A stretch of DNA of 64,000 nt from Aneurinibacillus aneurinilyticus ATCC 12856 (GCF_000466385.1 NZ_KE952812.1:1-64000); one strand, 5' to 3'; shown: positions 1 to 64,000, numbered from the stretch's first letter. A program made the numbers and translations. Notes: generated by a model not told the origin, from the sequence alone.

Positions 1-34
1 TTTCTTCCACCTTATGGATAATCAACAGGCGTGG
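1..34. repeat. Right end of a dispersed inverted-repeat element, cut by the window edge
   Basis: The bases at 15-33 read GGATAATCAACAGGCGTGG. This is the same terminal motif that ends the copies at 2691-2815 (GGATAATCAACACCC) and, in diverged form, 14715-14936 (GGGTAATTAACAGGTGTG). Only the end is inside the window, so its full length is unknown. Confidence 0.5.
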
Positions 35-49
35 CTTTTTCTCTTAAAT

Positions 50-97
50 AAAATAAAGCTGCCGCATGGTTTATCTGTTGCGGTAGCTTTATTTTTT
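50..97 (-). terminator. Bidirectional rho-independent terminator
   Basis: AATAAAGCTGCCGCA pairs with TGTTGCGGTAGCTTTATT (one mismatch) and T-rich tracts follow on both strands. It lies 3' of the minus-strand peptidase gene that ends at 179 and can also stop transcription entering from the left. Confidence 0.75.
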
Positions 98-178
98 GCT
101 TTAATGGACAAGGAAGTATCACTTGCAAAACGCCCATGGCATGGCAGATGAAAAGACAGACAACGCCAGTGAGTTTTT

Positions 179-871
179 TTATTTGATTTTCTTCTCAAAA
201 TGCTGATAGTCTTTAGAGCTTTTCCATTCCCCGCCCCAGCTCCAGCCACGCTTTTTAAACGCGTTATAACATGCGTCTCCTTTCATAATCATTCCTTTTC
301 GGGCGACTTTTCGATTAGCGTATTCTTTAGAGCTTGCCGGGTTTACTTTATTCCCAACCACATGAGGATTCTGTAATGGATTGATATCGATAGCTATGCC
401 ATAGCTGTGATTTGACATTTTTTTCTTTCCATCTATGGCCCTTGTATTAAATGCAGATGAGTTGTTGGCTTTCATCGACAGTTCGTCAGAGCCTTTGTAT
501 TCGTCGATAAGATTGACCTTTTCAATCGGATACCGTTTTTGATATAGTTCTTCGAAAATCTCGAAAACGTCCTTTGCCAGCATTTTATGAACAATAAGCT
601 CCCCTGTATGTGCCTTATCATCAAAACCTATGTATCGTACACGTACATACGATAAGTCGCTCATTTTAACGGGTGTTTTTTTGGTAAAAGAGATACCTGT
701 AATTTTCTGCTCTATAGCAGTCGGTATGCTACCGTATCCGACGTCTGTAGTTGATAGAGGCAAGGCCTCTGTATTTGTCGTTGCCGGCATCGACGGAGCA
801 GCAAAGGTAGAAGCTCCTGTAATGGTTGACAGCATACAAGCTAAAATAAGTCCATTTCGCAAGTGTTTCAT
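179..871 (-). CDS. Secreted M15-family D-Ala-D-Ala carboxypeptidase-like protein
   Basis: A 230-residue protein with an N-terminal signal peptide (KHLRNGLILACMLS, then an A-S-T-F-A-A type cleavage area) and a C-terminal M15C (VanY/CwlK-like) peptidase domain. The zinc-site motif SNHSYGIAIDINP and the C-terminal W-G-G-E-W...D-Y-Q-H-F-E segment supply the expected H, D and second H ligands. Family members cut peptidoglycan stem peptides outside the membrane. The start has a good ribosome site (GGGGGTGATACAAC before ATG). It stands alone, divergent from the Rad52-like gene, with a terminator directly downstream. The family call is firm; the exact bond cut cannot be read from the sequence. Confidence 0.85.
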   Translation of the reverse strand: MKHLRNGLILACMLSTITGASTFAAPSMPATTNTEALPLSTTDVGYGSIPTAIEQKITGISFTKKTPVKMSDLSYVRVRYIGFDDKAHTGELIVHKMLAKDVFEIFEELYQKRYPIEKVNLIDEYKGSDELSMKANNSSAFNTRAIDGKKKMSNHSYGIAIDINPLQNPHVVGNKVNPASSKEYANRKVARKGMIMKGDACYNAFKKRGWSWGGEWKSSKDYQHFEKKIK

Positions 872-1001
872 GTTGTATCACCCCCTGCATTCTTATGCTC
901 AGTATAGCACGTTACACAGTAAGAAAAGAAGGAAGGGCGGTGGGCGGGAGCGGTCAAAAAAAGCCACGCCAGCCTTCTTCGTGCCCTGTTTGGGTGTCTG
1001 C

Positions 1002-1030
1002 TTGCCAAAAGCGAACGTATGTACTATAAT
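1002..1030 (+). promoter_or_regulatory. SigA-type promoter of the Rad52-like/ssb pair
   Basis: TTGCCA at 1002-1007 and TATAAT at 1025-1030 are separated by exactly 17 bp. It lies 75 bp upstream of the ATG at 1105. The spacer contains a LexA-like box (separate entry). Confidence 0.65.
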
Positions 1031-1045
1031 AGGAACATAAGTTCT
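1012..1045 (+). promoter_or_regulatory. Two tandem LexA-like SOS boxes
   Basis: Site 1 (1012-1025) is CGAACGTATGTACT, which differs from the Bacillus LexA consensus CGAACRNRYGTTYG at two positions. It fills the spacer and touches the -10. Site 2 (1032-1045) is GGAACATAAGTTCT and contains a perfect GAAC-N4-GTTC core just downstream of the -10. Two LexA-like cores within 35 bp over a good promoter, in front of an annealing protein and an SSB, suggest DNA-damage control. That is an inference from consensus matching. Confidence 0.55.
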
Positions 1046-1104
1046 TGTATAGGCGTAATTTCCCGACATGTCTTGTGTGAGCATCTAAGAAAGGGGAAAG
1101 CAGT

Positions 1105-2106
1105 ATGAGCATTGGCAAAATAGCGCAATCATTAGGCGTTGAGTTATCCAGCTCCTCCAGGGAGCAGATAATGGAGAAGGAGCGCTGGCTAAAGTTGGCG
1201 GATGCTCCGTTTCCGTATCATGATTATAAAGTGAATTATGACGGTAATATTTATATTGCCCAACAGTGTATCGCAGACAGGAATGCACTGTTGTTTGATC
1301 AATTCCAATATGAAGCGGAAGAAGCGCAAGTGAATACGGATACCTGGTGTGTTGGGGTATGGGTAAAAGTTCGTGCCATTATTAATGGCAAGGAGCACAG
1401 TGTACGTCAGTACGGTGTACATACCATCAGCAAGCTGCGGGGAGATGTCAAACCGGTCGGAGATGCAATGGAGCAAGCCATTAAGTCAGCCGTATCGGAT
1501 GGAATGAAGAAATGCAGCTCCTGGTTGGGGATTGCGGCGCACATTTATCGCGGGGAAGTTATTTCTATTCGCGCAAACCGTAACAAAGAGGGACAGTCGC
1601 AGAGCAAGTTCTATCTACAGAACCTTGAGAAATTTGGTCTCTCGGAGTACGAATACAAATACGGTATTCCGGTGCTTCCTGATTCATTCAAATCTTTTTA
1701 TGAGAAGATGGATTGGACAGACGGTATATTTTATTCCGATGTATTTGGTTATAGGGACCATCAGGAAGATGAGCATATACCATCCGAAAAAATGGAGAAG
1801 AAAACGGAGAAGGTTCAGGAACGAAGCGAAGCGGAGAGCCCAGCTTTTATTAATGACATGCAGGCCAATTATCTGCGTGGCCTGATTTATGACTTTAATG
1901 AGAATGCCCAAGAGGCAGATATTGTGCAGGCAATTATTGCATACCTTGTTAAGCGCAAAGTCGATGTTGTACAAGAGGCGGAGGAGATGGGGAGACGTTT
2001 TACGACGGTAGATGCTTTACCGTCTGTGCACTTTACTTCTGTACACCGCTATTTTAAGCAGCTAAGAAGGGCGCGATTGGAAAGCACAGAGGAGAAATCG
2101 GCGTAA
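1105..2106 (+). CDS. Rad52/22-family (DdrA-like) single-strand annealing protein
   Basis: A 333-residue soluble protein. Residues about 25-155 carry a pattern typical of the Rad52/DdrA/Sak fold: an early Y-I-A-Q-Q...R strand, a W-C-V-G-V-W-V-K-V-R-A strand, an H-S-V-R-Q-Y-G turn, then A-I-K-S-A-V-S-D-G-M-K-K-C (about 125-137), the equivalent of the conserved A-V-T-D-A-L-K-R helix. Such proteins anneal complementary single strands during recombination. The C-terminal third (about 220-333) is charged and helical and may bind partners. The start has the ribosome site AAAGGGGAAAGCAGT. An ssb gene follows 106 bp later on the same strand, and SOS-like boxes precede it. No phage genes are nearby, so this seems a chromosomal repair pair. 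The fold is assigned from motif pattern only. Confidence 0.7.
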   Translation: MSIGKIAQSLGVELSSSSREQIMEKERWLKLADAPFPYHDYKVNYDGNIYIAQQCIADRNALLFDQFQYEAEEAQVNTDTWCVGVWVKVRAIINGKEHSVRQYGVHTISKLRGDVKPVGDAMEQAIKSAVSDGMKKCSSWLGIAAHIYRGEVISIRANRNKEGQSQSKFYLQNLEKFGLSEYEYKYGIPVLPDSFKSFYEKMDWTDGIFYSDVFGYRDHQEDEHIPSEKMEKKTEKVQERSEAESPAFINDMQANYLRGLIYDFNENAQEADIVQAIIAYLVKRKVDVVQEAEEMGRRFTTVDALPSVHFTSVHRYFKQLRRARLESTEEKSA

Positions 2107-2212
2107 ACTGGTATATGTAAGCCGCGTTTTGTCGAATGCTACTATAGTAAACCAGTATACACATGTACATGATATGCACGCACGGTAAAGAAATGAGAGA
2201 GGAGGAGACATG

Positions 2213-2638
2213 ATGTTAAACAGGGTGATTTTAATTGGCAGGTTAACAAAAGATCCAGAATTGCGCTATACTCAGAGCGGTACAGCCGTTGCGACCTTTA
2301 CATTGGCGGTTGATCGGAGGGTTACCAATCAGCAGGGTGAACGGGAGACTGACTTTATTTCTGTTGTGGTATGGAGCAAGCAGGCAGAATTATGTGCTCA
2401 ATACTTGAATAAAGGAAGACAAACCGCTGTGGAAGGCCGACTTCAGGTACGTAATTATGAGAATAATGAGGGACGGCGGGTGTATGTGACCGAAGTTGTT
2501 GCTGAGAACGTACAATTTCTTGGAAGTGGACAAGGGGCAGGAGCAATGGAACGGAGAGAAGCATCAAGCCGGAATGAAAATCCGTTCGCAGAAGATCAAC
2601 GTCCGATCGATATTTCGGATGATGATTTGCCATTCTGA
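2213..2638 (+). CDS. ssb: Single-stranded DNA-binding protein
   Basis: A 141-residue SSB. The N-terminal OB-fold begins [17 protein letters not shown], with [15 protein letters not shown] and a W-S-K-Q-A-E segment as in bacterial SSBs. A short linker leads to the acidic tip D-D-D-L-P-F, which recruits repair and replication proteins. Two ATGs are in tandem (2210, 2213); the second is chosen because it lies 7 bp after AGGAGG and matches the family start. It is not in the usual rpsF-ssb-rpsR context, so it is likely an accessory paralog working with the Rad52-like protein upstream. Confidence 0.9.
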
Positions 2639-2669
2639 TTGTTGAGAAACCCTTATTTTTAAAAGTGAA

Positions 2670-2885
2670 ATGTATAAAGTATTAGTAAGATTCACACCTG
2701 TTGATTGTCCAAAGAGGAAAAGGCCGCCACAACAGGAGACGAACCGCCGCCCGTTTGGGGCACGGTGTGATGGTGATCCACTCTGGATCATACTGGATAA
2801 TCAACACCCTTGTTCTGATGCGACAAAAGGTACAGAAGTTATTGCGGCATTATCTGCGGAAAGCAAGGCAAAAATTGATGAATAA
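2670..2885 (+). pseudogene. Small reading frame running through an inverted-repeat element
   Basis: A 71-codon frame starts M-Y-K-V-L-V-R-F at 2670. It enters the repeat element at 2691 and leaves it as C-S-D-A-T-K-G-T-E-V-I-A-A-L-S-A-E-S-K. The ends look like real coding sequence; the middle is the element read through in frame. The ribosome site is weak (AAAAGTGAA). The best reading is a short gene interrupted or extended by the element, though chance cannot be excluded. A terminator follows at 2898. Confidence 0.3.
2691..2815. repeat. Inverted-repeat element, about 125 bp (MITE-like)
   Basis: The left end CACACCTGTTGATTGTCC (2693-2710) and right end GGATAATCAACA (2797 onward) are inverted copies of one another. 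Read in reverse, the right 70 bases match the left arm of the copy at 14715 almost base for base (CCAGTATGATCCAGAGTGG, then ACACCGTGCCCCAAACG). It has no internal gene of its own. Confidence 0.65.
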
Positions 2886-2897
2886 CTGAAACATAGT

Positions 2898-2936
2898 GCC
2901 ACTCATTTCCCTATGCTTGGAATGAGTGGTTTTTTG
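2898..2936 (+). terminator. Rho-independent terminator
   Basis: CCACTCATTCC-type stem (2899-2909) pairs with GGAATGAGTGG (2919-2929) and is followed by TTTTTT. It closes the Rad52-like/ssb transcription unit. Confidence 0.8.
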
Positions 2937-3013
2937 CATGTAATCCCTGTCGTTGTCATTCTTTATTTTTTCTTTAGAAACTGTATATAAACTAGGGACT
3001 GGGAGGGATAAAC

Positions 3014-4261
3014 ATGAACCGTTTTGGTACAAATGCAAGCAATCAAATCAGTTTTAAAGAAAGAGGAGATGCGATAATTAATTTGTCTGCAAATGAACGA
3101 ATACAAATTATAGATATCATCCGAGGAATTGCTATTCTTGGTATTTTGTTTGTTAATATGAGTTTTTATAGTTCCTCATTAATGGCTATATCCTTGCAAG
3201 TTGAGCTATGGCAGGGATTTTGGAATAAAAGCGCAGAATTGTTTAGAAATATATTTATAGATGAGAAATTTATCAACATATTCTCCTTTTTATTTGGATT
3301 CGGGATGATTTTGTTTAAAGAAGGGGCAATTGCAAAAGGGAGACGCTTCATTCCCCTATTCTCCAGAAGGTTAATCGCATTATTTCTATTCGGCCTGATT
3401 CATGGCTGGTTTATCTGGTATGGCGACATCTTGCTGCATTATGCAGTGTTAGGCTTTTTTCTGTTATTATTCCATAAATGTAAGCCGAGAACACTGTTGA
3501 TATGGTCCATCCTGCTGCTTTCGCTGTTACCAATAGTTATTCTAATGAGTGGAAACGCAGGAATGCCTGCCAGCTCAGACTTGAGCAGAATGGGACAGGA
3601 GGCGATGAAGCATGATACGGCGATTTATGGAAGCGGAAGTTTCATTGCTATTCAGAACCAACGTTTTATCGATTGGAATAGTACGTTAATTAATCAAATT
3701 TTGTTTTATCCACGAATCCTTGGGATGTTTCTGCTTGGTTCTTATTTTGCTAAGCGAAAAATTTTACATAATATATCCGGGCACTTACGATTAGTGAAAA
3801 ACATTTGCAAATGTACGGGATTGTTCGGATTTGGGCTTATCATGTTAGGTGTGTTTACACAGTATTCGAGCAACCCGGTTATCGCTGGCTGGCATGATTT
3901 TCTGTTTGTTTTAGGAATGCTGGTTGGTTCCCCGCTACTAGCTTTGTTTTATATTACGTTCTTTGCCCTGCTATTTCAGAAAGAGAACTGGAAAAGAAGA
4001 CTACTACCATTTTCTTTTGTTGGTAAAATGGCGTTTACCAATTACATTGCACAATCAGTGATTTGTACATTAATTTTTTATAGCTATGGTTTGGGTTTAT
4101 ATGGGAAAGTGGGGACTTTTGCCGGACTATGGCTTGCTTTGGGAATATATATTCTGCAGTTGATAGTAAGTAGGCTTTGGCTGCAAAAATATCAGATGGG
4201 ATTGCTGGAATGGATGGCGTATCCTCACTTATTTACGAGTATCCCCCTTAAAATATCCTAA
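3014..4261 (+). CDS. DUF418 (YeiB-like) multi-pass membrane protein
   Basis: A 415-residue integral membrane protein with about ten hydrophobic segments. The N-terminal I-I-D-I-I-R-G-I-A-I-L-G-I-L-F-V-N-M motif and the C-terminal G-K-M-A-F-T-N-Y-I-A-Q-S block are the marks of the DUF418/DUF1624 family. The middle holds a G-L-I-H-G-W-F-I-W-Y-G-D-I-L loop with a conserved His. The family is widespread, probably in the cytoplasmic membrane, and its role is unsettled. The start has a clear ribosome site (GGGAGGGATAAAC). It is a single gene between terminators. AT content is higher than in the core genes to the right. Confidence 0.8.
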   Translation: MNRFGTNASNQISFKERGDAIINLSANERIQIIDIIRGIAILGILFVNMSFYSSSLMAISLQVELWQGFWNKSAELFRNIFIDEKFINIFSFLFGFGMILFKEGAIAKGRRFIPLFSRRLIALFLFGLIHGWFIWYGDILLHYAVLGFFLLLFHKCKPRTLLIWSILLLSLLPIVILMSGNAGMPASSDLSRMGQEAMKHDTAIYGSGSFIAIQNQRFIDWNSTLINQILFYPRILGMFLLGSYFAKRKILHNISGHLRLVKNICKCTGLFGFGLIMLGVFTQYSSNPVIAGWHDFLFVLGMLVGSPLLALFYITFFALLFQKENWKRRLLPFSFVGKMAFTNYIAQSVICTLIFYSYGLGLYGKVGTFAGLWLALGIYILQLIVSRLWLQKYQMGLLEWMAYPHLFTSIPLKIS

Positions 4262-4456
4262 CAAGCACAATAGATAATGTAGGATAAAAGCGCGCTGTAC
4301 AAACTAATGGTTGAATTTACCTTATTTATGAATTAAAATGTAATAGATTTACAATTAAAAGCTTAAGCAAATAAGTTTACACAGAAATAGAAGACGGAAT
4401 AATCAGAATTAAATTGAGTGAAATGATGTAACAATTTTATCCTAGGGGGAATCGCA

Positions 4457-4642
4457 ATGGAAATTTTAGAAAAGAAAGCAAGAAGCTATTTTAAAGAAGA
4501 TGAACAAGTGATTCATAAGAAATTTGGAAAGGGAATTGTCTACAGTATAGATGAGAAGGTAATTGAAATTGATTTTAATGAGGAGCGAAAGAGAATGAGC
4601 TTAGAAGTGTTGATCAAAAATAATCTTCTTGAGAAAGCATAG
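4457..4642 (+). CDS. Small protein with a PcrA/UvrD-tail (Tudor-like) motif
   Basis: A 61-residue protein. Residues 18-40 (Q-V-I-H-K-K-F-G-K-G-I-V-Y-S-I-D-E-K-V-I) follow the V-x-H-x-x-F-G-x-G-x-V pattern seen in the C-terminal Tudor-like domain of PcrA/UvrD helicases, which contacts RNA polymerase. Here it forms nearly the whole protein. The start has AGGGGGAATCGCA upstream. No partner gene is adjacent. It may be a free-standing RNA-polymerase- or nucleic-acid-binding module, but this is inference from a short motif. Confidence 0.6.
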   Translation: MEILEKKARSYFKEDEQVIHKKFGKGIVYSIDEKVIEIDFNEERKRMSLEVLIKNNLLEKA

Positions 4643-4644
4643 GC

Positions 4645-4672
4645 TGGATGGTACTGGATAATCAATATCCTT
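4645..4672. repeat. Solo end of the inverted-repeat element
   Basis: CTGGATGGTACTGGATAATC (4647 onward) matches the right end of the 2691-2815 copy (CTGGATCATACTGGATAATC) with two changes. No opposite end is found nearby, so it is a fragment. It sits directly after a stop codon. Confidence 0.5.
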
Positions 4673-4713
4673 TGAACAGAAATATGCCCGAATCATAAGC
4701 AAATGTAAAGGAG

Positions 4714-4745
4714 AGGAGTTGTTCTGACTTGGAACAACTCCTTAT
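4714..4745 (-). terminator. Bidirectional terminator between convergent genes
   Basis: AGGAGTTGTTC pairs with GGAACAACTCCT with a short loop. It lies between the convergent genes ending at 4642 and 4774. Confidence 0.7.
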
Positions 4746-4773
4746 TATGGTTCATAACTAAACAAGTAATTTA

Positions 4774-5214
4774 TTAAAGCTGTTCTTTAATCATGTGTTT
4801 CCAGTTTTCAGGCAGGTTCTCGGTTTTTATATGCTCAAACTTTTTTAATTCAACATCGCCACTCCCTCTGATTTTAAATGTCAAATGATCGATTCCGACA
4901 GAAATATGTGGTCCGATAACCGGGATGACTTTAAGTTTCACTAAAAAATCGAAGGAACGATAATCCCCGATTCTTTTTGCTTTTAATACATAAACAAAAT
5001 ATGGATAAACCACAGGGGAGGTAGTCAGGACTTTTGTGTAATAATTATTTATTTGCTTTTGAATATGTGGCATAAGCAAAGAAATAAAGATGTCTTGATA
5101 CAATTCTTCCCTTGATTGCTCGGGTGGTGTGTATATACTTTCCGCATGACAAGTGAACGGCGAGGAAATTACAAATCCCATCGTTAAAAACATTGCAATA
5201 ACCGTTTTATTCAA
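4774..5214 (-). CDS. Secreted DUF3888-domain protein
   Basis: A 146-residue protein with an N-terminal signal peptide (about residues 1-24, A-M-F-L-T-M-G-F-V-I-S-S, ending C-H-A). The rest contains E-E-L-Y-Q-D-I-F-I-S-L-L-M-P-H-I and Y-F-V-Y-V-L-K-A-K-R, as in DUF3888 proteins of Bacillales. The family consists of small exported proteins without a known activity. A ribosome site (GGGGGTTTTACC) precedes the ATG. It stands alone. Confidence 0.7.
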   Translation of the reverse strand: MNKTVIAMFLTMGFVISSPFTCHAESIYTPPEQSREELYQDIFISLLMPHIQKQINNYYTKVLTTSPVVYPYFVYVLKAKRIGDYRSFDFLVKLKVIPVIGPHISVGIDHLTFKIRGSGDVELKKFEHIKTENLPENWKHMIKEQL

Positions 5215-5318
5215 GGTAAAACCCCCACGATAAATCTTTTAAGTTATGTTTTCCTTTCGTGTTCAGGTTAATGCTTTTAAAGGCAAATGTTATGTACGGT
5301 AACGATTAATATATAAAC

Positions 5319-5474
5319 CAACTATCCACTCCTGAATCCAATAAACCTGAAATTATTGCCGCATCTGCAAGAGTGGGCACTGAATTAGGCGCAGATATTA
5401 TTAAAACAAGATTTTTAGGGGAACCAGGGGATGCGGATGTAGATGAAAATTGGATGCGCCCTGCGCTATGGTAG
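5319..5474 (+). pseudogene. Remnant of a DhnA/class I aldolase-like gene
   Basis: An open stretch without a start encodes T-P-E-S-N-K-P-E-I-I-A-A-S-A-R-V-G-T-E-L followed by G-A-D-I-I-K-T-R-F-L-G-E and then a stop. This resembles the part of DeoC/FbaB-like (DhnA) aldolases around the catalytic Lys, where A-A-R-I-G-A-E-L-G-A-D-I-V-K-T is typical. About 50 codons survive of a family of about 250-300. The rest of the gene is missing on both sides, so it is a decayed fragment. Otherwise 5215-5552 holds nothing I can name. Confidence 0.5.
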
Positions 5475-5552
5475 AAAAAAAGACTGGTGTTTCTTTTCTT
5501 ACCTTCTGCTACAAGAGTATGTTCATTCATTAAGTCAGAAGTATATAAATAG

Positions 5553-5604
5553 TTGACAGATGCGTTTTATATAGTGATATAATCGAGACTAATAATCTTT
5601 ATCA
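5553..5604 (+). promoter_or_regulatory. Promoter with Fur-like box upstream of isdG-like gene
   Basis: TTGACA at 5553-5558 and TATAAT at 5578-5583 (19-bp spacing) form a promoter. TAATAATCTTTATCA at 5590-5604 matches the Fur 7-1-7 consensus TGATAATNATTATCA at 12 of 14 informative positions and covers the likely start of transcription. This fits iron-repressed expression of the haem-degrading enzyme that follows. Confidence 0.55.
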
Positions 5605-5655
5605 ATAAAATGAATGAATACTATACTCTTGCATGAGCAAAAGGAGTGAATGCTA

Positions 5656-5970
5656 ATGTTTATTGAAACTAAAACTATTATTGTCAAGGAAGGCACTTCT
5701 GATAAAATTGTAAGCCGCTTTAGCCAGGAAGGGGCTATCGAAAAATCTGAAGGGTTTATTGATTTAAGCGTTCTGGTTAAGAAAAGCAGAAAGGGTGATG
5801 AGGAAGTCATTGTTATGATTCGTTGGGATTCTGAAGAATCATGGAAAAATTGGGAGAAGAGTGAAGCACATATCCAGGGTCATAGACAAAGCAGGGGGAA
5901 GCCGAAGCCGGATTATATTATCAGTTCCGGCCATAGCACATACGAGGTTAAAGTAATAAAGGGAGCCTAA
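5656..5970 (+). CDS. IsdG-like haem-degrading monooxygenase (ABM fold)
   Basis: A 104-residue protein beginning M-F-I-E-T-K-T-I-I-V-K-E-G, with S-E-G-F-I-D-L-S-V-L and M-I-R-W-D-S-E-E-S-W-K-N-W-E-K-S-E-A-H. The W and the E-A-H histidine fit the Asn/Trp/His set of IsdG/HmoB-type enzymes, which open cytosolic haem to release iron. The ATG at 5656 is preferred over 5650 because it lies 9 bp after AAGGAG. No Isd surface proteins or haem transporters are adjacent, so it may be a stand-alone haem-recycling enzyme. A Fur-like box upstream supports the call. Confidence 0.75.
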   Translation: MFIETKTIIVKEGTSDKIVSRFSQEGAIEKSEGFIDLSVLVKKSRKGDEEVIVMIRWDSEESWKNWEKSEAHIQGHRQSRGKPKPDYIISSGHSTYEVKVIKGA

Positions 5971-6021
5971 ATATTAGGGGTACATTCATTCCGCGCATTT
6001 ATGCAAAGCCGATCTGTGAAG

Positions 6022-6062
6022 AAGCCTGACGATCTACCTTATTAGGGGTGTGTCAGGCTTTA
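6022..6062 (+). terminator. Terminator after the isdG-like gene
   Basis: AAGCCTGAC (6022-6030) pairs with GTCAGGCTT (6052-6060); the loop is long and the T-run short (TTTAAG). It is a moderate terminator. Confidence 0.55.
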
Positions 6063-6250
6063 AGTTTCCTATAGTTCCTGTTCTCTTACCAGCGTACCTC
6101 TTGTTTCTAAAACAGCAGATAATTTTTTTGCAAAAATAGTAAACAGGGCTTCCGATATAGCTTTATGTGATACTATAATCTTATAGAATAAAACTTCTAT
6201 TAGTGAAAGTTTTACTGCCCAGGGAGGGCTGGGACAAAAGAATACGATTC

Positions 6251-6428
6251 GGTTTGTTGGTGTGTATGTGCAATATAAGCATACACTTAAAAGGGAAGAA
6301 CGGTGTAAATCCGACGCGGTCCCGCCACTGTAAATGCCAGTTTCTTTACAGGATGCCACTGTTTCATTTGGAAATGGGAAGGCGTAAAGAAGCGTGTAAG
6401 CATGAGCCAGGATACCTGCCAACAAATA
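6251..6428 (+). ncRNA. Cobalamin riboswitch
   Basis: The conserved core is plain: AAAAGGGAAGAACGGTG near 6290, AAATCCGACGCGGTCCCGCC then ACTGTAA (6308-6334), and GAGCCAGGATACCTGCC (6403-6419). The ends pair (GTTTGTTGG at 6252-6260 with CCAACAAAT at 6419-6427) to close the P1 helix. Cobalamin binding normally lowers expression downstream, here the Nik/Opp-type transporter operon. A TATAAT at 6174-6179 could be the promoter; its -35 is weak. Between 6431 and 6693 there is a terminator (next entry) and no gene. Confidence 0.93.
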
Positions 6429-6509
6429 CCACACTGATTGAACCACGGAGATTGGGGAGGTGTTTTCTGTACGTACGTGAAGATTATACATAATCAGTAC
6501 GACTTTATG

Positions 6510-6546
6510 AAAGCAACGTTTCCTGTGATGGATGAACGTTGCTTTT
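6510..6546 (+). terminator. Riboswitch-linked transcription terminator
   Basis: AAAGCAACGTT (6510-6520) pairs with AACGTTGCTTTTT (6534-6546). It lies about 80 bases after the cobalamin aptamer and 150 bases before the first gene, the expected place for an expression platform. The AAGCAACGTTT sequence recurs at 6623-6633, so an alternative fold is possible. Confidence 0.8.
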
Positions 6547-6693
6547 TATATTGTAAGAAAATCTTGCAGGTGTTGCCACTTGTTCTTTTTTCGTCCGCTG
6601 TGCTACGTGCTACACAGGGCGCAAGCAACGTTTGGCACACGCCTCGCGAGCTTTTTTAAGCGATACTTATCCATTAAAGAAAGGACAGGGGTT

Positions 6694-8262
6694 ATGAAAC
6701 AAAGACTAAAAAATATCGGATTATTTTTTCTTATCGTATCTTTGCTTGCCGGGATTATAGGGTGCTCCAATGTAGCCAATCAGACGGCAAATCATGCTGA
6801 CGAGAAAGAAATCGTATTAGCTGCACCACGTGATTTAGCTCCGGGGGAAAAGGATGCATATTACACAAGCATTATTACGTATGTTTGGGAACCGCTAGTG
6901 GGGATGGGAGAGAATGGTGAGCCGATTCCTGGCCTGGCTACGTCCTGGGAGATGGCGAATGGTGCGAAGGAATGGATATTTACTTTACGAAAAGGAATGA
7001 AGTTCCATGACGGTAAGCCGGTGAACGCTGATGCGGTTGTCACAAATTATAAGCGTCATTGGGAAGTCAGCCCTAAAAACTCACCTTTTTACACATTGGA
7101 TTTTAAAAAATCATATGCAGGGCTGCAAGCGATTGAAAAGGTAGATGAGCAGCGGGTGAAGTTTGTTTTTGAACAGCCGCAACCGACCTTGCTTTATGCG
7201 ATGGAGAACTTCGGAAGCCCGATATACAGTCCAGATTCATTTGCGGAGAACGGGGATTTTAAAGGAATACCGGCCGGTACAGGACCTTTCAAGCTGGTAT
7301 CCCATGAAAAAGATCATTATATGCTACTGGAGCGTAATGAGGAATATTATGGGGAGAAAGCCAAGGCAAAACAAATCCGAATTAATGTAATTCCGGATGC
7401 AGATACAAGGTTCTCGGCCCTGAAGTCGGGCGAGATTATGGGTGTGATTGATTTGGGAGCGATTTCGCCCGATCAGGCGAATCAGTTGAAGCAGAATCAC
7501 GATTTCTCTATATCCGTTAATAAATCAAGTGTATCCCATTATATCCATCCGAATGGAACAAAATATCCGTTTAATGATGTAAAAATGAGACAGGCGGTGA
7601 GTTTGCTGCTGGATAGAAAACAGCTTGTCGACTCTTTATACGGGGGGTACGCCACACCGACTGCGACAATGATAAATGCAATGTCTCCTTTTTATGTGGA
7701 GCAGCCGATTGAACACAGCCCTGAAAAGGCGAAAAAGTTAGCGAACGAAGTGTTACAAGGCAAAAGAAAATCGGTTACATTGATTGTTCCAAGCTATGGG
7801 ATTGATCGCTATCCGTATAAGGCACAAGCTGAATGGGTACAAGCAGTGTTAAAAGAAATTGGATTGGATGTTTCCATCAAAATTTTGGATGGCGCTGCTT
7901 TTAAAGAGGCACAGCGTACCGGCGACTATAATTTGGCTCTGGCTACACAGGGACTGCCGAATATGGACCCGTATACACTTTTGGCTAATTATATGCAAAG
8001 TCACGGAGCCAGCAATAAGAATTACAGCCTTGGCTATCAGAACGCGGAAGCAGATGCGTTGCTTAAGGATGTGCAGAAGACACTGAATATAGAAGAACGC
8101 AAGAAAATATACGGATGTCTATTGCAGATTGCAGCACAGGACTGGCCGACAATTCCGCTTTTCCATGATGCAACGCTTGTGTCTTCTAATGCAAAGCTAC
8201 AGGGGCTTAATGCTTTGCCATACGGGGTTACTTTGCCACAAATTGAGCGGAAAAAGGAATGA
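6694..8262 (+). CDS. Nik/Opp-type ABC transporter substrate-binding lipoprotein
   Basis: A 522-residue family 5 extracellular solute-binding protein. Residues 1-26 form a lipoprotein signal with lipobox I-I-G-C. The body has the family marks W-E-P-L-V-G, L-A-T-S-W-E, W-I-F-T-L-R-K-G-M-K-F-H-D-G-K-P-V and A-G-T-G-P-F. The start is set at 6694, after GGACAGGGGTT; an upstream in-frame extension to 6532 would begin inside the terminator. The first gene of an operon under a cobalamin riboswitch, it most likely binds cobalt or nickel, free or chelated; NikA-type proteins behind B12 riboswitches are predicted cobalt importers. The sequence alone cannot separate metal from peptide binding. Confidence 0.85.
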   Translation: MKQRLKNIGLFFLIVSLLAGIIGCSNVANQTANHADEKEIVLAAPRDLAPGEKDAYYTSIITYVWEPLVGMGENGEPIPGLATSWEMANGAKEWIFTLRKGMKFHDGKPVNADAVVTNYKRHWEVSPKNSPFYTLDFKKSYAGLQAIEKVDEQRVKFVFEQPQPTLLYAMENFGSPIYSPDSFAENGDFKGIPAGTGPFKLVSHEKDHYMLLERNEEYYGEKAKAKQIRINVIPDADTRFSALKSGEIMGVIDLGAISPDQANQLKQNHDFSISVNKSSVSHYIHPNGTKYPFNDVKMRQAVSLLLDRKQLVDSLYGGYATPTATMINAMSPFYVEQPIEHSPEKAKKLANEVLQGKRKSVTLIVPSYGIDRYPYKAQAEWVQAVLKEIGLDVSIKILDGAAFKEAQRTGDYNLALATQGLPNMDPYTLLANYMQSHGASNKNYSLGYQNAEADALLKDVQKTLNIEERKKIYGCLLQIAAQDWPTIPLFHDATLVSSNAKLQGLNALPYGVTLPQIERKKE

Positions 8263-9197
8263 CGGGTCGTCAAAAGCTTATCGGGAGCATCTGCACACTC
8301 CTAGGGGCATCTTTACTTGCTTTTGTTCTGGGAGTGATTGCCCCCGGCGATCCTGCACTTGAAGTGCTTAGTATGAATGGATTGAATGAACCGACAGAAG
8401 CGGAGATTGCGGCTAAAAGAGAGGAGCTGGGCCTTAATCTGCCTATCTGGAAGCAATATATGCACTGGTTGGGAATGGTTTTACAAGGTGATTTAGGGGT
8501 GTCGTATATTACTCAACAATCGGTGAGCGCAGAACTTATTCAGCGTTTACCGATTACATTATCCCTGGCATGCGGAGCGCTTGCATTTGCAATCGGCTTC
8601 GGTATTCCAGGCGGTATTATACTGGCAATGTTTCATAATCGATGGATCGACTATGCTGGAAGAGCGTGGATAACCATATGGACAGCGTTTCCCAGTTTTT
8701 TGAACGCCATTCTTTTTATTATTGCTTTTTCAGAGGTATTGCATTGGCTTCCGACGAGTGGATACGGCACGTGGCAGCATTTCATCATGCCTTCGATTGT
8801 ACTTGGATTGGGAACGAGTGCTGTACTTATGAGGTTAACGCGTGCCGCAGTATTGGATATCCTTCCTCAACAATATATCGTTACCGCAAGGGCAAAAGGG
8901 ATTCACATGTTCATTCTTATGCTGCGCCATGTATTATTGAATGCATTTATCCCGCTTATTACGGTAATCGGCAATTACTTTGGGGGTATTCTAGGCGGCG
9001 CTGTTATCGCAGAAGTTATTTTTTCGTTGCCCGGGATTGGCCGTTTTGCCGTAGAAGGGATTTTTCGGCGGGATTATCCGGTTATGCAAGGATATGTTCT
9101 TTTCATGGCTTGTGTGTATGTATTATTCAACACCGTTGTCGATATATTGTACGGACTCATTCATCCTCAATTGCGACGAAGTGAGGTGTTGAAATGA
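8259..9197 (+). CDS. ABC transporter permease (NikB/DppB-like)
   Basis: A 312-residue membrane protein with about six hydrophobic spans. The N-terminal R-Q-K-L-I-G-S-I-C-T-L-L-G span is followed by a long extracytoplasmic loop (R-E-E-L-G-L-N-L-P-I-W-K-Q-Y), usual for the B-type permease. The cytoplasmic EAA loop reads Y-I-V-T-A-R-A-K-G. It overlaps the lipoprotein gene by four bases (ATGA), so translation is coupled. It pairs with the permease that follows to form the membrane channel. Confidence 0.88.
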   Translation: MTGRQKLIGSICTLLGASLLAFVLGVIAPGDPALEVLSMNGLNEPTEAEIAAKREELGLNLPIWKQYMHWLGMVLQGDLGVSYITQQSVSAELIQRLPITLSLACGALAFAIGFGIPGGIILAMFHNRWIDYAGRAWITIWTAFPSFLNAILFIIAFSEVLHWLPTSGYGTWQHFIMPSIVLGLGTSAVLMRLTRAAVLDILPQQYIVTARAKGIHMFILMLRHVLLNAFIPLITVIGNYFGGILGGAVIAEVIFSLPGIGRFAVEGIFRRDYPVMQGYVLFMACVYVLFNTVVDILYGLIHPQLRRSEVLK

Positions 9198-10024
9198 TAG
9201 GTAAGGGAAAAGCCGGAGCATTTGCTGCTGGCTGTTTAGGCCTGATTGTTTTTGTCAGTCTGTGTGCTCCCTGGATAAGTCCATATGATCCTAATCAAAT
9301 CGATATGAGCAATCGTTTGATGTCTTTATCTGCTGCACACTGGATGGGTACAGATCAGTTAGGAAGAGATGTATATAGCCGTATATTGTACGGTGGACGT
9401 GTTTCCTTGCTATTATCGGGAGTAGCTACCGTTTCGACGCTTCTCGTAGGGTTTTGTATCGGCGTGCTGGGTGGATATTTTCGAGGGAAGGTGGATACTT
9501 GCTTACAAACAATCGTCCATATTTTTCAGGGAGTTCCCGGTTTGACAATGATGCTGGCCATTGTCGGCGTATTGGGGCCAAGCCTGAAAAGTTTATTTCT
9601 CGCGATTGTGCTTACTTCCTGGGCTGACTTTTCCCGTGTAGTACGGGGAGAAGTAATGAAAATACAAGTGGAGCCATACATAGAGGGCACCAGGGTGCTG
9701 GGTGCATCCGCGTTTTATATTATGATTGTTCATATTATTCCTTCTATCGCTGGTACGGTGCTCGTATTACTTACGATTCGGATGAGCCGTACATTGTTAA
9801 TGATTGCCTCCTTAAGCTTTCTCGGCTTGGGCGTACAGCCGCCTACCCCGGATTGGAGCGTCATGCTTAACGATGCAAGACCTTTTCTTCGTACGCAACC
9901 GCATCTTATGCTAGCACCAGGTATATGTATCACTGCCGTTTCTCTATCGTTTCAAATCATAGGAGATACGCTACGGGATCGATTGGATCCTAAGCGCATG
10001 CAGCGGGTGGAGGATATCGCATAA
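9194..10024 (+). CDS. ABC transporter permease (NikC/DppC-like)
   Basis: A 276-residue C-type permease. It contains H-W-M-G-T-D-Q-L-G-R-D-V-Y-S-R-I-L-Y-G-G-R-V-S, the hallmark of DppC/NikC proteins, and a cytoplasmic E-G-T-R-V-L-G-A-S segment as coupling helix. The end has F-L-G-L-G-V-Q-P-P-T-P-D-W. Its ATG overlaps the previous stop (ATGA). Confidence 0.88.
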   Translation: MIGKGKAGAFAAGCLGLIVFVSLCAPWISPYDPNQIDMSNRLMSLSAAHWMGTDQLGRDVYSRILYGGRVSLLLSGVATVSTLLVGFCIGVLGGYFRGKVDTCLQTIVHIFQGVPGLTMMLAIVGVLGPSLKSLFLAIVLTSWADFSRVVRGEVMKIQVEPYIEGTRVLGASAFYIMIVHIIPSIAGTVLVLLTIRMSRTLLMIASLSFLGLGVQPPTPDWSVMLNDARPFLRTQPHLMLAPGICITAVSLSFQIIGDTLRDRLDPKRMQRVEDIA

Positions 10025-10036
10025 AAGAAAGGAAAG

Positions 10037-10987
10037 ATGATGAAACCTTTACTTTCGTTCGAGCACATATCATGTTACTTTTCGACTTCATTTGGTGAAC
10101 TGCAAGCTGTTCGGGATGTATCACTCGATTTATATGAAGGAGAAATATTTGGATTAATAGGAGAAACAGGTAGCGGAAAATCAGTTTTAGGTTTAACTGC
10201 TTTGCAACTTTTGCCTGCAAACGCTCGGGTGACTGGAGAAGTAAGATTTGAAAATAAATCTTTACTGCAGTTATCCGAGAAAGAAATGAGGCACGTACGT
10301 GGCAAAAAAATTGCTCTTATTCCCCAAAATCCAGCCTCTTCATTAAATCCTGTACTAAAAATCCGTACACAGCTACGGGAAGCAGTACGTCACCAAAAAG
10401 AATTGAAAGATAAAGACGGGTACTTGGCCTCATGGCTGCAAGCCGTATCTTTCTCATATCCGATCAAGTTGCTTCAGTCATATCCCTTTCAGCTAAGCGG
10501 TGGAATGAAGCAGAGGATTCTAACTATAATGGGAGCGGCCGGACAGCCGAAGCTTTTAATTGCAGATGAACCGACAAAAGGGCTGGATGCCCCGGCGCGT
10601 CATGATGTTGTCGAAGCGCTACGGAATGTTTGCAGACAAACGGGTACTACGTTGCTCGTAATTACACATGATTTGCATGTGGCTCAAATCCTCTGCGATC
10701 GGATCGGTGTGATGTATGCAGGGCGACTGGTAGAAAGCAATGATACGGATTCATTGTTTGCTACACCCGGGCATCCTTATACGGAAGCTCTGCTCTTGGC
10801 ACGGCCGACAGCAGGAATGAAACCAATGGCTGGAGACAGCCCAAATTTGTTGCAAGTACCTTCAGGCTGTGCATTCCATCCGCGTTGTTCTTATGCAAGC
10901 GAAATGTGTGTTGAACAACTTCCACCATGGACTGAATATGGGCAGAAAAAATACGCGAGGTGTTTTCTTCATGCTCCAAGTACATAA
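10037..10987 (+). CDS. ABC transporter ATPase (NikD/DppD-like)
   Basis: A 316-residue ATPase. Walker A is G-E-T-G-S-G-K-S, the signature is L-S-G-G-M-K-Q-R and Walker B is L-L-I-A-D-E-P-T-K-G-L-D, followed by H-D-L. The C-terminal oligopeptide-type extension contains a Cys cluster (G-C-A-F-H-P-R-C-S-Y). Two ATGs lie in tandem (10037 and 10040); the second is better spaced from AAAGG. Confidence 0.88.
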   Translation: MMKPLLSFEHISCYFSTSFGELQAVRDVSLDLYEGEIFGLIGETGSGKSVLGLTALQLLPANARVTGEVRFENKSLLQLSEKEMRHVRGKKIALIPQNPASSLNPVLKIRTQLREAVRHQKELKDKDGYLASWLQAVSFSYPIKLLQSYPFQLSGGMKQRILTIMGAAGQPKLLIADEPTKGLDAPARHDVVEALRNVCRQTGTTLLVITHDLHVAQILCDRIGVMYAGRLVESNDTDSLFATPGHPYTEALLLARPTAGMKPMAGDSPNLLQVPSGCAFHPRCSYASEMCVEQLPPWTEYGQKKYARCFLHAPST

Positions 10988-11741
10988 TGTCTCTAAATAC
11001 ATTGAGTACGGTTTAGTACGAAAACGAAAAAAAGCGATTGTCAACAATACAAGCTTCTCCATACAAGCAGGGGAAACATTTGGCTTAATCGGAGAGAGCG
11101 GCTCAGGAAAAACAACGCTTTCCCGCATGGCAATAGGTTTGCTGCGACCGGACGAAGGAGCGGTTGAGTTTGCTGGATATGATTTGTATTCTGCTTCACG
11201 AGGTGATAGCAAGCTGCTGCGTCAAAAGATGCAAATGATATTTCAGCATCCGGATACAGCATGCAACCCGAGAAAAACGCTGCTGCAAAGTATAATGGAA
11301 CCGTTTGTGCTGCATCCGACTTTGCGAAAGGGAGATGACCATGAACAAATTGAAGAAGTGATGAACATGGTTGGATTGCAGCCAGAATTGCTGAGGCGCT
11401 ATCCTTATCAGGTAAGCGGAGGACAGATTCAGCGAATTGTACTAGCGCGAGCTTTATTGATGAACCCGGAATTCATTGTGCTGGATGAGCCAACATCGAT
11501 GTTGGATGTATCTGTTCAGGCGCAAATTCTACGGCTGCTCAAACACATACAGAAACAAAGAAAGATGACGTATTTGTTTATTTCACATGACTTGGATGTA
11601 GTAAATTGGATGAGCGACAGGGTGGCAGTCATGAAAGACGGGGAAATTGTAGAGACGGGAACAAGCAATAAGATTATGAAGCACCCCACCCATCCCTACA
11701 CGCAAAAGCTTGTGCAGGCATTCCTGTATACAGATAGATGA
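10971..11741 (+). CDS. ABC transporter ATPase (NikE/DppF-like)
   Basis: A 256-residue ATPase with Walker A G-E-S-G-S-G-K-T, signature V-S-G-G-Q-I-Q-R and Walker B I-V-L-D-E-P-T-S-M-L-D. The start at 10971 (M-L-Q-V-H-N-V-S-K) is chosen because it follows GAGGTG and aligns with family starts; an open extension upstream lies inside the previous gene. It overlaps that gene by 17 bases. It lacks a long C-terminal extension, as NikE does. Confidence 0.88.
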   Translation: MLQVHNVSKYIEYGLVRKRKKAIVNNTSFSIQAGETFGLIGESGSGKTTLSRMAIGLLRPDEGAVEFAGYDLYSASRGDSKLLRQKMQMIFQHPDTACNPRKTLLQSIMEPFVLHPTLRKGDDHEQIEEVMNMVGLQPELLRRYPYQVSGGQIQRIVLARALLMNPEFIVLDEPTSMLDVSVQAQILRLLKHIQKQRKMTYLFISHDLDVVNWMSDRVAVMKDGEIVETGTSNKIMKHPTHPYTQKLVQAFLYTDR

Positions 11742-11753
11742 GGTGAAAGAGTA

Positions 11754-12440
11754 ATGAGGGCTTCAGCAATGTGGATAGCAAATTGGGAAGCATGTGAATT
11801 GAACAGCCGTACCAAACAGGACGAAAAGGAAGAGGCGTATTGGCAAAGCCATGCTCCTATGTACGATGTGCGCAACCCTTTGGCGCCTTTTGCTATTCCT
11901 ATAATAGAGCAAATAACGTATCATTTACATTCGACAGATCATTTATTGGAGATTGGGGCAGGAACAGGCGGTTTTACACAGCTATTAGCTCCGTATGTTC
12001 GGCGGATAACCGTTATAGAGCCATCGGAAGCGATGAGAATACAGTTGCAGAATAATTGGCAGGAAGAGCACAGCGCTTCCCTTGATGTATTAGCATGCAA
12101 GTGGGAAGAGGCGGGAAACATATCGTGTGATGTCATTTTTGCTGCAAATGCATTTTACCGGATGCGCGATATGAAGGAATGTATTATTCGGATGAATGAA
12201 ACTGCGTGTAAAAGCGTGTTTCTCATCCAATCTATTGGAAAGCCGTACGCTTCGCCTATTATTGTAAAGCGAGGGGCAAGTACAGAACAGATGGAACGGG
12301 CCCATTTAATCTCGCATATTTTAGATGAAATTGGTATTGTCCATGAGTTTATCTCCTATCCGATTGTGCGAAAGGATGGGGGAAAGCATGAGGTTGCGCT
12401 TATTTCATGGAACGTAGAATTAAATGATTCTACAGAATAG
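11754..12440 (+). CDS. Class I SAM-dependent methyltransferase in the transporter operon
   Basis: A 228-residue protein. Motif I is L-L-E-I-G-A-G-T-G-G-F-T (about residues 64-75), followed by an acidic loop I-T-V-I-E-P-S-E-A-M, so the SAM site is complete. After it come D-V-I-F-A-A-N-A-F-Y-R and a C-terminal strand V-A-L-I-S-W. The ribosome site GAGGTGAAAGAGTA lies 12 bases after the NikE-like stop, so it is the last gene of the riboswitch operon. Its substrate is unknown; it could act on a corrinoid, metallophore or protein. The link to metal or B12 economy is inferred from the operon only. Confidence 0.8.
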   Translation: MRASAMWIANWEACELNSRTKQDEKEEAYWQSHAPMYDVRNPLAPFAIPIIEQITYHLHSTDHLLEIGAGTGGFTQLLAPYVRRITVIEPSEAMRIQLQNNWQEEHSASLDVLACKWEEAGNISCDVIFAANAFYRMRDMKECIIRMNETACKSVFLIQSIGKPYASPIIVKRGASTEQMERAHLISHILDEIGIVHEFISYPIVRKDGGKHEVALISWNVELNDSTE

Positions 12441-12530
12441 TGCTTCGGAAGGCAGGCACATTTGCCGTGTTACGCGAATATCATACCGCTCGAATAATCC
12501 TTATCCACCCAACAGACATCAATAACATAA

Positions 12531-12577
12531 AATAATCCCTAGCTACCAATTTTCAGGCGGCTGGGGATTATTTTTTA
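12531..12577 (+). terminator. Terminator of the transporter operon
   Basis: AATAATCCCTAGC pairs with GCTGGGGATTATT, with a T-run after it and A-rich sequence before it, so it can work in both directions. From here to 12730 nothing else is seen. Confidence 0.8.
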
Positions 12578-12730
12578 TTCCAGATCACTAGTGTTGCATT
12601 AAATCTTAGGGAGTATATTGACCCAAACGAACCCGAATTTGCACATGCCACAGACCATTGATATTCATAGATGAAGGAGACCGGAAACTGTCTTCTGTTC
12701 TGAAATACCCGAATGTTTTTTCTTGCTATT

Positions 12731-13621
12731 TTATACAGATTCGTCCTTTTTCCCTTTCCGTTTCTTCCAATACATAATTCCTGCTATGATGGCGCCAATG
12801 AAGAGGAGAAGAGGAGACGTGCCGACAATAACAACAAAAAGAACGGAAGCGCTATCTACCATGAATTTAATGCTATTCATAAACTGCTGTTTTGTTTTAT
12901 CCCATGTACTTACGGGATTGTCAGAAAGGGAGGGAAGGACAGCTTTATTTTCTGTCATATGAATAGTAACGGTTGCAAAGTCGCTTTGGTTCTTCAAATA
13001 TTTCATCTTGCCTTTAAGCTGCTCGATTTCTGTTTGAACCTTGTTTACATCTTGCGCAATTTGAAGCAGATCTGACGTTTTTTGTGCGTTTTTCATTAAG
13101 CCGAGCAGTTGTTTCTCTAACACCTGCTTCGACGCAAGCCTTGCTTCCAGATCGATATACTCTTCTGTTACGTCACGTCCCTGTATCGTACGGTTGGCTA
13201 CTTTAAGCGCTAGTTTCTCTGTTTCCTCCAGGAAGGCATTGAATTTAGCGTTAGGAATACGAATACGGAAATTGCCGTTCAGCAGACTATTTTCTTCTCC
13301 CTGATTGTATGAGTTTGCTTCCACAATGTATCCATTCATTTTTTCCACTAGCTGGGTTAGCGACTTTTGCGATGTTGCAAGGTCTTTGACATTTAGGCTA
13401 AGTTCTGCTTGATACACCATCATCGCGGCCATTCCGGCCGATTTTTTTTCTGATGGAGCAGTATTTGGATTTTTGCTGTCGGCAATTTCAGTTATCTGGC
13501 TTTGGCTCGTATCCGCCATTGAACTGTCTGGGTTTTGATTTGATGCTCCGCATCCTGCAATTAGAAGAATAGAGATCCAGCCTAGTATTATCCATATGTT
13601 GTATCTGCTTCGATTTGTCAT
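12731..13621 (-). CDS. DUF4349-domain lipoprotein
   Basis: A 296-residue protein. Residues 1-24 form a lipoprotein signal with lipobox L-I-A-G-C. DUF4349 follows: a Y-Q-A-E-L-S-L-N-V-K-D strand, a G-Y-I-V-E-A-N-S-Y turn, R-I-P-N-A-K-F-N-A-F-L and a coiled-coil E-E-Y-I-D-L-E-A-R-L to about residue 215. A C-terminal membrane span (about 255-280) ends in K-K-R-K-G-K-K. The start at 13621 follows GGGGGAGAACA and is preferred over an ATG 30 bases upstream. It is likely surface-anchored; the role is unknown. Confidence 0.75.
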   Translation of the reverse strand: MTNRSRYNIWIILGWISILLIAGCGASNQNPDSSMADTSQSQITEIADSKNPNTAPSEKKSAGMAAMMVYQAELSLNVKDLATSQKSLTQLVEKMNGYIVEANSYNQGEENSLLNGNFRIRIPNAKFNAFLEETEKLALKVANRTIQGRDVTEEYIDLEARLASKQVLEKQLLGLMKNAQKTSDLLQIAQDVNKVQTEIEQLKGKMKYLKNQSDFATVTIHMTENKAVLPSLSDNPVSTWDKTKQQFMNSIKFMVDSASVLFVVIVGTSPLLLFIGAIIAGIMYWKKRKGKKDESV

Positions 13622-13655
13622 TGTTCTCCCCCTGTAGTTTATTTGTTCCAATAAA

Positions 13656-13926
13656 TGGATAGTTCTATTCTATCATCTTGTATGACTTGTTCATACATGC
13701 ATCTATATACATCTGGTTTAATAAATCGATAAACTTTTGTGGTAGGAGGTAAGAAAAAACGGAGAAAATCAGAGACTAGAAAAAGATACGCAGGTTTTTT
13801 TCCTGTCGAGGTGCAGGACGTACTAATTTGTCCATCTTGAACTATACACGGCTAGAGGCGTGTCAATTCTGAAAATGATGCCAGTATGTTACCGACTCTG
13901 CCAGTATAAAATAAGCAGGACACGTA
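13656..13926. other. Intergenic region without a gene
   Basis: No open frame with a ribosome site is seen on either strand. GCCAGTAT occurs twice (near 13880 and 13900). Nothing else stands out. Confidence 0.6.
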
Positions 13927-13955
13927 TTGATTTTTTAACTATACTATCATACAAT
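13927..13955 (+). promoter_or_regulatory. SigA-type promoter of the pirin gene
   Basis: TTGATT (13927-13932) and TACAAT (13950-13955) are 17 bp apart, about 36 bp before the start codon. Confidence 0.6.
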
Positions 13956-13990
13956 ACTTATATAAAGTAAGTTAATTAAGGAGGAATTTC

Positions 13991-14698
13991 ATGATTACGA
14001 TATATCCGGCAGCTTCTCGTTATTCTACAAATCATGGCTGGTTGCAAAGCAACTTCAGCTTTTCGTTCGCTGAATATTATGATCCGAATAACCTGCAGTT
14101 CGGTCCACTGCGTGTATTTAACGATGATATCGTTCAGTCGGGAACCGGGTTCGGAGCTCATCCGCACCGTGAAATGGAGATTGTATCCATTGTGCTTAAG
14201 GGACAGCTTAAGCATGAGGATAGTACCGGGAATACGGAGGTGCTTGTTCCGGGAGAAATCCAGCGCATGAGTGCAGGCACTGGCATTGTACATTCCGAAT
14301 TTAACCCATCTGATACAGAGGATGTGAATTTTCTTCAGCTATGGTTTCTTCCAGATAAAAAAGGACTGGAACCATCGTATGAGCAGTTTGCATACGATCA
14401 GGATGCTCTGCACAATCAGCTGTTGCCAATTGTATCGAACAGACAGGAGGGCGAACATCGTGTCGCACATATTCATCAGGACCTGACACTGTATTTATCC
14501 AAATTGGATGCTGGCCGTACGATTTCATTTACTCAGTCAACAGGACGCAGAATCTACGTGTTTATTATCGAAGGAGAGCTTGAACTCAATGGAGAGAAAA
14601 AGCTTGCAAAACGGGATGCGGCACGTATTACCGATACATCTTCTCTGGAGTTAAAGGCGCATAGTAATACGCATTTTATGCTAATTGATTTGCCGTAA
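13991..14698 (+). CDS. Pirin-family bicupin (YhhW-like)
   Basis: A 235-residue protein with an N-terminal pirin cupin: F-G-A-H-P-H-R-E-M-E-I-V-S (metal ligands H-x-H), S-A-G-T-G-I-V-H-S-E-F-N (H and E ligands) and N-F-L-Q-L-W. The C-terminal cupin half has R-R-I-Y-V-F-I-I-E-G-E-L. YhhW-type members oxidise quercetin in vitro; their natural substrate is unclear. An optimal ribosome site (AAGGAGGAATTTC) precedes the ATG. It is a single gene. The repeat element starts about 17 bases after its stop. Confidence 0.85.
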   Translation: MITIYPAASRYSTNHGWLQSNFSFSFAEYYDPNNLQFGPLRVFNDDIVQSGTGFGAHPHREMEIVSIVLKGQLKHEDSTGNTEVLVPGEIQRMSAGTGIVHSEFNPSDTEDVNFLQLWFLPDKKGLEPSYEQFAYDQDALHNQLLPIVSNRQEGEHRVAHIHQDLTLYLSKLDAGRTISFTQSTGRRIYVFIIEGELELNGEKKLAKRDAARITDTSSLELKAHSNTHFMLIDLP

Positions 14699-14714
14699 AG
14701 AAAAAAATCCTATC

Positions 14715-14936
14715 ACACCTGTTGATTATCCAGTATGATCCAGAGTGGATCGTCACCACACCGTGCCCCAAACGAGCGTCGGTTTGTCTTCCGCATCAAG
14801 AGGCCCAGATGTTTTGCCGGTCCGGCCCTGGCGCCAAAAAGCGGCTGTGTCTCTTCCTTGTGAGAAAAAGACGAGGGAAGACGCCGACGCGTGCATTTTT
14901 TATTCCAATGTATGGGTAATTAACAGGTGTGATGCG
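14715..14936. repeat. Inverted-repeat element, about 220 bp (MITE-like, longest copy)
   Basis: The left end ATCACACCTGTTGATTATCC and right end GGGTAATTAACAGGTGTGAT are inverted repeats with two mismatches. The left arm matches the 2691-2815 copy in reverse over about 70 bases. It contains no credible gene, but has a GATCC-AGAGT-GGATC sub-hairpin. It sits between the pirin and germination genes. Confidence 0.7.
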
Positions 14937-14947
14937 AACCTTTTGGA

Positions 14948-16072
14948 TTAATCGATAATCCCATATCCAACAATGTCTACATTCACCTTTGGTTCCAGCC
15001 GGATATTCCGGTACGCTGTTTCCCAGCGCAGCTTCTTCCATGTATCTGGATGGTAGGCCATAAGCTCTCTTCCGATACCAAAATAATCGCAGTTCGCTTT
15101 CTGGAGTTTGGTCATGAGGGCATTTGCTTGCTCGGTCAACTGTGCAGTAAGTTTCTTGCCCAAAGCCTTTTCTCTGCCCTTGCGATTTATTCTATCGCTT
15201 GGATACTCATTGATGACGGCCTTTATGTTGAGATGTATGCTTACTTTCAATGGTGTTTGATTTGTATCAATGTTCATTCGTACTTTTGCTTTTTTTGCAT
15301 TAAAGGTTACATAATCAAAGGGCGTTTCTTTCTTACTGTTTTTAACTTTTTTTGTGAAATGGGCGAATTTTTTCTTCTGATCGGCCAGCAACAGAAGAAG
15401 CGTGGAGTCGCTAGGAGATAGTGTAATGCCGCTGAATTGCTTACCGTGAAAAAGAGCCGTTCCGGCAAGTTCCACTCTTTTTTTTCCAGGCGATATTCGC
15501 AATTGGGGGAGAGCAAAATCATGACCGGAATCGAACATGTTAGAACAAATAGTTTGAATGGTGCTAGCAGGAATAGCTGTATTTTGTTCTTCTGTTTTAA
15601 TTAATTGCCAAATGTATTCATCTATTAGCGTTTCTTCTTTTGTCTTTAATTTTATTATATCCTCGGCTCTTCCATCTACTACGGCGACCCGGGCTCCAAG
15701 CTGGCTGCGCGGGTCCCGGTAAAAAATATCGAGCAACCCGTAAATATTATCCTTCGCTAATTCGTTTCCTAACAGAACGAATTGGGTTTTGGAAGCGCTG
15801 AAGGGTCCGGAGATTTTTCGTTCTATATTCCTACGCGTTTCATGTACCGTATCTCCTCTGGAAGAAACAATATCATTCGTAGGGGAGGAAGGGCCTCCAC
15901 GGGAAGAGATGGAACTGTGGATAGAAACGGTAGTCAGTAGATGATTGTTCTGTACCTTGTCTAAAGAAACCCCATATACAAGACGGGTATTCTTCAGCAG
16001 TTGCCGATCCCAGCAGCCAGTTGTTATAGAAAGTGTGCAAACAGCAATAAGGAGTAAGAGAAGTCGCTTCAT
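14948..16072 (-). CDS. Germinant receptor C subunit, Ger(x)C lipoprotein
   Basis: A 374-residue lipoprotein with lipobox T-T-G-C and the W-D-R-Q-L-L-K motif right after the Cys that marks GerC proteins. D-P-R-S-Q-L-G-A-R and a long C-terminal region with Y-P-S-D-R-I-N complete the family pattern; the length is usual. The subunit sits on the outer face of the spore inner membrane. It is the last gene of the receptor operon, overlapping gerB by four bases. Confidence 0.9.
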   Translation of the reverse strand: MKRLLLLLIAVCTLSITTGCWDRQLLKNTRLVYGVSLDKVQNNHLLTTVSIHSSISSRGGPSSPTNDIVSSRGDTVHETRRNIERKISGPFSASKTQFVLLGNELAKDNIYGLLDIFYRDPRSQLGARVAVVDGRAEDIIKLKTKEETLIDEYIWQLIKTEEQNTAIPASTIQTICSNMFDSGHDFALPQLRISPGKKRVELAGTALFHGKQFSGITLSPSDSTLLLLLADQKKKFAHFTKKVKNSKKETPFDYVTFNAKKAKVRMNIDTNQTPLKVSIHLNIKAVINEYPSDRINRKGREKALGKKLTAQLTEQANALMTKLQKANCDYFGIGRELMAYHPDTWKKLRWETAYRNIRLEPKVNVDIVGYGIID

Positions 16073-17169
16073 GATGCTGTGTCCTTTCGTTCCTTTTTCC
16101 TTAATACATGAGAGAGAAGCAAAAGTGTTAAGGGAATCGCTGCGAAAAATGCGAAGCTGGTGCGGGTAATGAAGAAAGCAAGACGATTAATAGCCAGCTG
16201 GCTATCCGGATACAAGGCAATGAATCCGCAGGCAATAGCGGCATACCAGACAGCGTTTTTATGCCGATTTTTATGGAATGCATATCCTAAGCCCTTGCTT
16301 GCCAGATATAAATAGCTGACAAAGGAAGTTACAGCGAATGTAATCCATATGGACAGAAAGAACAAATCCAGCCGTTCGATGACTGTGAAAGTAAAAGACT
16401 TCAACATGTAGAGCATTGGCTGTGGAATAACCAGAATTTCTTGCGGACTGAATACGATTAAGCATGTAAAGACAAGAAATGTAGATAGCGAAGTAGCGAT
16501 TAGGTTGGCTATGCTCATGGCTTTCAAGACGCCTTTTTCATTGTTTTCCACATAGGGAAAAATGACAAGCAGCGCCTCGAAGCCTAACATGGATAGCAAG
16601 GCTTCGCTTGATGCTTTTATAATGTTAAGCGCACCCGAGTGACCGATGGGAAGGATATATCGGATATCTATATGGGCATAGGCCATGCACGCCAAAAAAA
16701 TCAAAATGAAAGCAAAGAAGGAGATAAAAACATGAAAGCGGGCAATAATTCGTATATTCTCTCTGGCTAAATAAATCCCCGCACTCACCATGAGCAAAAT
16801 AAGCGCCCATCTAGGAGTCACATCAAAAACCCAGTTGTTAATGATATTGCTGAATAAGAGAAGAACAACACCGCCGATTCCGATGAAGTATAGCGAATAT
16901 AGCAGAGTGAAAAAAAATGCCACAGGTTTTCCGATGATTTGAGGCATGAATTCATACAAAGACAGCGTTGGAAAGCGTCGGTTGAGCGCCCAGATAAGAA
17001 AAATGCACAACTGGATAAAAAAACCGATCAGCAAAGTGGAAATCCATCCGTCACCATGTGCGATTTTTGCCACAGCAAAAGGGAGGGATAGCAAACCGAC
17101 ACCGATTTGTGTTTGAAAGATAAAAAACGTAAGCTGTCCCTGGGTAATTGTGCTATTTTTTGTTGCCAT
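16069..17169 (-). CDS. Germinant receptor B subunit (GerB/APC-type)
   Basis: A 366-residue membrane protein with about ten spans of the GerAB amino-acid-permease type. It begins I-T-Q-G-Q-L-T-F-F-I-F-Q-T-Q-I-G-V-G and contains the usual P-F-A-V-A-K and L-S-L-Y-E-F segments. In this family it holds the germinant-binding site. It overlaps the gerA gene by 17 bases and the gerC gene by 4, so the three are translated together. Confidence 0.9.
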   Translation of the reverse strand: MATKNSTITQGQLTFFIFQTQIGVGLLSLPFAVAKIAHGDGWISTLLIGFFIQLCIFLIWALNRRFPTLSLYEFMPQIIGKPVAFFFTLLYSLYFIGIGGVVLLLFSNIINNWVFDVTPRWALILLMVSAGIYLARENIRIIARFHVFISFFAFILIFLACMAYAHIDIRYILPIGHSGALNIIKASSEALLSMLGFEALLVIFPYVENNEKGVLKAMSIANLIATSLSTFLVFTCLIVFSPQEILVIPQPMLYMLKSFTFTVIERLDLFFLSIWITFAVTSFVSYLYLASKGLGYAFHKNRHKNAVWYAAIACGFIALYPDSQLAINRLAFFITRTSFAFFAAIPLTLLLLSHVLRKKERKDTAS

Positions 17170-18682
17170 TTCGTTTCCATCCTCTTGAGAACCATTCTCT
17201 TTTCAAATATTGGGGCTTAGCATCCAGTGGACGTTCATTCTGTATCCAAACTGGCAGGCGGATAAAGGCATCCTTCCAGTCTTTTATTCGTAATGGAGCA
17301 AATGGTGCAAAATAAGGTGTGCCAAATGACTCAAGCTTGCACAGGTGAATTAGAATGAGTATAATTCCGAACATAATGCCGAAAAATCCCAAGGTAGCCG
17401 CGCCTATCATTAGCGGAAAACCAAGAAGCCGTATGGCTGTACTCATCTCGGCAGAAGGCACGACAAAGGAAGAGATCGCAGTCACCGCCACTATAATAAT
17501 CATCGTGTTGGAAATAAGACTTGCCTGCACGACCGCATTTCCAATAACAAGACCGCCTACGATACCGATCGTTTGTGCAATTGGGGTAGGCAGTCGAATC
17601 GCCGCTTCACGGAGCAGTTCGAGCATAACCTGCATAATCATCGCTTCGAGAATGGGTGGGAACGGTACGTGTTGGAGCGAGCTTTTTACATTAAAAATCA
17701 AGTCGAGTGGAATCACTTCATGATGAAATGTTACAACCGCAATATAAAAGGCGGGAAGAACAATAGTAATAAAAAAGCTCAAAATCCGAACAGCTCGGAA
17801 GAAGGAGCCAATGTGCCAGCGGTCATTAAAATCGTCAGGTGACTGATAGAAAGAGAAAAAGGTAACCGGTACGATGAGAGCGGAAGGATTCCCTTCCATA
17901 ATAATGGCGGCCCGTCCCTCTATAATATTTGCCGCTGTCTTATCCGGCCGCTCCGTATTCAGTGCTTGAGGAAAGGGGGAAAACGAGTTGTCCTCAATGT
18001 AGTCCTCAATATAGCCTGGTGTTTGAATCGAATCGGCAGAAATGGATTGAAGCCTTTTCTCCACCTCTTCTATGAGTTGAGGGTTGGTCAGGCCGTGCAG
18101 ATACACGACAGCGACCCTTGTATTACTTGTTTTTCCGAGCGTTATATATTTGACGGTTAAATTAGGGTTTTTGATCCGCTTTCGTAAAAGGTAAAGGTTA
18201 GTCGACAAGCTTTCTACGAAGCCCTCGTGGGAGCCCCGGATTATTTTCTCATTTGCCGGCTCTTCAATGCTTCGGCCAAGAGCGTTGAATGCTTCGAGTA
18301 AGTAAAGGGTATCATCATGTTCTGTGAGAAAGATGCATTGTCCTTTGAGCAGCCCTGTAATCGCCTTGCTTATATCGGACGTTTTTTGGATTCCGGCTAT
18401 GTGGACGATTTCTTCAAGCTTTCCCTCACCAGCACTAAGAATAGGACGGATAATATCGTCCTGAACTTTGTCTTTGTCTACCAGTATGTCTAAAAAGAAT
18501 AGCAAGCCTTTCTTTCCATTCCATGTAAGCTCCCTGTGCATCACATCTTGCGAATGATGGAAAGCGTTTTCGATATGCGTTTTGTTCTCTTCCAGACTGA
18601 TAGAGGCTTTTATGTATTCTCTAGGAAATGCTTCATAAGGCGGTTTGGTACGTTTTTGCGTTCGGAGAAATCGTCTCCGCAT
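17153..18682 (-). CDS. Germinant receptor A subunit (GerA)
   Basis: A 509-residue protein: a soluble N-terminal half (L-L-F-F-L-D-I-L-V-D), the linker E-D-N-S-F-S-P-F-P-Q with R-P-D-K-T-A-A-N-I-I-E-G-R-A, and about five C-terminal spans with L-R-E-A-A-I-R-L-P-T-P-I-A-Q-T-I-G-I-V-G. This is the spoIVAF/GerA ion-channel subunit. The start at 18682 follows AAGGAGGGTAAAACC; in-frame codons further upstream lie in the regulatory region and are rejected. Sporulation expression is expected (SigG), but I could not find a convincing SigG promoter. Confidence 0.9.
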   Translation of the reverse strand: MRRRFLRTQKRTKPPYEAFPREYIKASISLEENKTHIENAFHHSQDVMHRELTWNGKKGLLFFLDILVDKDKVQDDIIRPILSAGEGKLEEIVHIAGIQKTSDISKAITGLLKGQCIFLTEHDDTLYLLEAFNALGRSIEEPANEKIIRGSHEGFVESLSTNLYLLRKRIKNPNLTVKYITLGKTSNTRVAVVYLHGLTNPQLIEEVEKRLQSISADSIQTPGYIEDYIEDNSFSPFPQALNTERPDKTAANIIEGRAAIIMEGNPSALIVPVTFFSFYQSPDDFNDRWHIGSFFRAVRILSFFITIVLPAFYIAVVTFHHEVIPLDLIFNVKSSLQHVPFPPILEAMIMQVMLELLREAAIRLPTPIAQTIGIVGGLVIGNAVVQASLISNTMIIIVAVTAISSFVVPSAEMSTAIRLLGFPLMIGAATLGFFGIMFGIILILIHLCKLESFGTPYFAPFAPLRIKDWKDAFIRLPVWIQNERPLDAKPQYLKREWFSRGWKRNGNKK

Positions 18683-18754
18683 GGTTTTACCCTCCTTAAT
18701 TAAACTATTATGTATAGCTTGCTCTTTTTGGAGCGTTTTGATGTATTTTCTTTG

Positions 18755-18783
18755 TTTACAACTCATACCTAAAGGGGTATGAT
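18755..18783 (+). promoter_or_regulatory. Promoter with CsoR/CstR-type operator in its spacer
   Basis: TTTACA (18755-18760) and TATGAT (18778-18783) are 17 bp apart. Inside lies CATACCTAAAGGGGTATG (18764-18781), an inverted repeat of the ATACC-N4/5-GGTAT type bound by CsoR, RcnR and CstR proteins. The gene behind it encodes such a repressor, so autorepression by blocking RNA polymerase is likely. Confidence 0.7.
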
Positions 18784-18818
18784 ATACTATATAGCTTATT
18801 AGGTCGAGGTGATAATAA

Positions 18819-19079
18819 ATGGAGTATAACGATGCCGTAAAAAACCGTCTTCGCCGTATTGAGGGACAGATTCGCGGAGTGCTGAGTATGATGGAACAGG
18901 AAAAAGACTGCCGGGATGTAGTTACTCAACTGACTGCCGTGCGCTCCGCCGTCGACCGTGCTATTGGATTGGTTGTGGCGAACAATATGGAAGCGTGCAT
19001 CCGCATGGAGATTGAAAAAGGCAACAGCCCGGATCATGTAATTAAAGAAGCAGTGGACTTGCTTGTCAAAAGTCGCTAG
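18819..19079 (+). CDS. CstR-like persulfide-sensing repressor (CsoR family)
   Basis: An 86-residue all-helical DUF156/CsoR protein (N-R-L-R-R-I-E-G-Q-I-R-G near the start). It has Cys31 (K-D-C-R-D) and Cys60 (M-E-A-C-I). The copper-ligand His of CsoR, four residues before the second Cys, is Asn56 here. A C-C pair without this His is the mark of CstR, which forms a disulfide or polysulfide bridge when reactive sulfur rises. The C-terminal E-A-V-D-L-L-V-K-S-R also resembles staphylococcal CstR. No sulfur-oxidation gene follows; a terminator lies directly downstream, so its targets other than itself are elsewhere. Ribosome site GAGGTGATAATAA. Confidence 0.8.
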   Translation: MEYNDAVKNRLRRIEGQIRGVLSMMEQEKDCRDVVTQLTAVRSAVDRAIGLVVANNMEACIRMEIEKGNSPDHVIKEAVDLLVKSR

Positions 19080-19085
19080 TATACG

Positions 19086-19113
19086 AAAACAGCACCATGC
19101 GTGCTGTTTTTTT
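19086..19113 (+). terminator. Terminator between convergent genes
   Basis: AAAACAGCAC pairs with GTGCTGTTTT across a five-base loop, followed by TTT. Confidence 0.8.
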
Positions 19114-19134
19114 GTGTATGGCTATATATTTCAG

Positions 19135-19581
19135 TTAATCCAGTGACTCTTCAGAGCGTACAAAGATACCATGACGCAAGAGGAGGGCGGCAGTAACACC
19201 AGTGCCTTCTCGTTTTGTTTTGGAGAAGGTCCCATCGTATACGAGCGCGCTCCCGCATGAAGGGCTTCGTTCTTTGAGGATAGCCTCTTCAGCCCCGGCT
19301 GCCTGTGCCATACGCAATGCCTGCCGGGCACCTTGCAGGAATTGTTCCGTTACATCGTTGCCTTGATTATCAATAACCTTCGCCGTACCGTCAAGCACAT
19401 CGAAACCGTCTCCATTGACGATTTCCGCCGGATTACGCGGAGTAGGAAGACCGCCTAGCTGTTCGGGGCAGACAGGTATGGCCTTACCGTCCTTAACGAG
19501 TTGTTCGATTTCATCCACCTTGTTGTCTTTTTGATCGTATCGACATTCACATCCCATTAGACATGCGCTTACGATTTTCAC
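19135..19581 (-). CDS. DUF523 (TudS-like) iron-sulfur protein
   Basis: A 148-residue protein. Three conserved Cys sites are present: S-A-C-L-M-G-C near the start, V-C-P-E-Q-L-G-G-L-P-T-P-R at about 50, and E-R-S-P-S-C-G at about 115. In TudS, a member of DUF523, such Cys hold a [4Fe-4S] cluster used to remove sulfur from thiouracil. A GTG start at 19581 is chosen since it follows AAGGAGCTGAAGTAT and the family begins K-I-V-S-A-C-L. It faces the CstR-like gene convergently; both relate to sulfur chemistry. Confidence 0.8.
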   Translation of the reverse strand: MKIVSACLMGCECRYDQKDNKVDEIEQLVKDGKAIPVCPEQLGGLPTPRNPAEIVNGDGFDVLDGTAKVIDNQGNDVTEQFLQGARQALRMAQAAGAEEAILKERSPSCGSALVYDGTFSKTKREGTGVTAALLLRHGIFVRSEESLD

Positions 19582-19720
19582 ATACTTCAGCTCCTTCTGC
19601 ATTCTATTACAAGTATACACCGACAAAAAACAGGAGCAAAATGAAGGTTGAAAAAGGATATGCCGCCCCTTTTTTGACATGAACGCAGGATGTATCAATA
19701 CAAGTGAAGGAGGAAGAGCT

Positions 19721-19878
19721 ATGCGTTATCATTACTGTCCGAAATGCAGGGGCGTACTACAGGCGTCCGATGATTTGACGGATGTTGGTTTTTTACGTTT
19801 GAAGATATATCCGAATTGGCTTTTCCTACTGATGAGATTGTCATTCGCCCATTAAAAGAGGACGGTTTATTAAAATAA
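19721..19878 (+). CDS. Tiny zinc-binding-like protein with apparent -1 frameshift
   Basis: The zero frame begins M-R-Y-H-Y-C-P-K-C-R-G-V-L-Q-A-S-D-D and stops at 19855 after 44 codons, ending in an unlikely hydrophobic tail. At 19789-19795 the heptamer T TTT TTA lies in the right phase for a -1 shift. The -1 frame continues F-F-T-F-E-D-I-S-E-L-A-F-P-T-D-E-I-V-I-R and ends at 19878, giving a natural-looking 52-residue acidic protein. Only one C-P-K-C knuckle is present, so any zinc site would need a partner. A strong ribosome site (AAGGAGG, 7 bp spacing) shows translation begins here. Programmed shift, pseudogene or a sequencing deletion in the T-run are all possible. Coordinates cover the shifted product. 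Confidence 0.5.
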
Positions 19879-20019
19879 TAAAAAGTAGGATAAGGCGGTT
19901 GAAGCTTGATAGAACAATCTTGGCAAGAGTAGAATAACGGGCACCTTCTTTTACAAACCGTGCTATACTTTAACGAAAGAAGCCAGATGTTTTGCGTAAA
20001 GAAAGGATGAACGAGATAG

Positions 20020-21177
20020 ATGCAGCATTTACTCAATTCGCGGGTACGCGATATTCAGATTTCAGGAATTCGTAAGTTTTTTAACCTTGTTCAGCAGTAT
20101 GACGACGCTATTTCATTAACAATTGGACAGCCCGATTTTGCCACACCTGAACATATTAAGGCTGCGGGCAAGCAGGCGATTGACCAAAACCGGACGACGT
20201 ATACACCGAACGCTGGCTTACAGGCTTTGAGAGAAGCAGCAAGCACATTCGTGGCGCAAAAATACGGGTTGTGTTACGATGCGGCCTCGGAAGTGATCGT
20301 GACCAACGGAGCGAGCGAAGCGATCGATATTGCATTTCGCACGATTCTTGAAGAAGGTAGTGAAGTGATCTTGCCGGGGCCGGTATATCCAGGATATGAA
20401 CCGATTATTCGCTTGTGTGGCGCAGTACCAGTCTATGTGGATACGCGTCATACTGATTTTAAAATGACGGCAGCGCTTATAGGTGAAAAAATAACGGAGC
20501 ATACACGTTGTGTAATTTTGCCGTACCCGTCGAATCCGACTGGCTGTACACTTGAGCAAAAGGGTATTGAAGAGATAGCTGAATTATTGGCAGGCAAAGA
20601 GATTTTTATCATTTCGGACGAAATTTACAGCGAGCTGATTTATGGCGAAACACACCGTTCTATCGCGACGCTTTCTACCATGAGAGAGCAAACAATTGTT
20701 ATCAATGGACTGTCTAAATCGCATTCCATGACCGGCTGGCGTATCGGATTTACGTTCGCACCAGCCTACATAACTGAACAGATGGTGAAAGTCCATCAGT
20801 ATAACGCAACGTGTGCGAGTTCTATTAGCCAGTATGCGGCACTTACGGCGCTCACAGAAGGGATTAACGATGCACAAGCGATGAAGGACGAATATGATAA
20901 ACGGCGCGTGTACGTATATGAACGGCTTACAAAGATGGGGCTCGAGGTAGTGAAACCGGACGGGGCCTTCTATATTTTTCCGTCTATTAAGAAATTCGGT
21001 TTATCTTCTTTTGATTTTGCATTGCGTTTGCTTGAAGAACAGCGAGTGGCGGTCGTGCCGGGCGATGCATTCTCTTCCTATGGAGAAGGGTACATTAGAA
21101 TTTCTTATGCTTATGCAATGGACGTTCTGGAAGAAGGGCTTGATCGTTTAGAAGCATTTCTTGTACTGAATAAGTGA
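20020..21177 (+). CDS. PLP-dependent aminotransferase (PatA/aspartate-type class I)
   Basis: A 385-residue fold-type I enzyme. It shows S-L-T-I-G-Q-P-D-F near the start, N-P-T-G (about 169), S-D-E-I-Y-S-E-L, and the PLP-lysine motif S-K-S-H-S-M-T-G-W-R-I-G (about 230). A C-terminal Y-I-R-I-S-Y-A carries the substrate-carboxylate Arg. It resembles PatA, which works on N-acetyl-LL-diaminopimelate in lysine synthesis. The exact amino donor cannot be told. Single gene ahead of a convergent antiporter; ribosome site AAAGGATGAACGAGAT. Confidence 0.85.
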   Translation: MQHLLNSRVRDIQISGIRKFFNLVQQYDDAISLTIGQPDFATPEHIKAAGKQAIDQNRTTYTPNAGLQALREAASTFVAQKYGLCYDAASEVIVTNGASEAIDIAFRTILEEGSEVILPGPVYPGYEPIIRLCGAVPVYVDTRHTDFKMTAALIGEKITEHTRCVILPYPSNPTGCTLEQKGIEEIAELLAGKEIFIISDEIYSELIYGETHRSIATLSTMREQTIVINGLSKSHSMTGWRIGFTFAPAYITEQMVKVHQYNATCASSISQYAALTALTEGINDAQAMKDEYDKRRVYVYERLTKMGLEVVKPDGAFYIFPSIKKFGLSSFDFALRLLEEQRVAVVPGDAFSSYGEGYIRISYAYAMDVLEEGLDRLEAFLVLNK

Positions 21178-21218
21178 GGCGGAAAAGGATTCAGGCAAAC
21201 CGGCTCAGAAAAAAGAAG

Positions 21219-21249
21219 AAGCCTCCTTATTCCAGAGGGAGGCTTTGTT
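21219..21249 (+). terminator. Bidirectional terminator
   Basis: AAGCCTCC pairs with GGAGGCTT, with T-rich flank on the plus side and TTCTTC on the minus side. It overlaps the 3' end of the antiporter gene and closes both convergent genes. Confidence 0.8.
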
Positions 21250-22639
21250 TGTTTTCTTGCTTTTTGGCTATGCCGATTCCGGTAAATCCAAGAAAGATAG
21301 TAAGGATCGGGCACAATAGACAGAAAAACGCAAATGGTAAGTATTCGATTGTCGGAACACCGAGCACTTCGGAGAGAAATACGCCGCATACGCTCCAAGG
21401 AACAAGCGGATTAACTACCGTGCCTGCGTCTTCGAGTACACGGGCCATGTTTTTGCGTTCAAGTCCCAGTTTTTCATATTGTTGTACGAAAGCATTTCCG
21501 GGTAAAACAATGGACAAATATTGTTCCCCAAGCAGTACGTTAATGCCGATAGAAGAAAGTGCAGTAGATGCGATAAGGCGACCCCGCGTTGCAATAAACC
21601 GATGGACCATCTCCATGAGTCTGTTAATAATCCCCAGGCGATACAGCAATCCGCCCATGCTAAGCGCCAGAAAGATAAGCGAGACAGAGAACATCATGCT
21701 CTGCATACCGCCTCGTGTAAGCAATGAATCGACTGCTTTGATGCCAGTCTCGGAGACGAAGCCATTTTGAATAATAGTAGCCATCTGCCCAGCGGTTATA
21801 ACGGGATTTAACCAGAATGCAATTGCTATACCTGATAGAATTCCCGCTATTAAGGTCGGTACGGCCGGAACACGGAGCATAGCCAGAATAAACAGCAGAA
21901 CAGGTGGAATAAGAGCTGCCGGATGGATAATGGCATGCTGTTCTAACGCCTGGCGAAGGCCTTCTACCTGAGCAGCCGAGTCAGATACTGCGCTTCCGTT
22001 GCCGATGAGAAGAAATAACACAAGAGAAATCAAAAGCGCAGGTACGGTTGTCCAAAGAAGATGACGAATATGTGTAAATAAATCTATTCGTGCTAATGTT
22101 GGTGCTAGATTGGTCGTATCGGATAGCGGTGACATTTTATCACCGAAGAATGCTCCTGATATGACCGCACCGGCCACCCATGCTGGATTGATATCCATAA
22201 CTGTTCCCATGCCCATAAGCGCGACCCCGATCGTGGCGACTGTAGTGAGCGAGCTGCCGATACATGTTCCGACGATGGCGGAGATAACGAGCGCAGCAGG
22301 AAGAAAATAATGGGCGGATAGAACATAAAAGCCATATACCATCATAGTTGGTACAGTACCGCTAGCCATCCATACGCCAATAAGCGTCCCGATAAGTAAA
22401 AAGATTAAGATTGGCACGAGCCCCGGTTTCACACCGTCGACAATTCCCTGCTCCATCGTCTTCCAGTTCGCTTTCTTAAGAAAGCCGATGATAATTAATA
22501 GGAATATACAGAGAAGGAGAGGAACATGTGGGGGTGTCTGCAGCTTAATAATAAATGAACCAATAAGGCCGAGCAGCAGTAGTGTGAGTAGCAACGCCTG
22601 CGTTTTTGTGAAAAAATGCTCAGTTGTGTCCTCTTGCAC
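21227..22639 (-). CDS. nhaC: NhaC-family Na+/H+ antiporter
   Basis: A 470-residue membrane protein with about 11-12 spans. Family features include S-G-A-F-F-G-D-K-M-S-P-L-S-D-T-T-N-L-A-P, A-I-V-G-T-C-I-G-S-S-L-T-T and N-P-L-V-P-W-S-V-C-G. NhaC proteins exchange sodium, or malate with sodium, for protons. The start is taken as GTG at 22639 (V-Q-E-D-T-T-E), seven bases after GGAGGG; an in-frame TTG at 22654 overlaps that site and is less likely. Confidence 0.85.
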   Translation of the reverse strand: MQEDTTEHFFTKTQALLLTLLLLGLIGSFIIKLQTPPHVPLLLCIFLLIIIGFLKKANWKTMEQGIVDGVKPGLVPILIFLLIGTLIGVWMASGTVPTMMVYGFYVLSAHYFLPAALVISAIVGTCIGSSLTTVATIGVALMGMGTVMDINPAWVAGAVISGAFFGDKMSPLSDTTNLAPTLARIDLFTHIRHLLWTTVPALLISLVLFLLIGNGSAVSDSAAQVEGLRQALEQHAIIHPAALIPPVLLFILAMLRVPAVPTLIAGILSGIAIAFWLNPVITAGQMATIIQNGFVSETGIKAVDSLLTRGGMQSMMFSVSLIFLALSMGGLLYRLGIINRLMEMVHRFIATRGRLIASTALSSIGINVLLGEQYLSIVLPGNAFVQQYEKLGLERKNMARVLEDAGTVVNPLVPWSVCGVFLSEVLGVPTIEYLPFAFFCLLCPILTIFLGFTGIGIAKKQENKQSLPLE

Positions 22640-22823
22640 GTAAAATCCCTCCAATACTAATTTATTGCTTAAACGCTTGTTCGCTTTTTTGTGCTAAAGC
22701 AACCTAATTAAGAATACAAGATTAATAGTTTGTTTGTAAAGTATTGTTTGTTTTTGCACAATTAAAAAGTACGCTATAATGGACGAAGATCAAAAGCCAA
22801 ACAATGTAAATGGGGATGAGAGT

Positions 22824-23480
22824 ATGGAACATAATGCGGTGCAGTGGGATGTGAAGAATCAGCAGTTGCTGTCCGAAGTCTGTCGGTGCTGTCCCGATTC
22901 ACACTTTGAGCGGCGTTCGAAAGAACTGCCCCATATCGGCTGCTGTGCATATGAACCGGTGTTTACTTTATTTGAGGTATATAAAATGATTGCAGCAGAA
23001 AAGACGGAATTCTTTTTAGAGGTGCTGTACCGCAATCCGCGTAATACAATCCACGATTACGAAATTGTGGCAGGCGCATTCATTCACCCGCTATTTTATC
23101 AACGGGATTCTACATCATTGGAATCTCCGGCAGAGCGGTATGACAAGCTGCGTCAATCGCCACATACTGTATATAAGGCAGTGGATGAACGATTAGCATA
23201 TGCAGTTTGCCAATTCTTCATCGACGGTAAAGGATGCGGACTTAACGCCAGCTTTAAAACAAGCATATGCCGTTCTTTTATATGCGGGGCGATTGAAGAG
23301 AAGCTTTCAGGAGATGAACGGGAGTGGTTAGGCAAGAGACAGCGAGCCATTCGTGATGAAGCAGAACCGTTTCATCGCAAGTACAAGACCGTTTTTCATG
23401 AAAGAGGATGGACGCTTCCGAACAATATTGAAGAAATCATTGTCTATTTTGAGCAGCTGAGCAGAAAACAAGCGGAGTAA
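22824..23480 (+). CDS. Cys-rich protein, YkgJ-like metal-binding candidate
   Basis: A 218-residue protein with nine Cys: 20, 22, 23 (E-V-C-R-C-C), 40, 41 (I-G-C-C), then 129, 138, 149 and 154 (V-C-Q-F-F-I-D-G-K-G-C, S-I-C-R-S-F-I-C). The order resembles the YkgJ/UPF0153 proteins, in which a Cys cluster near the start pairs with a later C-R-x-F-x-C. That family is predicted to bind zinc or iron-sulfur. The start at 22824 follows GGGGATGAGAGT; an earlier in-frame ATG at 22779 has no ribosome site. No partner is adjacent. I cannot assign a function. Confidence 0.55.
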   Translation: MEHNAVQWDVKNQQLLSEVCRCCPDSHFERRSKELPHIGCCAYEPVFTLFEVYKMIAAEKTEFFLEVLYRNPRNTIHDYEIVAGAFIHPLFYQRDSTSLESPAERYDKLRQSPHTVYKAVDERLAYAVCQFFIDGKGCGLNASFKTSICRSFICGAIEEKLSGDEREWLGKRQRAIRDEAEPFHRKYKTVFHERGWTLPNNIEEIIVYFEQLSRKQAE

Positions 23481-23496
23481 AGCTGGAGAGACTGAT

Positions 23497-23533
23497 TAAA
23501 AAACCCTTCCCTTGTTTATACGGAAGGGAAGGG
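23497..23533 (-). terminator. Terminator of the NlpC/P60 gene
   Basis: CCCTTCCC (23504-23511) pairs with GGGAAGGG (23525-23532). Read on the minus strand it is followed by TTTTTT. Confidence 0.75.
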
Positions 23534-23568
23534 GCCATTGTGATATGATGATTGGTAATAGGCAATGT

Positions 23569-24096
23569 TTACTCAATGATACGTCTTGCTGTTACATAGT
23601 TTTTTTGATGCCAGGAGCTGTTCAGATTACTGATGGTAATGTCTGCTTGCGAGTTTGCCATGTGTAATACTTTTCCATTGCCAATATACATGCTTACATG
23701 TGTAATATCCGATTTATCTTGTTTGGTGCTGTAGAAGATAAGATCCCCTTTTTGGAGATTGCTTTTCGGCACGTAGCTGCCCAGCTTTACCTGACGGTCA
23801 TCGTCGCGTGTATGAATGTCAATGCCGTTTTTTTGGAAGATATAATACATGAATTGCGAACAATCCATATATTTCCCAGGCTGATAGTTGTGGCTGTAAT
23901 GCGCTATGCCCTCTAAGCCTTTACCGGTGCGGATGATATTATCAATAACGTCAGTTTTGTTCGGTACGTTTACTGTTTGACCGAATTTTGCGGAAACGGA
24001 TGCGGCATCGGCTTGTCCCGGAATAACAGTCAATCCCCCAAATAGCAAGCATCCTACCAACAATCCCCCAGCAAGTGTTTTAGTGCTTTTCTTCAC
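23569..24096 (-). CDS. Secreted NlpC/P60 peptidoglycan endopeptidase
   Basis: A 175-residue protein: signal peptide (about 1-32, ending Q-A-D-A-A-S), then an NlpC/P60 domain. The catalytic Cys is in M-D-C-S-Q-F-M-Y-Y-I-F, the His in D-I-T-H-V-S-M-Y-I-G and the third residue in V-L-H-M-A-N. Such enzymes cut D-Glu-diaminopimelate links in the wall. No LysM or SH3 domain is present. It lies directly behind a c-di-AMP riboswitch, known to regulate wall hydrolases and potassium uptake, so expression should fall when c-di-AMP is high. Confidence 0.9.
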   Translation of the reverse strand: MKKSTKTLAGGLLVGCLLFGGLTVIPGQADAASVSAKFGQTVNVPNKTDVIDNIIRTGKGLEGIAHYSHNYQPGKYMDCSQFMYYIFQKNGIDIHTRDDDRQVKLGSYVPKSNLQKGDLIFYSTKQDKSDITHVSMYIGNGKVLHMANSQADITISNLNSSWHQKNYVTARRIIE

Positions 24097-24109
24097 GTTG
24101 TTTCTCCCT

Positions 24110-24245
24110 CTCTTATCGCCGACGAGGTTAGCTGACGGGTTCGGTCGAAAGGCGCCCGATCGCGTATAGTCGCGATTTCACCCCACTATATTGGTTCCCC
24201 CGTTTCAGTTTTGTTGTATAACAGAACTGAATTTGGCGTTTTTTT
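24110..24245 (-). ncRNA. c-di-AMP riboswitch (ydaO/yuaA)
   Basis: Read on the minus strand it shows the family core: GAAACGGGGGAACCA, GTGGGGTGAAATCGCG, GGGCGCCTTTCGACC, then GAACCCGTCAGCTAACCTCG and TCGGCGA. It ends about 15 bases before the NlpC/P60 start codon. In this class ligand binding is an off-signal. Confidence 0.93.
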
Positions 24246-24340
24246 GTTGCTTGTTATACCTTAACGTAAAAAAGAGGGCGAAACATTATAAGATAGGTGG
24301 AAGCGTTTCCTTCATTTGTAAAGGTGGGGAAAAAGTCATA

Positions 24341-24373
24341 AGCCCCTGTTCGGTAAGAAAACGAACAGGGGCT
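24341..24373 (-). terminator. Strong hairpin at the 3' end of the YheC/YheD cluster
   Basis: AGCCCCTGTTCG (24341-24352) pairs perfectly with CGAACAGGGGCT (24362-24373). On the minus strand it is followed by TATGACTTTTT, a weak T-run. It lies between the cluster and the riboswitch. Confidence 0.65.
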
Positions 24374-24399
24374 AGGGGCTATACATGTGGGCATAAAGC

Positions 24400-25488
24400 T
24401 TAGTGATGGGAGTAAAGATGGGCTGCGGCGACGCGAATGGGCATTTCGATGGCGGTTTGATACGCATCGGTTTGCCCAGCCAGACGGAACAGCTCACGGT
24501 TTGGTTTTGTATTTACCTCAATAATCCAAACTCGGCCTTTCGTATCAATACCGATATCAATGCCAAATTCTATGAAATTGCCGAATTTTGATTCGATATA
24601 TCGGGGGAGAATCAGGCTAATCCGTTCAATATCTGCAATAATATGTTCCTTTTCCTTTGCGGAAAATCGATGATGAAGTAGCTCTTCAAGCTCAATGGCC
24701 TGACCTCCGCTTTGCAGATTGGAAGTGACCAATGCCTCTGGCGATTTCTTACCTATCATGCCTGTAATGTGCCATTCGTTTTGCTCGTTTTTCTGGACAA
24801 GTACACGGCTATCACAAATGCTGTTAGGTAAGAGGGTAAGCGTGAGTCCTTGCTGTATAATGAAAGAGCGTCCTTGCTTTTGGCACCATAGTAGAAGAAA
24901 GCGTTCGGCCGCAGATAGGGAAGAAATGGAATTATGGATGACACAGCCCTGCCGGTCCCGCCCGATTATTTCGAGCCTGTTCTTCTCACGGCGAATACGC
25001 AGAATGCCTTTGCCTCCAGAGCCATTTACCGGCTTGACGTAGAGAATTGGATACTTTTTAATCATTTTTGCCAGAATGCCTTGTCGCATCGGGGCTGTAT
25101 CTGGAAGGTAGGGAACAAGCTCTGAATTGCGGCTAAAGAAGCAGTGAGCATTCCATTTATGCGCGAAACGATCGTTTAAGTAGCGTAATCGGCTTACTTT
25201 TCTGTATGCCGCATATTTTTTAAATGATTCAGGTGTCATATTGCTAAAGCGATCATAAACGATATCGGGCAACCGTGTTTTTCGCTGTTGCCATGTTTTC
25301 ATTTCACTATTATAGATAAATCCGTTCACAATTCCTTTTTCCTCACGAATATCAGAAGGGGAATAGACAACAAGCTTACAGCCATACGTTTCAGCGACCA
25401 TAGCTAGACTGGTAAGGTATGTTTTCCCCGCGATAAAAGCGCCTCTGCGGTGTGTTAAAACTCCGATAAGCGGTTGATTTATAGTCAT
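24400..25488 (-). CDS. yheC: YheC/YheD-family ATP-grasp protein (YheC-like)
   Basis: A 362-residue protein. The N-terminal domain begins P-L-I-G-V-L-T-H-R-R-G. The ATP-grasp part has Y-V-K-P-V-N-G-S-G-G-K-G-I (Lys and glycine loop), F-I-I-Q-Q-G and the metal site G-I-D-I-G-I-D-T-K-G-R-V-W-I-I-E-V-N-T-K-P. Family members in Bacillus are made during sporulation and found around the forespore or coat. Their substrate is unknown; the ATP-grasp fold suggests carboxylate-amine ligation. This is the last gene of the cluster; its ATG overlaps the GNAT stop. Confidence 0.85.
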   Translation of the reverse strand: MTINQPLIGVLTHRRGAFIAGKTYLTSLAMVAETYGCKLVVYSPSDIREEKGIVNGFIYNSEMKTWQQRKTRLPDIVYDRFSNMTPESFKKYAAYRKVSRLRYLNDRFAHKWNAHCFFSRNSELVPYLPDTAPMRQGILAKMIKKYPILYVKPVNGSGGKGILRIRREKNRLEIIGRDRQGCVIHNSISSLSAAERFLLLWCQKQGRSFIIQQGLTLTLLPNSICDSRVLVQKNEQNEWHITGMIGKKSPEALVTSNLQSGGQAIELEELLHHRFSAKEKEHIIADIERISLILPRYIESKFGNFIEFGIDIGIDTKGRVWIIEVNTKPNRELFRLAGQTDAYQTAIEMPIRVAAAHLYSHH

Positions 25489-25949
25489 AGTCTCTCCACA
25501 TCATCTTTGCTCCAGTCTCCAGCTGCAAGCCACAATGTCGGTTTTCCGGTGACACCTCGTATACAAGAAAAAGCGACCATGCGTGCTGCAAAGCATGTTT
25601 TGAGGCTGGGCATATTATCTGCTGCAACACGGGCATACAGCTTGCCGAGCCGATGGATTGCTTCTTCGGTTAGTGTTTTGCCGATTTGCTGCGTTCGTGC
25701 CTTTGGGTGAACAACGAGAAAAGATTCTCGTATTCCGTATTTGGCTACAGCGAGAAACCCGAGCAATTTTTTGCTGTGTACATATGCAAGAAGCAGGGTG
25801 CCTTCCTGGTTGATGTCAACTTCAGGCATTTCCTGGACCCAGCGAATAGCCTTTGCAGTGATGCGCCGATCTCCGTGTGTTTTACTAAACCTGATTAATT
25901 TTTCTCTCGCGCGGCTGAACGTATCGGGCGAGAACGCATAGACGGGCAT
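25485..25949 (-). CDS. GNAT-family acetyltransferase
   Basis: A 154-residue protein. The central strand F-L-V-V-H-P-K-A-R-T-Q-Q-I-G-K-T-L-T-E-E-A-I carries the R/Q-x-x-G-x acetyl-CoA loop of motif A, preceded by L-L-A-Y-V-H-S-K-K-L-L-G-F-L. The start (M-P-V-Y-A-F-S-P) follows TAGGAGAATCTTGAG and lies one base past the preceding stop. It is embedded between two ATP-grasp genes and translationally linked to both, so it probably works in the same pathway. Substrate unknown. Confidence 0.75.
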   Translation of the reverse strand: MPVYAFSPDTFSRAREKLIRFSKTHGDRRITAKAIRWVQEMPEVDINQEGTLLLAYVHSKKLLGFLAVAKYGIRESFLVVHPKARTQQIGKTLTEEAIHRLGKLYARVAADNMPSLKTCFAARMVAFSCIRGVTGKPTLWLAAGDWSKDDVERL

Positions 25950-25950
25950 C

Positions 25951-27258
25951 TCAAGATTCTCCTACCTCGATAAATTTTGCCTTATGTTGAGCATATTCTA
26001 CAATGCGCTGCAATGATAGCTTGCGGATATGCGGTTCATCGAATTTGCCCGGTTTGGCATTTGCTTCGATAAACCAGATGTTCATATTTTTGTCAATTCC
26101 GATATCCATGGATACTTCACCGAGTGTTTGCCATTCTTTCTCCAGTGAACGGGCAATGCGCAAAGCCATACGGCGAACCGATGTAAGCAGATGGCGAGGC
26201 GCAATATGTGGGAATGCAGCCATAAGAATGTCTTCAGGCGGCTGAATGGAGCCGCCGCGCGGGACATGGGTCGTAATCTTGCCTGCCCCTGCTAACCGAA
26301 TGCCTGCCCCTGTTACCTCCCATTCGCCGCGTCCATTTTTCTGCGCGAGAAGGCGAACATCGAATAGCTTATTGTCAAAGGTCGCCAAATCAATTCCTTG
26401 TTGAATGACGTAATTTTGTTTAATTAGGGGAGCAAGATATGTCCATACCTCCCCTTTAGAGGAGAAACGTTTGCTTACCGTATCATCTTGTTCCTGATAT
26501 TGCACAAGATAGTCGCCATTGGTTATTTTTTGTACGCGGTAAATACCTTTACCGGCCATGCCGTTGACTGGTTTGATGTATACAAACGAATAGGAAGACA
26601 GCATGTGATAGAGCTGAGCTTTGGATGTAAACGTAACGGTTTGGGGAAGATAGGGCGTAATGTCAGGATCGCGTTGTAGTGCGGCATATAATTGTTGTTT
26701 ATTAAAAAACTGTGGATTGTACAAAGTAAGATTACGCATAGTTGATAGTTGCTCGAGCGCGGCTTTGACATGTGCTTGCTCTTCAAACATACGGTTGGGG
26801 ATGCGATTGTACAAAACGTGCGGTAACGGCAGTCTTTCTTTAATCCATTTCTTTTCTTTGGAATAAAACAGATAGCCTTGTACGGTTTTTGATTTCCAAT
26901 CGATATTTTCTATTGGTACGACATAGACAAAAGCCCCTTTTTTCCTTCCAGTTTCGATAATGTCGATAAAATTGCTTTGAACCCCGCGGAATCGTCCGCC
27001 TCCAGCTACGGTTAGGATGCCAATAAGCGGTCCTATCGTATAACGATTTTTCTGTGAACGAATGCGTATTTTTGCCTTTATAGTGTGAGGACTGGGTCGT
27101 TTATGCGTTATGAGAAGGTCTTTTCTCCAGCTTCCGAACTGAATACGGAGTCTTTTACGTATTAACAGAGCGCGAGGTGAATTTTTCGCAGAGATGTGAA
27201 GACGCCATGTTCGCCTTAAAGGGTGGATCGATACCCATCCTGTCGCCAGCCTACTCAT
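25951..27258 (-). CDS. yheD: YheC/YheD-family ATP-grasp protein (YheD-like)
   Basis: A 435-residue protein. An extra N-terminal domain of about 70 residues is rich in Arg and Lys. After it come R-Y-T-I-G-P-L-I-G-I-L-T, the loop Y-I-K-P-V-N-G-M-A-G-K-G-I-Y, V-I-Q-Q-G-I-D-L-A, and the metal site S-M-D-I-G-I-D-K-N-M-N-I-W-F-I-E-A-N-A-K-P. The start overlaps the previous stop by four bases (ATGA) and depends on coupling, as the ribosome site is weak. Confidence 0.85.
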   Translation of the reverse strand: MSRLATGWVSIHPLRRTWRLHISAKNSPRALLIRKRLRIQFGSWRKDLLITHKRPSPHTIKAKIRIRSQKNRYTIGPLIGILTVAGGGRFRGVQSNFIDIIETGRKKGAFVYVVPIENIDWKSKTVQGYLFYSKEKKWIKERLPLPHVLYNRIPNRMFEEQAHVKAALEQLSTMRNLTLYNPQFFNKQQLYAALQRDPDITPYLPQTVTFTSKAQLYHMLSSYSFVYIKPVNGMAGKGIYRVQKITNGDYLVQYQEQDDTVSKRFSSKGEVWTYLAPLIKQNYVIQQGIDLATFDNKLFDVRLLAQKNGRGEWEVTGAGIRLAGAGKITTHVPRGGSIQPPEDILMAAFPHIAPRHLLTSVRRMALRIARSLEKEWQTLGEVSMDIGIDKNMNIWFIEANAKPGKFDEPHIRKLSLQRIVEYAQHKAKFIEVGES

Positions 27259-28355
27259 GGGGTGGCCGTCCCTTTACGATTTTGTACCAGATAGTATGCA
27301 TAGCGCAATGGATTAAGCTGTACATCGCGTCGGTATTTCCCATTTTCAATCTTCCTAAAAGATGCGCGTCCCGGTTTAGAATTTACCTCGATAAGCCACA
27401 CTCTTCCTGACAGGTCGATACCGATATCGATGCCAAGTTCAACGAGCCGACCATGTCGGCTTTCCAGGAACGGTGGCAGTTCCTTGACAATAAAGTCGAT
27501 TTCCCGATGAATTTGTAACAGCTGCTCTTCGCTAAAATATTGCCGCAGAAATGGTTCGTATGTGTGCGCTTTGCCACCGCCGCATAGGTTTGATGTAAGT
27601 CCATCAACCGCTCCCGCTCGAACGGCGCGTCCGGTCTCTCCCCACTCGCCATTGCCTCCCTTTTGAACAAGCACGCGGATATCAAATGGTACACCCTCAG
27701 GTGTGTGAAGCTCCAGATACGGTTGGGCAATCATCTTGACTTTGCACTGATTCTGAAGCCAAAACAGGAGCGAGGAGCGGTTAGAAAACTTTCTATGGAA
27801 GACCTTGTTTTTGAAATCACGTCCATCGACACGATGAATGTTGTTTTTGGATGTAACTTTCATCACACCGATACCGAGTGAATTGCGCATTGGCTTAACG
27901 ATGACTGCATCATACACGTTAAGCATGTTCTTAATCACCTGCATTGAGGTGACTGGTTCGGTAGGCGGCATATGGGCAGCAATTCCCGGGTGCTGAATGA
28001 GGTGGTTATGATTTTTAAGCTTGTCGCCCAACACATGGCCAAGAAATGTAATAGAAGGCTGGGATTTTAATTTTTTGATTTGTGTTTCATATTTTTTACG
28101 GTTTGATAATCGGTCATATATGAGCGTAGGGAATGGCATACGGGTTTTGACCCATTTTTTCTCGGTTGTATAGCGGTACGCGATAACCGATTGAGTGGCA
28201 AAATTAATATGAGTGGGCAAAATTACATAGACGGGCAGCCCGATACGCCTTCCTGCTTGAGTCAGGTATGCGTAGAATGTTTTGTCGGGAAACGGGAGAT
28301 ATTTTGTACTCGGAGTGGCCAGGATGCCCAGATAGCCCGTTGCCTTTTTTTTCAT
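27255..28355 (-). CDS. yheC: YheC/YheD-family ATP-grasp protein (YheC-like)
   Basis: A 366-residue protein starting M-K-K-K-A-T-G-Y-L-G-I-L-A. ATP-grasp marks are V-I-V-K-P-M-R-N-S-L-G-I-G-V and G-I-D-I-G-I-D-L-S-G-R-V-W-L-I-E-V-N-S-K-P. The loop lacks one glycine of the G-S-G-G-K-G form (N-S-L-G-I-G). The ATG at 28355 is preferred: another ATG at 28364 is only two bases from AGGAGG. Confidence 0.85.
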   Translation of the reverse strand: MKKKATGYLGILATPSTKYLPFPDKTFYAYLTQAGRRIGLPVYVILPTHINFATQSVIAYRYTTEKKWVKTRMPFPTLIYDRLSNRKKYETQIKKLKSQPSITFLGHVLGDKLKNHNHLIQHPGIAAHMPPTEPVTSMQVIKNMLNVYDAVIVKPMRNSLGIGVMKVTSKNNIHRVDGRDFKNKVFHRKFSNRSSLLFWLQNQCKVKMIAQPYLELHTPEGVPFDIRVLVQKGGNGEWGETGRAVRAGAVDGLTSNLCGGGKAHTYEPFLRQYFSEEQLLQIHREIDFIVKELPPFLESRHGRLVELGIDIGIDLSGRVWLIEVNSKPGRASFRKIENGKYRRDVQLNPLRYAYYLVQNRKGTATP

Positions 28356-28360
28356 GACGA

Positions 28361-29788
28361 TCATTTCCTCCTTGTGCGACGCTTAGCTTGTGGCGCCTTC
28401 TTTGGCGCCGGTGAGATGAATCCGCTACGATAAAAACAATAATCGATCAACCGAACAACAGAAGGTCGCGGTCCTTTGCCGACACTTGCCACGGAGTTAT
28501 TTGTCTTGGAAGGCTTCGAATTGATTTCGATCATCCATACTTTTCCTTTTTTATCAACGCCTAAATCAATGCCGAGTTCGGCGTAATGTCCTTCTGTGCA
28601 TTGTTCGAACAATTGTGCAATCAAAAGCGCATGCTGCCTGACGGAAGCGCCGATGGACTTGCACGTTATTGGCGGGAATCCAGCCGCTGCTAACGCAGAT
28701 CCAAGGGACAGTATCGTACCCCCGTGTGCGACATTGGAAACAATGCTGCTTGTCGGTGCACTTCGCCCAACGATGGATGTGATGCTCCATGTACCACGTT
28801 TATTTTTCTGGACGAGTGCACGAAAATCTACGATGCCTCCTCGCGCTTTGATGAGATGCAATCCTTGCTGCATTAAGTAAGGTTGGTTTTTCATACGTGA
28901 ACGTAACATCTGATGCAGCATATTAAACGATGGATAGCGGCGCGTAACGGTTCCGGTTAGTGAAGAGTATTGACAAAGATAGCCTTGCTTGCTTCGGACG
29001 AGACGGATAATGCCACGACCCAGGCTGCCGCTGGATGGTTTAAGATAAAGATATGGATACCTTTGCAGCATGGAGGAAAGAGATGCAGCTCCCATGTACA
29101 GTTCGGTGTAGGGAGAGAACGAGGCTGTCTCTGGCAGTAGGGACATACGTTGGTGAATGTGCCATTTATCAAGAAATTGTTCATTGAAGAAGAGTGAGCC
29201 TTTCTCTTTTAATATAGCTATTTTCTCTTGCGTCTCTTTTTTTTCTTCAATCCGGCGTGAACCAATACGATTGTAGACACATTGTGGAAGTGGAAACTTG
29301 TGTTTGGTCCACTGGTTATGGTGATATGTCCAGCCGTCTACCGTGTCATTTTCCGGTGAGATCTGTTCCAGAGTGAAAATAAAGCCGAGTCCGCCGTGTT
29401 TCCGACAGGTCTGCACCATTTCTCGACAGAAGTCGGTGATGCCGCCGAATGGCCCGTTTTCCGTAGGTGCCATTCGATAGATAAGAGCTCCAACAAGTGG
29501 ACCGATAATAAGTTTTCGTGTATTCGGATGAAAATGAAAGCCATACGTCATATTATTTTCTTCTAGTAGATGAAGACGACGTGCGAGAGATTCACGGATG
29601 CGAACTGTGGAAGCCGTGGCGCCAATCTCGAAATTTACGATCGCGGTCTGTAATCCATAAACGAATTCAAGCGTATGTGTGCCGAAGATGCCGTGTTTTT
29701 TAGCAAAGGCAGCCGGAAGTAACAAATCGACCGCAGCGGGAAGGGACGAATCGGCTATACGCTGAATTCGCATATGATGTTGTATCAT
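28361..29788 (-). CDS. yheD: YheC/YheD-family ATP-grasp protein (YheD-like, first gene)
   Basis: A 475-residue protein and the longest paralog. Residues 1-95 form an added domain with [11 protein letters not shown] and [11 protein letters not shown]. Then come [11 protein letters not shown], the loop [14 protein letters not shown] and the metal site [21 protein letters not shown]. The basic tail (K-R-R-T-R-R-K) is unusual. A ribosome site GGGGGAGCGAGCC precedes the ATG. It leads the operon; I see no certain promoter upstream and could not place a SigE or SigK site. Confidence 0.85.
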
Positions 29789-29871
29789 GGCTCGCTCCCC
29801 CTTTCCTGCATGCGTATATCATCCCTTCATCTTATGTGGAAGCCAAGGAGAGCGTGAGTGTTCTTGCCTAT

Positions 29872-29900
29872 TTGTTTGCGGAGAGGGACGCTGGTACAAT
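29872..29900 (+). promoter_or_regulatory. SigA-type promoter of the UPF0173 gene
   Basis: TTGTTT (29872-29877) and TACAAT (29895-29900) are 17 bp apart, 43 bp before the start codon. Confidence 0.6.
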
Positions 29901-29943
29901 AGAATGGAGAGTACGAGTGAAGCAAAGAATGGAGGATGAAAGT

Positions 29944-30633
29944 ATGAAGATTACGTATCACGGACATTCTTGTGTACAGGTTTCACATGGAGGAAAATCG
30001 GTTATTATTGATCCATTTCTTACCGGGAACAGTCTTGCAAAAGTAAAGCCTGAAGACGTCGAAGTACAGTATGTATTGTTGACGCACGCACATGGCGATC
30101 ATCTCGGCGATGCGCTTACTATTGCCAAGCGGAACAATGCTACGGTTGTCGCTACACATGAGTTGGCTACATATATGAGCTGGCAGGGAGCAAATGTTCA
30201 TCCGATGAATCTTGGTGGGGCATACACGTTCGACTTTGGGACAGTAAAGATGACACAGGCTTTTCACAGTTCAGCCATTGTGCTCGAAGATGAGCAGAGA
30301 ATCATTTACGGCGGTATGCCTGGCGGTTTTCTAATTACTATGGGTGGTAAAACCCTGTATCATCTTGGTGATACAGGGCTGTTCAGCGATTTGAAGTTGA
30401 TAGGTGCTCGCAACCGGATCGATGTTGCATTCGTGCCGATCGGAGATAATTTTACGATGGGGCCAGAAGATGCGCTTCAAGCATCCGAGTGGGTAGGTGC
30501 AGAGTTGACGGTTCCAGTACATTACGACACATTCCCGGTTATTAAGCAGGACCCAGGAACATTTGTGAGCAGTCTTGAGGGCAAAGGATTGAAGGGGAAA
30601 GTGTTGAATCCAGGTGAAGAATTGGAAATATAA
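29944..30633 (+). CDS. UPF0173 metal-dependent hydrolase (YtkL-like)
   Basis: A 229-residue metallo-beta-lactamase-fold protein: [10 protein letters not shown] at the start, [12 protein letters not shown] (H-x-H-x-D-H metal site), H-L-G-D-T-G-L-F (bridging Asp) and a late V-P-V-H-Y-D (last His). The substrate is not known for the family. The ATG at 29944 follows GGAGGATGAAAGT; in-frame codons before it overlap the promoter. Confidence 0.9.
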
Positions 30634-30726
30634 CAGTTTCATAATAATTTTGTAATATACATGTAATATACATGGGGTATCTTAAGAGTGTGATGAAAAA
30701 CCCCCTTTTTATATACCTCTTGTGTT

Positions 30727-30756
30727 AGAGTGGCTCATAAAGCCACTCTCTTTTTT
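30727..30756 (+). terminator. Rho-independent terminator
   Basis: AGAGTGGCT pairs with AGCCACTCT around CATAA, followed by CTTTTTT. Confidence 0.85.
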
Positions 30757-30871
30757 CGCCCTAGTTTTCGGACACCGCTTTACATGTGCTTCTTTATATA
30801 AAAAGAATTGGATATGTAACGCTGTTCCTTGTCCTGACGCTCTGGAAGAAACAGAAAGTGTACCTTTCGCT

Positions 30872-32059
30872 TCATGTATCTGCCCCCATTGAACAGGACT
30901 GTTCCGTCTTTTGCAGCCATCTCCATGAAAATAAAATAGCGCCTCCGAATAATAAGGCCGCGAAGCTGAATGGTAAGAAAAAATTTCCACCTTGCACAAG
31001 GAAGCTGCCTGCTATGGGGCCGATTGCCATGCCAATATACCGCACGAAATTATACATGCTGATTGCGGTTGCCCGTTCATGCAAAAATTCATCTGTTAAT
31101 AATCTGCTCTGTATAGGCATAGAAAAGCCGACGGTAAGACCGTATAACGCAATGATTATAATCATACATACTATTGAGACATGAGCGAGTGCAATGAAGA
31201 GAACAACCGAAAGTACATTTAGTAAACATGTGTATAATAAACTGTTTGTCGGCTTTATGTCCCCCTGTAGCCGCCCGCTTAAAAAGCTTCCTAGCATCAC
31301 ACATAACGAGAGTGGTAGAAATGCAACGCCAATTTTTTCCGGGCTGATGCTATATATATGATTTAGAATAGAAGGGAGAAAAACAAGAAAGCTGTAAAAC
31401 GTATAAAATTGTGTAAAGCCAAGTACCAATACGGCGAGCCCGGTAGAATTGCGTGCGATAGTAGAAAAACGAGTTAGACTGAGCTTTCTTGTTTGTCCGT
31501 TTTCCGGTTTTGTTTCTGGAAGAAAGCGCAGGTTTAGTAATAGCAGAATCAGTCCGGAAATAGATAGGAAAAAGAATACGCCGAAATGTCCGCTCTTTGC
31601 TCCAATAAAGCCACCGATGAGTGGACCGATGACAGAAGCAAGAGAAAGGAGCATCTGATACGTACTTAATGCTTTTCCGCGTTGTTTCCCTTCAAAAAGA
31701 TCTCCGATTACTGTGGCTGCCACAACAGGAATGGCAGCAGCCCCGATTCCTTGAAGAGTTCGGAACAATAATAGTGCATAGATGGAGCTTGAGAAGGCAC
31801 ATCCGATTGAAGCTACGACATAAAGCAACATACTGGGCAACAATATTTTTTTCCTTCCTTTGCTGTCAATGAAAGGACCATAAACGATTTGCATAATTGC
31901 GAGCGCTATTGTAAAGACAGAAATCGTAAGGTTTGTTAAATAAGGTGTTGTATGAAATGTTCTTTGTATTTCAGGTAGAATTGGCGTGTATATGTTTTGC
32001 GAAATAGAGCCTACAAGCGCACTAATTCCCAGAATGTACAGGATAAGCCGTATGTTCAT
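30872..32059 (-). CDS. MFS multidrug exporter (Bcr/CflA-like)
   Basis: A 395-residue, 12-span transporter. The loop after span 2 reads G-P-F-I-D-S-K-G-R-K-K-I-L (motif A), and G-P-L-I-G-G-F-I-G appears in span 5 (motif C of drug/proton antiporters). A MarR-type regulator gene lies 25 bases upstream on the same strand, so the pair is probably one operon induced by a toxic compound. The substrate is unknown. Confidence 0.85.
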   Translation of the reverse strand: MNIRLILYILGISALVGSISQNIYTPILPEIQRTFHTTPYLTNLTISVFTIALAIMQIVYGPFIDSKGRKKILLPSMLLYVVASIGCAFSSSIYALLLFRTLQGIGAAAIPVVAATVIGDLFEGKQRGKALSTYQMLLSLASVIGPLIGGFIGAKSGHFGVFFFLSISGLILLLLNLRFLPETKPENGQTRKLSLTRFSTIARNSTGLAVLVLGFTQFYTFYSFLVFLPSILNHIYSISPEKIGVAFLPLSLCVMLGSFLSGRLQGDIKPTNSLLYTCLLNVLSVVLFIALAHVSIVCMIIIIALYGLTVGFSMPIQSRLLTDEFLHERATAISMYNFVRYIGMAIGPIAGSFLVQGGNFFLPFSFAALLFGGAILFSWRWLQKTEQSCSMGADT

Positions 32060-32084
32060 TAAATATCAACCTTTCTGTTTTTAT

Positions 32085-32546
32085 CTAAAGCTCATTAATG
32101 ACGTCTTTTAACAGCCGATCGATGAATTGCAACTCGGCGGGGGTATACTTTTTTAGAAAACGGATTACTTTCTCCTCAGCGGCTTGATGTAGCGTTTCAT
32201 GGAGCGAAAAGATTTTTTCGCCAAATTCGGTTAATCTGAAGTGAACTTCTTTCTGATTGTCCGCCAGGTGGATTTTGTCTATCACTTTTCTTTTTAGTAA
32301 TTTGGAACATATTTTAGAAATAGCTCCTCTTGTCATATCCATTTCTTTTGAAAGCGAAGTTATATTTTTTGTTCCGTATGTACCGATGCAATCAATTACA
32401 TGCAGCTCGGATAAAGTAATACCTGCCAGTTCAAGGCTGAGTTCTTTTGTTTTTATGATGAATTGTTCCCGCTCTTGTTTGCTTGTATCTTCCCGCTTGT
32501 GAAGTAATTTCTGTAATGTCAAAACAATAGTTTTTTCTATTTGCAT
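32085..32546 (-). CDS. MarR-family transcriptional regulator
   Basis: A 153-residue winged-helix protein: N-I-T-S-L-S-K-E-M-D-M-T-R-G-A-I-S-K-I-C-S-K-L as recognition part, and a wing with V-H-F-R-L-T-E-F-G. It lies first in the operon with the MFS gene, behind a 30-bp perfect palindrome that is the probable operator. The ribosome site is AAGGAGGCAGCCAA. Confidence 0.88.
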   Translation of the reverse strand: MQIEKTIVLTLQKLLHKREDTSKQEREQFIIKTKELSLELAGITLSELHVIDCIGTYGTKNITSLSKEMDMTRGAISKICSKLLKRKVIDKIHLADNQKEVHFRLTEFGEKIFSLHETLHQAAEEKVIRFLKKYTPAELQFIDRLLKDVINEL

Positions 32547-32573
32547 TTGGCTGCCTCCTTAATCACATGTATG

Positions 32574-32603
32574 CTATTTTTGTTTCCTAGGAAACAAAAA
32601 TAG
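32574..32603 (-). promoter_or_regulatory. 30-bp perfect palindrome, probable MarR operator
   Basis: CTATTTTTGTTTCCT is followed directly by its exact reverse complement, with the centre CCTAGG. It lies 28 bp upstream of the marR start codon. Dimeric MarR proteins bind such dyads. Confidence 0.75.
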
Positions 32604-32731
32604 TATACATAATCGTAAAGGAAATGTCAAAGGAATAAAAAGCAGAACGCTTTTTGGTTGCAACTTCTACATCGAATGCGTAAGATAAATATCAGTGTGA
32701 AAAATCTTGAAGCAAACAGGTGGTTAATCAA

Positions 32732-33421
32732 ATGCGCTTACGTAAAAAGCCCGGCGTACGGGAAGCAATGGCGACATATCCGAAGCTTGTCCCGTTGAAC
32801 GGTGAAGAATACAGAGGCAAGTGGAATTCTTTTTTTGGAAATGATAATCCGATTCATGTAGAACTTGGAACAGGTAAAGGCAATTTTATCACGACGCTGG
32901 CTGAGCAAAATCCGGATATTAACTATTTTGGCGTGGAACTTTATGAAGAAGTTTTAATCAGAGCTGTTAAAAAAGCGGAAGCCAAAGAATTAAACAACCT
33001 CTCTTTTCTTTGGATTAACATTCAGGATATTGAGAAGTATTTTGCACCCGGAGAAGTGGACAAGTTCTATCTCAACTTTAGCGATCCATGGCCTAAGAAA
33101 CGCCATGCCAGACGCCGTTTAACCCATAGTGAATTTCTGGAAAAATACAAAGGGCTGCTAAAACCGGAAGGCGTTATTCAATTAAAGACAGATAATGAAG
33201 GGCTCTTCCAGTTCAGCCTTAACCAATTCGCCCAAGAATTGTTCCTATTAAAAGAGATTACGTTTGATTTGCACAATAGCGAGTATGTAGAAGGCAATGT
33301 TATGACTGAATATGAAGCGAAATTCGTCGGACAAGGCATGAAGATTTTCCGCTGCATCGCTGCCCATCCAGCGCAGCTAGCCGCAAAGATTGAAGAGCAA
33401 AAGAGCCGTTCATCAGTCTAA
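32732..33421 (+). CDS. trmB: tRNA (guanine-N7-)-methyltransferase
   Basis: A 229-residue enzyme that makes m7G46 in tRNA. It begins M-R-L-R-K-K-P and has the SAM motif V-E-L-G-T-G-K-G-N-F-I-T, V-E-L-Y-E and the TrmB signature F-S-D-P-W-P-K-K-R-H-A-R-R-R-L. The ATG at 32732 follows AGGTGG at a normal distance; the GTG inside that site is not a likely start. Confidence 0.95.
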   Translation: MRLRKKPGVREAMATYPKLVPLNGEEYRGKWNSFFGNDNPIHVELGTGKGNFITTLAEQNPDINYFGVELYEEVLIRAVKKAEAKELNNLSFLWINIQDIEKYFAPGEVDKFYLNFSDPWPKKRHARRRLTHSEFLEKYKGLLKPEGVIQLKTDNEGLFQFSLNQFAQELFLLKEITFDLHNSEYVEGNVMTEYEAKFVGQGMKIFRCIAAHPAQLAAKIEEQKSRSSV

Positions 33422-33430
33422 ATTCTTTTG

Positions 33431-33456
33431 GCCTCGCATATACTGTCAATGCGAGG
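33431..33456 (+). promoter_or_regulatory. Hairpin covering the ribosome site of the next gene
   Basis: CCTCGCAT (33432-33439) pairs with ATGCGAGG (33449-33456). The right arm contains the start of the GCGAGGTGA ribosome site of the GTG at 33465. There is no T-run, so it is not a plain terminator; it may lower translation. Confidence 0.5.
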
Positions 33457-33464
33457 TGAGCAAA

Positions 33465-33725
33465 GTGAGACATTCTTTTCGCAACATTAGTTATCTTATT
33501 TTCGCGTTTGTGCTTGTGTTTTATGGGCTGCCGCGGCTTCCTCTGCTAGCGGATAAAGCCGAAGCGGTTTTATTTAGCATTGTATGGCTCGGATTTGCTC
33601 TACTTATTATCGGGGCGAATCTTTACCAGATTATTAGTGAACGAGAGGAACGAAACGCTGCACCGCCCTTCGTCTTGCCGCAACGCGAACGGACAAAAAA
33701 AAGAACACAGCATGATTATGAATAA
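33465..33725 (+). CDS. Small two-span membrane protein
   Basis: An 86-residue protein starting with GTG (R-H-S-F-R-N-I-S-Y-L). Two hydrophobic spans (about 7-25 and 34-55) are followed by a charged tail ending R-T-K-K-R-T-Q-H-D-Y-E. I do not recognise the family. It lies 43 bases after trmB, likely cotranscribed, with a hairpin at the ribosome site. Confidence 0.6.
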   Translation: MRHSFRNISYLIFAFVLVFYGLPRLPLLADKAEAVLFSIVWLGFALLIIGANLYQIISEREERNAAPPFVLPQRERTKKRTQHDYE

Positions 33726-33730
33726 GTACA

Positions 33731-33764
33731 GAATAAGCTGCCGAATGAAGGTGGCTTATTTTCT
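33731..33764 (+). terminator. Terminator
   Basis: AATAAGC-TG-CC pairs with GG-TG-GCTTATT, followed by TTCTG. It closes the trmB unit. Confidence 0.6.
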
Positions 33765-33766
33765 GT

Positions 33767-33795
33767 TTGTGATTGTTATAATAACAAAGTATAAT
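33767..33795 (+). promoter_or_regulatory. SigA-type promoter of ytoI
   Basis: TTGTGA (33767-33772) and TATAAT (33790-33795) are 17 bp apart. A leader of about 145 bases follows. It includes an imperfect stem: GAGGTC-A-GGC (33882-33891) with GCC-GACCTC (33915-33923), then TAATTTTC. Confidence 0.6.
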
Positions 33796-33948
33796 ATGGT
33801 TAATACAGATTAATACAGATAGAGGTAATCGGTTTTCATAGTTTTGCGGTCACTAATTCGTAGGTGAAAGCGAAGATAGGAGAGGTCAGGCTTATGCAGA
33901 AGGAAATAACATGTGCCGACCTCTAATTTTCATAGAGAAGGTGAGTCT

Positions 33949-35259
33949 ATGGCAACGAAACATGAACAGATTCTGCAGCATATCGAGGAATTGGAAGTAG
34001 GTAGCAAGATTTCTGTACGCCAGGTCGCGAAAGAGCTCGAGGTCAGTGAAGGGACAGCCTATCGTGCGATTAAGGAAGCTGAATCGCAAGGGTTGGTGAG
34101 CACGATTGAACGGGTCGGCACGGTGCGTATCGAAAAGAAGAAAAAACAAAACATTGAGCGGCTAACGTTTGCAGAAGTAGTCAACATTGTAGACGGTCAT
34201 GTACTCGGAGGACGGGAAGGGCTATACAAGACTCTCAATAAGTTCGTCATTGGGGCGATGAAACTGGAAGCGATGATGCGCTACGTGGAAGCGGGGAGTC
34301 TGCTCATTGTAGGGAATCGTTATCAGGCTCATAAGCTGTCGCTACAGCATGGGGCCGCTGTATTGATTACTGGCGGGTTTGATACGAGTGAAGAAGTGAA
34401 GAAGCTGGCTGACGAGTTGCAAATGCCGATTATCTCAAGCAGCTACGACTCGTTTACAGTAGCGACACTGATTAATCGTGCCATTGATGACCGATTGATT
34501 AAGAAAGAAATCATGATGGTAGAGGATATTTTAATTCCTCTGAAAGATTCATATTACTTAAGTGTAAACCACACGGTACGGGATTGGCATCGGTTTGTAG
34601 AAAGCATTGGACATGGCCGTTTTCCGGTTGTCGACGAAAATATGAAAGTAATTGGCGTTGTTACGACGAAGGATATTGTCGGACATGAATATGAGGTTCC
34701 GGTCGAAAAAGTGATGACCAAGAATCCGATTACGGTTATGGCACGTGTCTCAGTCGCTTCGGCTGCTCATATGATGGTATGGGAAGGTATCGAGATGTTG
34801 CCGGTTGTCGATAATCACCGGCGTCTGCTGGGCGTCATTACGCGTCAGGATGTATTGAAAGCGCTACAGTATGTGCAGAAGCAGCCACAAATGGGCGAGA
34901 CGTTCGCCAATCAGATTATGAACCGTTTCCAGGAAGAAAAAGGGGAGAAGGGCATCTATTTCCGCGGCGAGATAACACCACAGATGACGAATCATCTAGG
35001 GAACATCTCAAGCGGGGTATTGACGACGCTTGTGTCCGAATCGGGCAGCATGGCACTTCGCCAGTTTAAGAAGGCCGATATGGTACCTGAGAATATTACG
35101 GTGTATTTCCTAAAGCCCGTTCAGATTGAGAGCACGATTGAAATCTATCCTCGCGTGCTTGAGGTGAGCAGGAAATTTGGGAAGGTGGAGGTAGAGGTAT
35201 ACCATCAGGGAACGCTCGTATCCAAGGCGATGATGACTGCGCAGGTTATTGAACGATAA
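33949..35259 (+). CDS. ytoI: YtoI-like regulator: HTH, DRTGG, paired CBS and hotdog domains
   Basis: A 436-residue protein. Residues 1-65 form a winged helix-turn-helix (I-S-V-R-Q-V-A-K-E-L-E-V-S-E-G-T-A-Y-R). A DRTGG domain follows (L-I-V-G-N-R, V-L-I-T-G-G-F-D), then two CBS motifs (F-P-V-V-D-E-N-M-K-V-I-G-V-V-T and L-P-V-V-D-N-H-R-R-L-L-G-V-I-T) and a C-terminal thioesterase-like hotdog fold. CBS pairs bind adenine nucleotides, so it may couple such a signal to DNA binding. Targets are unknown. The start follows GAAGGTGAGTCT. Confidence 0.88.
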   Translation: MATKHEQILQHIEELEVGSKISVRQVAKELEVSEGTAYRAIKEAESQGLVSTIERVGTVRIEKKKKQNIERLTFAEVVNIVDGHVLGGREGLYKTLNKFVIGAMKLEAMMRYVEAGSLLIVGNRYQAHKLSLQHGAAVLITGGFDTSEEVKKLADELQMPIISSSYDSFTVATLINRAIDDRLIKKEIMMVEDILIPLKDSYYLSVNHTVRDWHRFVESIGHGRFPVVDENMKVIGVVTTKDIVGHEYEVPVEKVMTKNPITVMARVSVASAAHMMVWEGIEMLPVVDNHRRLLGVITRQDVLKALQYVQKQPQMGETFANQIMNRFQEEKGEKGIYFRGEITPQMTNHLGNISSGVLTTLVSESGSMALRQFKKADMVPENITVYFLKPVQIESTIEIYPRVLEVSRKFGKVEVEVYHQGTLVSKAMMTAQVIER

Positions 35260-35264
35260 GAAGA

Positions 35265-35297
35265 AAAGCGGAGGTGTATGCTTCCGCTTTATTTTTT
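35265..35297 (+). terminator. Bidirectional terminator
   Basis: AAAGCGGA pairs with TCCGCTTT, then ATTTTTTG on the plus side. It lies between convergent ytoI and ytpI and overlaps the ytpI end. Confidence 0.75.
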
Positions 35298-35588
35298 GTT
35301 CTCCTGTTCTTTTTTTAGCTTCATAAAATAGTTCAGATTTCGAATACCAAGTATAAGGTTTACGCCTCCTACGAACAGGAGAACAATACCGATAATGAGA
35401 CGAATCGTATCCATGCCCTCGAATGTAACCTGGTTGAATCCGATACCAAGCAGAGCGATTCCCATGCTGATATTCATGCGCGCTTGATAAATGCGTGCCA
35501 TAATTCCCGGCTGGCTGCGCCAGGTAATTGCGTAGTAAATAGCAAATGTTGCGGATAAGATAATGATAATAGAAAGAATGGCCGTCAA
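35289..35588 (-). CDS. ytpI: YtpI-like small membrane protein
   Basis: A 99-residue protein with three hydrophobic spans (L-S-I-I-I-I-L-S-A-T-F-A, M-G-I-A-L-L-G-I-G and L-I-I-G-I-V-L-L-F-V-G-G). Its place next to ytoI matches B. subtilis ytpI. A TTG at 35588 is taken as start since it follows AAGGGAG at a normal distance; the open frame upstream runs into a terminator. Function unknown. Confidence 0.75.
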   Translation of the reverse strand: MTAILSIIIILSATFAIYYAITWRSQPGIMARIYQARMNISMGIALLGIGFNQVTFEGMDTIRLIIGIVLLFVGGVNLILGIRNLNYFMKLKKEQENKK

Positions 35589-35665
35589 TATGGGAACTCC
35601 CTTCGCTGCGATTTCTTCTCTATTTTCGCACCAATTGCCAAAAAGTACAATCATGCAAAATAAGA

Positions 35666-35692
35666 AGCGGCTGCCTGGTTGGGCAGTCGCTT
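35666..35692 (-). terminator. Terminator of the small gene at 35711
   Basis: On the minus strand, AGCGACTGCC pairs with GGCAGCCGCT, followed by TCTTATTTT. Confidence 0.7.
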
Positions 35693-35710
35693 TATTAATG
35701 GACATAAATA

Positions 35711-35905
35711 TTAGTGAAATTCATGTTTATCCGCCGGGATGAACCAGCAGCCTAGAGACGTTTTGTCTATGTGCACATCCATATTTTCTTCTTTGATATA
35801 GCGCTCCATTAACTCTGTTACTTCCTGTGTTTCTGAAAATGCGGAGAAACCGTTTTTTAATTTTTCGACTTTGGCACGTGCCATTTCTCTACGACTAATA
35901 ACCAT
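35711..35905 (-). CDS. Small conserved-looking hypothetical protein
   Basis: A 64-residue soluble protein (M-V-I-S-R-R-E-M-A-R-A-K-V-E-K-L; later L-G-C-W-F-I-P-A-D-K). I do not recognise it. A good ribosome site (AAGGAGGAATTCGC) and a terminator just after it support a real gene. Confidence 0.6.
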   Translation of the reverse strand: MVISRREMARAKVEKLKNGFSAFSETQEVTELMERYIKEENMDVHIDKTSLGCWFIPADKHEFH

Positions 35906-35967
35906 GCGAATTCCTCCTTTTCCTTCTATTTTACTAAATTATACGATTATTTGCGAGAAAAAGAAAA

Positions 35968-36450
35968 TTACCGTTTCTCTTCAACACGAATATACATGTG
36001 TAAGGAAGGCGAGATCACGAGTGTAGAAAGTTGAAGAGAGTACATTCGATTGTTAATCGTGTACGTACGCTCTGCGACCATCATCATAATGCCTTCATGA
36101 AAACCGGTTACATAATCCAGAGGCTTCCCTTTCAGAAAAAATAAATCTTTAATAAGCTTTTTCTTAAGTTCTGCTTCTACAAATCCGTCCTTTGTTTGAA
36201 GGTGGAGTTCTATTTCTTTTACCACGTTTTTTTCTTTTTGAATCAAACTATTTTCAATTTTTTTATACTCGATTTTTTCCTGAACGTATTCGACATTTTC
36301 CTGCTCCAGTTTGCGAATCTTCAGATGCAGCCTGTCCACCTCGTCCCCCACAATCAATAAAAATACACTCATGCCTGTGAGTATTCCGAGTATATATAAG
36401 AGAATGAAACGGATGGAGCGCCGCCAATATGCGCCGGAGGGCACTCTCAT
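35968..36450 (-). CDS. ytrI: YtrI-like sporulation membrane protein
   Basis: A 160-residue protein: one membrane span (about 13-34, I-L-L-Y-I-L-G-I-L-T-G-M), a coiled coil (L-K-I-R-K-L-E-Q-E-N-V-E-Y-V) and a C-terminal folded part with H-E-G-I-M-M-M-V-A-E-R. In Bacillus ytrI and ytrH form a mother-cell sporulation pair next to dnaE, as here. It overlaps ytrH by four bases. Confidence 0.85.
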   Translation of the reverse strand: MRVPSGAYWRRSIRFILLYILGILTGMSVFLLIVGDEVDRLHLKIRKLEQENVEYVQEKIEYKKIENSLIQKEKNVVKEIELHLQTKDGFVEAELKKKLIKDLFFLKGKPLDYVTGFHEGIMMMVAERTYTINNRMYSLQLSTLVISPSLHMYIRVEEKR

Positions 36451-36791
36451 ATCGAATCACCGTGAACCAACCAATGGATAAGTCTGGTCCCGGTATCCGC
36501 TCCGATAAATGCGCTGACAATGAAGATGATTTGCTTGATGACAGGCGACATGTCACCTTCCTGGAAAATTCGTTCAATCTGCATAAATGAATCGAACGTG
36601 CCACCGAGTGCGCCGACCATGCCCCAGATTTTCAATTTGAATGCAAGTTCGTACATCGTATGGAATGGCGGCTGGCGAGTGAGTAGCGCTGCTATGCCGC
36701 CCAAAATCGAGCCGCCCAGTACGATGCCGAACGCAACAAAAAAGTAGATTGACATGTCTTTTGCTAACTGTCCGAGCAGCATTTTGCTCAT
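36447..36791 (-). CDS. ytrH: YtrH-like sporulation membrane protein
   Basis: A 114-residue protein with about three spans (V-A-F-G-I-V-L-G-G-S-I-L-G-G, W-G-M-V-G-A-L-G-G-T, I-I-F-I-V-S-A-F-I-G-A). It matches YtrH in length and context. The ribosome site is GGAAGGTGCGAAG. It diverges from dnaE; a SigE promoter is expected upstream but I could not place it surely. Confidence 0.85.
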   Translation of the reverse strand: MSKMLLGQLAKDMSIYFFVAFGIVLGGSILGGIAALLTRQPPFHTMYELAFKLKIWGMVGALGGTFDSFMQIERIFQEGDMSPVIKQIIFIVSAFIGADTGTRLIHWLVHGDSI

Positions 36792-36973
36792 CTTCGCACC
36801 TTCCTTTAACCATATGCATCGTGTCCGATGTTTTCTGACTTAATACATATGCATATGAATGACAGGCAATAAATATGAATAAAGAACGTATGTTTCTGTA
36901 TTGCGCCGCACGGTATAATAGAGGAAGAGTGCTAAACGGAAAAGCAACTGATCAAGCGAACAGGAGGAAGATA

Positions 36974-39900
36974 ATGGATAGGGCATCTTTTGTACATTTG
37001 CATGTACATAGCGAATATAGCCTGCTTGAGAGCGCGGCGCGTATCCGTCCGCTTGTGCGCCGTGCCAAAGAACTCGGTATGCATGCGCTTGCGATTACTG
37101 ATTCGCAGGCGATGTACGGAATTATTCCATTTTATAAGGTGTGTCTGGAAGAAGGGGTTAAACCGATTCTCGGCGTGCAAGTACAAGTAGCGGACAGGCC
37201 TGCTGGTGGAGAGTGGAGCAGGGAGGAGAAAGGGCATACGCTCGTCCTTCTGGCTGAAAATATGACAGGCTATCGTAATATTATGCGCTTATTATCACAT
37301 GCCCATATGGAAGGACGCCATCGTCCGCTTTTGGCGAAAGATAGATTGCACGGATATACGGACGGCATTATTGCTTTAAGCGGAGCACAGGATGGAGAGA
37401 TTGGCATGCTGCTTCGTGCAGGGCAAATAGAGAGAGCAGTCGAGATAGCAGAAACGTATGCTTTGCTATTTGGAAAAGAGAACTTTTTTCTGGAAATCCA
37501 GGATCATTTGCTGGAAGAGCAGAAAGTTGTGAATCAACGGACAACCGATATGGGTCGTATGTTAGGTCTTCCGCTGGTAGCAACGAATAATGTCCGTTAT
37601 CTTAAAGAAGAAGATGCTTCCGTATTTGACGTGCTTCTCTGCATCAGGGAAGGCAAGACGATAGAGGATACAGAGCGGACAAAGTATCCTACGCATGAAT
37701 ATTACTTAAAAAGTGCGAAAGAAATGAATGAGCTGTTTATTTTTCTGCCTGAAGCTCTTGAGAATACAGTGCGAATCGCCGATCGCTGCAATGTGGAACT
37801 GCCGCTTGGCGATTCGATTTTGCCGTATTTTCCGGTGCCGGATGGTCAAACCGCCACCGATTATTTGCGTCAAATATGCGATGAAGGTCTTGTGATGCGA
37901 TATGGCAAGGAAGCGAGTAGCGAAGTACGTGAGCGGCTTGATTATGAACTTGGTGTCATTGCGCGCATGGGCTTCTCTGATTATTTTTTAATTGTGTGGG
38001 ATTTTATCCGTTATGCGCGGGAGCAGGGCATCGCGGTTGGTCCGGGTCGCGGTTCAGCGGCAGGCAGTCTCGTAGCATATGTGCTGCAGATTACGAATAT
38101 CGATCCTGTGAAATACAAGCTGTTGTTCGAGCGTTTCCTGAATCCGGAACGGGTCAGCATGCCTGATATTGATATTGATTTTAGCTATGAGCGGCGCGAC
38201 GAAGTCATTGATTATGTGGTGCGCAAGTATGGCAGGGAACGAGTGGCGCAGATTATTACGTTTGGAACGATGGCGGCACGTGCAGCGGTACGGGATGTAG
38301 GGCGGGCGCTTGATACACCGCTTTCGGTCGTGGATCGAATCGCAAAAATGATTCCAGCTGAACTTGGCATCACCCTTGATAGGGCGCTTGCCAAAAGCAA
38401 AAGTTTGCGTCAGGCGACAGAAGAAAATCCGCAGGTCGAGAAGCTCCTTACAGCAGCGCGTGCTGTAGAAGGTCTGCCACGCCATGCTTCTACCCATGCA
38501 GCTGGCGTGGTCATTTCGCGCGATCCGTTGACTGAATATGTGCCAATTCAACAAGGACATGACGGTCATGGACTTACGCAGTATGCGATGGAAGCGCTTG
38601 AAGAGGTCGGACTGCTTAAGATGGATTTCCTTGGGTTAAAAAATTTAACCTTACTTGAGAGGGCTATTAAGCTCATAAGGCAGGAAGAGGGACAGGAAAT
38701 TGATTTGGCAACTTTGCCACTTGATGATGCCCGTACGTATCGCATGCTGTCTGAAGCGGATACGGCAGGCGTATTTCAATTGGAATCCTCTGGCATGCGT
38801 CATGTGCTTAGAGAGGTCAAGCCGTCTGTATTTGAAGATATTGTCGCGGTGCTGGCATTGTTCAGACCAGGTCCGATGGAGTTTATTCCCGATTTTGCAG
38901 CGGCCAAGCATGGCAAAAAGAAAGTGGAATATATGCATCCGGTATTGGAGCCGATTCTTCAGGATACGTATGGCTTCATCCTATATCAAGAGCAGATTAT
39001 GCAAATTGCTTCTACAGTGGCAGGATTTACATTAGGCGAAGCTGATATTCTGCGTCGTGCCGTATCCAAGAAAAAGCGGGATCTTTTGCAGGAACAGCGG
39101 GAGAAATTTGTTGCTGGTGCTCTTGCACAAGGATATGATGCTATGCTAGCCAATCAATTGTATGACATGATTGTTAGATTTGCCGATTACGGTTTTAACC
39201 GGAGCCATAGTGCAGCATATGCTATGATTGCGTACCATATGGCTTATTTGAAAGCTAATCACCCCGTTGCCTTTCTCGCCTCTCTTCTGACCATGGCGCA
39301 GGGAAGCACAGAAAAAATCGCGGAATATATAGAGGAGTGTAAGCGCCGTTCTATCTCTGTACTCGGGCCTAATGTGAACTGTAGTGAAGTTGATTTTACG
39401 GTGGAGGGTGGAAGCATTCGATTTGGCTTGGCAGCCATTAAAAATGTTGGTGTTCAGGCGATTCGCAGGATTCTTGAAGAACGAGAAGAGAAGCCGTTTA
39501 CAGGGCTTGCGGATTTTTGTCTGCGCATCGACCAGCGGGTATGTAATCGTCGTGTACTAGAAGCACTTATCAAAAGCGGTGCCATGGATGACTTTTCCTC
39601 TAATCGTGCTGCTCTTTTGGCTGCGCTTGATGAGACAATGGAATGGGCACAGCGCATGCGCAAGCTCAATGAAGGAGAGCAAATTGATTTTTTTACTCAG
39701 GAAAGCTCTAGCGCTGAGAAAGCCCCGGAAATACCGGAGGGCATCGCGGATTTTGCTCAAAAGGAAAAGCTTCTTCAGGAGAAAGAATTGCTTGGTCTCT
39801 ATTTGTCAGGTCATCCGTTGGACAACTATCGTGGCGTATGCGAACGGCTCTCTTTCTTACCGCTGGGTCAGTTGCGTGAAATGCAGGACAAACAGTCAAT

Positions 39901-40405
39901 TCGCCTTGCTGGTATGGTGGTTGGTGTCCGCAGCATTATGACCCGTCACGGACAGCCGATGGCGTTCGTTCAGCTTGAGGACCAGACTTCCCGCGTCGAA
40001 GTGGTTGTGTTTCCTGGTGTTTATCATCATGCATCTCAATTATTGGAAAAGGGACGTTTGCTTGCAGTAGAAGGAAAGGCCAATCATCAGGGAGAAGAAG
40101 TCAAATGTATTGCCGATCGAATAAAAGATATTGCGAAGCTGGACCAACCGGAACTACAAACCGGGTCGTCACCCGTTATGTTTGTCAAAATTGAAGCTGA
40201 GATGGAAGCAGACCTGGAAAAAATGCAGTATTTGCAGCAAATTTTACGGGATGATTCTGGAAAAAGCCCAGTCATTTTATATTATGCAGCCACACGAAAG
40301 TCTGTTCAACTGGCACCGGAGTACAACACTAGTGCAACAAATGAAATAATTAGCAAAATTGAGAAAATTACAGGGAAAGGACACGTTATTATAAAAAATC
40401 GGTAA
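36974..40405 (+). CDS. dnaE: DNA polymerase III alpha subunit, DnaE type
   Basis: A 1143-residue replicative polymerase. A PHP domain begins F-V-H-L-H-V-H-S-E-Y-S. The palm has G-P-G-R-G-S-A-A-G-S-L-V-A-Y (about 356) and the catalytic M-P-D-I-D-I-D-F (about 395-402). Y-G-F-N-R-S-H-S-A-A-Y marks the fingers. A helix-hairpin-helix and an OB-fold (I-R-L-A-G-M-V-V-G-V) follow. No exonuclease insertion is present, so it is not PolC. In Bacillus DnaE extends RNA primers before handing to PolC. The start at 36974 follows AGGAGGAAGATA; 33 in-frame codons upstream are rejected. Confidence 0.97.
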   Translation: MDRASFVHLHVHSEYSLLESAARIRPLVRRAKELGMHALAITDSQAMYGIIPFYKVCLEEGVKPILGVQVQVADRPAGGEWSREEKGHTLVLLAENMTGYRNIMRLLSHAHMEGRHRPLLAKDRLHGYTDGIIALSGAQDGEIGMLLRAGQIERAVEIAETYALLFGKENFFLEIQDHLLEEQKVVNQRTTDMGRMLGLPLVATNNVRYLKEEDASVFDVLLCIREGKTIEDTERTKYPTHEYYLKSAKEMNELFIFLPEALENTVRIADRCNVELPLGDSILPYFPVPDGQTATDYLRQICDEGLVMRYGKEASSEVRERLDYELGVIARMGFSDYFLIVWDFIRYAREQGIAVGPGRGSAAGSLVAYVLQITNIDPVKYKLLFERFLNPERVSMPDIDIDFSYERRDEVIDYVVRKYGRERVAQIITFGTMAARAAVRDVGRALDTPLSVVDRIAKMIPAELGITLDRALAKSKSLRQATEENPQVEKLLTAARAVEGLPRHASTHAAGVVISRDPLTEYVPIQQGHDGHGLTQYAMEALEEVGLLKMDFLGLKNLTLLERAIKLIRQEEGQEIDLATLPLDDARTYRMLSEADTAGVFQLESSGMRHVLREVKPSVFEDIVAVLALFRPGPMEFIPDFAAAKHGKKKVEYMHPVLEPILQDTYGFILYQEQIMQIASTVAGFTLGEADILRRAVSKKKRDLLQEQREKFVAGALAQGYDAMLANQLYDMIVRFADYGFNRSHSAAYAMIAYHMAYLKANHPVAFLASLLTMAQGSTEKIAEYIEECKRRSISVLGPNVNCSEVDFTVEGGSIRFGLAAIKNVGVQAIRRILEEREEKPFTGLADFCLRIDQRVCNRRVLEALIKSGAMDDFSSNRAALLAALDETMEWAQRMRKLNEGEQIDFFTQESSSAEKAPEIPEGIADFAQKEKLLQEKELLGLYLSGHPLDNYRGVCERLSFLPLGQLREMQDKQSIRLAGMVVGVRSIMTRHGQPMAFVQLEDQTSRVEVVVFPGVYHHASQLLEKGRLLAVEGKANHQGEEVKCIADRIKDIAKLDQPELQTGSSPVMFVKIEAEMEADLEKMQYLQQILRDDSGKSPVILYYAATRKSVQLAPEYNTSATNEIISKIEKITGKGHVIIKNR

Positions 40406-40424
40406 TTTTATACGAAAAAACGTC

Positions 40425-40464
40425 CAAAAGCGGCCCTCATCTGGTTTACAGATTGGCCGCTTTT
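40425..40464 (+). terminator. Long-loop hairpin downstream of dnaE
   Basis: AAAAGCGGCC pairs with GGCCGCTTTT across a 19-base loop. There is only a short T-run. The -35 of the next promoter lies in the loop. Confidence 0.6.
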
Positions 40465-40472
40465 GATATAAT
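40445..40472 (+). promoter_or_regulatory. SigA-type promoter of the malic enzyme gene
   Basis: TTTACA (40445-40450) and TATAAT (40467-40472) are 16 bp apart. It is embedded in the dnaE terminator, so the two signals compete or are coupled. Confidence 0.65.
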
Positions 40473-40488
40473 GGGATAATAATAATCG

Positions 40489-40505
40489 AAGTGGTCAGAC
40501 CACTT
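40489..40505 (+). promoter_or_regulatory. FadR/GntR-type operator
   Basis: AAGTGGTCAGACCACTT is a perfect 17-bp palindrome. Its core TGGTCAGACCA fits the FadR-subfamily consensus TNGTNNNACNA at every fixed position. It lies about 10-25 bases after the expected transcription start, where a bound protein would block elongation. A FadR-type regulator is encoded at 41886, one gene downstream. Confidence 0.75.
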
Positions 40506-40552
40506 GAAATTCGGAGCAGAAGAGAGAAGGAGTTGTGAGAAGGGTGCCAAAC

Positions 40553-41773
40553 ATGCGTGAACAAGCGTTGAAGTTGCACAAAGAAAGCCAGGGAAAAATT
40601 AAGGTAGAATCAAAGGTTGCATTAAACGATGCAACTGATCTAAGCCTCGCCTATTCACCTGGTGTAGCAGAGCCTTGCAAAGATATTTTTGACGATCGGC
40701 AAAAAGTTTATGACTATACGGCCAAAGGCAATATGGTGGCGGTCGTCTCCGATGGATCAGCCGTACTGGGATTGGGAAACATCGGTCCTGAGGGCGCGCT
40801 TCCCGTTATGGAAGGCAAAGCGGTTCTATTTAAATCGTTTGCCGGTGTCGATGCATTCCCAATCTGCCTTAATACGCAAGATCCAGAAGAAATTATCAAA
40901 ACGGTGAAATATCTGGAACCTACGTTTGGCGGCATCAACTTAGAGGATATTGCAGCTCCGAATTGCTTTGAGATTGAAGAACGCTTGAAGAAAGAACTAT
41001 CCATTCCAGTATTCCATGATGATCAGCATGGTACTGCCATTGTAACGGCTGCAGGACTTTTGAATGCTCTGAAAATCGTCGGCAAGAAAATGGAGGATAT
41101 CTCTGTAGTGGCGAACGGGGCAGGGGCGGCAGGCATAGCGATTATTAAATTGCTGCTTCTAATGGGTGTCAAAGAAGTTATTATGTGTGATTCCAAAGGG
41201 GCTATCTATGAAGGGCGCCCATACGGAATGAATCCGATTAAAGAAGAAATTGCCCGTATTACCAATCAGCGCAAAGCAGAAGGTACGCTTGCGGATGTGC
41301 TTGCTGGTGCTGATGTTTTCATTGGTGTATCGGTTGCCGGCTCTCTGACACCGGATATGGTACAATCCATGAATGAGTCACCGATTATTTTCGCTATGGC
41401 TAATCCGATTCCGGAAATTATGCCGGAAGTTGCGAAAGAAGCGGGTGCGGCAATTATCGGTACGGGGCGTTCCGACTTCCCGAACCAGGTCAACAATGTG
41501 CTGGCATTTCCGGGAATTTTCCGCGGGGCACTTGAGGTTATGGCCACTGATATTAACGAAGAAATGAAGCTTGCGGCTGTAAAGGCCATTGCGGAACTCA
41601 TCGGAGAGGATGAATTGAAACCGGATTATATTATTCCTTCGCCATTTGATCCGCGAGTAGCTCCACATGTTGCTGCTTTGGTCGCCAAGGCGGCTATGGA
41701 TACAGGTATAGCGCGTAAAGAAATTAATCCAGAGCAAATTAAAACGTCCATGCTGGCTGCTGTAAAAATATAA
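40553..41773 (+). CDS. NAD(P)-dependent malic enzyme (YtsJ-like)
   Basis: A 406-residue enzyme that turns malate into pyruvate and CO2. It shows S-L-A-Y-S-P-G-V-A-E-P-C, F-H-D-D-Q-H-G-T-A-I-V and the nucleotide-binding V-A-N-G-A-G-A-A-G-I-A-I, with M-A-N-P-I-P-E-I. The length fits the short bacterial form without a phosphotransacetylase tail. Starts at 40535 (GTG), 40544 (GTG) and 40553 (ATG) are possible; 40553 gives M-R-E-Q-A-L-K-L-H, matching relatives, with AGAAGGG nine bases before. Confidence 0.93.
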   Translation: MREQALKLHKESQGKIKVESKVALNDATDLSLAYSPGVAEPCKDIFDDRQKVYDYTAKGNMVAVVSDGSAVLGLGNIGPEGALPVMEGKAVLFKSFAGVDAFPICLNTQDPEEIIKTVKYLEPTFGGINLEDIAAPNCFEIEERLKKELSIPVFHDDQHGTAIVTAAGLLNALKIVGKKMEDISVVANGAGAAGIAIIKLLLLMGVKEVIMCDSKGAIYEGRPYGMNPIKEEIARITNQRKAEGTLADVLAGADVFIGVSVAGSLTPDMVQSMNESPIIFAMANPIPEIMPEVAKEAGAAIIGTGRSDFPNQVNNVLAFPGIFRGALEVMATDINEEMKLAAVKAIAELIGEDELKPDYIIPSPFDPRVAPHVAALVAKAAMDTGIARKEINPEQIKTSMLAAVKI

Positions 41774-41820
41774 TTTTTACAGGGAAGTATACGGAGCAGG
41801 ATTTGTTTTCCCATGTGCAG

Positions 41821-41847
41821 AAAAGGAGGAGTTCATCCTCCTTTTTT
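41821..41847 (+). terminator. Terminator of the malic enzyme gene
   Basis: AAAAGGAGGA pairs with TCCTCCTTTT, followed by TT. The fadR-like gene may therefore have its own promoter or depend on read-through. Confidence 0.8.
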
Positions 41848-41885
41848 GCCGAGGAAAAATAAAAAGAGCAAGCAAGGTGAGAAAT

Positions 41886-42566
41886 GTGTCAATTATGCCT
41901 GAGCAGCGCAAGGTCTATCAGGAAATTCTGCTGGAAATTAATCGAATCATTAAGGAAGACGGGTTAAAGCCGGGGGATAAACTGCCTTCAGAACGGGAGC
42001 TATCGGAACGTTTGCAGGTCGGACGTTCTTCCGTACGGGAGGCGCTGCGGGCGCTGGAACTTCTAGGACTTATCACAACGCGCCGGGGGGAAGGAACGTT
42101 TATCCAACATTACCGTCACAACCAGCTTATTAATCTCATCGGAGCGTACATTCTAAAGGATTACAAGACGCGAAATGATCTGGTGGAGATGAGGAAGATA
42201 TTAGAAATTGATGCGGTGCGCCTCGCGTGCAAACGTGCACGTGATAAGCACTTTGCCGAGATGGAACGTATCATTCTTCAAGGGGAAGAACGCATCCGAC
42301 AGGGACAGGTGCCTACAGAGGAAGATTATTTGTTCCACAGGGCGATTTGTCGTTCCAGCCGTAATTCGGTGTTGCATCGGATGTGGGTTCCGCTTGTTGA
42401 ATACAGCAAGGCGATTCGGGAGAGCTCGCTTGCACGTGAAGGACGGGCAGAAGAAGGCTTCAAGGAGCATCGGGCGATTCTTGAAGCGATTCGGGCGGGA
42501 AATGAAGAAGAAGCTGTACGCCGCATGGCTCATCATTTAGAGAACAGTATTTTATATCCGCGCTAA
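41886..42566 (+). CDS. GntR-family regulator, FadR subfamily
   Basis: A 226-residue protein. The winged helix has G-D-K-L-P-S-E-R-E-L-S-E-R-L, R-S-S-V-R-E-A-L-R-A-L-E and a wing R-R-G-E-G-T-F-I. The FCD ligand domain follows, with R-K-I-L-E-I-D-A-V, F-H-R-A-I and the late E-H-R-A-I-L metal-site His. It probably binds an organic or fatty acid. The start is GTG at 41886, five bases after AGGTGA; ATG at 41895 is possible. It sits between the malic enzyme and acetyl-CoA carboxylase genes. Confidence 0.88.
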   Translation: MSIMPEQRKVYQEILLEINRIIKEDGLKPGDKLPSERELSERLQVGRSSVREALRALELLGLITTRRGEGTFIQHYRHNQLINLIGAYILKDYKTRNDLVEMRKILEIDAVRLACKRARDKHFAEMERIILQGEERIRQGQVPTEEDYLFHRAICRSSRNSVLHRMWVPLVEYSKAIRESSLAREGRAEEGFKEHRAILEAIRAGNEEEAVRRMAHHLENSILYPR

Positions 42567-42652
42567 ATATGCTATATCGATAAGGCAAATTCTATAGAAA
42601 AAGGGTAGAATGATGATGAGCAACATATATTTGGTAAGGAGGATGAGCCGGA

Positions 42653-42835
42653 ATGTGGACGGTCATCTATATCGCCCCGAGTGCAAAAATTGCGGAAAAA
42701 ATTCAAGATAAGCTGACAGCCGAAGGGTTTCTCGTGAAACTTCGCCAGTCCGGTATATCCAAGCAGTATGAAATTCTCGTTCCGGCGGGAGAAGTGAATG
42801 AAGTTCAGGAAGTATTGAGCACAATTCTACATTGA
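42653..42835 (+). CDS. Small DUF2007-like protein
   Basis: A 60-residue protein: W-T-V-I-Y-I-A-P-S-A-K-I-A-E-K-I-Q, then G-F-L-V-K-L-R-Q and Y-E-I-L-V-P-A-G-E-V-N-E-V-Q-E-V-L. The pattern (strand-helix-strand, strand-helix) resembles the DUF2007 signal-transducer-like fold, which binds small ligands. The ribosome site is AAGGAGGATGAGCCGGA. It directly precedes accD and may be in the same unit. Assignment tentative. Confidence 0.65.
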   Translation: MWTVIYIAPSAKIAEKIQDKLTAEGFLVKLRQSGISKQYEILVPAGEVNEVQEVLSTILH

Positions 42836-42861
42836 TGCGTTAGTTTTGAGAGAGGTGTATC

Positions 42862-43746
42862 GTGTTGTTAAAAGACATTTTCTATAAAAAAAGGCGTTAT
42901 GCAACCGTACAAGCAGAGCAGGGGCAAGCTCAGGCAGAGAAGCCGACAGTAAAAGAAGTGCCGGAAGGACTGATGACAAAATGTCCAGAATGCGGCACGA
43001 TTGCCTACGCCAAAGAGCTGGAAAAAAACTTGAAAGTATGTCAAGGATGCGGCCATCATTTCCCAATGACGGCATTTGAACGGATTGCCATGCTGGTAGA
43101 TGAAGGGCGTTTCTTTGAGTATGACAGCGAACTTTTGTCTACAGATCCGTTGAATTTTCCAGATTATACGGCAAAGCTGGAAAAAGACATGGAGAAGTCC
43201 GGATTATCGGAAGCGGTCGTTACAGGAGAAGGAACCATCAAGGGATATCCAGCCATTATTGCTGTAATGGACTCTCGTTTCCGAATGGGAAGTATGGGCT
43301 CCGTTGTCGGGGAGAAAATTGCCCGTGCTATTGAACGAGCGATTGAAAAACGCTATCCGTTCATTCTGTTCTCCGCTTCCGGTGGCGCGCGGATGCAGGA
43401 AGGCGTATTGAGCCTTATGCAGATGGCGAAAACGAGCGCCGCACTTGCCAAGCTGGATGCAGCAAGGGGGTTATACATCTCTGTTATGACCAACCCTACG
43501 ACCGGTGGCGTATCTGCCAGCTTTGCTTCGCTTGGTGACTATAATTTTGCCGAGCCTGGTGCATTAATCGGCTTTGCGGGACGGCGGATTATTATGCAGA
43601 CTATTCGTCAGGAGCTGCCGGAAGATTTCCAGACAGCGGAATTTCTTCTGAAGAAAGGGCAACTTGATAGGGTCATTCCTCGTAAAGAATTGCGTGATAC
43701 TCTTGTGACGATTCTTGATATGCATACGGAAAGGAGGGAAAACTAA
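42862..43746 (+). CDS. accD: Acetyl-CoA carboxylase carboxyltransferase beta subunit
   Basis: A 294-residue subunit. The N-terminal zinc ribbon is K-C-P-E-C-G ... V-C-Q-G-C-G. The crotonase-fold core has [12 protein letters not shown] and [12 protein letters not shown]. It joins AccA to move the carboxyl from biotin to acetyl-CoA, the first step of fatty acid synthesis. A GTG start follows AGAGAGGTGTATC. The stop overlaps the accA start region (43746). Confidence 0.96.
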
Positions 43747-44714
43747 TGGCCGTAGAATTACCATTTGAGAAGCCGCTTCTGGAATTGGACGCAAAAATTG
43801 AAGAGCTACGCAAATTTACTCAAGAGAAGGATATCGATTTCACCGATGAAATTATAAAGCTGGAGGCAAGGGCTAAATCATTGGCTCAAGAGATATACGG
43901 GAACCTAACTCCATGGCAGCGTGTAATGCTGGCTCGGCACCCGGAACGTCCTACTACGCTTGATTTAATTGGCGAGTTATTTACCGACTTCATTGAGTTG
44001 CATGGGGATCGGCTTTATGGTGAAGACGCTGCAATTGTTGGCGGGATTGCCAAATTTAACGGACAGCCGGTTACAGTAGTGGGACACCAAAAAGGCCGGG
44101 ATACAAAAGAGAACATCGCGCGTAACTTTGGCAGCCCTCATCCTGAAGGTTATCGGAAGGCGCTGCGCTTGATGCAGCAAGCGGACAAGTTTAACCGCCC
44201 GATCATCTGCTTCATCAATACGCAGGGAGCATACCCTGGCAAGGCAGCGGAGGAGCGTGGACAAAGTGAAGCTATTGCTCGTAATTTGCGTGAGATGGCT
44301 TCATTCGGAGTACCGATACTATGCGTTGTAACCGGAGAAGGTGGAAGCGGCGGTGCGATAGCACTCGGTGTGGGCAATCGTCTGTTGATGATGGAAAATG
44401 CCTTTTACTCTGTTATTTCACCGGAAGGGGCGGCGTCGATTCTGTGGAAGGATTCGACTCAGGCGCAGCGTGCTGCCGAGTCGATGAAAATCACGGCAAA
44501 CGATTTGCATGAATTAGGTGTGGTGGATGAGATTGTACCTGAGCCGATTGGCGGTGCGCATCGCCATCTCAAGGAAACAGCGGCTTCTCTTCATGCAGCG
44601 CTGACAAGGCATTTGGCTGAATTGAAAGGCATGAGCCGGGAGGAATTGATTGAGGATCGCTATGAGAAGTACAAGGCGATAGGACAATATGCAGCTCTCA
44701 CAGAATCTATCTAG
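43746..44714 (+). CDS. accA: Acetyl-CoA carboxylase carboxyltransferase alpha subunit
   Basis: A 322-residue subunit. After the helical N-terminus ([15 protein letters not shown]) come [13 protein letters not shown] and [15 protein letters not shown], then G-E-G-G-S-G-G-A. Ribosome site GGAGGGAAAACTA lies in accD, with the ATG at accD's stop. The next gene is pyk, not pfkA. Confidence 0.96.
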
Positions 44715-44728
44715 GAGGTCCGCAAACG

Positions 44729-46480
44729 ATGCGAAAAACGAAGATTGTATGTACGATTGGTCCTGCAAGCGAATCAGCTGAAACACTAAAGGCATTGATG
44801 GAAGCGGGGATGAATGTGGCCCGTTTGAATTTTTCTCACGGTTCGCATGAGGAGCATAGCGCGCGAATTGCCACGATTCGCCGGGCTGCTTCAGAACTTG
44901 GAAAGAACGTGGCAATTCTGCTGGATACGAAAGGACCTGAAATTCGTACGGGCGTATTAGAAAAGCCATCTGTAGAGCTTGTGGAAGGTCAGATAATCAT
45001 ATTGACCACAGAAGAAATCAAAGGCAACGAGAAGCGTGTGTCGGTAACATACGAAGGACTTCCACAAGATGTCCATTCAGGATGCACGATTCTCATTGAT
45101 GATGGGTTAATCGAACTAACGGTTGAAAAGGTTGAAGGTACGGATATTTATTGCCGTATTCGCAATGGCGGAACACTAAAGGACAGAAAAGGGGTTAACG
45201 TACCGGGGGTGCAAATTGGACTTCCGGGCATTACGGAAAAAGATGCAAAGGACATCCAGTTCGGCATTGAGCAGGGAATCGATATCATCGCTGCCTCCTT
45301 CGTCCGTAAGGCTGAGGACGTGTTGGAAATCCGTGAAATTCTTGAACGACATAACGCCGATATTCACATCATCTCGAAAATTGAAAATCATGAGGGGGTA
45401 AATAATGCAGCAGATATTTTGGCTGTCTCCGATGGATTGATGGTGGCTCGAGGAGATCTTGGTGTAGAAATTCCGGCTGAAGAAGTGCCTCTTGTGCAAA
45501 AGGAATTGATTCGCCGTTGTAATGAAGTTGGCAAACCGGTTATTACTGCAACGCAAATGCTGGACTCTATGCAACGCAATCCCCGTCCTACCCGCGCAGA
45601 AGCGAGCGATGTCGCGAACGCGATTTTTGACGGAACGGATGCCATTATGCTGTCAGGGGAGACCGCGGCGGGTAAATATCCGGTAGAAGCCGTAGAAACA
45701 ATGAAGCGGATTGCTGAGCGAACGGAAACGGCGCTTGCATACCGTGAGATTCTACATACGAATTCTGTTGCCAAGCAAACCGTCATTCCGGACGCACTTA
45801 GCCAGGCGGTAGCGAATGTAGCTTTTGACCTGGATGCACAGGCGATTATTACTGCGACCGAAAGTGGTCATACAGCCCGTATTGTATCTAAATTTCGCCC
45901 GAAAGCGCCAATTATTGCGGTGACACCGAACCTGCACATCTGCCGTAAGTTGGCGCTTGTTTGGGGCGTGATTCCGCTTCATAGCGAACCAACGGAAAGC
46001 ACGGATGAGATGCTTGACAGCTCTGTGCGTACAGCTGTTCGTTCCGGTATTGTCAAACGTGGTGATCTGGTAGTTATTACGGCAGGTGTGCCGGTACGTG
46101 AACCTGGAACGACTAACTTGCTGAAAGTCCATATTGTAGGCGATGTAGTTGCACGCGGACAGGGGATCGGACATGGCACTGCTACAGGTAAAGTGCTTAT
46201 AGCCAAAGACGGCACCGAGACTCCACCTGCGAAGGGAACGAATTTTATTGTAGTTGCCAAAGCTACAGATCGTGAAATGATGCCATTAATTCAAAAAGCG
46301 AGTGCACTCGTAGTTGAAGAAGGCGGATTGACATCCCATGCTGCAGTTGTCGGTTTGAATCTCGGTATTCCGGTTATTGTCGGTGTGGCGAATGCAGATC
46401 AACTGTTTGAAAATGGTGATGAAGTAACGGTTGACTCGTCCAGCGGATGCATTTATGCCGGTTTTGCCCGAATTTTATAA
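44729..46480 (+). CDS. pyk: Pyruvate kinase with C-terminal PEP-utiliser domain
   Basis: A 583-residue enzyme converting PEP and ADP to pyruvate and ATP. It begins [14 protein letters not shown] and has [18 protein letters not shown] and the metal/catalytic A-R-G-D-L-G-V-E, with M-L-D-S-M. An extra C-terminal domain (about 475-583) carries [11 protein letters not shown], as in other Bacillales. It lies 14 bases after accA, so it is cotranscribed with accDA. Confidence 0.96.
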
Positions 46481-46492
46481 AGGTGGACAAAC

Positions 46493-46921
46493 ATGGAAGA
46501 AAAAGAGAAGTGGTTTGAGACAACTATACGGGTCCGTTATCAGGAGACGGATCAGATGCAGGTTGCCTATCATGCCAATTATCTGGTTTGGTTCGAAGTA
46601 GGGAGAACGGAGATGATTCGGCAGATGGGATTTTCTTATCGTCGGTTTGAAGATTTGGGATTCATGCTTCCTGTAACGGAAGCGAATGTAAAATATAAGC
46701 GTTCCGCCCGCTATGATGATGAAGTGCTCATTCGTACAAAAGTTAATCTTTGCGAAGGAGTTCGCCTGGTGCTTGGTTATGAAGCGCTGCGCCTGCCCGA
46801 TTGTGAGCTGCTTGCTTCAGGAGAAACGCACCATGTATGGACATCGCTCAATTTGAAGCCGGTACGTTTGGAGAGGCGGGCTCCTGAATTGTATGCTCTG
46901 ATGAAACAGTACGAAGGGTAG
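46493..46921 (+). CDS. Acyl-CoA thioesterase (YbgC/4HBT-like)
   Basis: A 142-residue hotdog-fold protein with V-R-Y-Q-E-T-D-Q-M-Q-V-A-Y-H-A-N-Y-L-V-W-F-E, including the family Asp and the Y-H-x-x-Y motif. It hydrolyses an acyl-CoA in the cytosol; chain length cannot be told. The ribosome site AAGGTGGACAAAC lies just after the pyk stop. Confidence 0.85.
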   Translation: MEEKEKWFETTIRVRYQETDQMQVAYHANYLVWFEVGRTEMIRQMGFSYRRFEDLGFMLPVTEANVKYKRSARYDDEVLIRTKVNLCEGVRLVLGYEALRLPDCELLASGETHHVWTSLNLKPVRLERRAPELYALMKQYEG

Positions 46922-46943
46922 GAGAAAGGAGGAAGAAGACACC

Positions 46944-47351
46944 ATGCGTGTGCTTATTATGCTTTTTCTGCTTGTGCCGATATTGGAAATTTGGTTTCTG
47001 GTGGCAGCAGGCAGAGGGATCGGATGGGGTCCGGCATTGTTGTTATGTGTTTTGACCGGAGTAATTGGAGCCTGGCTTGCCAAGAGAGAAGGTTTGCAAA
47101 TTTTCCGGCTGGCACAGGTACAGCTGAGTCGTGGTGAATTGCCTGGAGAAGCAATTTTGGACGGTATATGCGTATTCATGGGAGGTCTTCTTCTTCTGGC
47201 ACCCGGATTCCTTTCGGATATTGTCGGTTTTTTGCTATTAATCCCGTACACCAGAGGAATTGCCAAGCTGTTTATCAAGCGTTGGTTATACAAGCGAATA
47301 CGAAACGGGCAGCTTAATATATTCACATTTAACCGATTTAATCGGTTTTAA
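46944..47351 (+). CDS. fxsA: FxsA-family membrane protein
   Basis: A 135-residue protein with about four spans. It contains P-I-L-E-I-W, G-A-W-L-A-K-R-E-G-L and L-L-A-P-G-F-L-S-D-I-V-G-F-L-L-L-I-P, the FxsA signature. E. coli FxsA eases F-factor exclusion of phage T7. A common neighbour of pyk in Bacillus. Ribosome site GAAAGGAGGAAGAAGACACC. Confidence 0.92.
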   Translation: MRVLIMLFLLVPILEIWFLVAAGRGIGWGPALLLCVLTGVIGAWLAKREGLQIFRLAQVQLSRGELPGEAILDGICVFMGGLLLLAPGFLSDIVGFLLLIPYTRGIAKLFIKRWLYKRIRNGQLNIFTFNRFNRF

Positions 47352-47354
47352 GAG

Positions 47355-47406
47355 AAAGAGCGTATGATTGCCGTAATAGTAGTTGCGGTTTTTATACGCT
47401 TTTTTG
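47355..47406 (+). terminator. Terminator of the accDA-pyk-fxsA unit
   Basis: AAAGAGCGTAT and ATACGCTTTTTT form the outer stem around a long loop, ending in a T-run. Confidence 0.65.
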
Positions 47407-47489
47407 TTTTTTACTATGAGAATGTTGAATAATAGGAAAAATAGGAATAGAATAGCATAAATACAGAAAGAGAAAGTTGAGGGGTGTAA

Positions 47490-48476
47490 ATGAGAACTTT
47501 AGAGAGAATAAGCAAGTTTGTGGGCGATACATTTGCAATTTGGGTGTTGCTGTTTGCTGTTCTGGCATTTAGTATGCCTGACTCTTTCGCCTGGCTGGCG
47601 AAATATACTGTTCCATTGTTGGGAATCATTATGTTCGGTATGGGCCTTACTTTGTCAACAAATGATTTTAAGGAAGTGTTCCGACGTCCGAAAGATGTTT
47701 TGATCGGCGTTATCGGTCAATTTTTAATTATGCCACTACTTGCATTTGGATTAGCCAAGGGGCTGAATCTTCCGCCTGAAATAGCCGTTGGTGTTATCCT
47801 GGTCGGTTGTTGTCCGGGAGGTACCGCTTCAAACGTAATGACATATTTGGCCAAAGGTGATGTAGCGCTATCTGTAGCGATTACTTCGGTTACGACCGTA
47901 CTTGCACCGGTAGTTACTCCCTTTTTAATTTTGCTGTTTGCTAGTGAATGGATTCCGGTAAATGCCGGTTCGCTGTTCTGGTCTATTATACAAATTGTTA
48001 TTATACCTATTATACTTGGTTTCCTTGCTAAAACCTTATTCCAAAAGCCGGCAGAAGTAGGAGCGAAGGCACTGCCGCTGATCTCCGTTATCGCTATTAT
48101 TGCCATCGTATGCGGAGTCGTAGCGAGCAGTCAGGAAAAAATAGCAACATCAGGGCTTCAGATTTTTGGTGTCGTTATCATACACAATGTATTAGGTCTT
48201 CTTATCGGATTTTTATTTGGCAAGATGCTTGGAATGGACATGGCTAAACGCAAAGCGGTATCCATTGAGGTGGGAATGCAGAATTCAGGGCTTGGGGTAG
48301 CGATTGCTACTGCGCATTTCTCCCCGTTATCCGCTGTGCCGAGCGCTATTTTTAGCGTGTGGCATAACATCTCCGGGCCGATTGCGGCTACGATTTTCAG
48401 CCGGATGAAAGGGCAGGAGGAAGACGGTGAGACAAAGCTGTCTCTTCCATCGAAAAATACGACAATCGAGAAATAA
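47490..48476 (+). CDS. Bile acid:sodium symporter-family transporter (YocS-like)
   Basis: A 328-residue protein with about ten spans. Marks include M-F-G-M-G-L-T-L-S, V-G-C-C-P-G-G-T-A-S-N-V (crossover motif) and S-I-E-V-G-M-Q-N-S-G-L-G. The family takes up organic anions with sodium; the substrate is open. It is single, between two terminators; the ribosome site TTGAGGGGTGTAA is fair. It is not part of the usual Bacillus block and may be an insertion. Confidence 0.88.
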   Translation: MRTLERISKFVGDTFAIWVLLFAVLAFSMPDSFAWLAKYTVPLLGIIMFGMGLTLSTNDFKEVFRRPKDVLIGVIGQFLIMPLLAFGLAKGLNLPPEIAVGVILVGCCPGGTASNVMTYLAKGDVALSVAITSVTTVLAPVVTPFLILLFASEWIPVNAGSLFWSIIQIVIIPIILGFLAKTLFQKPAEVGAKALPLISVIAIIAIVCGVVASSQEKIATSGLQIFGVVIIHNVLGLLIGFLFGKMLGMDMAKRKAVSIEVGMQNSGLGVAIATAHFSPLSAVPSAIFSVWHNISGPIAATIFSRMKGQEEDGETKLSLPSKNTTIEK

Positions 48477-48481
48477 TGCAA

Positions 48482-48516
48482 AAACGGAGCCAGACATTGT
48501 TTGGCTCCGTTTCTAT
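48482..48516 (+). terminator. Terminator
   Basis: AAACGGAGCCA pairs with TGGCTCCGTTT, followed by CTATTT. It separates convergent genes. Confidence 0.75.
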
Positions 48517-48556
48517 TTAGTGGAAAAAGGACAAGCGAAGGCGTCCGCGAGCTTTT

Positions 48557-49690
48557 TTATGCAGGTGGTGTTCCTTTAATAAATAGCCATATGTCACGGA
48601 AGACGCCAGCGCCTTGCAGGGCATTGATGACGACAAGCAGGACGGGGCCTAGAATCAAGCCGAGAAAGCCAAACAGTTTAAGGCCTACGAATAGGGCGAT
48701 TAACGTGAGCAACGGGTCAAGTCCCACGTTGTCAGCCACGATTTTGGGCTCCATTACTTGCCGCTGTACGATAACAATTGCATAGAGAATTCCAAGTCCA
48801 ACGGCCAAGCGAATATCTCCATCAAAGAATGCGTATGCGATCCAGGGAACAAATACGGTACCAGTTCCAAGATACGGAAGCAAATCGACCAATCCGGTCA
48901 GAAGGCCGATGGAAACTGCATATGGTACACCGATAATGAAGAGGCCGATAATGACGATGACGGCGGTAATAGAGATTAATGTAAATTGTGCCTTAATAAA
49001 GCCAACAAGCGCTTTACGTAAATCTCCCGTTACTCGTGTGCTCCGTGTTATCAAATCTCCCGGGAGCATACTTTTTGTTTTGTGTGTAATTTTGTGGTAA
49101 TCCTTGCTGATAAAAAAGGCTGACAATACCGAGATGACCAGAACGGTTGCGGTATTCGGAATGGAGCTGAGCAGGTTGCTGATTCCACCCAGAAAAGTTT
49201 TGGTAATATTCGTTCCGGCCTGTGCAATTTTAGTCATTGCCTGTCCAACATTTTGCTGTATTTTTTCCTTGTAGCTAGCATCAAGATTGCTGTATAGATT
49301 CATGAAGCGATCATATAGGCTGGATTGCAGGCTATGCGATATGGAGTTTCTAGCATAATTGGAAAGCTGATCGATATAGATGGGCAGCATTTCCAAAAGC
49401 TTACCGATTTCGATAATTACCTGCGCCACAAGTATGGTCGTAATTCCCAGGATAACCAGAATAACGATGGTCAGCACGCTCGTTACCGCCAGCCAGCGAG
49501 GCCAGCGACCTCGATGCTCCAGCAAATCCACAGGACGTTTAATTAAATATGCGATAATGAAACCGATGATAAACGGGTACAGTAAAGGGGTAAGGAAAAA
49601 AGTAAGTTTATACGCAATGTAAATGACCCCGATAACAAGCAGAAAACGCAGTACTTGGAACAATCGGTGGTAAAATAAAGTAGTGTTCAT
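48557..49690 (-). CDS. ytvI: YtvI-like sporulation membrane protein (AI-2E transporter family)
   Basis: A 377-residue protein with about eight spans. Features are G-F-I-I-A-Y-L-I-K-R-P-V-D, a long central loop, and G-L-V-D-L-L-P-Y-L-G-T-G. It fits the AI-2E/YtvI family; in Bacillus YtvI is a sporulation protein next to citZ. The ribosome site AAAGGAGAGCGAA precedes the ATG. Confidence 0.88.
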   Translation of the reverse strand: MNTTLFYHRLFQVLRFLLVIGVIYIAYKLTFFLTPLLYPFIIGFIIAYLIKRPVDLLEHRGRWPRWLAVTSVLTIVILVILGITTILVAQVIIEIGKLLEMLPIYIDQLSNYARNSISHSLQSSLYDRFMNLYSNLDASYKEKIQQNVGQAMTKIAQAGTNITKTFLGGISNLLSSIPNTATVLVISVLSAFFISKDYHKITHKTKSMLPGDLITRSTRVTGDLRKALVGFIKAQFTLISITAVIVIIGLFIIGVPYAVSIGLLTGLVDLLPYLGTGTVFVPWIAYAFFDGDIRLAVGLGILYAIVIVQRQVMEPKIVADNVGLDPLLTLIALFVGLKLFGFLGLILGPVLLVVINALQGAGVFRDIWLFIKGTPPA

Positions 49691-49823
49691 TTCGCTCTCC
49701 TTTAAAAATGATGGGTCCGGATTGGCACTTTCTTAATTATCATTTTTAGGTTATGATAATTGTGGACAAAAAAGCAAGATTTTGTGTACGTTGTGGGATA
49801 TTTCACATTTTTTTTAAGAAACA

Positions 49824-49852
49824 TTCACAAATCAGATGAAATATTCTATAAT
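49824..49852 (+). promoter_or_regulatory. SigA-type promoter and structured leader of citZ
   Basis: TTCACA (49824-49829) and TATAAT (49847-49852) are 17 bp apart. The leader of about 120 bases has an outer stem (TGTCCTC near 49870 with GAGGACA near 49920) and an inner one (TTCAAGGG with CCCTGAA). No T-run follows. Confidence 0.65.
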
Positions 49853-49978
49853 GATTTTAAACTAAAGAAGTGTCCTCTCTCTTTTTTTATGCCTTCAAGG
49901 GCTTCCCTGAAAAGAATGAGGACATCTTCGAAAGAACGTCCGACAGATAAATTTTAGGGATAAAGGAGAGATAGTACT

Positions 49979-51088
49979 ATGTCAGCAAAAGGTTTAGAAG
50001 GTATTGTAGCTACTCAGTCTTCCATTAGTTCCATTATCGACGGAGTACTTACATATGCTGGTATTAACATTGATGAGCTTGCGGAAAACGCTTCATTTGA
50101 AGAAGTGGTATACTTGCTATGGCATGGACGCCTGCCAAAAGCTGATGAGCTGGCTCAGTTAAAGAAGGACCTGGCTGAAAACGCTACAATTCCAGAAGAC
50201 GTAATCGCGCTTCTGAAGGCAAGCCCGGAAGGCAACCATCCGATGTCTGTTCTCCGCACTGCGATCTCTGCTCTGGCCCTGTACGATCCCGAGGCGCAAG
50301 ATATGACCAGAGAAGCGAACCTGCGTAAAGCAACACGCTTGCAAGCAAAAGTAGCGACAGTTATTGCTGCTTACCATCGTCTTCGCCAAGGCAAAGAAAT
50401 CGTGGCTCCACGTCCGGATTTCTGTTTGGCGCAAAACTTCTTATACATGTTGAACGGAGAAGAGCCGAATCAAATCGCAATTGATGCGCTCGATACTGCA
50501 CTTGTTCTGCATGCTGACCACGAATTGAACGCCTCTACGTTCGCAGCCCGTGTTACGGTCGCTACCCTGTCCGACATCTATTCTGGTATTACTTCCGCCA
50601 TTGGCGCTCTGAAAGGACCGTTACATGGAGGAGCAAATGAAGCTGTAATGGCGATGCTTGAAGATATTAAAGATCCAGAACAAGCGGAGAGCTATGTTCG
50701 TGAGAAGCTGGCACAAAAAGTGAAAATTATGGGCTTTGGCCACCGTGTATACAAAGATGGGGATCCTCGTGCGAAACATTTGCGTAAAATGTCCGAGAAG
50801 CTGACAGGTATTACTGGACAGCCGCAATGGTACGAAATGTCCGTGAAAATTGATGAACTGGTAACTTCGGAAAAAGGCTTGAAGCCAAATGTAGACTTCT
50901 ACTCCGCTTCCGTATACCATAGTCTGGGGATTCCTCGCGATTTGTTTACGCCGATTTTTGCCATTAGCCGTATGGCTGGGTGGACAGCACATATTCTGGA
51001 GCAATACGAAAATAACCGTCTTATTCGTCCGCGTGCCGAATATGTCGGTCCAGTGAACGCTCACTACGTTCCACTTGACGAACGTTAA
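49979..51088 (+). CDS. citZ: Citrate synthase
   Basis: A 369-residue enzyme that opens the TCA cycle (oxaloacetate + acetyl-CoA to citrate). L-L-W-H-G-R-L-P near the start, L-H-A-D-H-E-L-N-A-S (active-site His), G-P-L-H-G-G-A-N-E-A-V, and G-F-G-H-R-V-Y-K with P-N-V-D-F-Y-S (catalytic Asp) are all present. The ribosome site AAGGAGAGATAGTACT precedes the ATG. First of citZ-icd-mdh. Confidence 0.96.
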   Translation: MSAKGLEGIVATQSSISSIIDGVLTYAGINIDELAENASFEEVVYLLWHGRLPKADELAQLKKDLAENATIPEDVIALLKASPEGNHPMSVLRTAISALALYDPEAQDMTREANLRKATRLQAKVATVIAAYHRLRQGKEIVAPRPDFCLAQNFLYMLNGEEPNQIAIDALDTALVLHADHELNASTFAARVTVATLSDIYSGITSAIGALKGPLHGGANEAVMAMLEDIKDPEQAESYVREKLAQKVKIMGFGHRVYKDGDPRAKHLRKMSEKLTGITGQPQWYEMSVKIDELVTSEKGLKPNVDFYSASVYHSLGIPRDLFTPIFAISRMAGWTAHILEQYENNRLIRPRAEYVGPVNAHYVPLDER

Positions 51089-51207
51089 AACATAAACAAA
51101 TTTTAGGCAGGGGGTTACGAAAGTACCCCTTTCCTATCTTTTATTCATATTGCGTAATCGGGGAAAAACCCGATAAGCTGTAATACATATCTTGGGAGGG
51201 TTATAAC

Positions 51208-52506
51208 GTGTCTATTTTCGAAAAGTATGAAATGCCTGCACACGGGGAGAAAATCACGGTTGACAGCACGGGAACGCTCAATGTTCCGAACAATCCCATC
51301 GTCCCTTATATCGAAGGGGACGGCACCGGTCCTGATATCTGGAATGCATCTGTTCGCGTTCTGGATGCGGCTGTAGAGAAAGCATACAATGGCGAGAAGA
51401 AAATCGCATGGTATGAAGTGTATGCCGGCGAGAAATCTTTCAATAAGTATGGCGAATGGCTTCCGAAAGACACACTGACAGCAATCAATGAATACCTGGT
51501 AGCAATTAAAGGCCCTCTGACTACACCTGTTGGCGGCGGAATCCGTTCTATCAACGTAGCGCTGCGCCAGGAACTTGACTTATATGCATGCGTAAGACCT
51601 GTACAGTATTTCCAGGGTGTACCTTCTCCTGTTAAGCATCCTGAACTGACAAATATGGTTATTTTCCGTGAAAACACGGAAGATATTTATGCTGGCATCG
51701 AATGGCAAGAAGGTAGCGATGAGGTGAAGAAAGTCGTTTCTTTCCTGCAAAATGAAATGGGCGTGCATAAAATACGTTTCCCTGAAACATCTGGTATCGG
51801 TATCAAACCGGTTTCCAAAGAAGGGACAAGCCGTCTTGTTCGCGCTGCTATTCAATATGCGCTTGATAACAACCGCAAGAGCGTAACGCTTGTACACAAA
51901 GGAAACATCATGAAATTTACAGAAGGTGCTTTCAAAAACTGGGGTTACGAAGTGGCGGAAAAAGAATTTGGCGATAAAGTATTCACTTGGGCACAATATG
52001 ACCGTATTGTAGAAGAGCAAGGTAAAGACGCGGCAAACAGAGTACAGGCAGAAGCAGAAGAAGCGGGCAAGCTTATCGTAAAAGATTCCATTGCTGATGC
52101 ATTCTTGCAACAAATCCTGACTCGTCCTGCTGAATACGATGTGGTAGCTACGTTGAACCTGAACGGAGACTATGTTTCCGATGCACTTGCTGCACAGGTT
52201 GGCGGCATCGGCATTGCACCGGGTGCAAACATCAACTATGTAACCGGTCGCGCTATTTTCGAAGCAACACATGGAACGGCTCCGAAGTATGCAGGGCTGG
52301 ACAAAGTAAATCCTTCTTCTGTTATCTTATCAGGCGAAATGCTGCTCCGCCATCTGGGATGGTCAGAAGCAGCCGACTTAATCTTGAACTCTATCGAGAA
52401 AACCATCGCTTCTAAGGAAGTGACGTATGATTTTGCACGTTTGATGGAAGGTGCAAAAGAGCTGAAGTGCTCTGAGTTCGGCGATGCATTGATTAAAAAT
52501 ATGTAA
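51208..52506 (+). CDS. icd: NADP-dependent isocitrate dehydrogenase
   Basis: A 432-residue enzyme. [10 protein letters not shown], the substrate loop [25 protein letters not shown] and [12 protein letters not shown] are present. The K-Y pair in A-P-K-Y marks NADP preference. GTG start at 51208 after GGGAGGGTTATAAC. A small GGGGT...ACCCC hairpin lies in the gap from citZ. Confidence 0.96.
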
Positions 52507-52572
52507 GATAGATGTATGTTTTTACGGGGCAACGTATACACAGCAGGAAGCTGGGGTACGTTTCCCCTTACT

Positions 52573-52610
52573 TATGTGATTTAACATGTTCTTATATGTT
52601 AAATCACATA
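52573..52610. repeat. Perfect 15-bp inverted repeat between icd and mdh
   Basis: TATGTGATTTAACAT (52573-52587) and its exact reverse complement (52596-52610) flank an eight-base loop. No T-run follows, so it is not a typical terminator. It lies 33 bases before the mdh start and could be a processing site or a protein dyad. Confidence 0.8.
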
Positions 52611-52642
52611 TATAAAACTTATTTAACCAGGAGGGAACCTTT

Positions 52643-53587
52643 ATGTCTTTTAATCGTAAAAAAATTGCTGTTATCGGTTCTGGATTTACTGGAGCTACCA
52701 CTGCATTCCTTCTTGCACAAAAAGAGCTGGGTGACGTTGTACTTGTTGATATCCCACAAATGGAAAACCCAACAAAAGGTAAAGCGCTGGATATGGCAGA
52801 AGCTGGTCCGGTACAAGGCTTTGATGCCAGTGTAATCGGTACATCCAACTACGAAGATATTAAAGGCGCCGACCTTGTTATCGTAACAGCAGGTATTGCA
52901 CGTAAACCAGGAATGAGTCGTGACGACCTTGTTAACACAAATGCAGGCATCATGAAAGCTGTTGGTGAGCAAATCAAAACATATGCACCGAACAGTACGC
53001 TTCTTGTGTTGTCTAACCCGGTAGATGCAATGACATATACACTTTTCAAGACAACAGGTTTCCCGAAAAACCGTGTAATCGGTCAGTCTGGTGTGCTCGA
53101 TACCGCACGTTTCCGTACATTCGTAGCAATGGAATTAAACATGTCCGTGAAAGACGTAACAGGCTTTGTGCTTGGTGGTCATGGCGATACGATGGTTCCG
53201 CTTGTTCGTTACTCCTATGCAGGCGGTATTCCGCTTGAAACACTTATTCCAAAAGAGCGTTTAGATGAAATCGTAGATCGTACACGCAATGGCGGTGCAG
53301 AAATCGTTAACCTGCTGGGTAACGGTTCAGCTTACTATGCACCGGCTGCTTCTCTGGTGGAAATGGCGGAAGCTATCTTGAAAGACCAGAAGCGCATCAT
53401 TCCTTCTATTGCATACCTGGAAGGCGAATATGGCTACAACGATCTATACCTTGGTGTGCCGACTTTGCTTGGTAAAGACGGTATTGAGAAAGTATTTGAA
53501 CTCGAACTTACGAATGAAGAAAAGGCGCAGCTGGATAAATCAGCGGATGCAGTTCGTAGCGTAATGGATGTATTGAAAGCTAACTAA
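52643..53587 (+). CDS. mdh: Malate dehydrogenase (LDH-like)
   Basis: A 314-residue NAD enzyme that turns malate into oxaloacetate. The Rossmann motif is [22 protein letters not shown] carries the two substrate Arg residues; R-F-R-T-F and [10 protein letters not shown] hold the third Arg and the catalytic His. Ribosome site CCAGGAGGGAACCTTT. Confidence 0.96.
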
Positions 53588-53615
53588 ATAGTATGAATTA
53601 AGCTTTTATAAGAGT

Positions 53616-53648
53616 TAGAGTCCGGTGTATTATATCCGGACTCTTTTT
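53616..53648 (+). terminator. Terminator of citZ-icd-mdh
   Basis: AGAGTCCGG pairs with CCGGACTCT, followed by TTTTT. Confidence 0.88.
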
Positions 53649-53766
53649 TGTTGGACATATCTAGGGTGTAATAAGAGGGGGCACTATTTAAAAAAAGGAT
53701 GGTTATGTTCCTCTTCTTGCTTCTTATTTTTCCTATGGGGTATGATAGCTTTGGAGGGATATAGTT

Positions 53767-54237
53767 ATGCTAAACAAAAAAATATGCACAGCCTTGTTAT
53801 TTGTAGCTGTATTGTTACTGCTTGGGGGATGTTCGGCCAGCCAGGAGGATTTAGATTATTATCAGAAGGAATTCTTACAAAAGTCGAGCGCTGCTTTTGA
53901 GGCGATCGATAATTCAAGCAAGGTGCTCGCAGATGTGAGAGGCGAAGCGTCTAAAGGCATGAAGCGAACAAAAATTATGAATGCAGTAGATCAAGGAAAA
54001 ACGGCGCTTCAATCCATGCATGATGACCTGTTCAACTCCCCTGTACCGAAAGAGATGGAAGAGACAAAAGAAACACTGCTTCTGGGAATTAAAAAAAGAA
54101 TCGAAGCGCATGATGAATTATTTAAGTTTTATGACTTGCAGGACAAAAAATTTGAGCAAAAAGCCGAACAACTATTGAAAGAGTCGAATGATTTGGTGCA
54201 GCAGTCGAAAGCAGAGTCGCAAAAATTTAAGAAATAA
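53767..54237 (+). CDS. Hypothetical helical lipoprotein
   Basis: A 156-residue protein with signal peptide and lipobox L-G-G-C. The rest is charged and helical (E-D-L-D-Y-Y-Q-K-E-F, K-G-M-K-R-T-K-I, E-E-T-K-E-T-L-L-L-G-I-K), ending K-K-F-K-K. I do not recognise the family. It lies 11 bases before phoP, so cotranscription and a link to surface phosphate sensing are possible but unproven. Confidence 0.7.
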   Translation: MLNKKICTALLFVAVLLLLGGCSASQEDLDYYQKEFLQKSSAAFEAIDNSSKVLADVRGEASKGMKRTKIMNAVDQGKTALQSMHDDLFNSPVPKEMEETKETLLLGIKKRIEAHDELFKFYDLQDKKFEQKAEQLLKESNDLVQQSKAESQKFKK

Positions 54238-54248
54238 GGGTGTAGAGA

Positions 54249-54950
54249 GTGAAAAAAATTCTGGTAGTAGATGATGAGCAGTCAATTGTTACCTTATTGG
54301 AGTTTAATCTGCAAAAAGCAGGGTTTGAGGTAATAAAAACAGGGGATGGTCCGACAGCAGTTACATTGGCTGAAACAGAAAAACCGGATTTAATTGTGCT
54401 TGATATTATGCTCCCAGGCATGGACGGTATGGAAGTGTGCAAGAAATTACGAATGGAAAAAATCAATACACCGATTTTGATGCTGACAGCTAAGGACGAA
54501 GAATTCGATAAAATTCTTGGACTGGAGCTGGGCGCGGATGATTATATGACCAAGCCGTTTAGTCCGCGTGAAGTGGTAGCCCGCGTTAAAGCAATTTTGC
54601 GGCGGAGCGGACAGCAGCAAGAGCCGAAATCAGCAGGGGCATCGGATGAACAAGTGATTACGATTGGTCAACTTGTCATTTATCCAGAGAAATATGAAGT
54701 AGTTTTTAGCGGAAATAAACTTGAATTGACACCGAAAGAATTCGAATTACTTCAATATATGGCGAGTCATCCGGGCCGTGTAATGACGAGAGATCAACTG
54801 TTGAACGCTGTGTGGAATTATGATTTTGTAGGAGATTCACGCATTGTGGATGTTCATATTAGCCACTTGCGAGAAAAAATTGAAGAGGATACGAAACAGC
54901 CCAAATACATTAAGACTGTGCGTGGATTGGGTTATAAACTAGAGGGATAA
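54249..54950 (+). CDS. phoP: Response regulator PhoP (OmpR family)
   Basis: A 233-residue regulator. The receiver has D8, D9 (V-V-D-D-E-Q), the phosphoacceptor D52 (I-V-L-D-I-M-L-P-G) and K102 (T-K-P-F). The C-terminal winged helix shows L-T-P-K-E-F-E-L-L and R-I-V-D-V-H-I-S-H-L-R. GTG start, ribosome site AAGGGTGTAGAGA. It regulates phosphate-starvation genes. Followed by phoR after one base. Confidence 0.93.
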   Translation: MKKILVVDDEQSIVTLLEFNLQKAGFEVIKTGDGPTAVTLAETEKPDLIVLDIMLPGMDGMEVCKKLRMEKINTPILMLTAKDEEFDKILGLELGADDYMTKPFSPREVVARVKAILRRSGQQQEPKSAGASDEQVITIGQLVIYPEKYEVVFSGNKLELTPKEFELLQYMASHPGRVMTRDQLLNAVWNYDFVGDSRIVDVHISHLREKIEEDTKQPKYIKTVRGLGYKLEG

Positions 54951-54951
54951 G

Positions 54952-56736
54952 ATGCAGAGGTTTCGAATTCGGCTTAATTTTATTTTCGTGCTTATTATTG
55001 GTGTACTGCTTCTGCTATTGGGCTTGTATTTTGCGAAGATGCTGCAAAATACGTACATCGATGTACTGGAAGAAAGACTCATAAAAGAAGCACGGATTAT
55101 TTCTGATGATGTATTGTACGGTCACCTAATAGACAAGACAGATATTCTTCAGCAGCGCATGAAACGTTTTTCCGAGGAAATCGGGGCACGTATTACCGTC
55201 ATGGATCATCAAGGAAAAGTGATAGCCGATACGGAGCATGATCCAAAAACGCTGCCGAATCACGCAAATCGGCCAGAAATTCGAGCAGCACTTCAGAGCG
55301 GGGAAGGGCAGTCGATCAGGCATAGCAATACGTTGAATTATGACATGCTTTATGTAGCTGTTCCGCTAAAAAGGGAAGGAAACATAGAAGGGGTTGTACG
55401 TGTATCCATTACTATTACACGAGTGCAGGAGACAGTACGAAATTTGTGGGTAAGTCTTGGCGGCGTATTAGTGCTGATGCTTTTGCTATTTGGATTTATC
55501 AGTACTCGTATTACGAAGAGCATCACACAGCCGATCGAAGAAATAACCCGTGTAGCACGGAGAATTACGAAAAAGGAATTTAAAAACCGAATCCGAACGA
55601 ATGTAAAAGGTGAAATCGGCCAACTGGCTCAGGCGATTAATTATATGGCGGTCAGTCTCGAACAACAGATGTCGGCTATTCAGGAGAATGAGAAGCGGCT
55701 GGAGAGTATACTTAACAATATGTTCAGTGGAATGATTCTTATCAGCGATTCACGTCGAATTGTGATGATGAATGCAGCGGCGGAGAAACTACTTGGTTAT
55801 GAAGCTAAAAATTTCATGGGACATCTTCATACGGAAATCGGAAAAAGCTCAGGATTAAGCCTGATCATTGACCGCTGCCTGGAGACGGGAGAGAAAATTC
55901 GCGAGGAAATTCATGTGTATTATCCTGAAGAACATATTATTGATGCGAATCTTGGGGCGTATACGAACGAAGATGGCGAGATTAAAGGGGTTATCGTGCT
56001 GTTGCACGACATTACGGCTATTCGCCGTCTTGAGAAAATGCGCAGCGAATTCGTAGCAAATGTATCTCATGAATTGAAAACCCCCATCACATCCATTAAA
56101 GGATTTACGGAAACGCTGCTTGACGGGGCGTTGGAAGATGCAGAGATTAGCCGCTCGTTTCTGACGATTATTAATGAGGAAAGCGACCGGTTAAACAGGC
56201 TTATTACCGATATTCTCGATCTCTCAAAAATTGAGCAAAAAAGAATGCCATTAAAGGTAGAAGAAATTAACCTGGACAAGTTGATTAAAGAAACCGTGCG
56301 CATCATTCGAGAAGAAGCACGGGCCAAAAACATCGCGATTTACCTCCCGACAGAGAAAAACCTAATCATCGAAGGCGACAAGGATCGGATACAGCAAATT
56401 ATATTGAATCTGGTCAGCAATGCGATTAATTATACGCCGGATAATGGAGAGGTTACGATTACGCTGCAAGAGCGAGACTCAAAAAGCATTGAGATGAAAA
56501 TAGCTGATACAGGCATTGGCATTCCGCCAGAGCATATCTCGCGTATTTTTGAGCGCTTCTATCGAGTTGACAAGGCACGGTCGCGGGAATCCGGCGGTAC
56601 TGGACTTGGTCTGGCGATTGTCAAACATCTAATTGATTCGCACCATGGTATGATTCATGTAGAGAGCGAAGAAGGCCGCGGTACAACGTTCACCGTGATT
56701 TTGCCGCGGCGTCAGGTTGATCATTTTTCGAACTAG
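54952..56736 (+). CDS. phoR: Sensor histidine kinase PhoR
   Basis: A 594-residue membrane kinase. Span 1 (about 5-27) and span 2 (about 165-185) bound an extracytoplasmic sensor. HAMP (S-I-T-Q-P-I-E-E-I) and PAS (about 245-350) domains follow. The phosphoacceptor His373 is in V-S-H-E-L-K-T-P. The ATPase part has N-L-V-S-N-A-I-N-Y-T and D-T-G-I-G-I-P, and G-G-T-G-L-G-L-A-I-V. It senses phosphate limitation via the wall or Pst system. No pst genes are in this window. Confidence 0.93.
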   Translation: MQRFRIRLNFIFVLIIGVLLLLLGLYFAKMLQNTYIDVLEERLIKEARIISDDVLYGHLIDKTDILQQRMKRFSEEIGARITVMDHQGKVIADTEHDPKTLPNHANRPEIRAALQSGEGQSIRHSNTLNYDMLYVAVPLKREGNIEGVVRVSITITRVQETVRNLWVSLGGVLVLMLLLFGFISTRITKSITQPIEEITRVARRITKKEFKNRIRTNVKGEIGQLAQAINYMAVSLEQQMSAIQENEKRLESILNNMFSGMILISDSRRIVMMNAAAEKLLGYEAKNFMGHLHTEIGKSSGLSLIIDRCLETGEKIREEIHVYYPEEHIIDANLGAYTNEDGEIKGVIVLLHDITAIRRLEKMRSEFVANVSHELKTPITSIKGFTETLLDGALEDAEISRSFLTIINEESDRLNRLITDILDLSKIEQKRMPLKVEEINLDKLIKETVRIIREEARAKNIAIYLPTEKNLIIEGDKDRIQQIILNLVSNAINYTPDNGEVTITLQERDSKSIEMKIADTGIGIPPEHISRIFERFYRVDKARSRESGGTGLGLAIVKHLIDSHHGMIHVESEEGRGTTFTVILPRRQVDHFSN

Positions 56737-57213
56737 GCTTCGTTTGGTCTGAACGATTGAAGTGCATAAACAAATAAATGCCGCATAAAATGACAGCCGT
56801 GCCAATCACCTGGACGGCTGTCACTTTTTCTCTGAGAATAAAATAGGCAAGAATGGCAGCGCCGATAGGCTCTCCGAGGCCAGTAACCAGTAACTGTAGC
56901 TGCTCCGAGCAGAGTGAGGATATCACCAAGTAATGCCGTGCCGCCGATGCGAAAGTCGCTCCAGCCGATAAATACGCTGCCTGCGATCGCGAGCAGACTT
57001 CCGACGATTCCGGCAAGTACTAGTCTCGCAACGGGATGAGTCGGATTTCTCGTAGAAACGAATGGAAGCATAAGCAGTATCGTAAACAAGAGACGATATG
57101 TAGCGATAATGGATGCTGGTGCGTCTGATAGCTTCACGAGTATGGCTGACGTAGAAACAGCCAGCGTAGCGATGAAAAAATGAAAAAAGGAAACTTTTTT
57201 GCGTTCTAATCCG
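56690..57213 (-). pseudogene. Broken EamA-family transporter
   Basis: Two overlapping minus-strand frames give parts of one EamA (DMT) protein. The N-terminal part runs V-S-T-S-A-I-L-V-K-L-S-D-A-P-A-S-I-I-A-T and L-V-L-A-G-I-V-G-S-L-L-A. The C-terminal part runs L-L-V-T-G-L-G-E-P-I-G-A-A-I-L-A-Y-F. The frame changes near 56900, the middle (about 130 residues of about 300) is missing, and no start codon is found. Its 3' end overlaps phoR by 47 bases. It cannot be functional. Confidence 0.75.
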
Positions 57214-57251
57214 TATTACTTAGCAAGAAGATTACAAAAGGGGGAAACAAC

Positions 57252-58079
57252 ATGGGAGAAAAAGTTGTGAAGATGGGCGGTCCGAACATGAACATGGGGA
57301 AAGTTCTCAAGTTCGTTATTCCTATTATCATTCTTGTTATTCTTGCATTTGAATCATTGACGGTTGTGCAGGCCGGTCATCGCGGGATCATCGTACAGCT
57401 TGGTGCAGTCAAGCCTACAGTATTAGGAGAGGGAATGCATTTTAAAATTCCGTTTATCCAGGATATTGTACAAGTAGAGGTACGGGTCCAAAAGGCGGAG
57501 AGCAGTGCATCAGCGGCATCTAAAGATCTACAGGTGGTAACAACCAATATGGCGGTTAACTTCCATATGGACCCGGCTAGCGTTAATAAGCTTTATCAAA
57601 CTGTAGGTATGGATTATAAAGGAAGAATCGTTGATCCGGCAATTGGAGAATCCTTAAAGGCAGTAGTAGCACGTTATACTGCGGAGCAATTAATCTCCAA
57701 GCGTTCTGAAGTCAGCCTACAGGTAAAAGAACTTCTTTCTAAAAAGCTGAGTACGTATAATATGATGCTTGATGAGATTAACATTACAGAATTTAAGTTC
57801 AGCGATGAATTCAACCGTGCAATTGAGCAGAAGCAAATTGCAGAACAGCAGGCGCTTAAATCCAAGCTTGACCTTGATAGAATCAAAATTGAGAAAGAGC
57901 AAACGATTACAAGAGCACAGGCTACCGCTGAATCATTGCGCTTGCAAAGAGAAAATGTTACACCTGAACTTGTAAGAATGCGCGAAATTGAAGTACAGCA
58001 GCAGGCAATTGAGAAGTGGGACGGTAAACTACCGAGCACAACAGGTGGCGCGATTCCATTCCTCAATGTTCAGAAGTAA
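57252..58079 (+). CDS. Prohibitin-like SPFH/Band 7 membrane protein
   Basis: A 275-residue protein with one N-terminal span (about 15-37, V-I-P-I-I-I-L-V-I-L). The SPFH domain starts V-Q-A-G-H-R-G-I-I-V-Q-L-G and a coiled coil covers about 180-250. The end reads W-D-G-K-L-P-S-T-T-G-G-A-I-P-F, typical of prohibitins and HflC-like proteins, which scaffold membrane patches and proteases. No NfeD or protease gene is adjacent. Ribosome site AAGGGGGAAACAAC. Confidence 0.88.
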   Translation: MGEKVVKMGGPNMNMGKVLKFVIPIIILVILAFESLTVVQAGHRGIIVQLGAVKPTVLGEGMHFKIPFIQDIVQVEVRVQKAESSASAASKDLQVVTTNMAVNFHMDPASVNKLYQTVGMDYKGRIVDPAIGESLKAVVARYTAEQLISKRSEVSLQVKELLSKKLSTYNMMLDEINITEFKFSDEFNRAIEQKQIAEQQALKSKLDLDRIKIEKEQTITRAQATAESLRLQRENVTPELVRMREIEVQQQAIEKWDGKLPSTTGGAIPFLNVQK

Positions 58080-58111
58080 CACGTATGAGAATAAGGCAAT
58101 ACAGATAACAT

Positions 58112-58190
58112 AAATACGCATCTTCTTCTATGTGTGCTTTGGCAGAAAGTTGCTTAAGCATATATATAGAAGAATGATGCGTATTTTTTA
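58112..58190 (+). terminator. Long-stem terminator
   Basis: AAATACGCATC-TTCTTCTAT pairs with ATAGAAGAAT-GATGCGTATTT (one bulged base) and is followed by a T-run. Confidence 0.8.
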
Positions 58191-58204
58191 TTGTGAACCG
58201 TGCT

Positions 58205-58234
58205 TTGTTATGCTGTCGGACTGTATGGTATGAT
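58205..58234 (+). promoter_or_regulatory. SigA-type promoter of polA
   Basis: TTGTTA (58205-58210) and TATGAT (58229-58234) are 18 bp apart. Confidence 0.55.
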
Positions 58235-58282
58235 GGAGGCGTATATGTATTTATCATGGGAAAGATAGGGCGTGGAATGTGA

Positions 58283-60931
58283 ATGGAAAAGAAATTAATG
58301 ATAATAGATGGCAACAGTATTGCCAACCGTGCTTTTTACGCGCTTCCCCTTCTAACGACGAATGAAGGTTTATATACGAACGCGGTATACGGATTTACGA
58401 CCATGCTTTTGCGCATGCTTGAAGAAGAAAAGCCGACACATTTGCTGGTAGCGTTCGATGCGGGCAAAGTAACATTCCGTACGGAAGAATATAAAGATTA
58501 CAAAGGCAAACGTATGAAAACGCCAGGGGAGCTATCGTCACAATTTCCGTTGATTAAAGAGCTGCTCGACGCGTTTGATATTAAACACTACGAGTTAAAA
58601 GGATTTGAAGCCGATGACATTATCGGGACCTTGTCGGCACGGGCGGAGGCGAATGGATTTACAACCCTTATCGTATCTGGAGATAAGGACATGCTGCAAC
58701 TTGTATCTGATACAACGACGGTAGCATTAACCCGTAAAGGTATTAGTGAAGTGGAATTGTATTCGCCCGAAGAAATCGCCATCAAGTATAATTTAACACC
58801 TGCACAGATCATTGATTTAAAAGGTTTGATGGGTGATACATCGGACAATATTCCCGGCATTCCGGGCGTTGGCGAGAAAACGGCTCTTAAGCTGTTGCAT
58901 GAATTCAGAACCGTAGAGGGCGTGTTAGAGCACGTATCGGAAGTGAAAGGAAAGAAGCTCCAGGAAAAGATCGAAACGCACGCCGACGATGCCAGAATGA
59001 GCAAAGAACTGGCTACTATTCTGCGTGATGCACCTGTAGAAGTTACGATCGAGGATACGATATATCAATCGTATAAAAAAGAAAAAATTATACCTGTATT
59101 GGAACGGTTTGCGTTCAAATCCTTAATGGATCGTCTCGGATTTGATGCAGTAGAAGCTAGCTCCGAGGTTGTACAAGTGAACGAAGATGTCGAATTTATA
59201 ACCATTACAGAGAAAAACCGTGATGAATGGATGGGGAGGCTTACTTCCCCAATGGCGGTTATGGTCGAGGTGGATGCGGAGAATTATCATGGGGCCCCGA
59301 TCCATGGTATTGGTCTTGTAAGCGGGTCTACGCGTTTGTATGTACCGTTTGAGCAAATAAGCTGGCCAGCGTTGTCTGAATGGCTGGCTAACCCGGAACA
59401 GCAGAAGTGGGTTTATGATGCGAAGCGTAGCCAGGTGGCACTTGCATGGAAGAACATTAAGCTGGAAGGTATTTGCTTTGACATACTGCTGGCGTCTTAC
59501 CTGAGTAATCCTTCCGAAACAAATCATCGTCTCTGTGATGTAGCACAACGATATAATATGCATCTGACCTCTGATGATATGGTGTATGGTAAGGGGGCGA
59601 AACGCTCGACTCCAGATATGTCTGTTCTCGGAGCGCATATTGTGCGTAAAGCAGATGCCATCTATCGTTTGCATAGCAAAATGGATATAACGCTGAAAGA
59701 CGAAGGACTGGATGAGCTTCTGTATGATTTAGAACTGCCGCTTGCAACAGTGCTGGGTGCTATGGAGACCAGAGGCGTAAGGGTTGACCGGGAACGTTTG
59801 GATGAGATGGGTGCGGAACTTACTGAAAAGCTGGCGTCGCTCACCGCAAGAATTCATAGGCTGGCAGGGGTTGATTTCAATATTAACTCGCCAAAGCAAT
59901 TAGGTGAAATTTTGTTTGACAAGCTGCAATTGCCTGTCATTAAAAAGACGAAAACCGGTTATTCAACGAGCGCTGATGTATTGGAGAAACTGGAGCAATC
60001 GCATGAAATTGTGCCGCTTATTTTGGAGTTCCGTCAACTAGGCAAGTTGCAGTCCACATATATTGAAGGATTGAAAAAAGAAATTCATGAAGAGACAGGC
60101 AAAATCCACACTTCTTTTAATCAGGCTGTGACAGCGACCGGACGTTTGAGCAGCACGGAGCCAAACCTGCAGAATATCCCGATTCGTTTAGAGGAAGGGC
60201 GTAGAATTCGTCAGGCTTTTGTTCCATCCGAGGCAGGCTGGTTCATACTGGCCGCTGATTATTCGCAAATCGAGCTGCGCATTCTCGCACATATCTCTCA
60301 AGATGAGAACTTGCTTGACGCATTTCGTCGGGATATGGATGTTCATACACGTACAGCGATGGACGTATTCGGTGTGAAGGAAGATGAGGTTACCTCGTTA
60401 ATGCGCCGTCAGGCCAAGGCTGTGAACTTTGGAATTGTTTATGGTATTAGTGATTACGGGCTATCGCAGAATTTGAATATTACCCGGAAGAAAGCGGCCG
60501 AATTTATTGAACGTTATTTCTCTGTCTATCAAGGTGTAAGACAGTATATGGATAGCAGTATTGCAGAAGCAAAGAAAAATGGCTATGTAACAACGATGTT
60601 AAAACGTCGCCGCTATTTGCCAGATATTAATAGCCGCAACTTCAATTTGCGTAGTTTTGCTGAGCGCACAGCGATGAATACGCCTATTCAGGGAACGGCT
60701 GCAGATATTATTAAGCTGGCGATGGTCAACATGGCGCAACGAATGGAAGAAGAGAGGCTGGAAAGCCGAATGTTGCTTCAAGTGCATGATGAATTGATTT
60801 TTGAGGTACCGGAGCATGAGCTTGAGCAGATGTGCAAGCTTGTACCGGATGTAATGGAGAAGGCTTTGTCGCTTGATGTACCATTGAAAGTCGATGTGAA
60901 TTATGGCAAGAGCTGGTATGAAGCGAAGTAA
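58283..60931 (+). CDS. polA: DNA polymerase I
   Basis: An 882-residue polymerase. The 5'-3' exonuclease (about 1-290) shows I-D-G-N-S-I-A-N-R-A-F, F-D-A-G-K and G-D-K-D-M-L-Q-L. The 3'-5' exonuclease region has V-E-V-D-A-E-N in place of the D-x-E motif and looks inactive, as in other Bacillaceae. The polymerase has A-A-D-Y-S-Q-I-E-L-R, the O-helix R-R-Q-A-K-A-V-N-F-G-I-V-Y-G and Q-V-H-D-E-L-I-F-E. It repairs gaps and removes primers. Confidence 0.97.
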   Translation: MEKKLMIIDGNSIANRAFYALPLLTTNEGLYTNAVYGFTTMLLRMLEEEKPTHLLVAFDAGKVTFRTEEYKDYKGKRMKTPGELSSQFPLIKELLDAFDIKHYELKGFEADDIIGTLSARAEANGFTTLIVSGDKDMLQLVSDTTTVALTRKGISEVELYSPEEIAIKYNLTPAQIIDLKGLMGDTSDNIPGIPGVGEKTALKLLHEFRTVEGVLEHVSEVKGKKLQEKIETHADDARMSKELATILRDAPVEVTIEDTIYQSYKKEKIIPVLERFAFKSLMDRLGFDAVEASSEVVQVNEDVEFITITEKNRDEWMGRLTSPMAVMVEVDAENYHGAPIHGIGLVSGSTRLYVPFEQISWPALSEWLANPEQQKWVYDAKRSQVALAWKNIKLEGICFDILLASYLSNPSETNHRLCDVAQRYNMHLTSDDMVYGKGAKRSTPDMSVLGAHIVRKADAIYRLHSKMDITLKDEGLDELLYDLELPLATVLGAMETRGVRVDRERLDEMGAELTEKLASLTARIHRLAGVDFNINSPKQLGEILFDKLQLPVIKKTKTGYSTSADVLEKLEQSHEIVPLILEFRQLGKLQSTYIEGLKKEIHEETGKIHTSFNQAVTATGRLSSTEPNLQNIPIRLEEGRRIRQAFVPSEAGWFILAADYSQIELRILAHISQDENLLDAFRRDMDVHTRTAMDVFGVKEDEVTSLMRRQAKAVNFGIVYGISDYGLSQNLNITRKKAAEFIERYFSVYQGVRQYMDSSIAEAKKNGYVTTMLKRRRYLPDINSRNFNLRSFAERTAMNTPIQGTAADIIKLAMVNMAQRMEEERLESRMLLQVHDELIFEVPEHELEQMCKLVPDVMEKALSLDVPLKVDVNYGKSWYEAK

Positions 60932-60957
60932 CACAACATGAGAAGGAGAGAGTTTGC

Positions 60958-61788
60958 ATGCCGGAATTGCCTGAAGTGGAAACGGTTAGGCGTACGCTGA
61001 ATAAGCTGGTCACGGGAAAGACAATCACTGATGTGATCGTAAAACTGCCAAGATTAATTAAAGCCCCGGATGATACGGTGCTATTTATTGAGCTGATGAA
61101 GGGGCAAACGATTCGCGATGTCGGTCGGCGCGGCAAGTTTTTGCTATTCTACCTTGATGACTTTGTGATGGTGTCCCATTTGAGGATGGAGGGGCGCTAT
61201 GGCCTCTATCAAGAGAAAGACGATGTGGAGAAGCATACTCACGTTATTTTTCAATTTGCTGACGCCACAGAGCTTCGCTATAAAGATGTTCGGACTTTCG
61301 GAACAATGCATTTGTTTGCTAAAGGTAAGGAGATGGCGGGACCACCGTTGCATAAGCTTGGTCCTGAGCCGCTGGATAAGACGTTTACGGCGGAGCTGCT
61401 AAAGGAAAGAGTGAAGCGACGCAAAAGTAAAATTAAGCCATTGTTGTTAAATCAGGAAATAATCGTCGGGCTCGGGAATATTTATGTAGATGAGGCGTTG
61501 TTTCAGGCGGGTATTCATCCGGAGAAGGTACCGGACGAGTTGACGGATGAGCAATGGAAGGCGCTTCATATTAGCATTGTACAGATCTTGAGCGAGTCGA
61601 TACTATTAGGAGGATCCTCTATTAAATCTTATGTTGATGGACAGGGACAAGAGGGGCAATTTCAGCATACACTGAAGGCGTACGGCCGTACAGGTGAGCC
61701 GTGTGTCGTATGTGGCACACCAATCGAGAAGTTTGTCGTTGGTGGGCGCGGTACGCATATTTGTCCATCCTGTCAGCCCCGCAACTAA
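60958..61788 (+). CDS. mutM: Formamidopyrimidine-DNA glycosylase
   Basis: A 276-residue base-excision enzyme for 8-oxoguanine. The N-terminal P-E-L-P-E-V-E-T-V-R-R holds the catalytic Pro and Glu. L-G-N-I-Y-V-D-E-A-L-F and the C-terminal zinc finger (C-V-V-C ... C-P-S-C) are complete. It lies 26 bases after polA and is probably cotranscribed. Confidence 0.96.
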   Translation: MPELPEVETVRRTLNKLVTGKTITDVIVKLPRLIKAPDDTVLFIELMKGQTIRDVGRRGKFLLFYLDDFVMVSHLRMEGRYGLYQEKDDVEKHTHVIFQFADATELRYKDVRTFGTMHLFAKGKEMAGPPLHKLGPEPLDKTFTAELLKERVKRRKSKIKPLLLNQEIIVGLGNIYVDEALFQAGIHPEKVPDELTDEQWKALHISIVQILSESILLGGSSIKSYVDGQGQEGQFQHTLKAYGRTGEPCVVCGTPIEKFVVGGRGTHICPSCQPRN

Positions 61789-61981
61789 AATGAAACTTCG
61801 TTCAGTGAGGGCATTACTGTCCGTTAAGATGGGATAAACGAGTTGCTGCAAATGAAAGGTATGTGCATATTCTCTGTGCTGTGTAGAGAAGGCACCCCTT
61901 TCTTTTCTTCTCATATACTGTACCAAGCGCCTATGAATAAGTTGGCAAAAGAAGGGCGAGATAGAGAAGGAGGAGAATGGG

Positions 61982-62638
61982 GTGCTGCATATTTTTTCGC
62001 TCCTGGCATTGGCCTTTGCAGTGAGTCTAGATGGATTCGGGGTCGGCGTCACATACGGCATACGCCGCATCAAGATTCCTGCGCGTTCCGTTATTATTAT
62101 AACCTCGTGTTCGGCGCTGGTGATTCTTGCCTCGATGTATATTGGCAAGTGGCTGGCGTATTTTTTGTCACCTGCTGCTACCCAATATGTGGGGGGAATG
62201 ATTTTAGTCGCTATTGGCTTATGGGCCATATATAATGCAAAGCTACAGGAAGCGGAGGAAGAAGGGCCGAAGCATGAGCAGCCGAATGGGGAGCCAAAGT
62301 CGCTTGTAGCATTTGAAATTAAAGCGCTTGGTCTTATCGTACAAATTCTTAAGCGTCCTACTGAAGCGGATGTGGATCGCTCCGGTACGATTTCCGCTGT
62401 GGAGGCGATGCTTCTTGGGATGGCTCTTTCTTTGGACGCATTTGGCGCTGGTATTGGTGCTGCGCTTATTGGTTATGAACCATGGGTGACCGCACTAGTT
62501 ATTGGAAGTGTGAGCTGCTTATTTATCCTATCAGGACTAAAACTCGGATTTATGTATTCAGAAGTCGGTTGGTTAAAGCGAATGACATATCTTCCGGGAA
62601 TTCTTCTAATTTTGTGCGGTTTTTTCAAAATGATGTGA
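61982..62638 (+). CDS. ytaF: Sporulation membrane protein YtaF (MntP-like) with EF-hand-like loop
   Basis: A 218-residue protein of six spans in two halves. Each half starts with A-x-S-L-D-x-F-G (F-A-V-S-L-D-G-F-G and M-A-L-S-L-D-A-F-G-A-G), as in MntP-like proteins. The loop between (residues 130-141, D-V-D-R-S-G-T-I-S-A-V-E) fits the canonical EF-hand D-x-D-x-S-G-x-I-x-x-x-E. GTG start after AAGGAGGAGAATGG. A weak SigE-like pair (TCATATA, CTATGAAT) lies near 61910-61935. Confidence 0.88.
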   Translation: MLHIFSLLALAFAVSLDGFGVGVTYGIRRIKIPARSVIIITSCSALVILASMYIGKWLAYFLSPAATQYVGGMILVAIGLWAIYNAKLQEAEEEGPKHEQPNGEPKSLVAFEIKALGLIVQILKRPTEADVDRSGTISAVEAMLLGMALSLDAFGAGIGAALIGYEPWVTALVIGSVSCLFILSGLKLGFMYSEVGWLKRMTYLPGILLILCGFFKMM

Positions 62639-62656
62639 GAGCGAGTTGAGGAGGAT

Positions 62657-63253
62657 ATGGTCATTGGATTAACAGGCGGCATTGCCTGTGGAAAAAGTAC
62701 AGTATCACGAATGCTTGCAGAGCGCGATGCTCGTATCATTGATGCGGACATGATTGCACGTGAGGTTGTTCGGCCAGGTGAAGAAGCCTGGTCTCTTGTT
62801 GTCGAGCGCTTTGGACGAGACATTTTACTTGCCAATGATGAATTGGACCGGACAAAGCTGGGTTCCCTTGTTTTTTCGGACGAGCAGGCACGTCTGGATT
62901 TGAATGCGATTGTTCACCCTGCTATACGGGGACGTATGCGTCAGCTGATAAAAGAGGCGCAGGAAGAAAAAATTGCGCTTATTGTGCTTGATATTCCGTT
63001 ATTGTACGAGTCAAAGCTTGAATATATGGTGGAAAAAGTAGTTGTCGTATATTGTACAGCCAACCTGCAATTGGAGCGCTTGATGGAAAGGAACGGATTT
63101 GATGAGGAAGAAGCGCGGCGACGTATCGCCTCTCAACTGTCTATAGAAGACAAACGTCTTTGGGCAGATTACGTAATTGACAACAACGGTACGCTTTCAG
63201 AAACGGAACAGCAGGTAGATGAGCTGGTAGGGATATTGTTGAATTTGGAATAA
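62657..63253 (+). CDS. coaE: Dephospho-CoA kinase
   Basis: A 198-residue kinase that completes coenzyme A. The P-loop is G-L-T-G-G-I-A-C-G-K-S-T-V-S; D-A-D-M-I-A-R-E-V-V holds the catalytic Asp, and D-I-P-L-L-Y-E and R-R-I-A-S-Q fit the family. ATG start after GAGGAGGAT; gap of 18 bases from ytaF. Confidence 0.96.
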   Translation: MVIGLTGGIACGKSTVSRMLAERDARIIDADMIAREVVRPGEEAWSLVVERFGRDILLANDELDRTKLGSLVFSDEQARLDLNAIVHPAIRGRMRQLIKEAQEEKIALIVLDIPLLYESKLEYMVEKVVVVYCTANLQLERLMERNGFDEEEARRRIASQLSIEDKRLWADYVIDNNGTLSETEQQVDELVGILLNLE

Positions 63254-63297
63254 AGGCGCGCACGGATACAGGAAACTGTATGGATAAGGAGTTGGGG

Positions 63298-63873
63298 ATG
63301 AAACGGTTAAGTCGCAGAAACACGGTGTTTTTTCTTTGCTTATTGGTAGTTTTTCTGCTGCTGGATGCACCTGCTACGTGGAAAGCGATGTACCCGATAT
63401 ATTACAAAGAAGAAATACGCAAATCGTCCAAGCAGTATAATGTGGATCCGTATTTAATTATGGCGATTATTCAAATCGAATCAAAATTTGATAAACATCG
63501 TATCTCCAAAAAGGGAGCAATCGGGCTTATGCAGATGATGCCCACAACGGCGGAATGGGCGATACAGAAGACCAAAATCTCACCGATGGCGACTGAATAC
63601 TTGGACGAGCCGGATACGAACATATTGCTCGGAACGTGGTATATTTCCTTCCTGCATGAAATGTTTAATGATAATCCATATGCGGTCATCGCCGCGTATA
63701 ATGCCGGACCAGGAAATGTTAAAAAATGGATGCAACAAGGGACATGGGACGGAACGGAGGAGCATCTTTCCAGAATTCCGTTTGGAGAAACGCGTCATTA
63801 TGTACAGCGAGCATTATATTACAAGCATCGATACGAGAAAATTTATGCTGATGAATTCAGCTCTTTAAAGTAG
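63298..63873 (+). CDS. Membrane-anchored lytic transglycosylase (SLT domain)
   Basis: A 191-residue protein. An N-terminal span (about 8-28, F-F-L-C-L-L-V-V-F-L-L-L) anchors a Slt70-type domain. The catalytic Glu is in Q-I-E-S-K-F-D, followed by G-A-I-G-L-M-Q-M-M-P-T-T and the A-A-Y-N-A-G-P-G motif. It cuts glycan strands of peptidoglycan. The ATG at 63298 follows AAGGAG; an earlier in-frame ATG (63280) overlaps that site. It follows coaE by 44 bases. Confidence 0.92.
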   Translation: MKRLSRRNTVFFLCLLVVFLLLDAPATWKAMYPIYYKEEIRKSSKQYNVDPYLIMAIIQIESKFDKHRISKKGAIGLMQMMPTTAEWAIQKTKISPMATEYLDEPDTNILLGTWYISFLHEMFNDNPYAVIAAYNAGPGNVKKWMQQGTWDGTEEHLSRIPFGETRHYVQRALYYKHRYEKIYADEFSSLK

Positions 63874-63899
63874 AAGGATGGCTGCGGCCATCCTTTTTT
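63874..63899 (+). terminator. Rho-independent terminator
   Basis: AAGGATGGC pairs with GGCCATCCTT, loop TGC, then TTTT. It closes the polA-mutM-ytaF-coaE-SLT stretch. Confidence 0.88.
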
Positions 63900-63938
63900 A
63901 AGTAGTAACAAAAGTTCAGGTGGTTGGAAGGAGAAAAT

Positions 63939-64000
63939 TTGGAAAAAAGAAGAGGTTGGATGCGCCTTGCGCTCCGGCAGAAGAAGGACCAGTGTCGATT
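63939..64000 (+). CDS. Start of a gene cut by the window edge
   Basis: A TTG start at 63939 follows GGAAGGAGAAAAT. It opens the frame M-E-K-R-R-G-W-M-R-L-A-L-R-Q-K-K-D, which runs off the end. The 20 basic residues do not allow a family call. Confidence 0.5.
   Translation, partial: MEKRRGWMRLALRQKKDQCR

Follow-up and report, generated by a model that had tools for sequence, protein, structure and literature searches.

An ancient, ordered cassette of YheC/YheD ATP-grasp ligases in Aneurinibacillus aneurinilyticus and its probable role in spore-coat modification

The window, a stretch of 64,000 nucleotides of the Aneurinibacillus aneurinilyticus ATCC 12856 genome, carries a five-gene cassette encoding four ATP-grasp proteins of the YheC/YheD family (YheCD) and one GNAT acetyltransferase. 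The cassette is an ancient, ordered set with the GNAT as an optional member. Its ligases probably carry out coat-directed amide ligation, joining an amino acid or a peptide onto coat material. As a general idea, spore-coat ligation had already been part of the original prediction; it is supported by the promoter, the linkage to CotE and the catalytic residues. The family itself is already known and so is a general prediction of spore-protein modification; the Pfam note on PF14398 predicts a role in spore-wall protein modification or biosynthesis. The literature searched contained no paper assigning a reaction to YheC/YheD and no report of the cassette or of its link to cotE.

Organisation and conservation of the cassette

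The cluster runs from position 29788 to 24400 on the minus strand and consists of five open reading frames (ORFs; Table 1). Three pairs of neighbouring ORFs overlap by 4 bases (28361-28364, 27255-27258 and 25485-25488) and the only gap, a single base at 25950, separates the ORFs of gene D and the GNAT; the proposed tight coupling of the genes is borne out. The four large ORFs match PF14398 (YheC/YheD ATP-grasp) with 231-268 bits, the curated cut-off being 26.8 bits, and their E-values span 1e-68 to 1e-80. The GNAT scores 27.7 bits with PF13673 (cut-off 23.6) and 24.1 bits with PF00583 (cut-off 20.7). These ORFs and Pfam matches confirm the predicted content of four YheC/YheD proteins and a GNAT. 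Two more PF14398 genes are located on other contigs of the same genome. All four window ligases are very basic, with whole-protein net charges of +18 to +33. Of the two basic N-terminal domains that had been predicted, both exist as extensions (about 95 aa in gene A and about 76 aa in gene D), but only that of gene D is strongly basic, with a net charge of +19 in the first 75 aa as against +3 in the first 97 aa of gene A.

Table 1. Features of the cassette and its borders
Feature	Position	Strand	Evidence
Gene A, first gene, YheD-type ATP-grasp ligase, 475 aa	28361-29788	-	PF14398 E 8e-70; ortholog group A
Gene A N-terminal domain, residues 1-95, predicted double-psi beta barrel	29504-29788	-	Model, Foldseek
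Gene B, YheC-type ATP-grasp ligase, 369 aa, no N-terminal extension	27255-28364	-	PF14398 E 1e-68; ortholog group B
Gene D, YheD-type ATP-grasp ligase, 435 aa, basic N-terminal extension	25951-27258	-	PF14398 E 7e-80; ortholog group D
GNAT acetyltransferase, 154 aa, optional member	25485-25949	-	PF13673 and PF00583 above cut-off; orthologs in 28 loci; alignment
Gene C, last gene, YheC-type ATP-grasp ligase, 362 aa	24400-25488	-	PF14398 E 8e-71; ortholog group C
Sigma-K-type promoter, CACG-N16-CATAAGATG	29828-29856	-	About 40 bases upstream of gene A ATG
Likely terminator, 12-bp hairpin and T-run, 3' of gene C	24341-24373	-	By eye

Conservation was assessed in 60 relatives; about 40 cluster regions were taken and a tree was built on 153 proteins. 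PF14398 is present in 48 of the 60, most of which have several copies. The window ligases fall into four ortholog groups, A, B, D and C, and the paralog phylogeny that had been recommended thus assigns each window copy to an ancient group; the groups were drawn without the B. subtilis YheC/YheD sequences. Elsewhere a fifth group, X, lies between B and D, which the family of the window is without. In about 15 families of Bacilli the order A-B-X-D-GNAT-C is found again, in full or lacking some members, the genes mostly overlapping or lying close together; intervals of about 1.1 kb on the locus map mostly represent PF14398 matches dropped by gene picking. Since the order recurs across so many families, the cluster is not a product of chance. 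It is kept together, and the scattering in close relatives that the original prediction had named as grounds for its rejection was not found. A scan of named genomes for gene A returned one locus, in Paenibacillus camelliae.

The GNAT is less constant. In two relatives (G003 and G010) the spacing between D and C leaves no room for it, in another (G009) neither the GNAT nor gene C was detected after D, and runs of the ligases with cotE do not contain the GNAT. Its absence from at least two relatives and from the cotE runs does not bear out the suggested acetyl capping, which amounts to a guess. The acetyl-CoA motif [R/Q]xxGx[G/A] has the consensus RxxGIG in the family and reads RTQQIG in the window protein.

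Several neighbouring and related genes were also noted. A 233-aa Cys-rich protein is encoded at 22779-23480 on the plus strand; it has no Pfam or NCBIfam match, and similar proteins were found in 14 loci, mostly just past gene C and convergent with it. A secreted NlpC/P60 peptidase (23569-24096, minus strand) adjoins the cassette, and similar proteins occur in 13 loci. Single genes of the YheC/YheD family are carried by many Priestia plasmids (e.g. Priestia megaterium NC_014031.1 and NC_010010.2) and also by plasmids of Staphylococcus epidermidis, a non-sporulating species. A short, divergent PF14398 protein of 263 aa (L057:6870-7661, contig C222 of genome G000) is encoded beside a subtilisin-like protease, an ABC transporter and a fragment of a SPASM-type protein, an arrangement reminiscent of a peptide-maturation cluster. 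As for other origins, the possibility of a defence system was rejected after no match was found in PADLOC, as was a phage origin, gene D being without a match in phage records and group A without a relative in viral contigs.

Catalytic residues, predicted fold and promoter

A residue alignment bears out the original prediction that the Lys/Gly loop and the E-x-N site are kept in all four paralogs; the other ATP/Mg residues (ATP-binding lysines and D/E/N metal ligands) are present in all four as well. Positions equivalent to K208, K250, Q307, D321, R323, D408, E421 and N423 of gene A are conserved throughout the five groups. Leaving out one truncated sequence, the single exception is a Gln-to-Met change in group B. 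Judged by these residues, kept in every group, the four ligases are apparently active, which supports the predicted ligase activity.

Structures were modelled for the window and L076 proteins, using shallow alignments of 9 and 4 rows. For gene A, the AlphaFold2 model (pLDDT 86.4) matches RimK with a Z-score of 21.8 over 275 residues (2.8 Å), followed by LysX/ArgX (Z 21), TTL (about 18) and TTLL6 (17.5), and also GshB. In a profile search of solved structures, TTLL7 ranks first (E 7e-4). According to the models, the window ligases thus have the fold and the pattern of ATP/Mg residues in common with RimK, LysX/ArgX and TTL/TTLL. They differ from these enzymes in the additional N-terminal domain of groups A, X and D and in not reaching the profile cut-offs: the best scores with the NCBIfam models of RimK-type glutamate ligases and glutathione synthases were about 12-20 bits, compared with cut-offs of 143-350 bits. 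The N-terminal extension of groups X and D is of gene A size or somewhat shorter, and groups B and C are without it. Modelled alone (pLDDT 81.5), the domain of gene A has a designed double-psi beta barrel as the top Foldseek match (E 0.009) and aligns with the p97 N-domain with Z 8.0 over 85 residues. It is likely, but not certain, to be a double-psi beta barrel, the scores being near a level that a merely common arrangement can also reach; a sequence search of this domain against the PDB returned nothing credible.

In 29 of 33 loci gene A is preceded by the pattern CAC-N16/17-CATANNNT[A/G], compared with a mean of 0.38 and a maximum of 4 in shuffled upstream regions and with 3 of 139 internal genes. 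It was written after sight of some upstream regions and follows the textbook sigma-K form. Sigma-K promoters have a two-block form (PMC517825). With such a promoter motif, the cassette is most likely a late, sigma-K-driven unit of the mother cell. Scans for sigma-70 promoters and terminators gave counts at or under the shuffle expectation; the hairpin after gene C, which has a loop of 9 bases, was missed by the terminator scan, whose loop limit is 8.

In B. subtilis, YheC and YheD belong to the same Pfam family (PF14398) as the window ligases and are encoded by mother-cell sporulation genes under sigma-E and SpoIIID (PMC517825). The window, unlike B. subtilis, has four cluster members with a GNAT and a sigma-K-type promoter.

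Linkage to cotE and a second amidoligase

The links to CotE and PF14395 come from outside the window, and the window cassette itself is not adjacent to cotE. PF14395 is the GS-like COOH-NH2 ligase. In five families (f8, f14, f19, f22 and f28), cotE, two to three YheCD genes, PF14395 and mostly more YheCD genes form a run on one strand; a sixth (f16) has the run cotE-YheCD-PF14395. In most other families PF14395 directly follows cotE and the YheCD cassette is located elsewhere. The window's genome has its PF14395 gene on another contig (C180, L080:8254-9699), beginning about 85 bases past the cotE stop codon and followed by mutS. PF14395 resembles YheCD in its predicted amide-bond chemistry and, in the six families, shares one run with YheCD genes and cotE, but it differs in fold.

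The three families of proteins also tend to occur together, in counts that ignore ancestry. Among the 60 relatives every genome with PF14395 also has PF14398 (44 of 44), and PF14398 is present in 47 of 52 genomes with CotE and in 1 of 8 without it; among 299 Bacilli, PF14395 was found in 159 of the 208 genomes with CotE and in 0 of the 91 lacking it. Exceptions among the 60 relatives are four genomes with YheCD and without PF14395, one (G058) with YheCD and without detected CotE, and five with CotE and without YheCD. Upstream of cotE, the sigma-E pattern was found 3 times, below the 4.9 expected by chance, and the sigma-K-type pattern in 18 of 57 cases. The spore association of the cassette assumed at the outset is supported by the promoter of gene A, this co-occurrence and the linkage to cotE in other families.

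Further observations concern PF14395 and cotE themselves. The N-terminal half of PF14395 (L080:9058-9699; L041:8799-9503) gives a weak profile match to group A; its reading as a degenerate ATP-grasp domain was set aside as a lead, the hhalign probability being only 26% with a weak match to MptN. An element of about 4 kb (L080:10129-14100 on contig C180, approximate) interrupts the cotE gene of the window's genome near codon 70-75; it encodes a chemotaxis receptor and a large serine recombinase of 526 aa. The sequence AACAACACAGA is present at both junctions of the element and once in the intact cotE of G003 and G005; G001, G004, G006 and G007 have cotE interrupted at the identical place, with orthologous recombinases of 62-76% identity. 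Judging by these sequences, the insertion looks like a skin-type intervening element.

Possible action on the spore coat

The enzymes are best explained as four different ATP-grasp amide ligases of the RimK/LysX/tubulin-ligase type. Each would use ATP to form an acyl-phosphate and then make an amide bond to an amino acid or peptide, and the set would work serially or in parallel on spore-coat material, with the coat scaffold CotE and its GS-like amidoligase PF14395 as the partner system. The logic resembles that of the amidoligase-GNAT clusters described by the Aravind group, where successive ligation by ATP-grasp amidoligases is followed by acyl capping (PMC4431377); the literature searched describes neither the A-B-X-D-GNAT-C order nor the sigma-K-type promoter nor the cotE-PF14395 link.

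A common origin of the copies by recent tandem duplication, which would leave redundant genes without special meaning, might be suggested by adjacent genes of one family on one strand. The tree of 153 proteins refutes it, since the window copies group with positional orthologs of other families and not with their neighbours, and with only about 25-30% identity between copies the idea can be practically dismissed. The ligases might instead be mainly structural coat components that retain the ATP-grasp fold, as would suit YheD, which is located at the spore surface and has a strong self-interaction (PMC7911427); a purely structural role, however, needs no ATP and Mg ligands, and these are kept in five groups despite great divergence, making this explanation improbable.

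Other alternatives concern the product. Synthesis in the mother cell of a small peptide, a capped metabolite or a free poly-amino acid, to be laid down in the coat, would accord with GshB and Ddl, ATP-grasp relatives that make small peptides and score near RimK, and ligase-GNAT clusters in other families have been so interpreted (PMC4431377). The set has no conserved transporter, aminotransferase or other enzyme of a pathway, though, and the linkage to cotE points toward a coat protein, so a small product appears rather unlikely. Still less can be said for ring formation in a small precursor peptide by graspetide-like ligases: the graspetide ligases 7mgv and 7drp are among the Foldseek matches, but the overlapping or nearly touching genes leave no space between them for a precursor gene, and reading of the flanks, as distinct from a systematic short-ORF search, revealed none. 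Although a precursor gene might lie elsewhere in the genome, this alternative is very improbable.

Coat-directed amide ligation leaves the acceptor to be considered. RimK, LysX/ArgX and TTL/TTLL extend the acidic ends of proteins by amino acids, which makes a parallel with the tail of CotE attractive. The mean net charge per 100 residues is +6.1 for YheCD proteins, compared with -0.5 for other conserved ORFs in the loci, and an acidic partner would suit such strongly basic ligases. In B. cereus, the C-terminal tail of CotE, which is disordered and acidic, controls meshwork formation through its charge (PMC11980541). A lysine among acidic residues of the tail was found in 53 of 59 ligase-bearing genomes and 1 of 26 others, and a characteristic acidic C-terminus in 44 of 59 and 0 of 26, respectively; these motifs were picked after looking, and the CotE tree shows just one change of ligase state. 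For the latter reason a claim of independent covariation with PF14395 was rejected, and the correlation counts as a lead and falls short of proof.

The CotE tail is the favoured single candidate for the direct acceptor, a tentative choice. A system resembling the tubulin code, in which the ATP-grasp ligases and the GS-like amidoligase would attach amino-acid branches or form isopeptide links at the acidic CotE C-terminal tail, is a more speculative analogy and rather doubtful; the sites would be acidic residues of the tail or its conserved lysine, and the additions would set how the coat meshwork is charged and cross-linked. The combined explanation, a sigma-K unit of ligases with the GNAT as a putative modifier, in which coat material is the target and the CotE tail the favoured acceptor, has somewhat less than an even chance of being right in full.

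The cassette and the linkage to cotE and the second amidoligase in other families provide a concrete candidate acceptor, a chemistry and a readout, the latter being a shift in the mass of the CotE tail and altered assembly of the meshwork. Additions or cross-links on the acidic tail of CotE would tune coat assembly, and, if this is true, the assembly of the spore coat would be controlled by a dedicated covalent protein modification.
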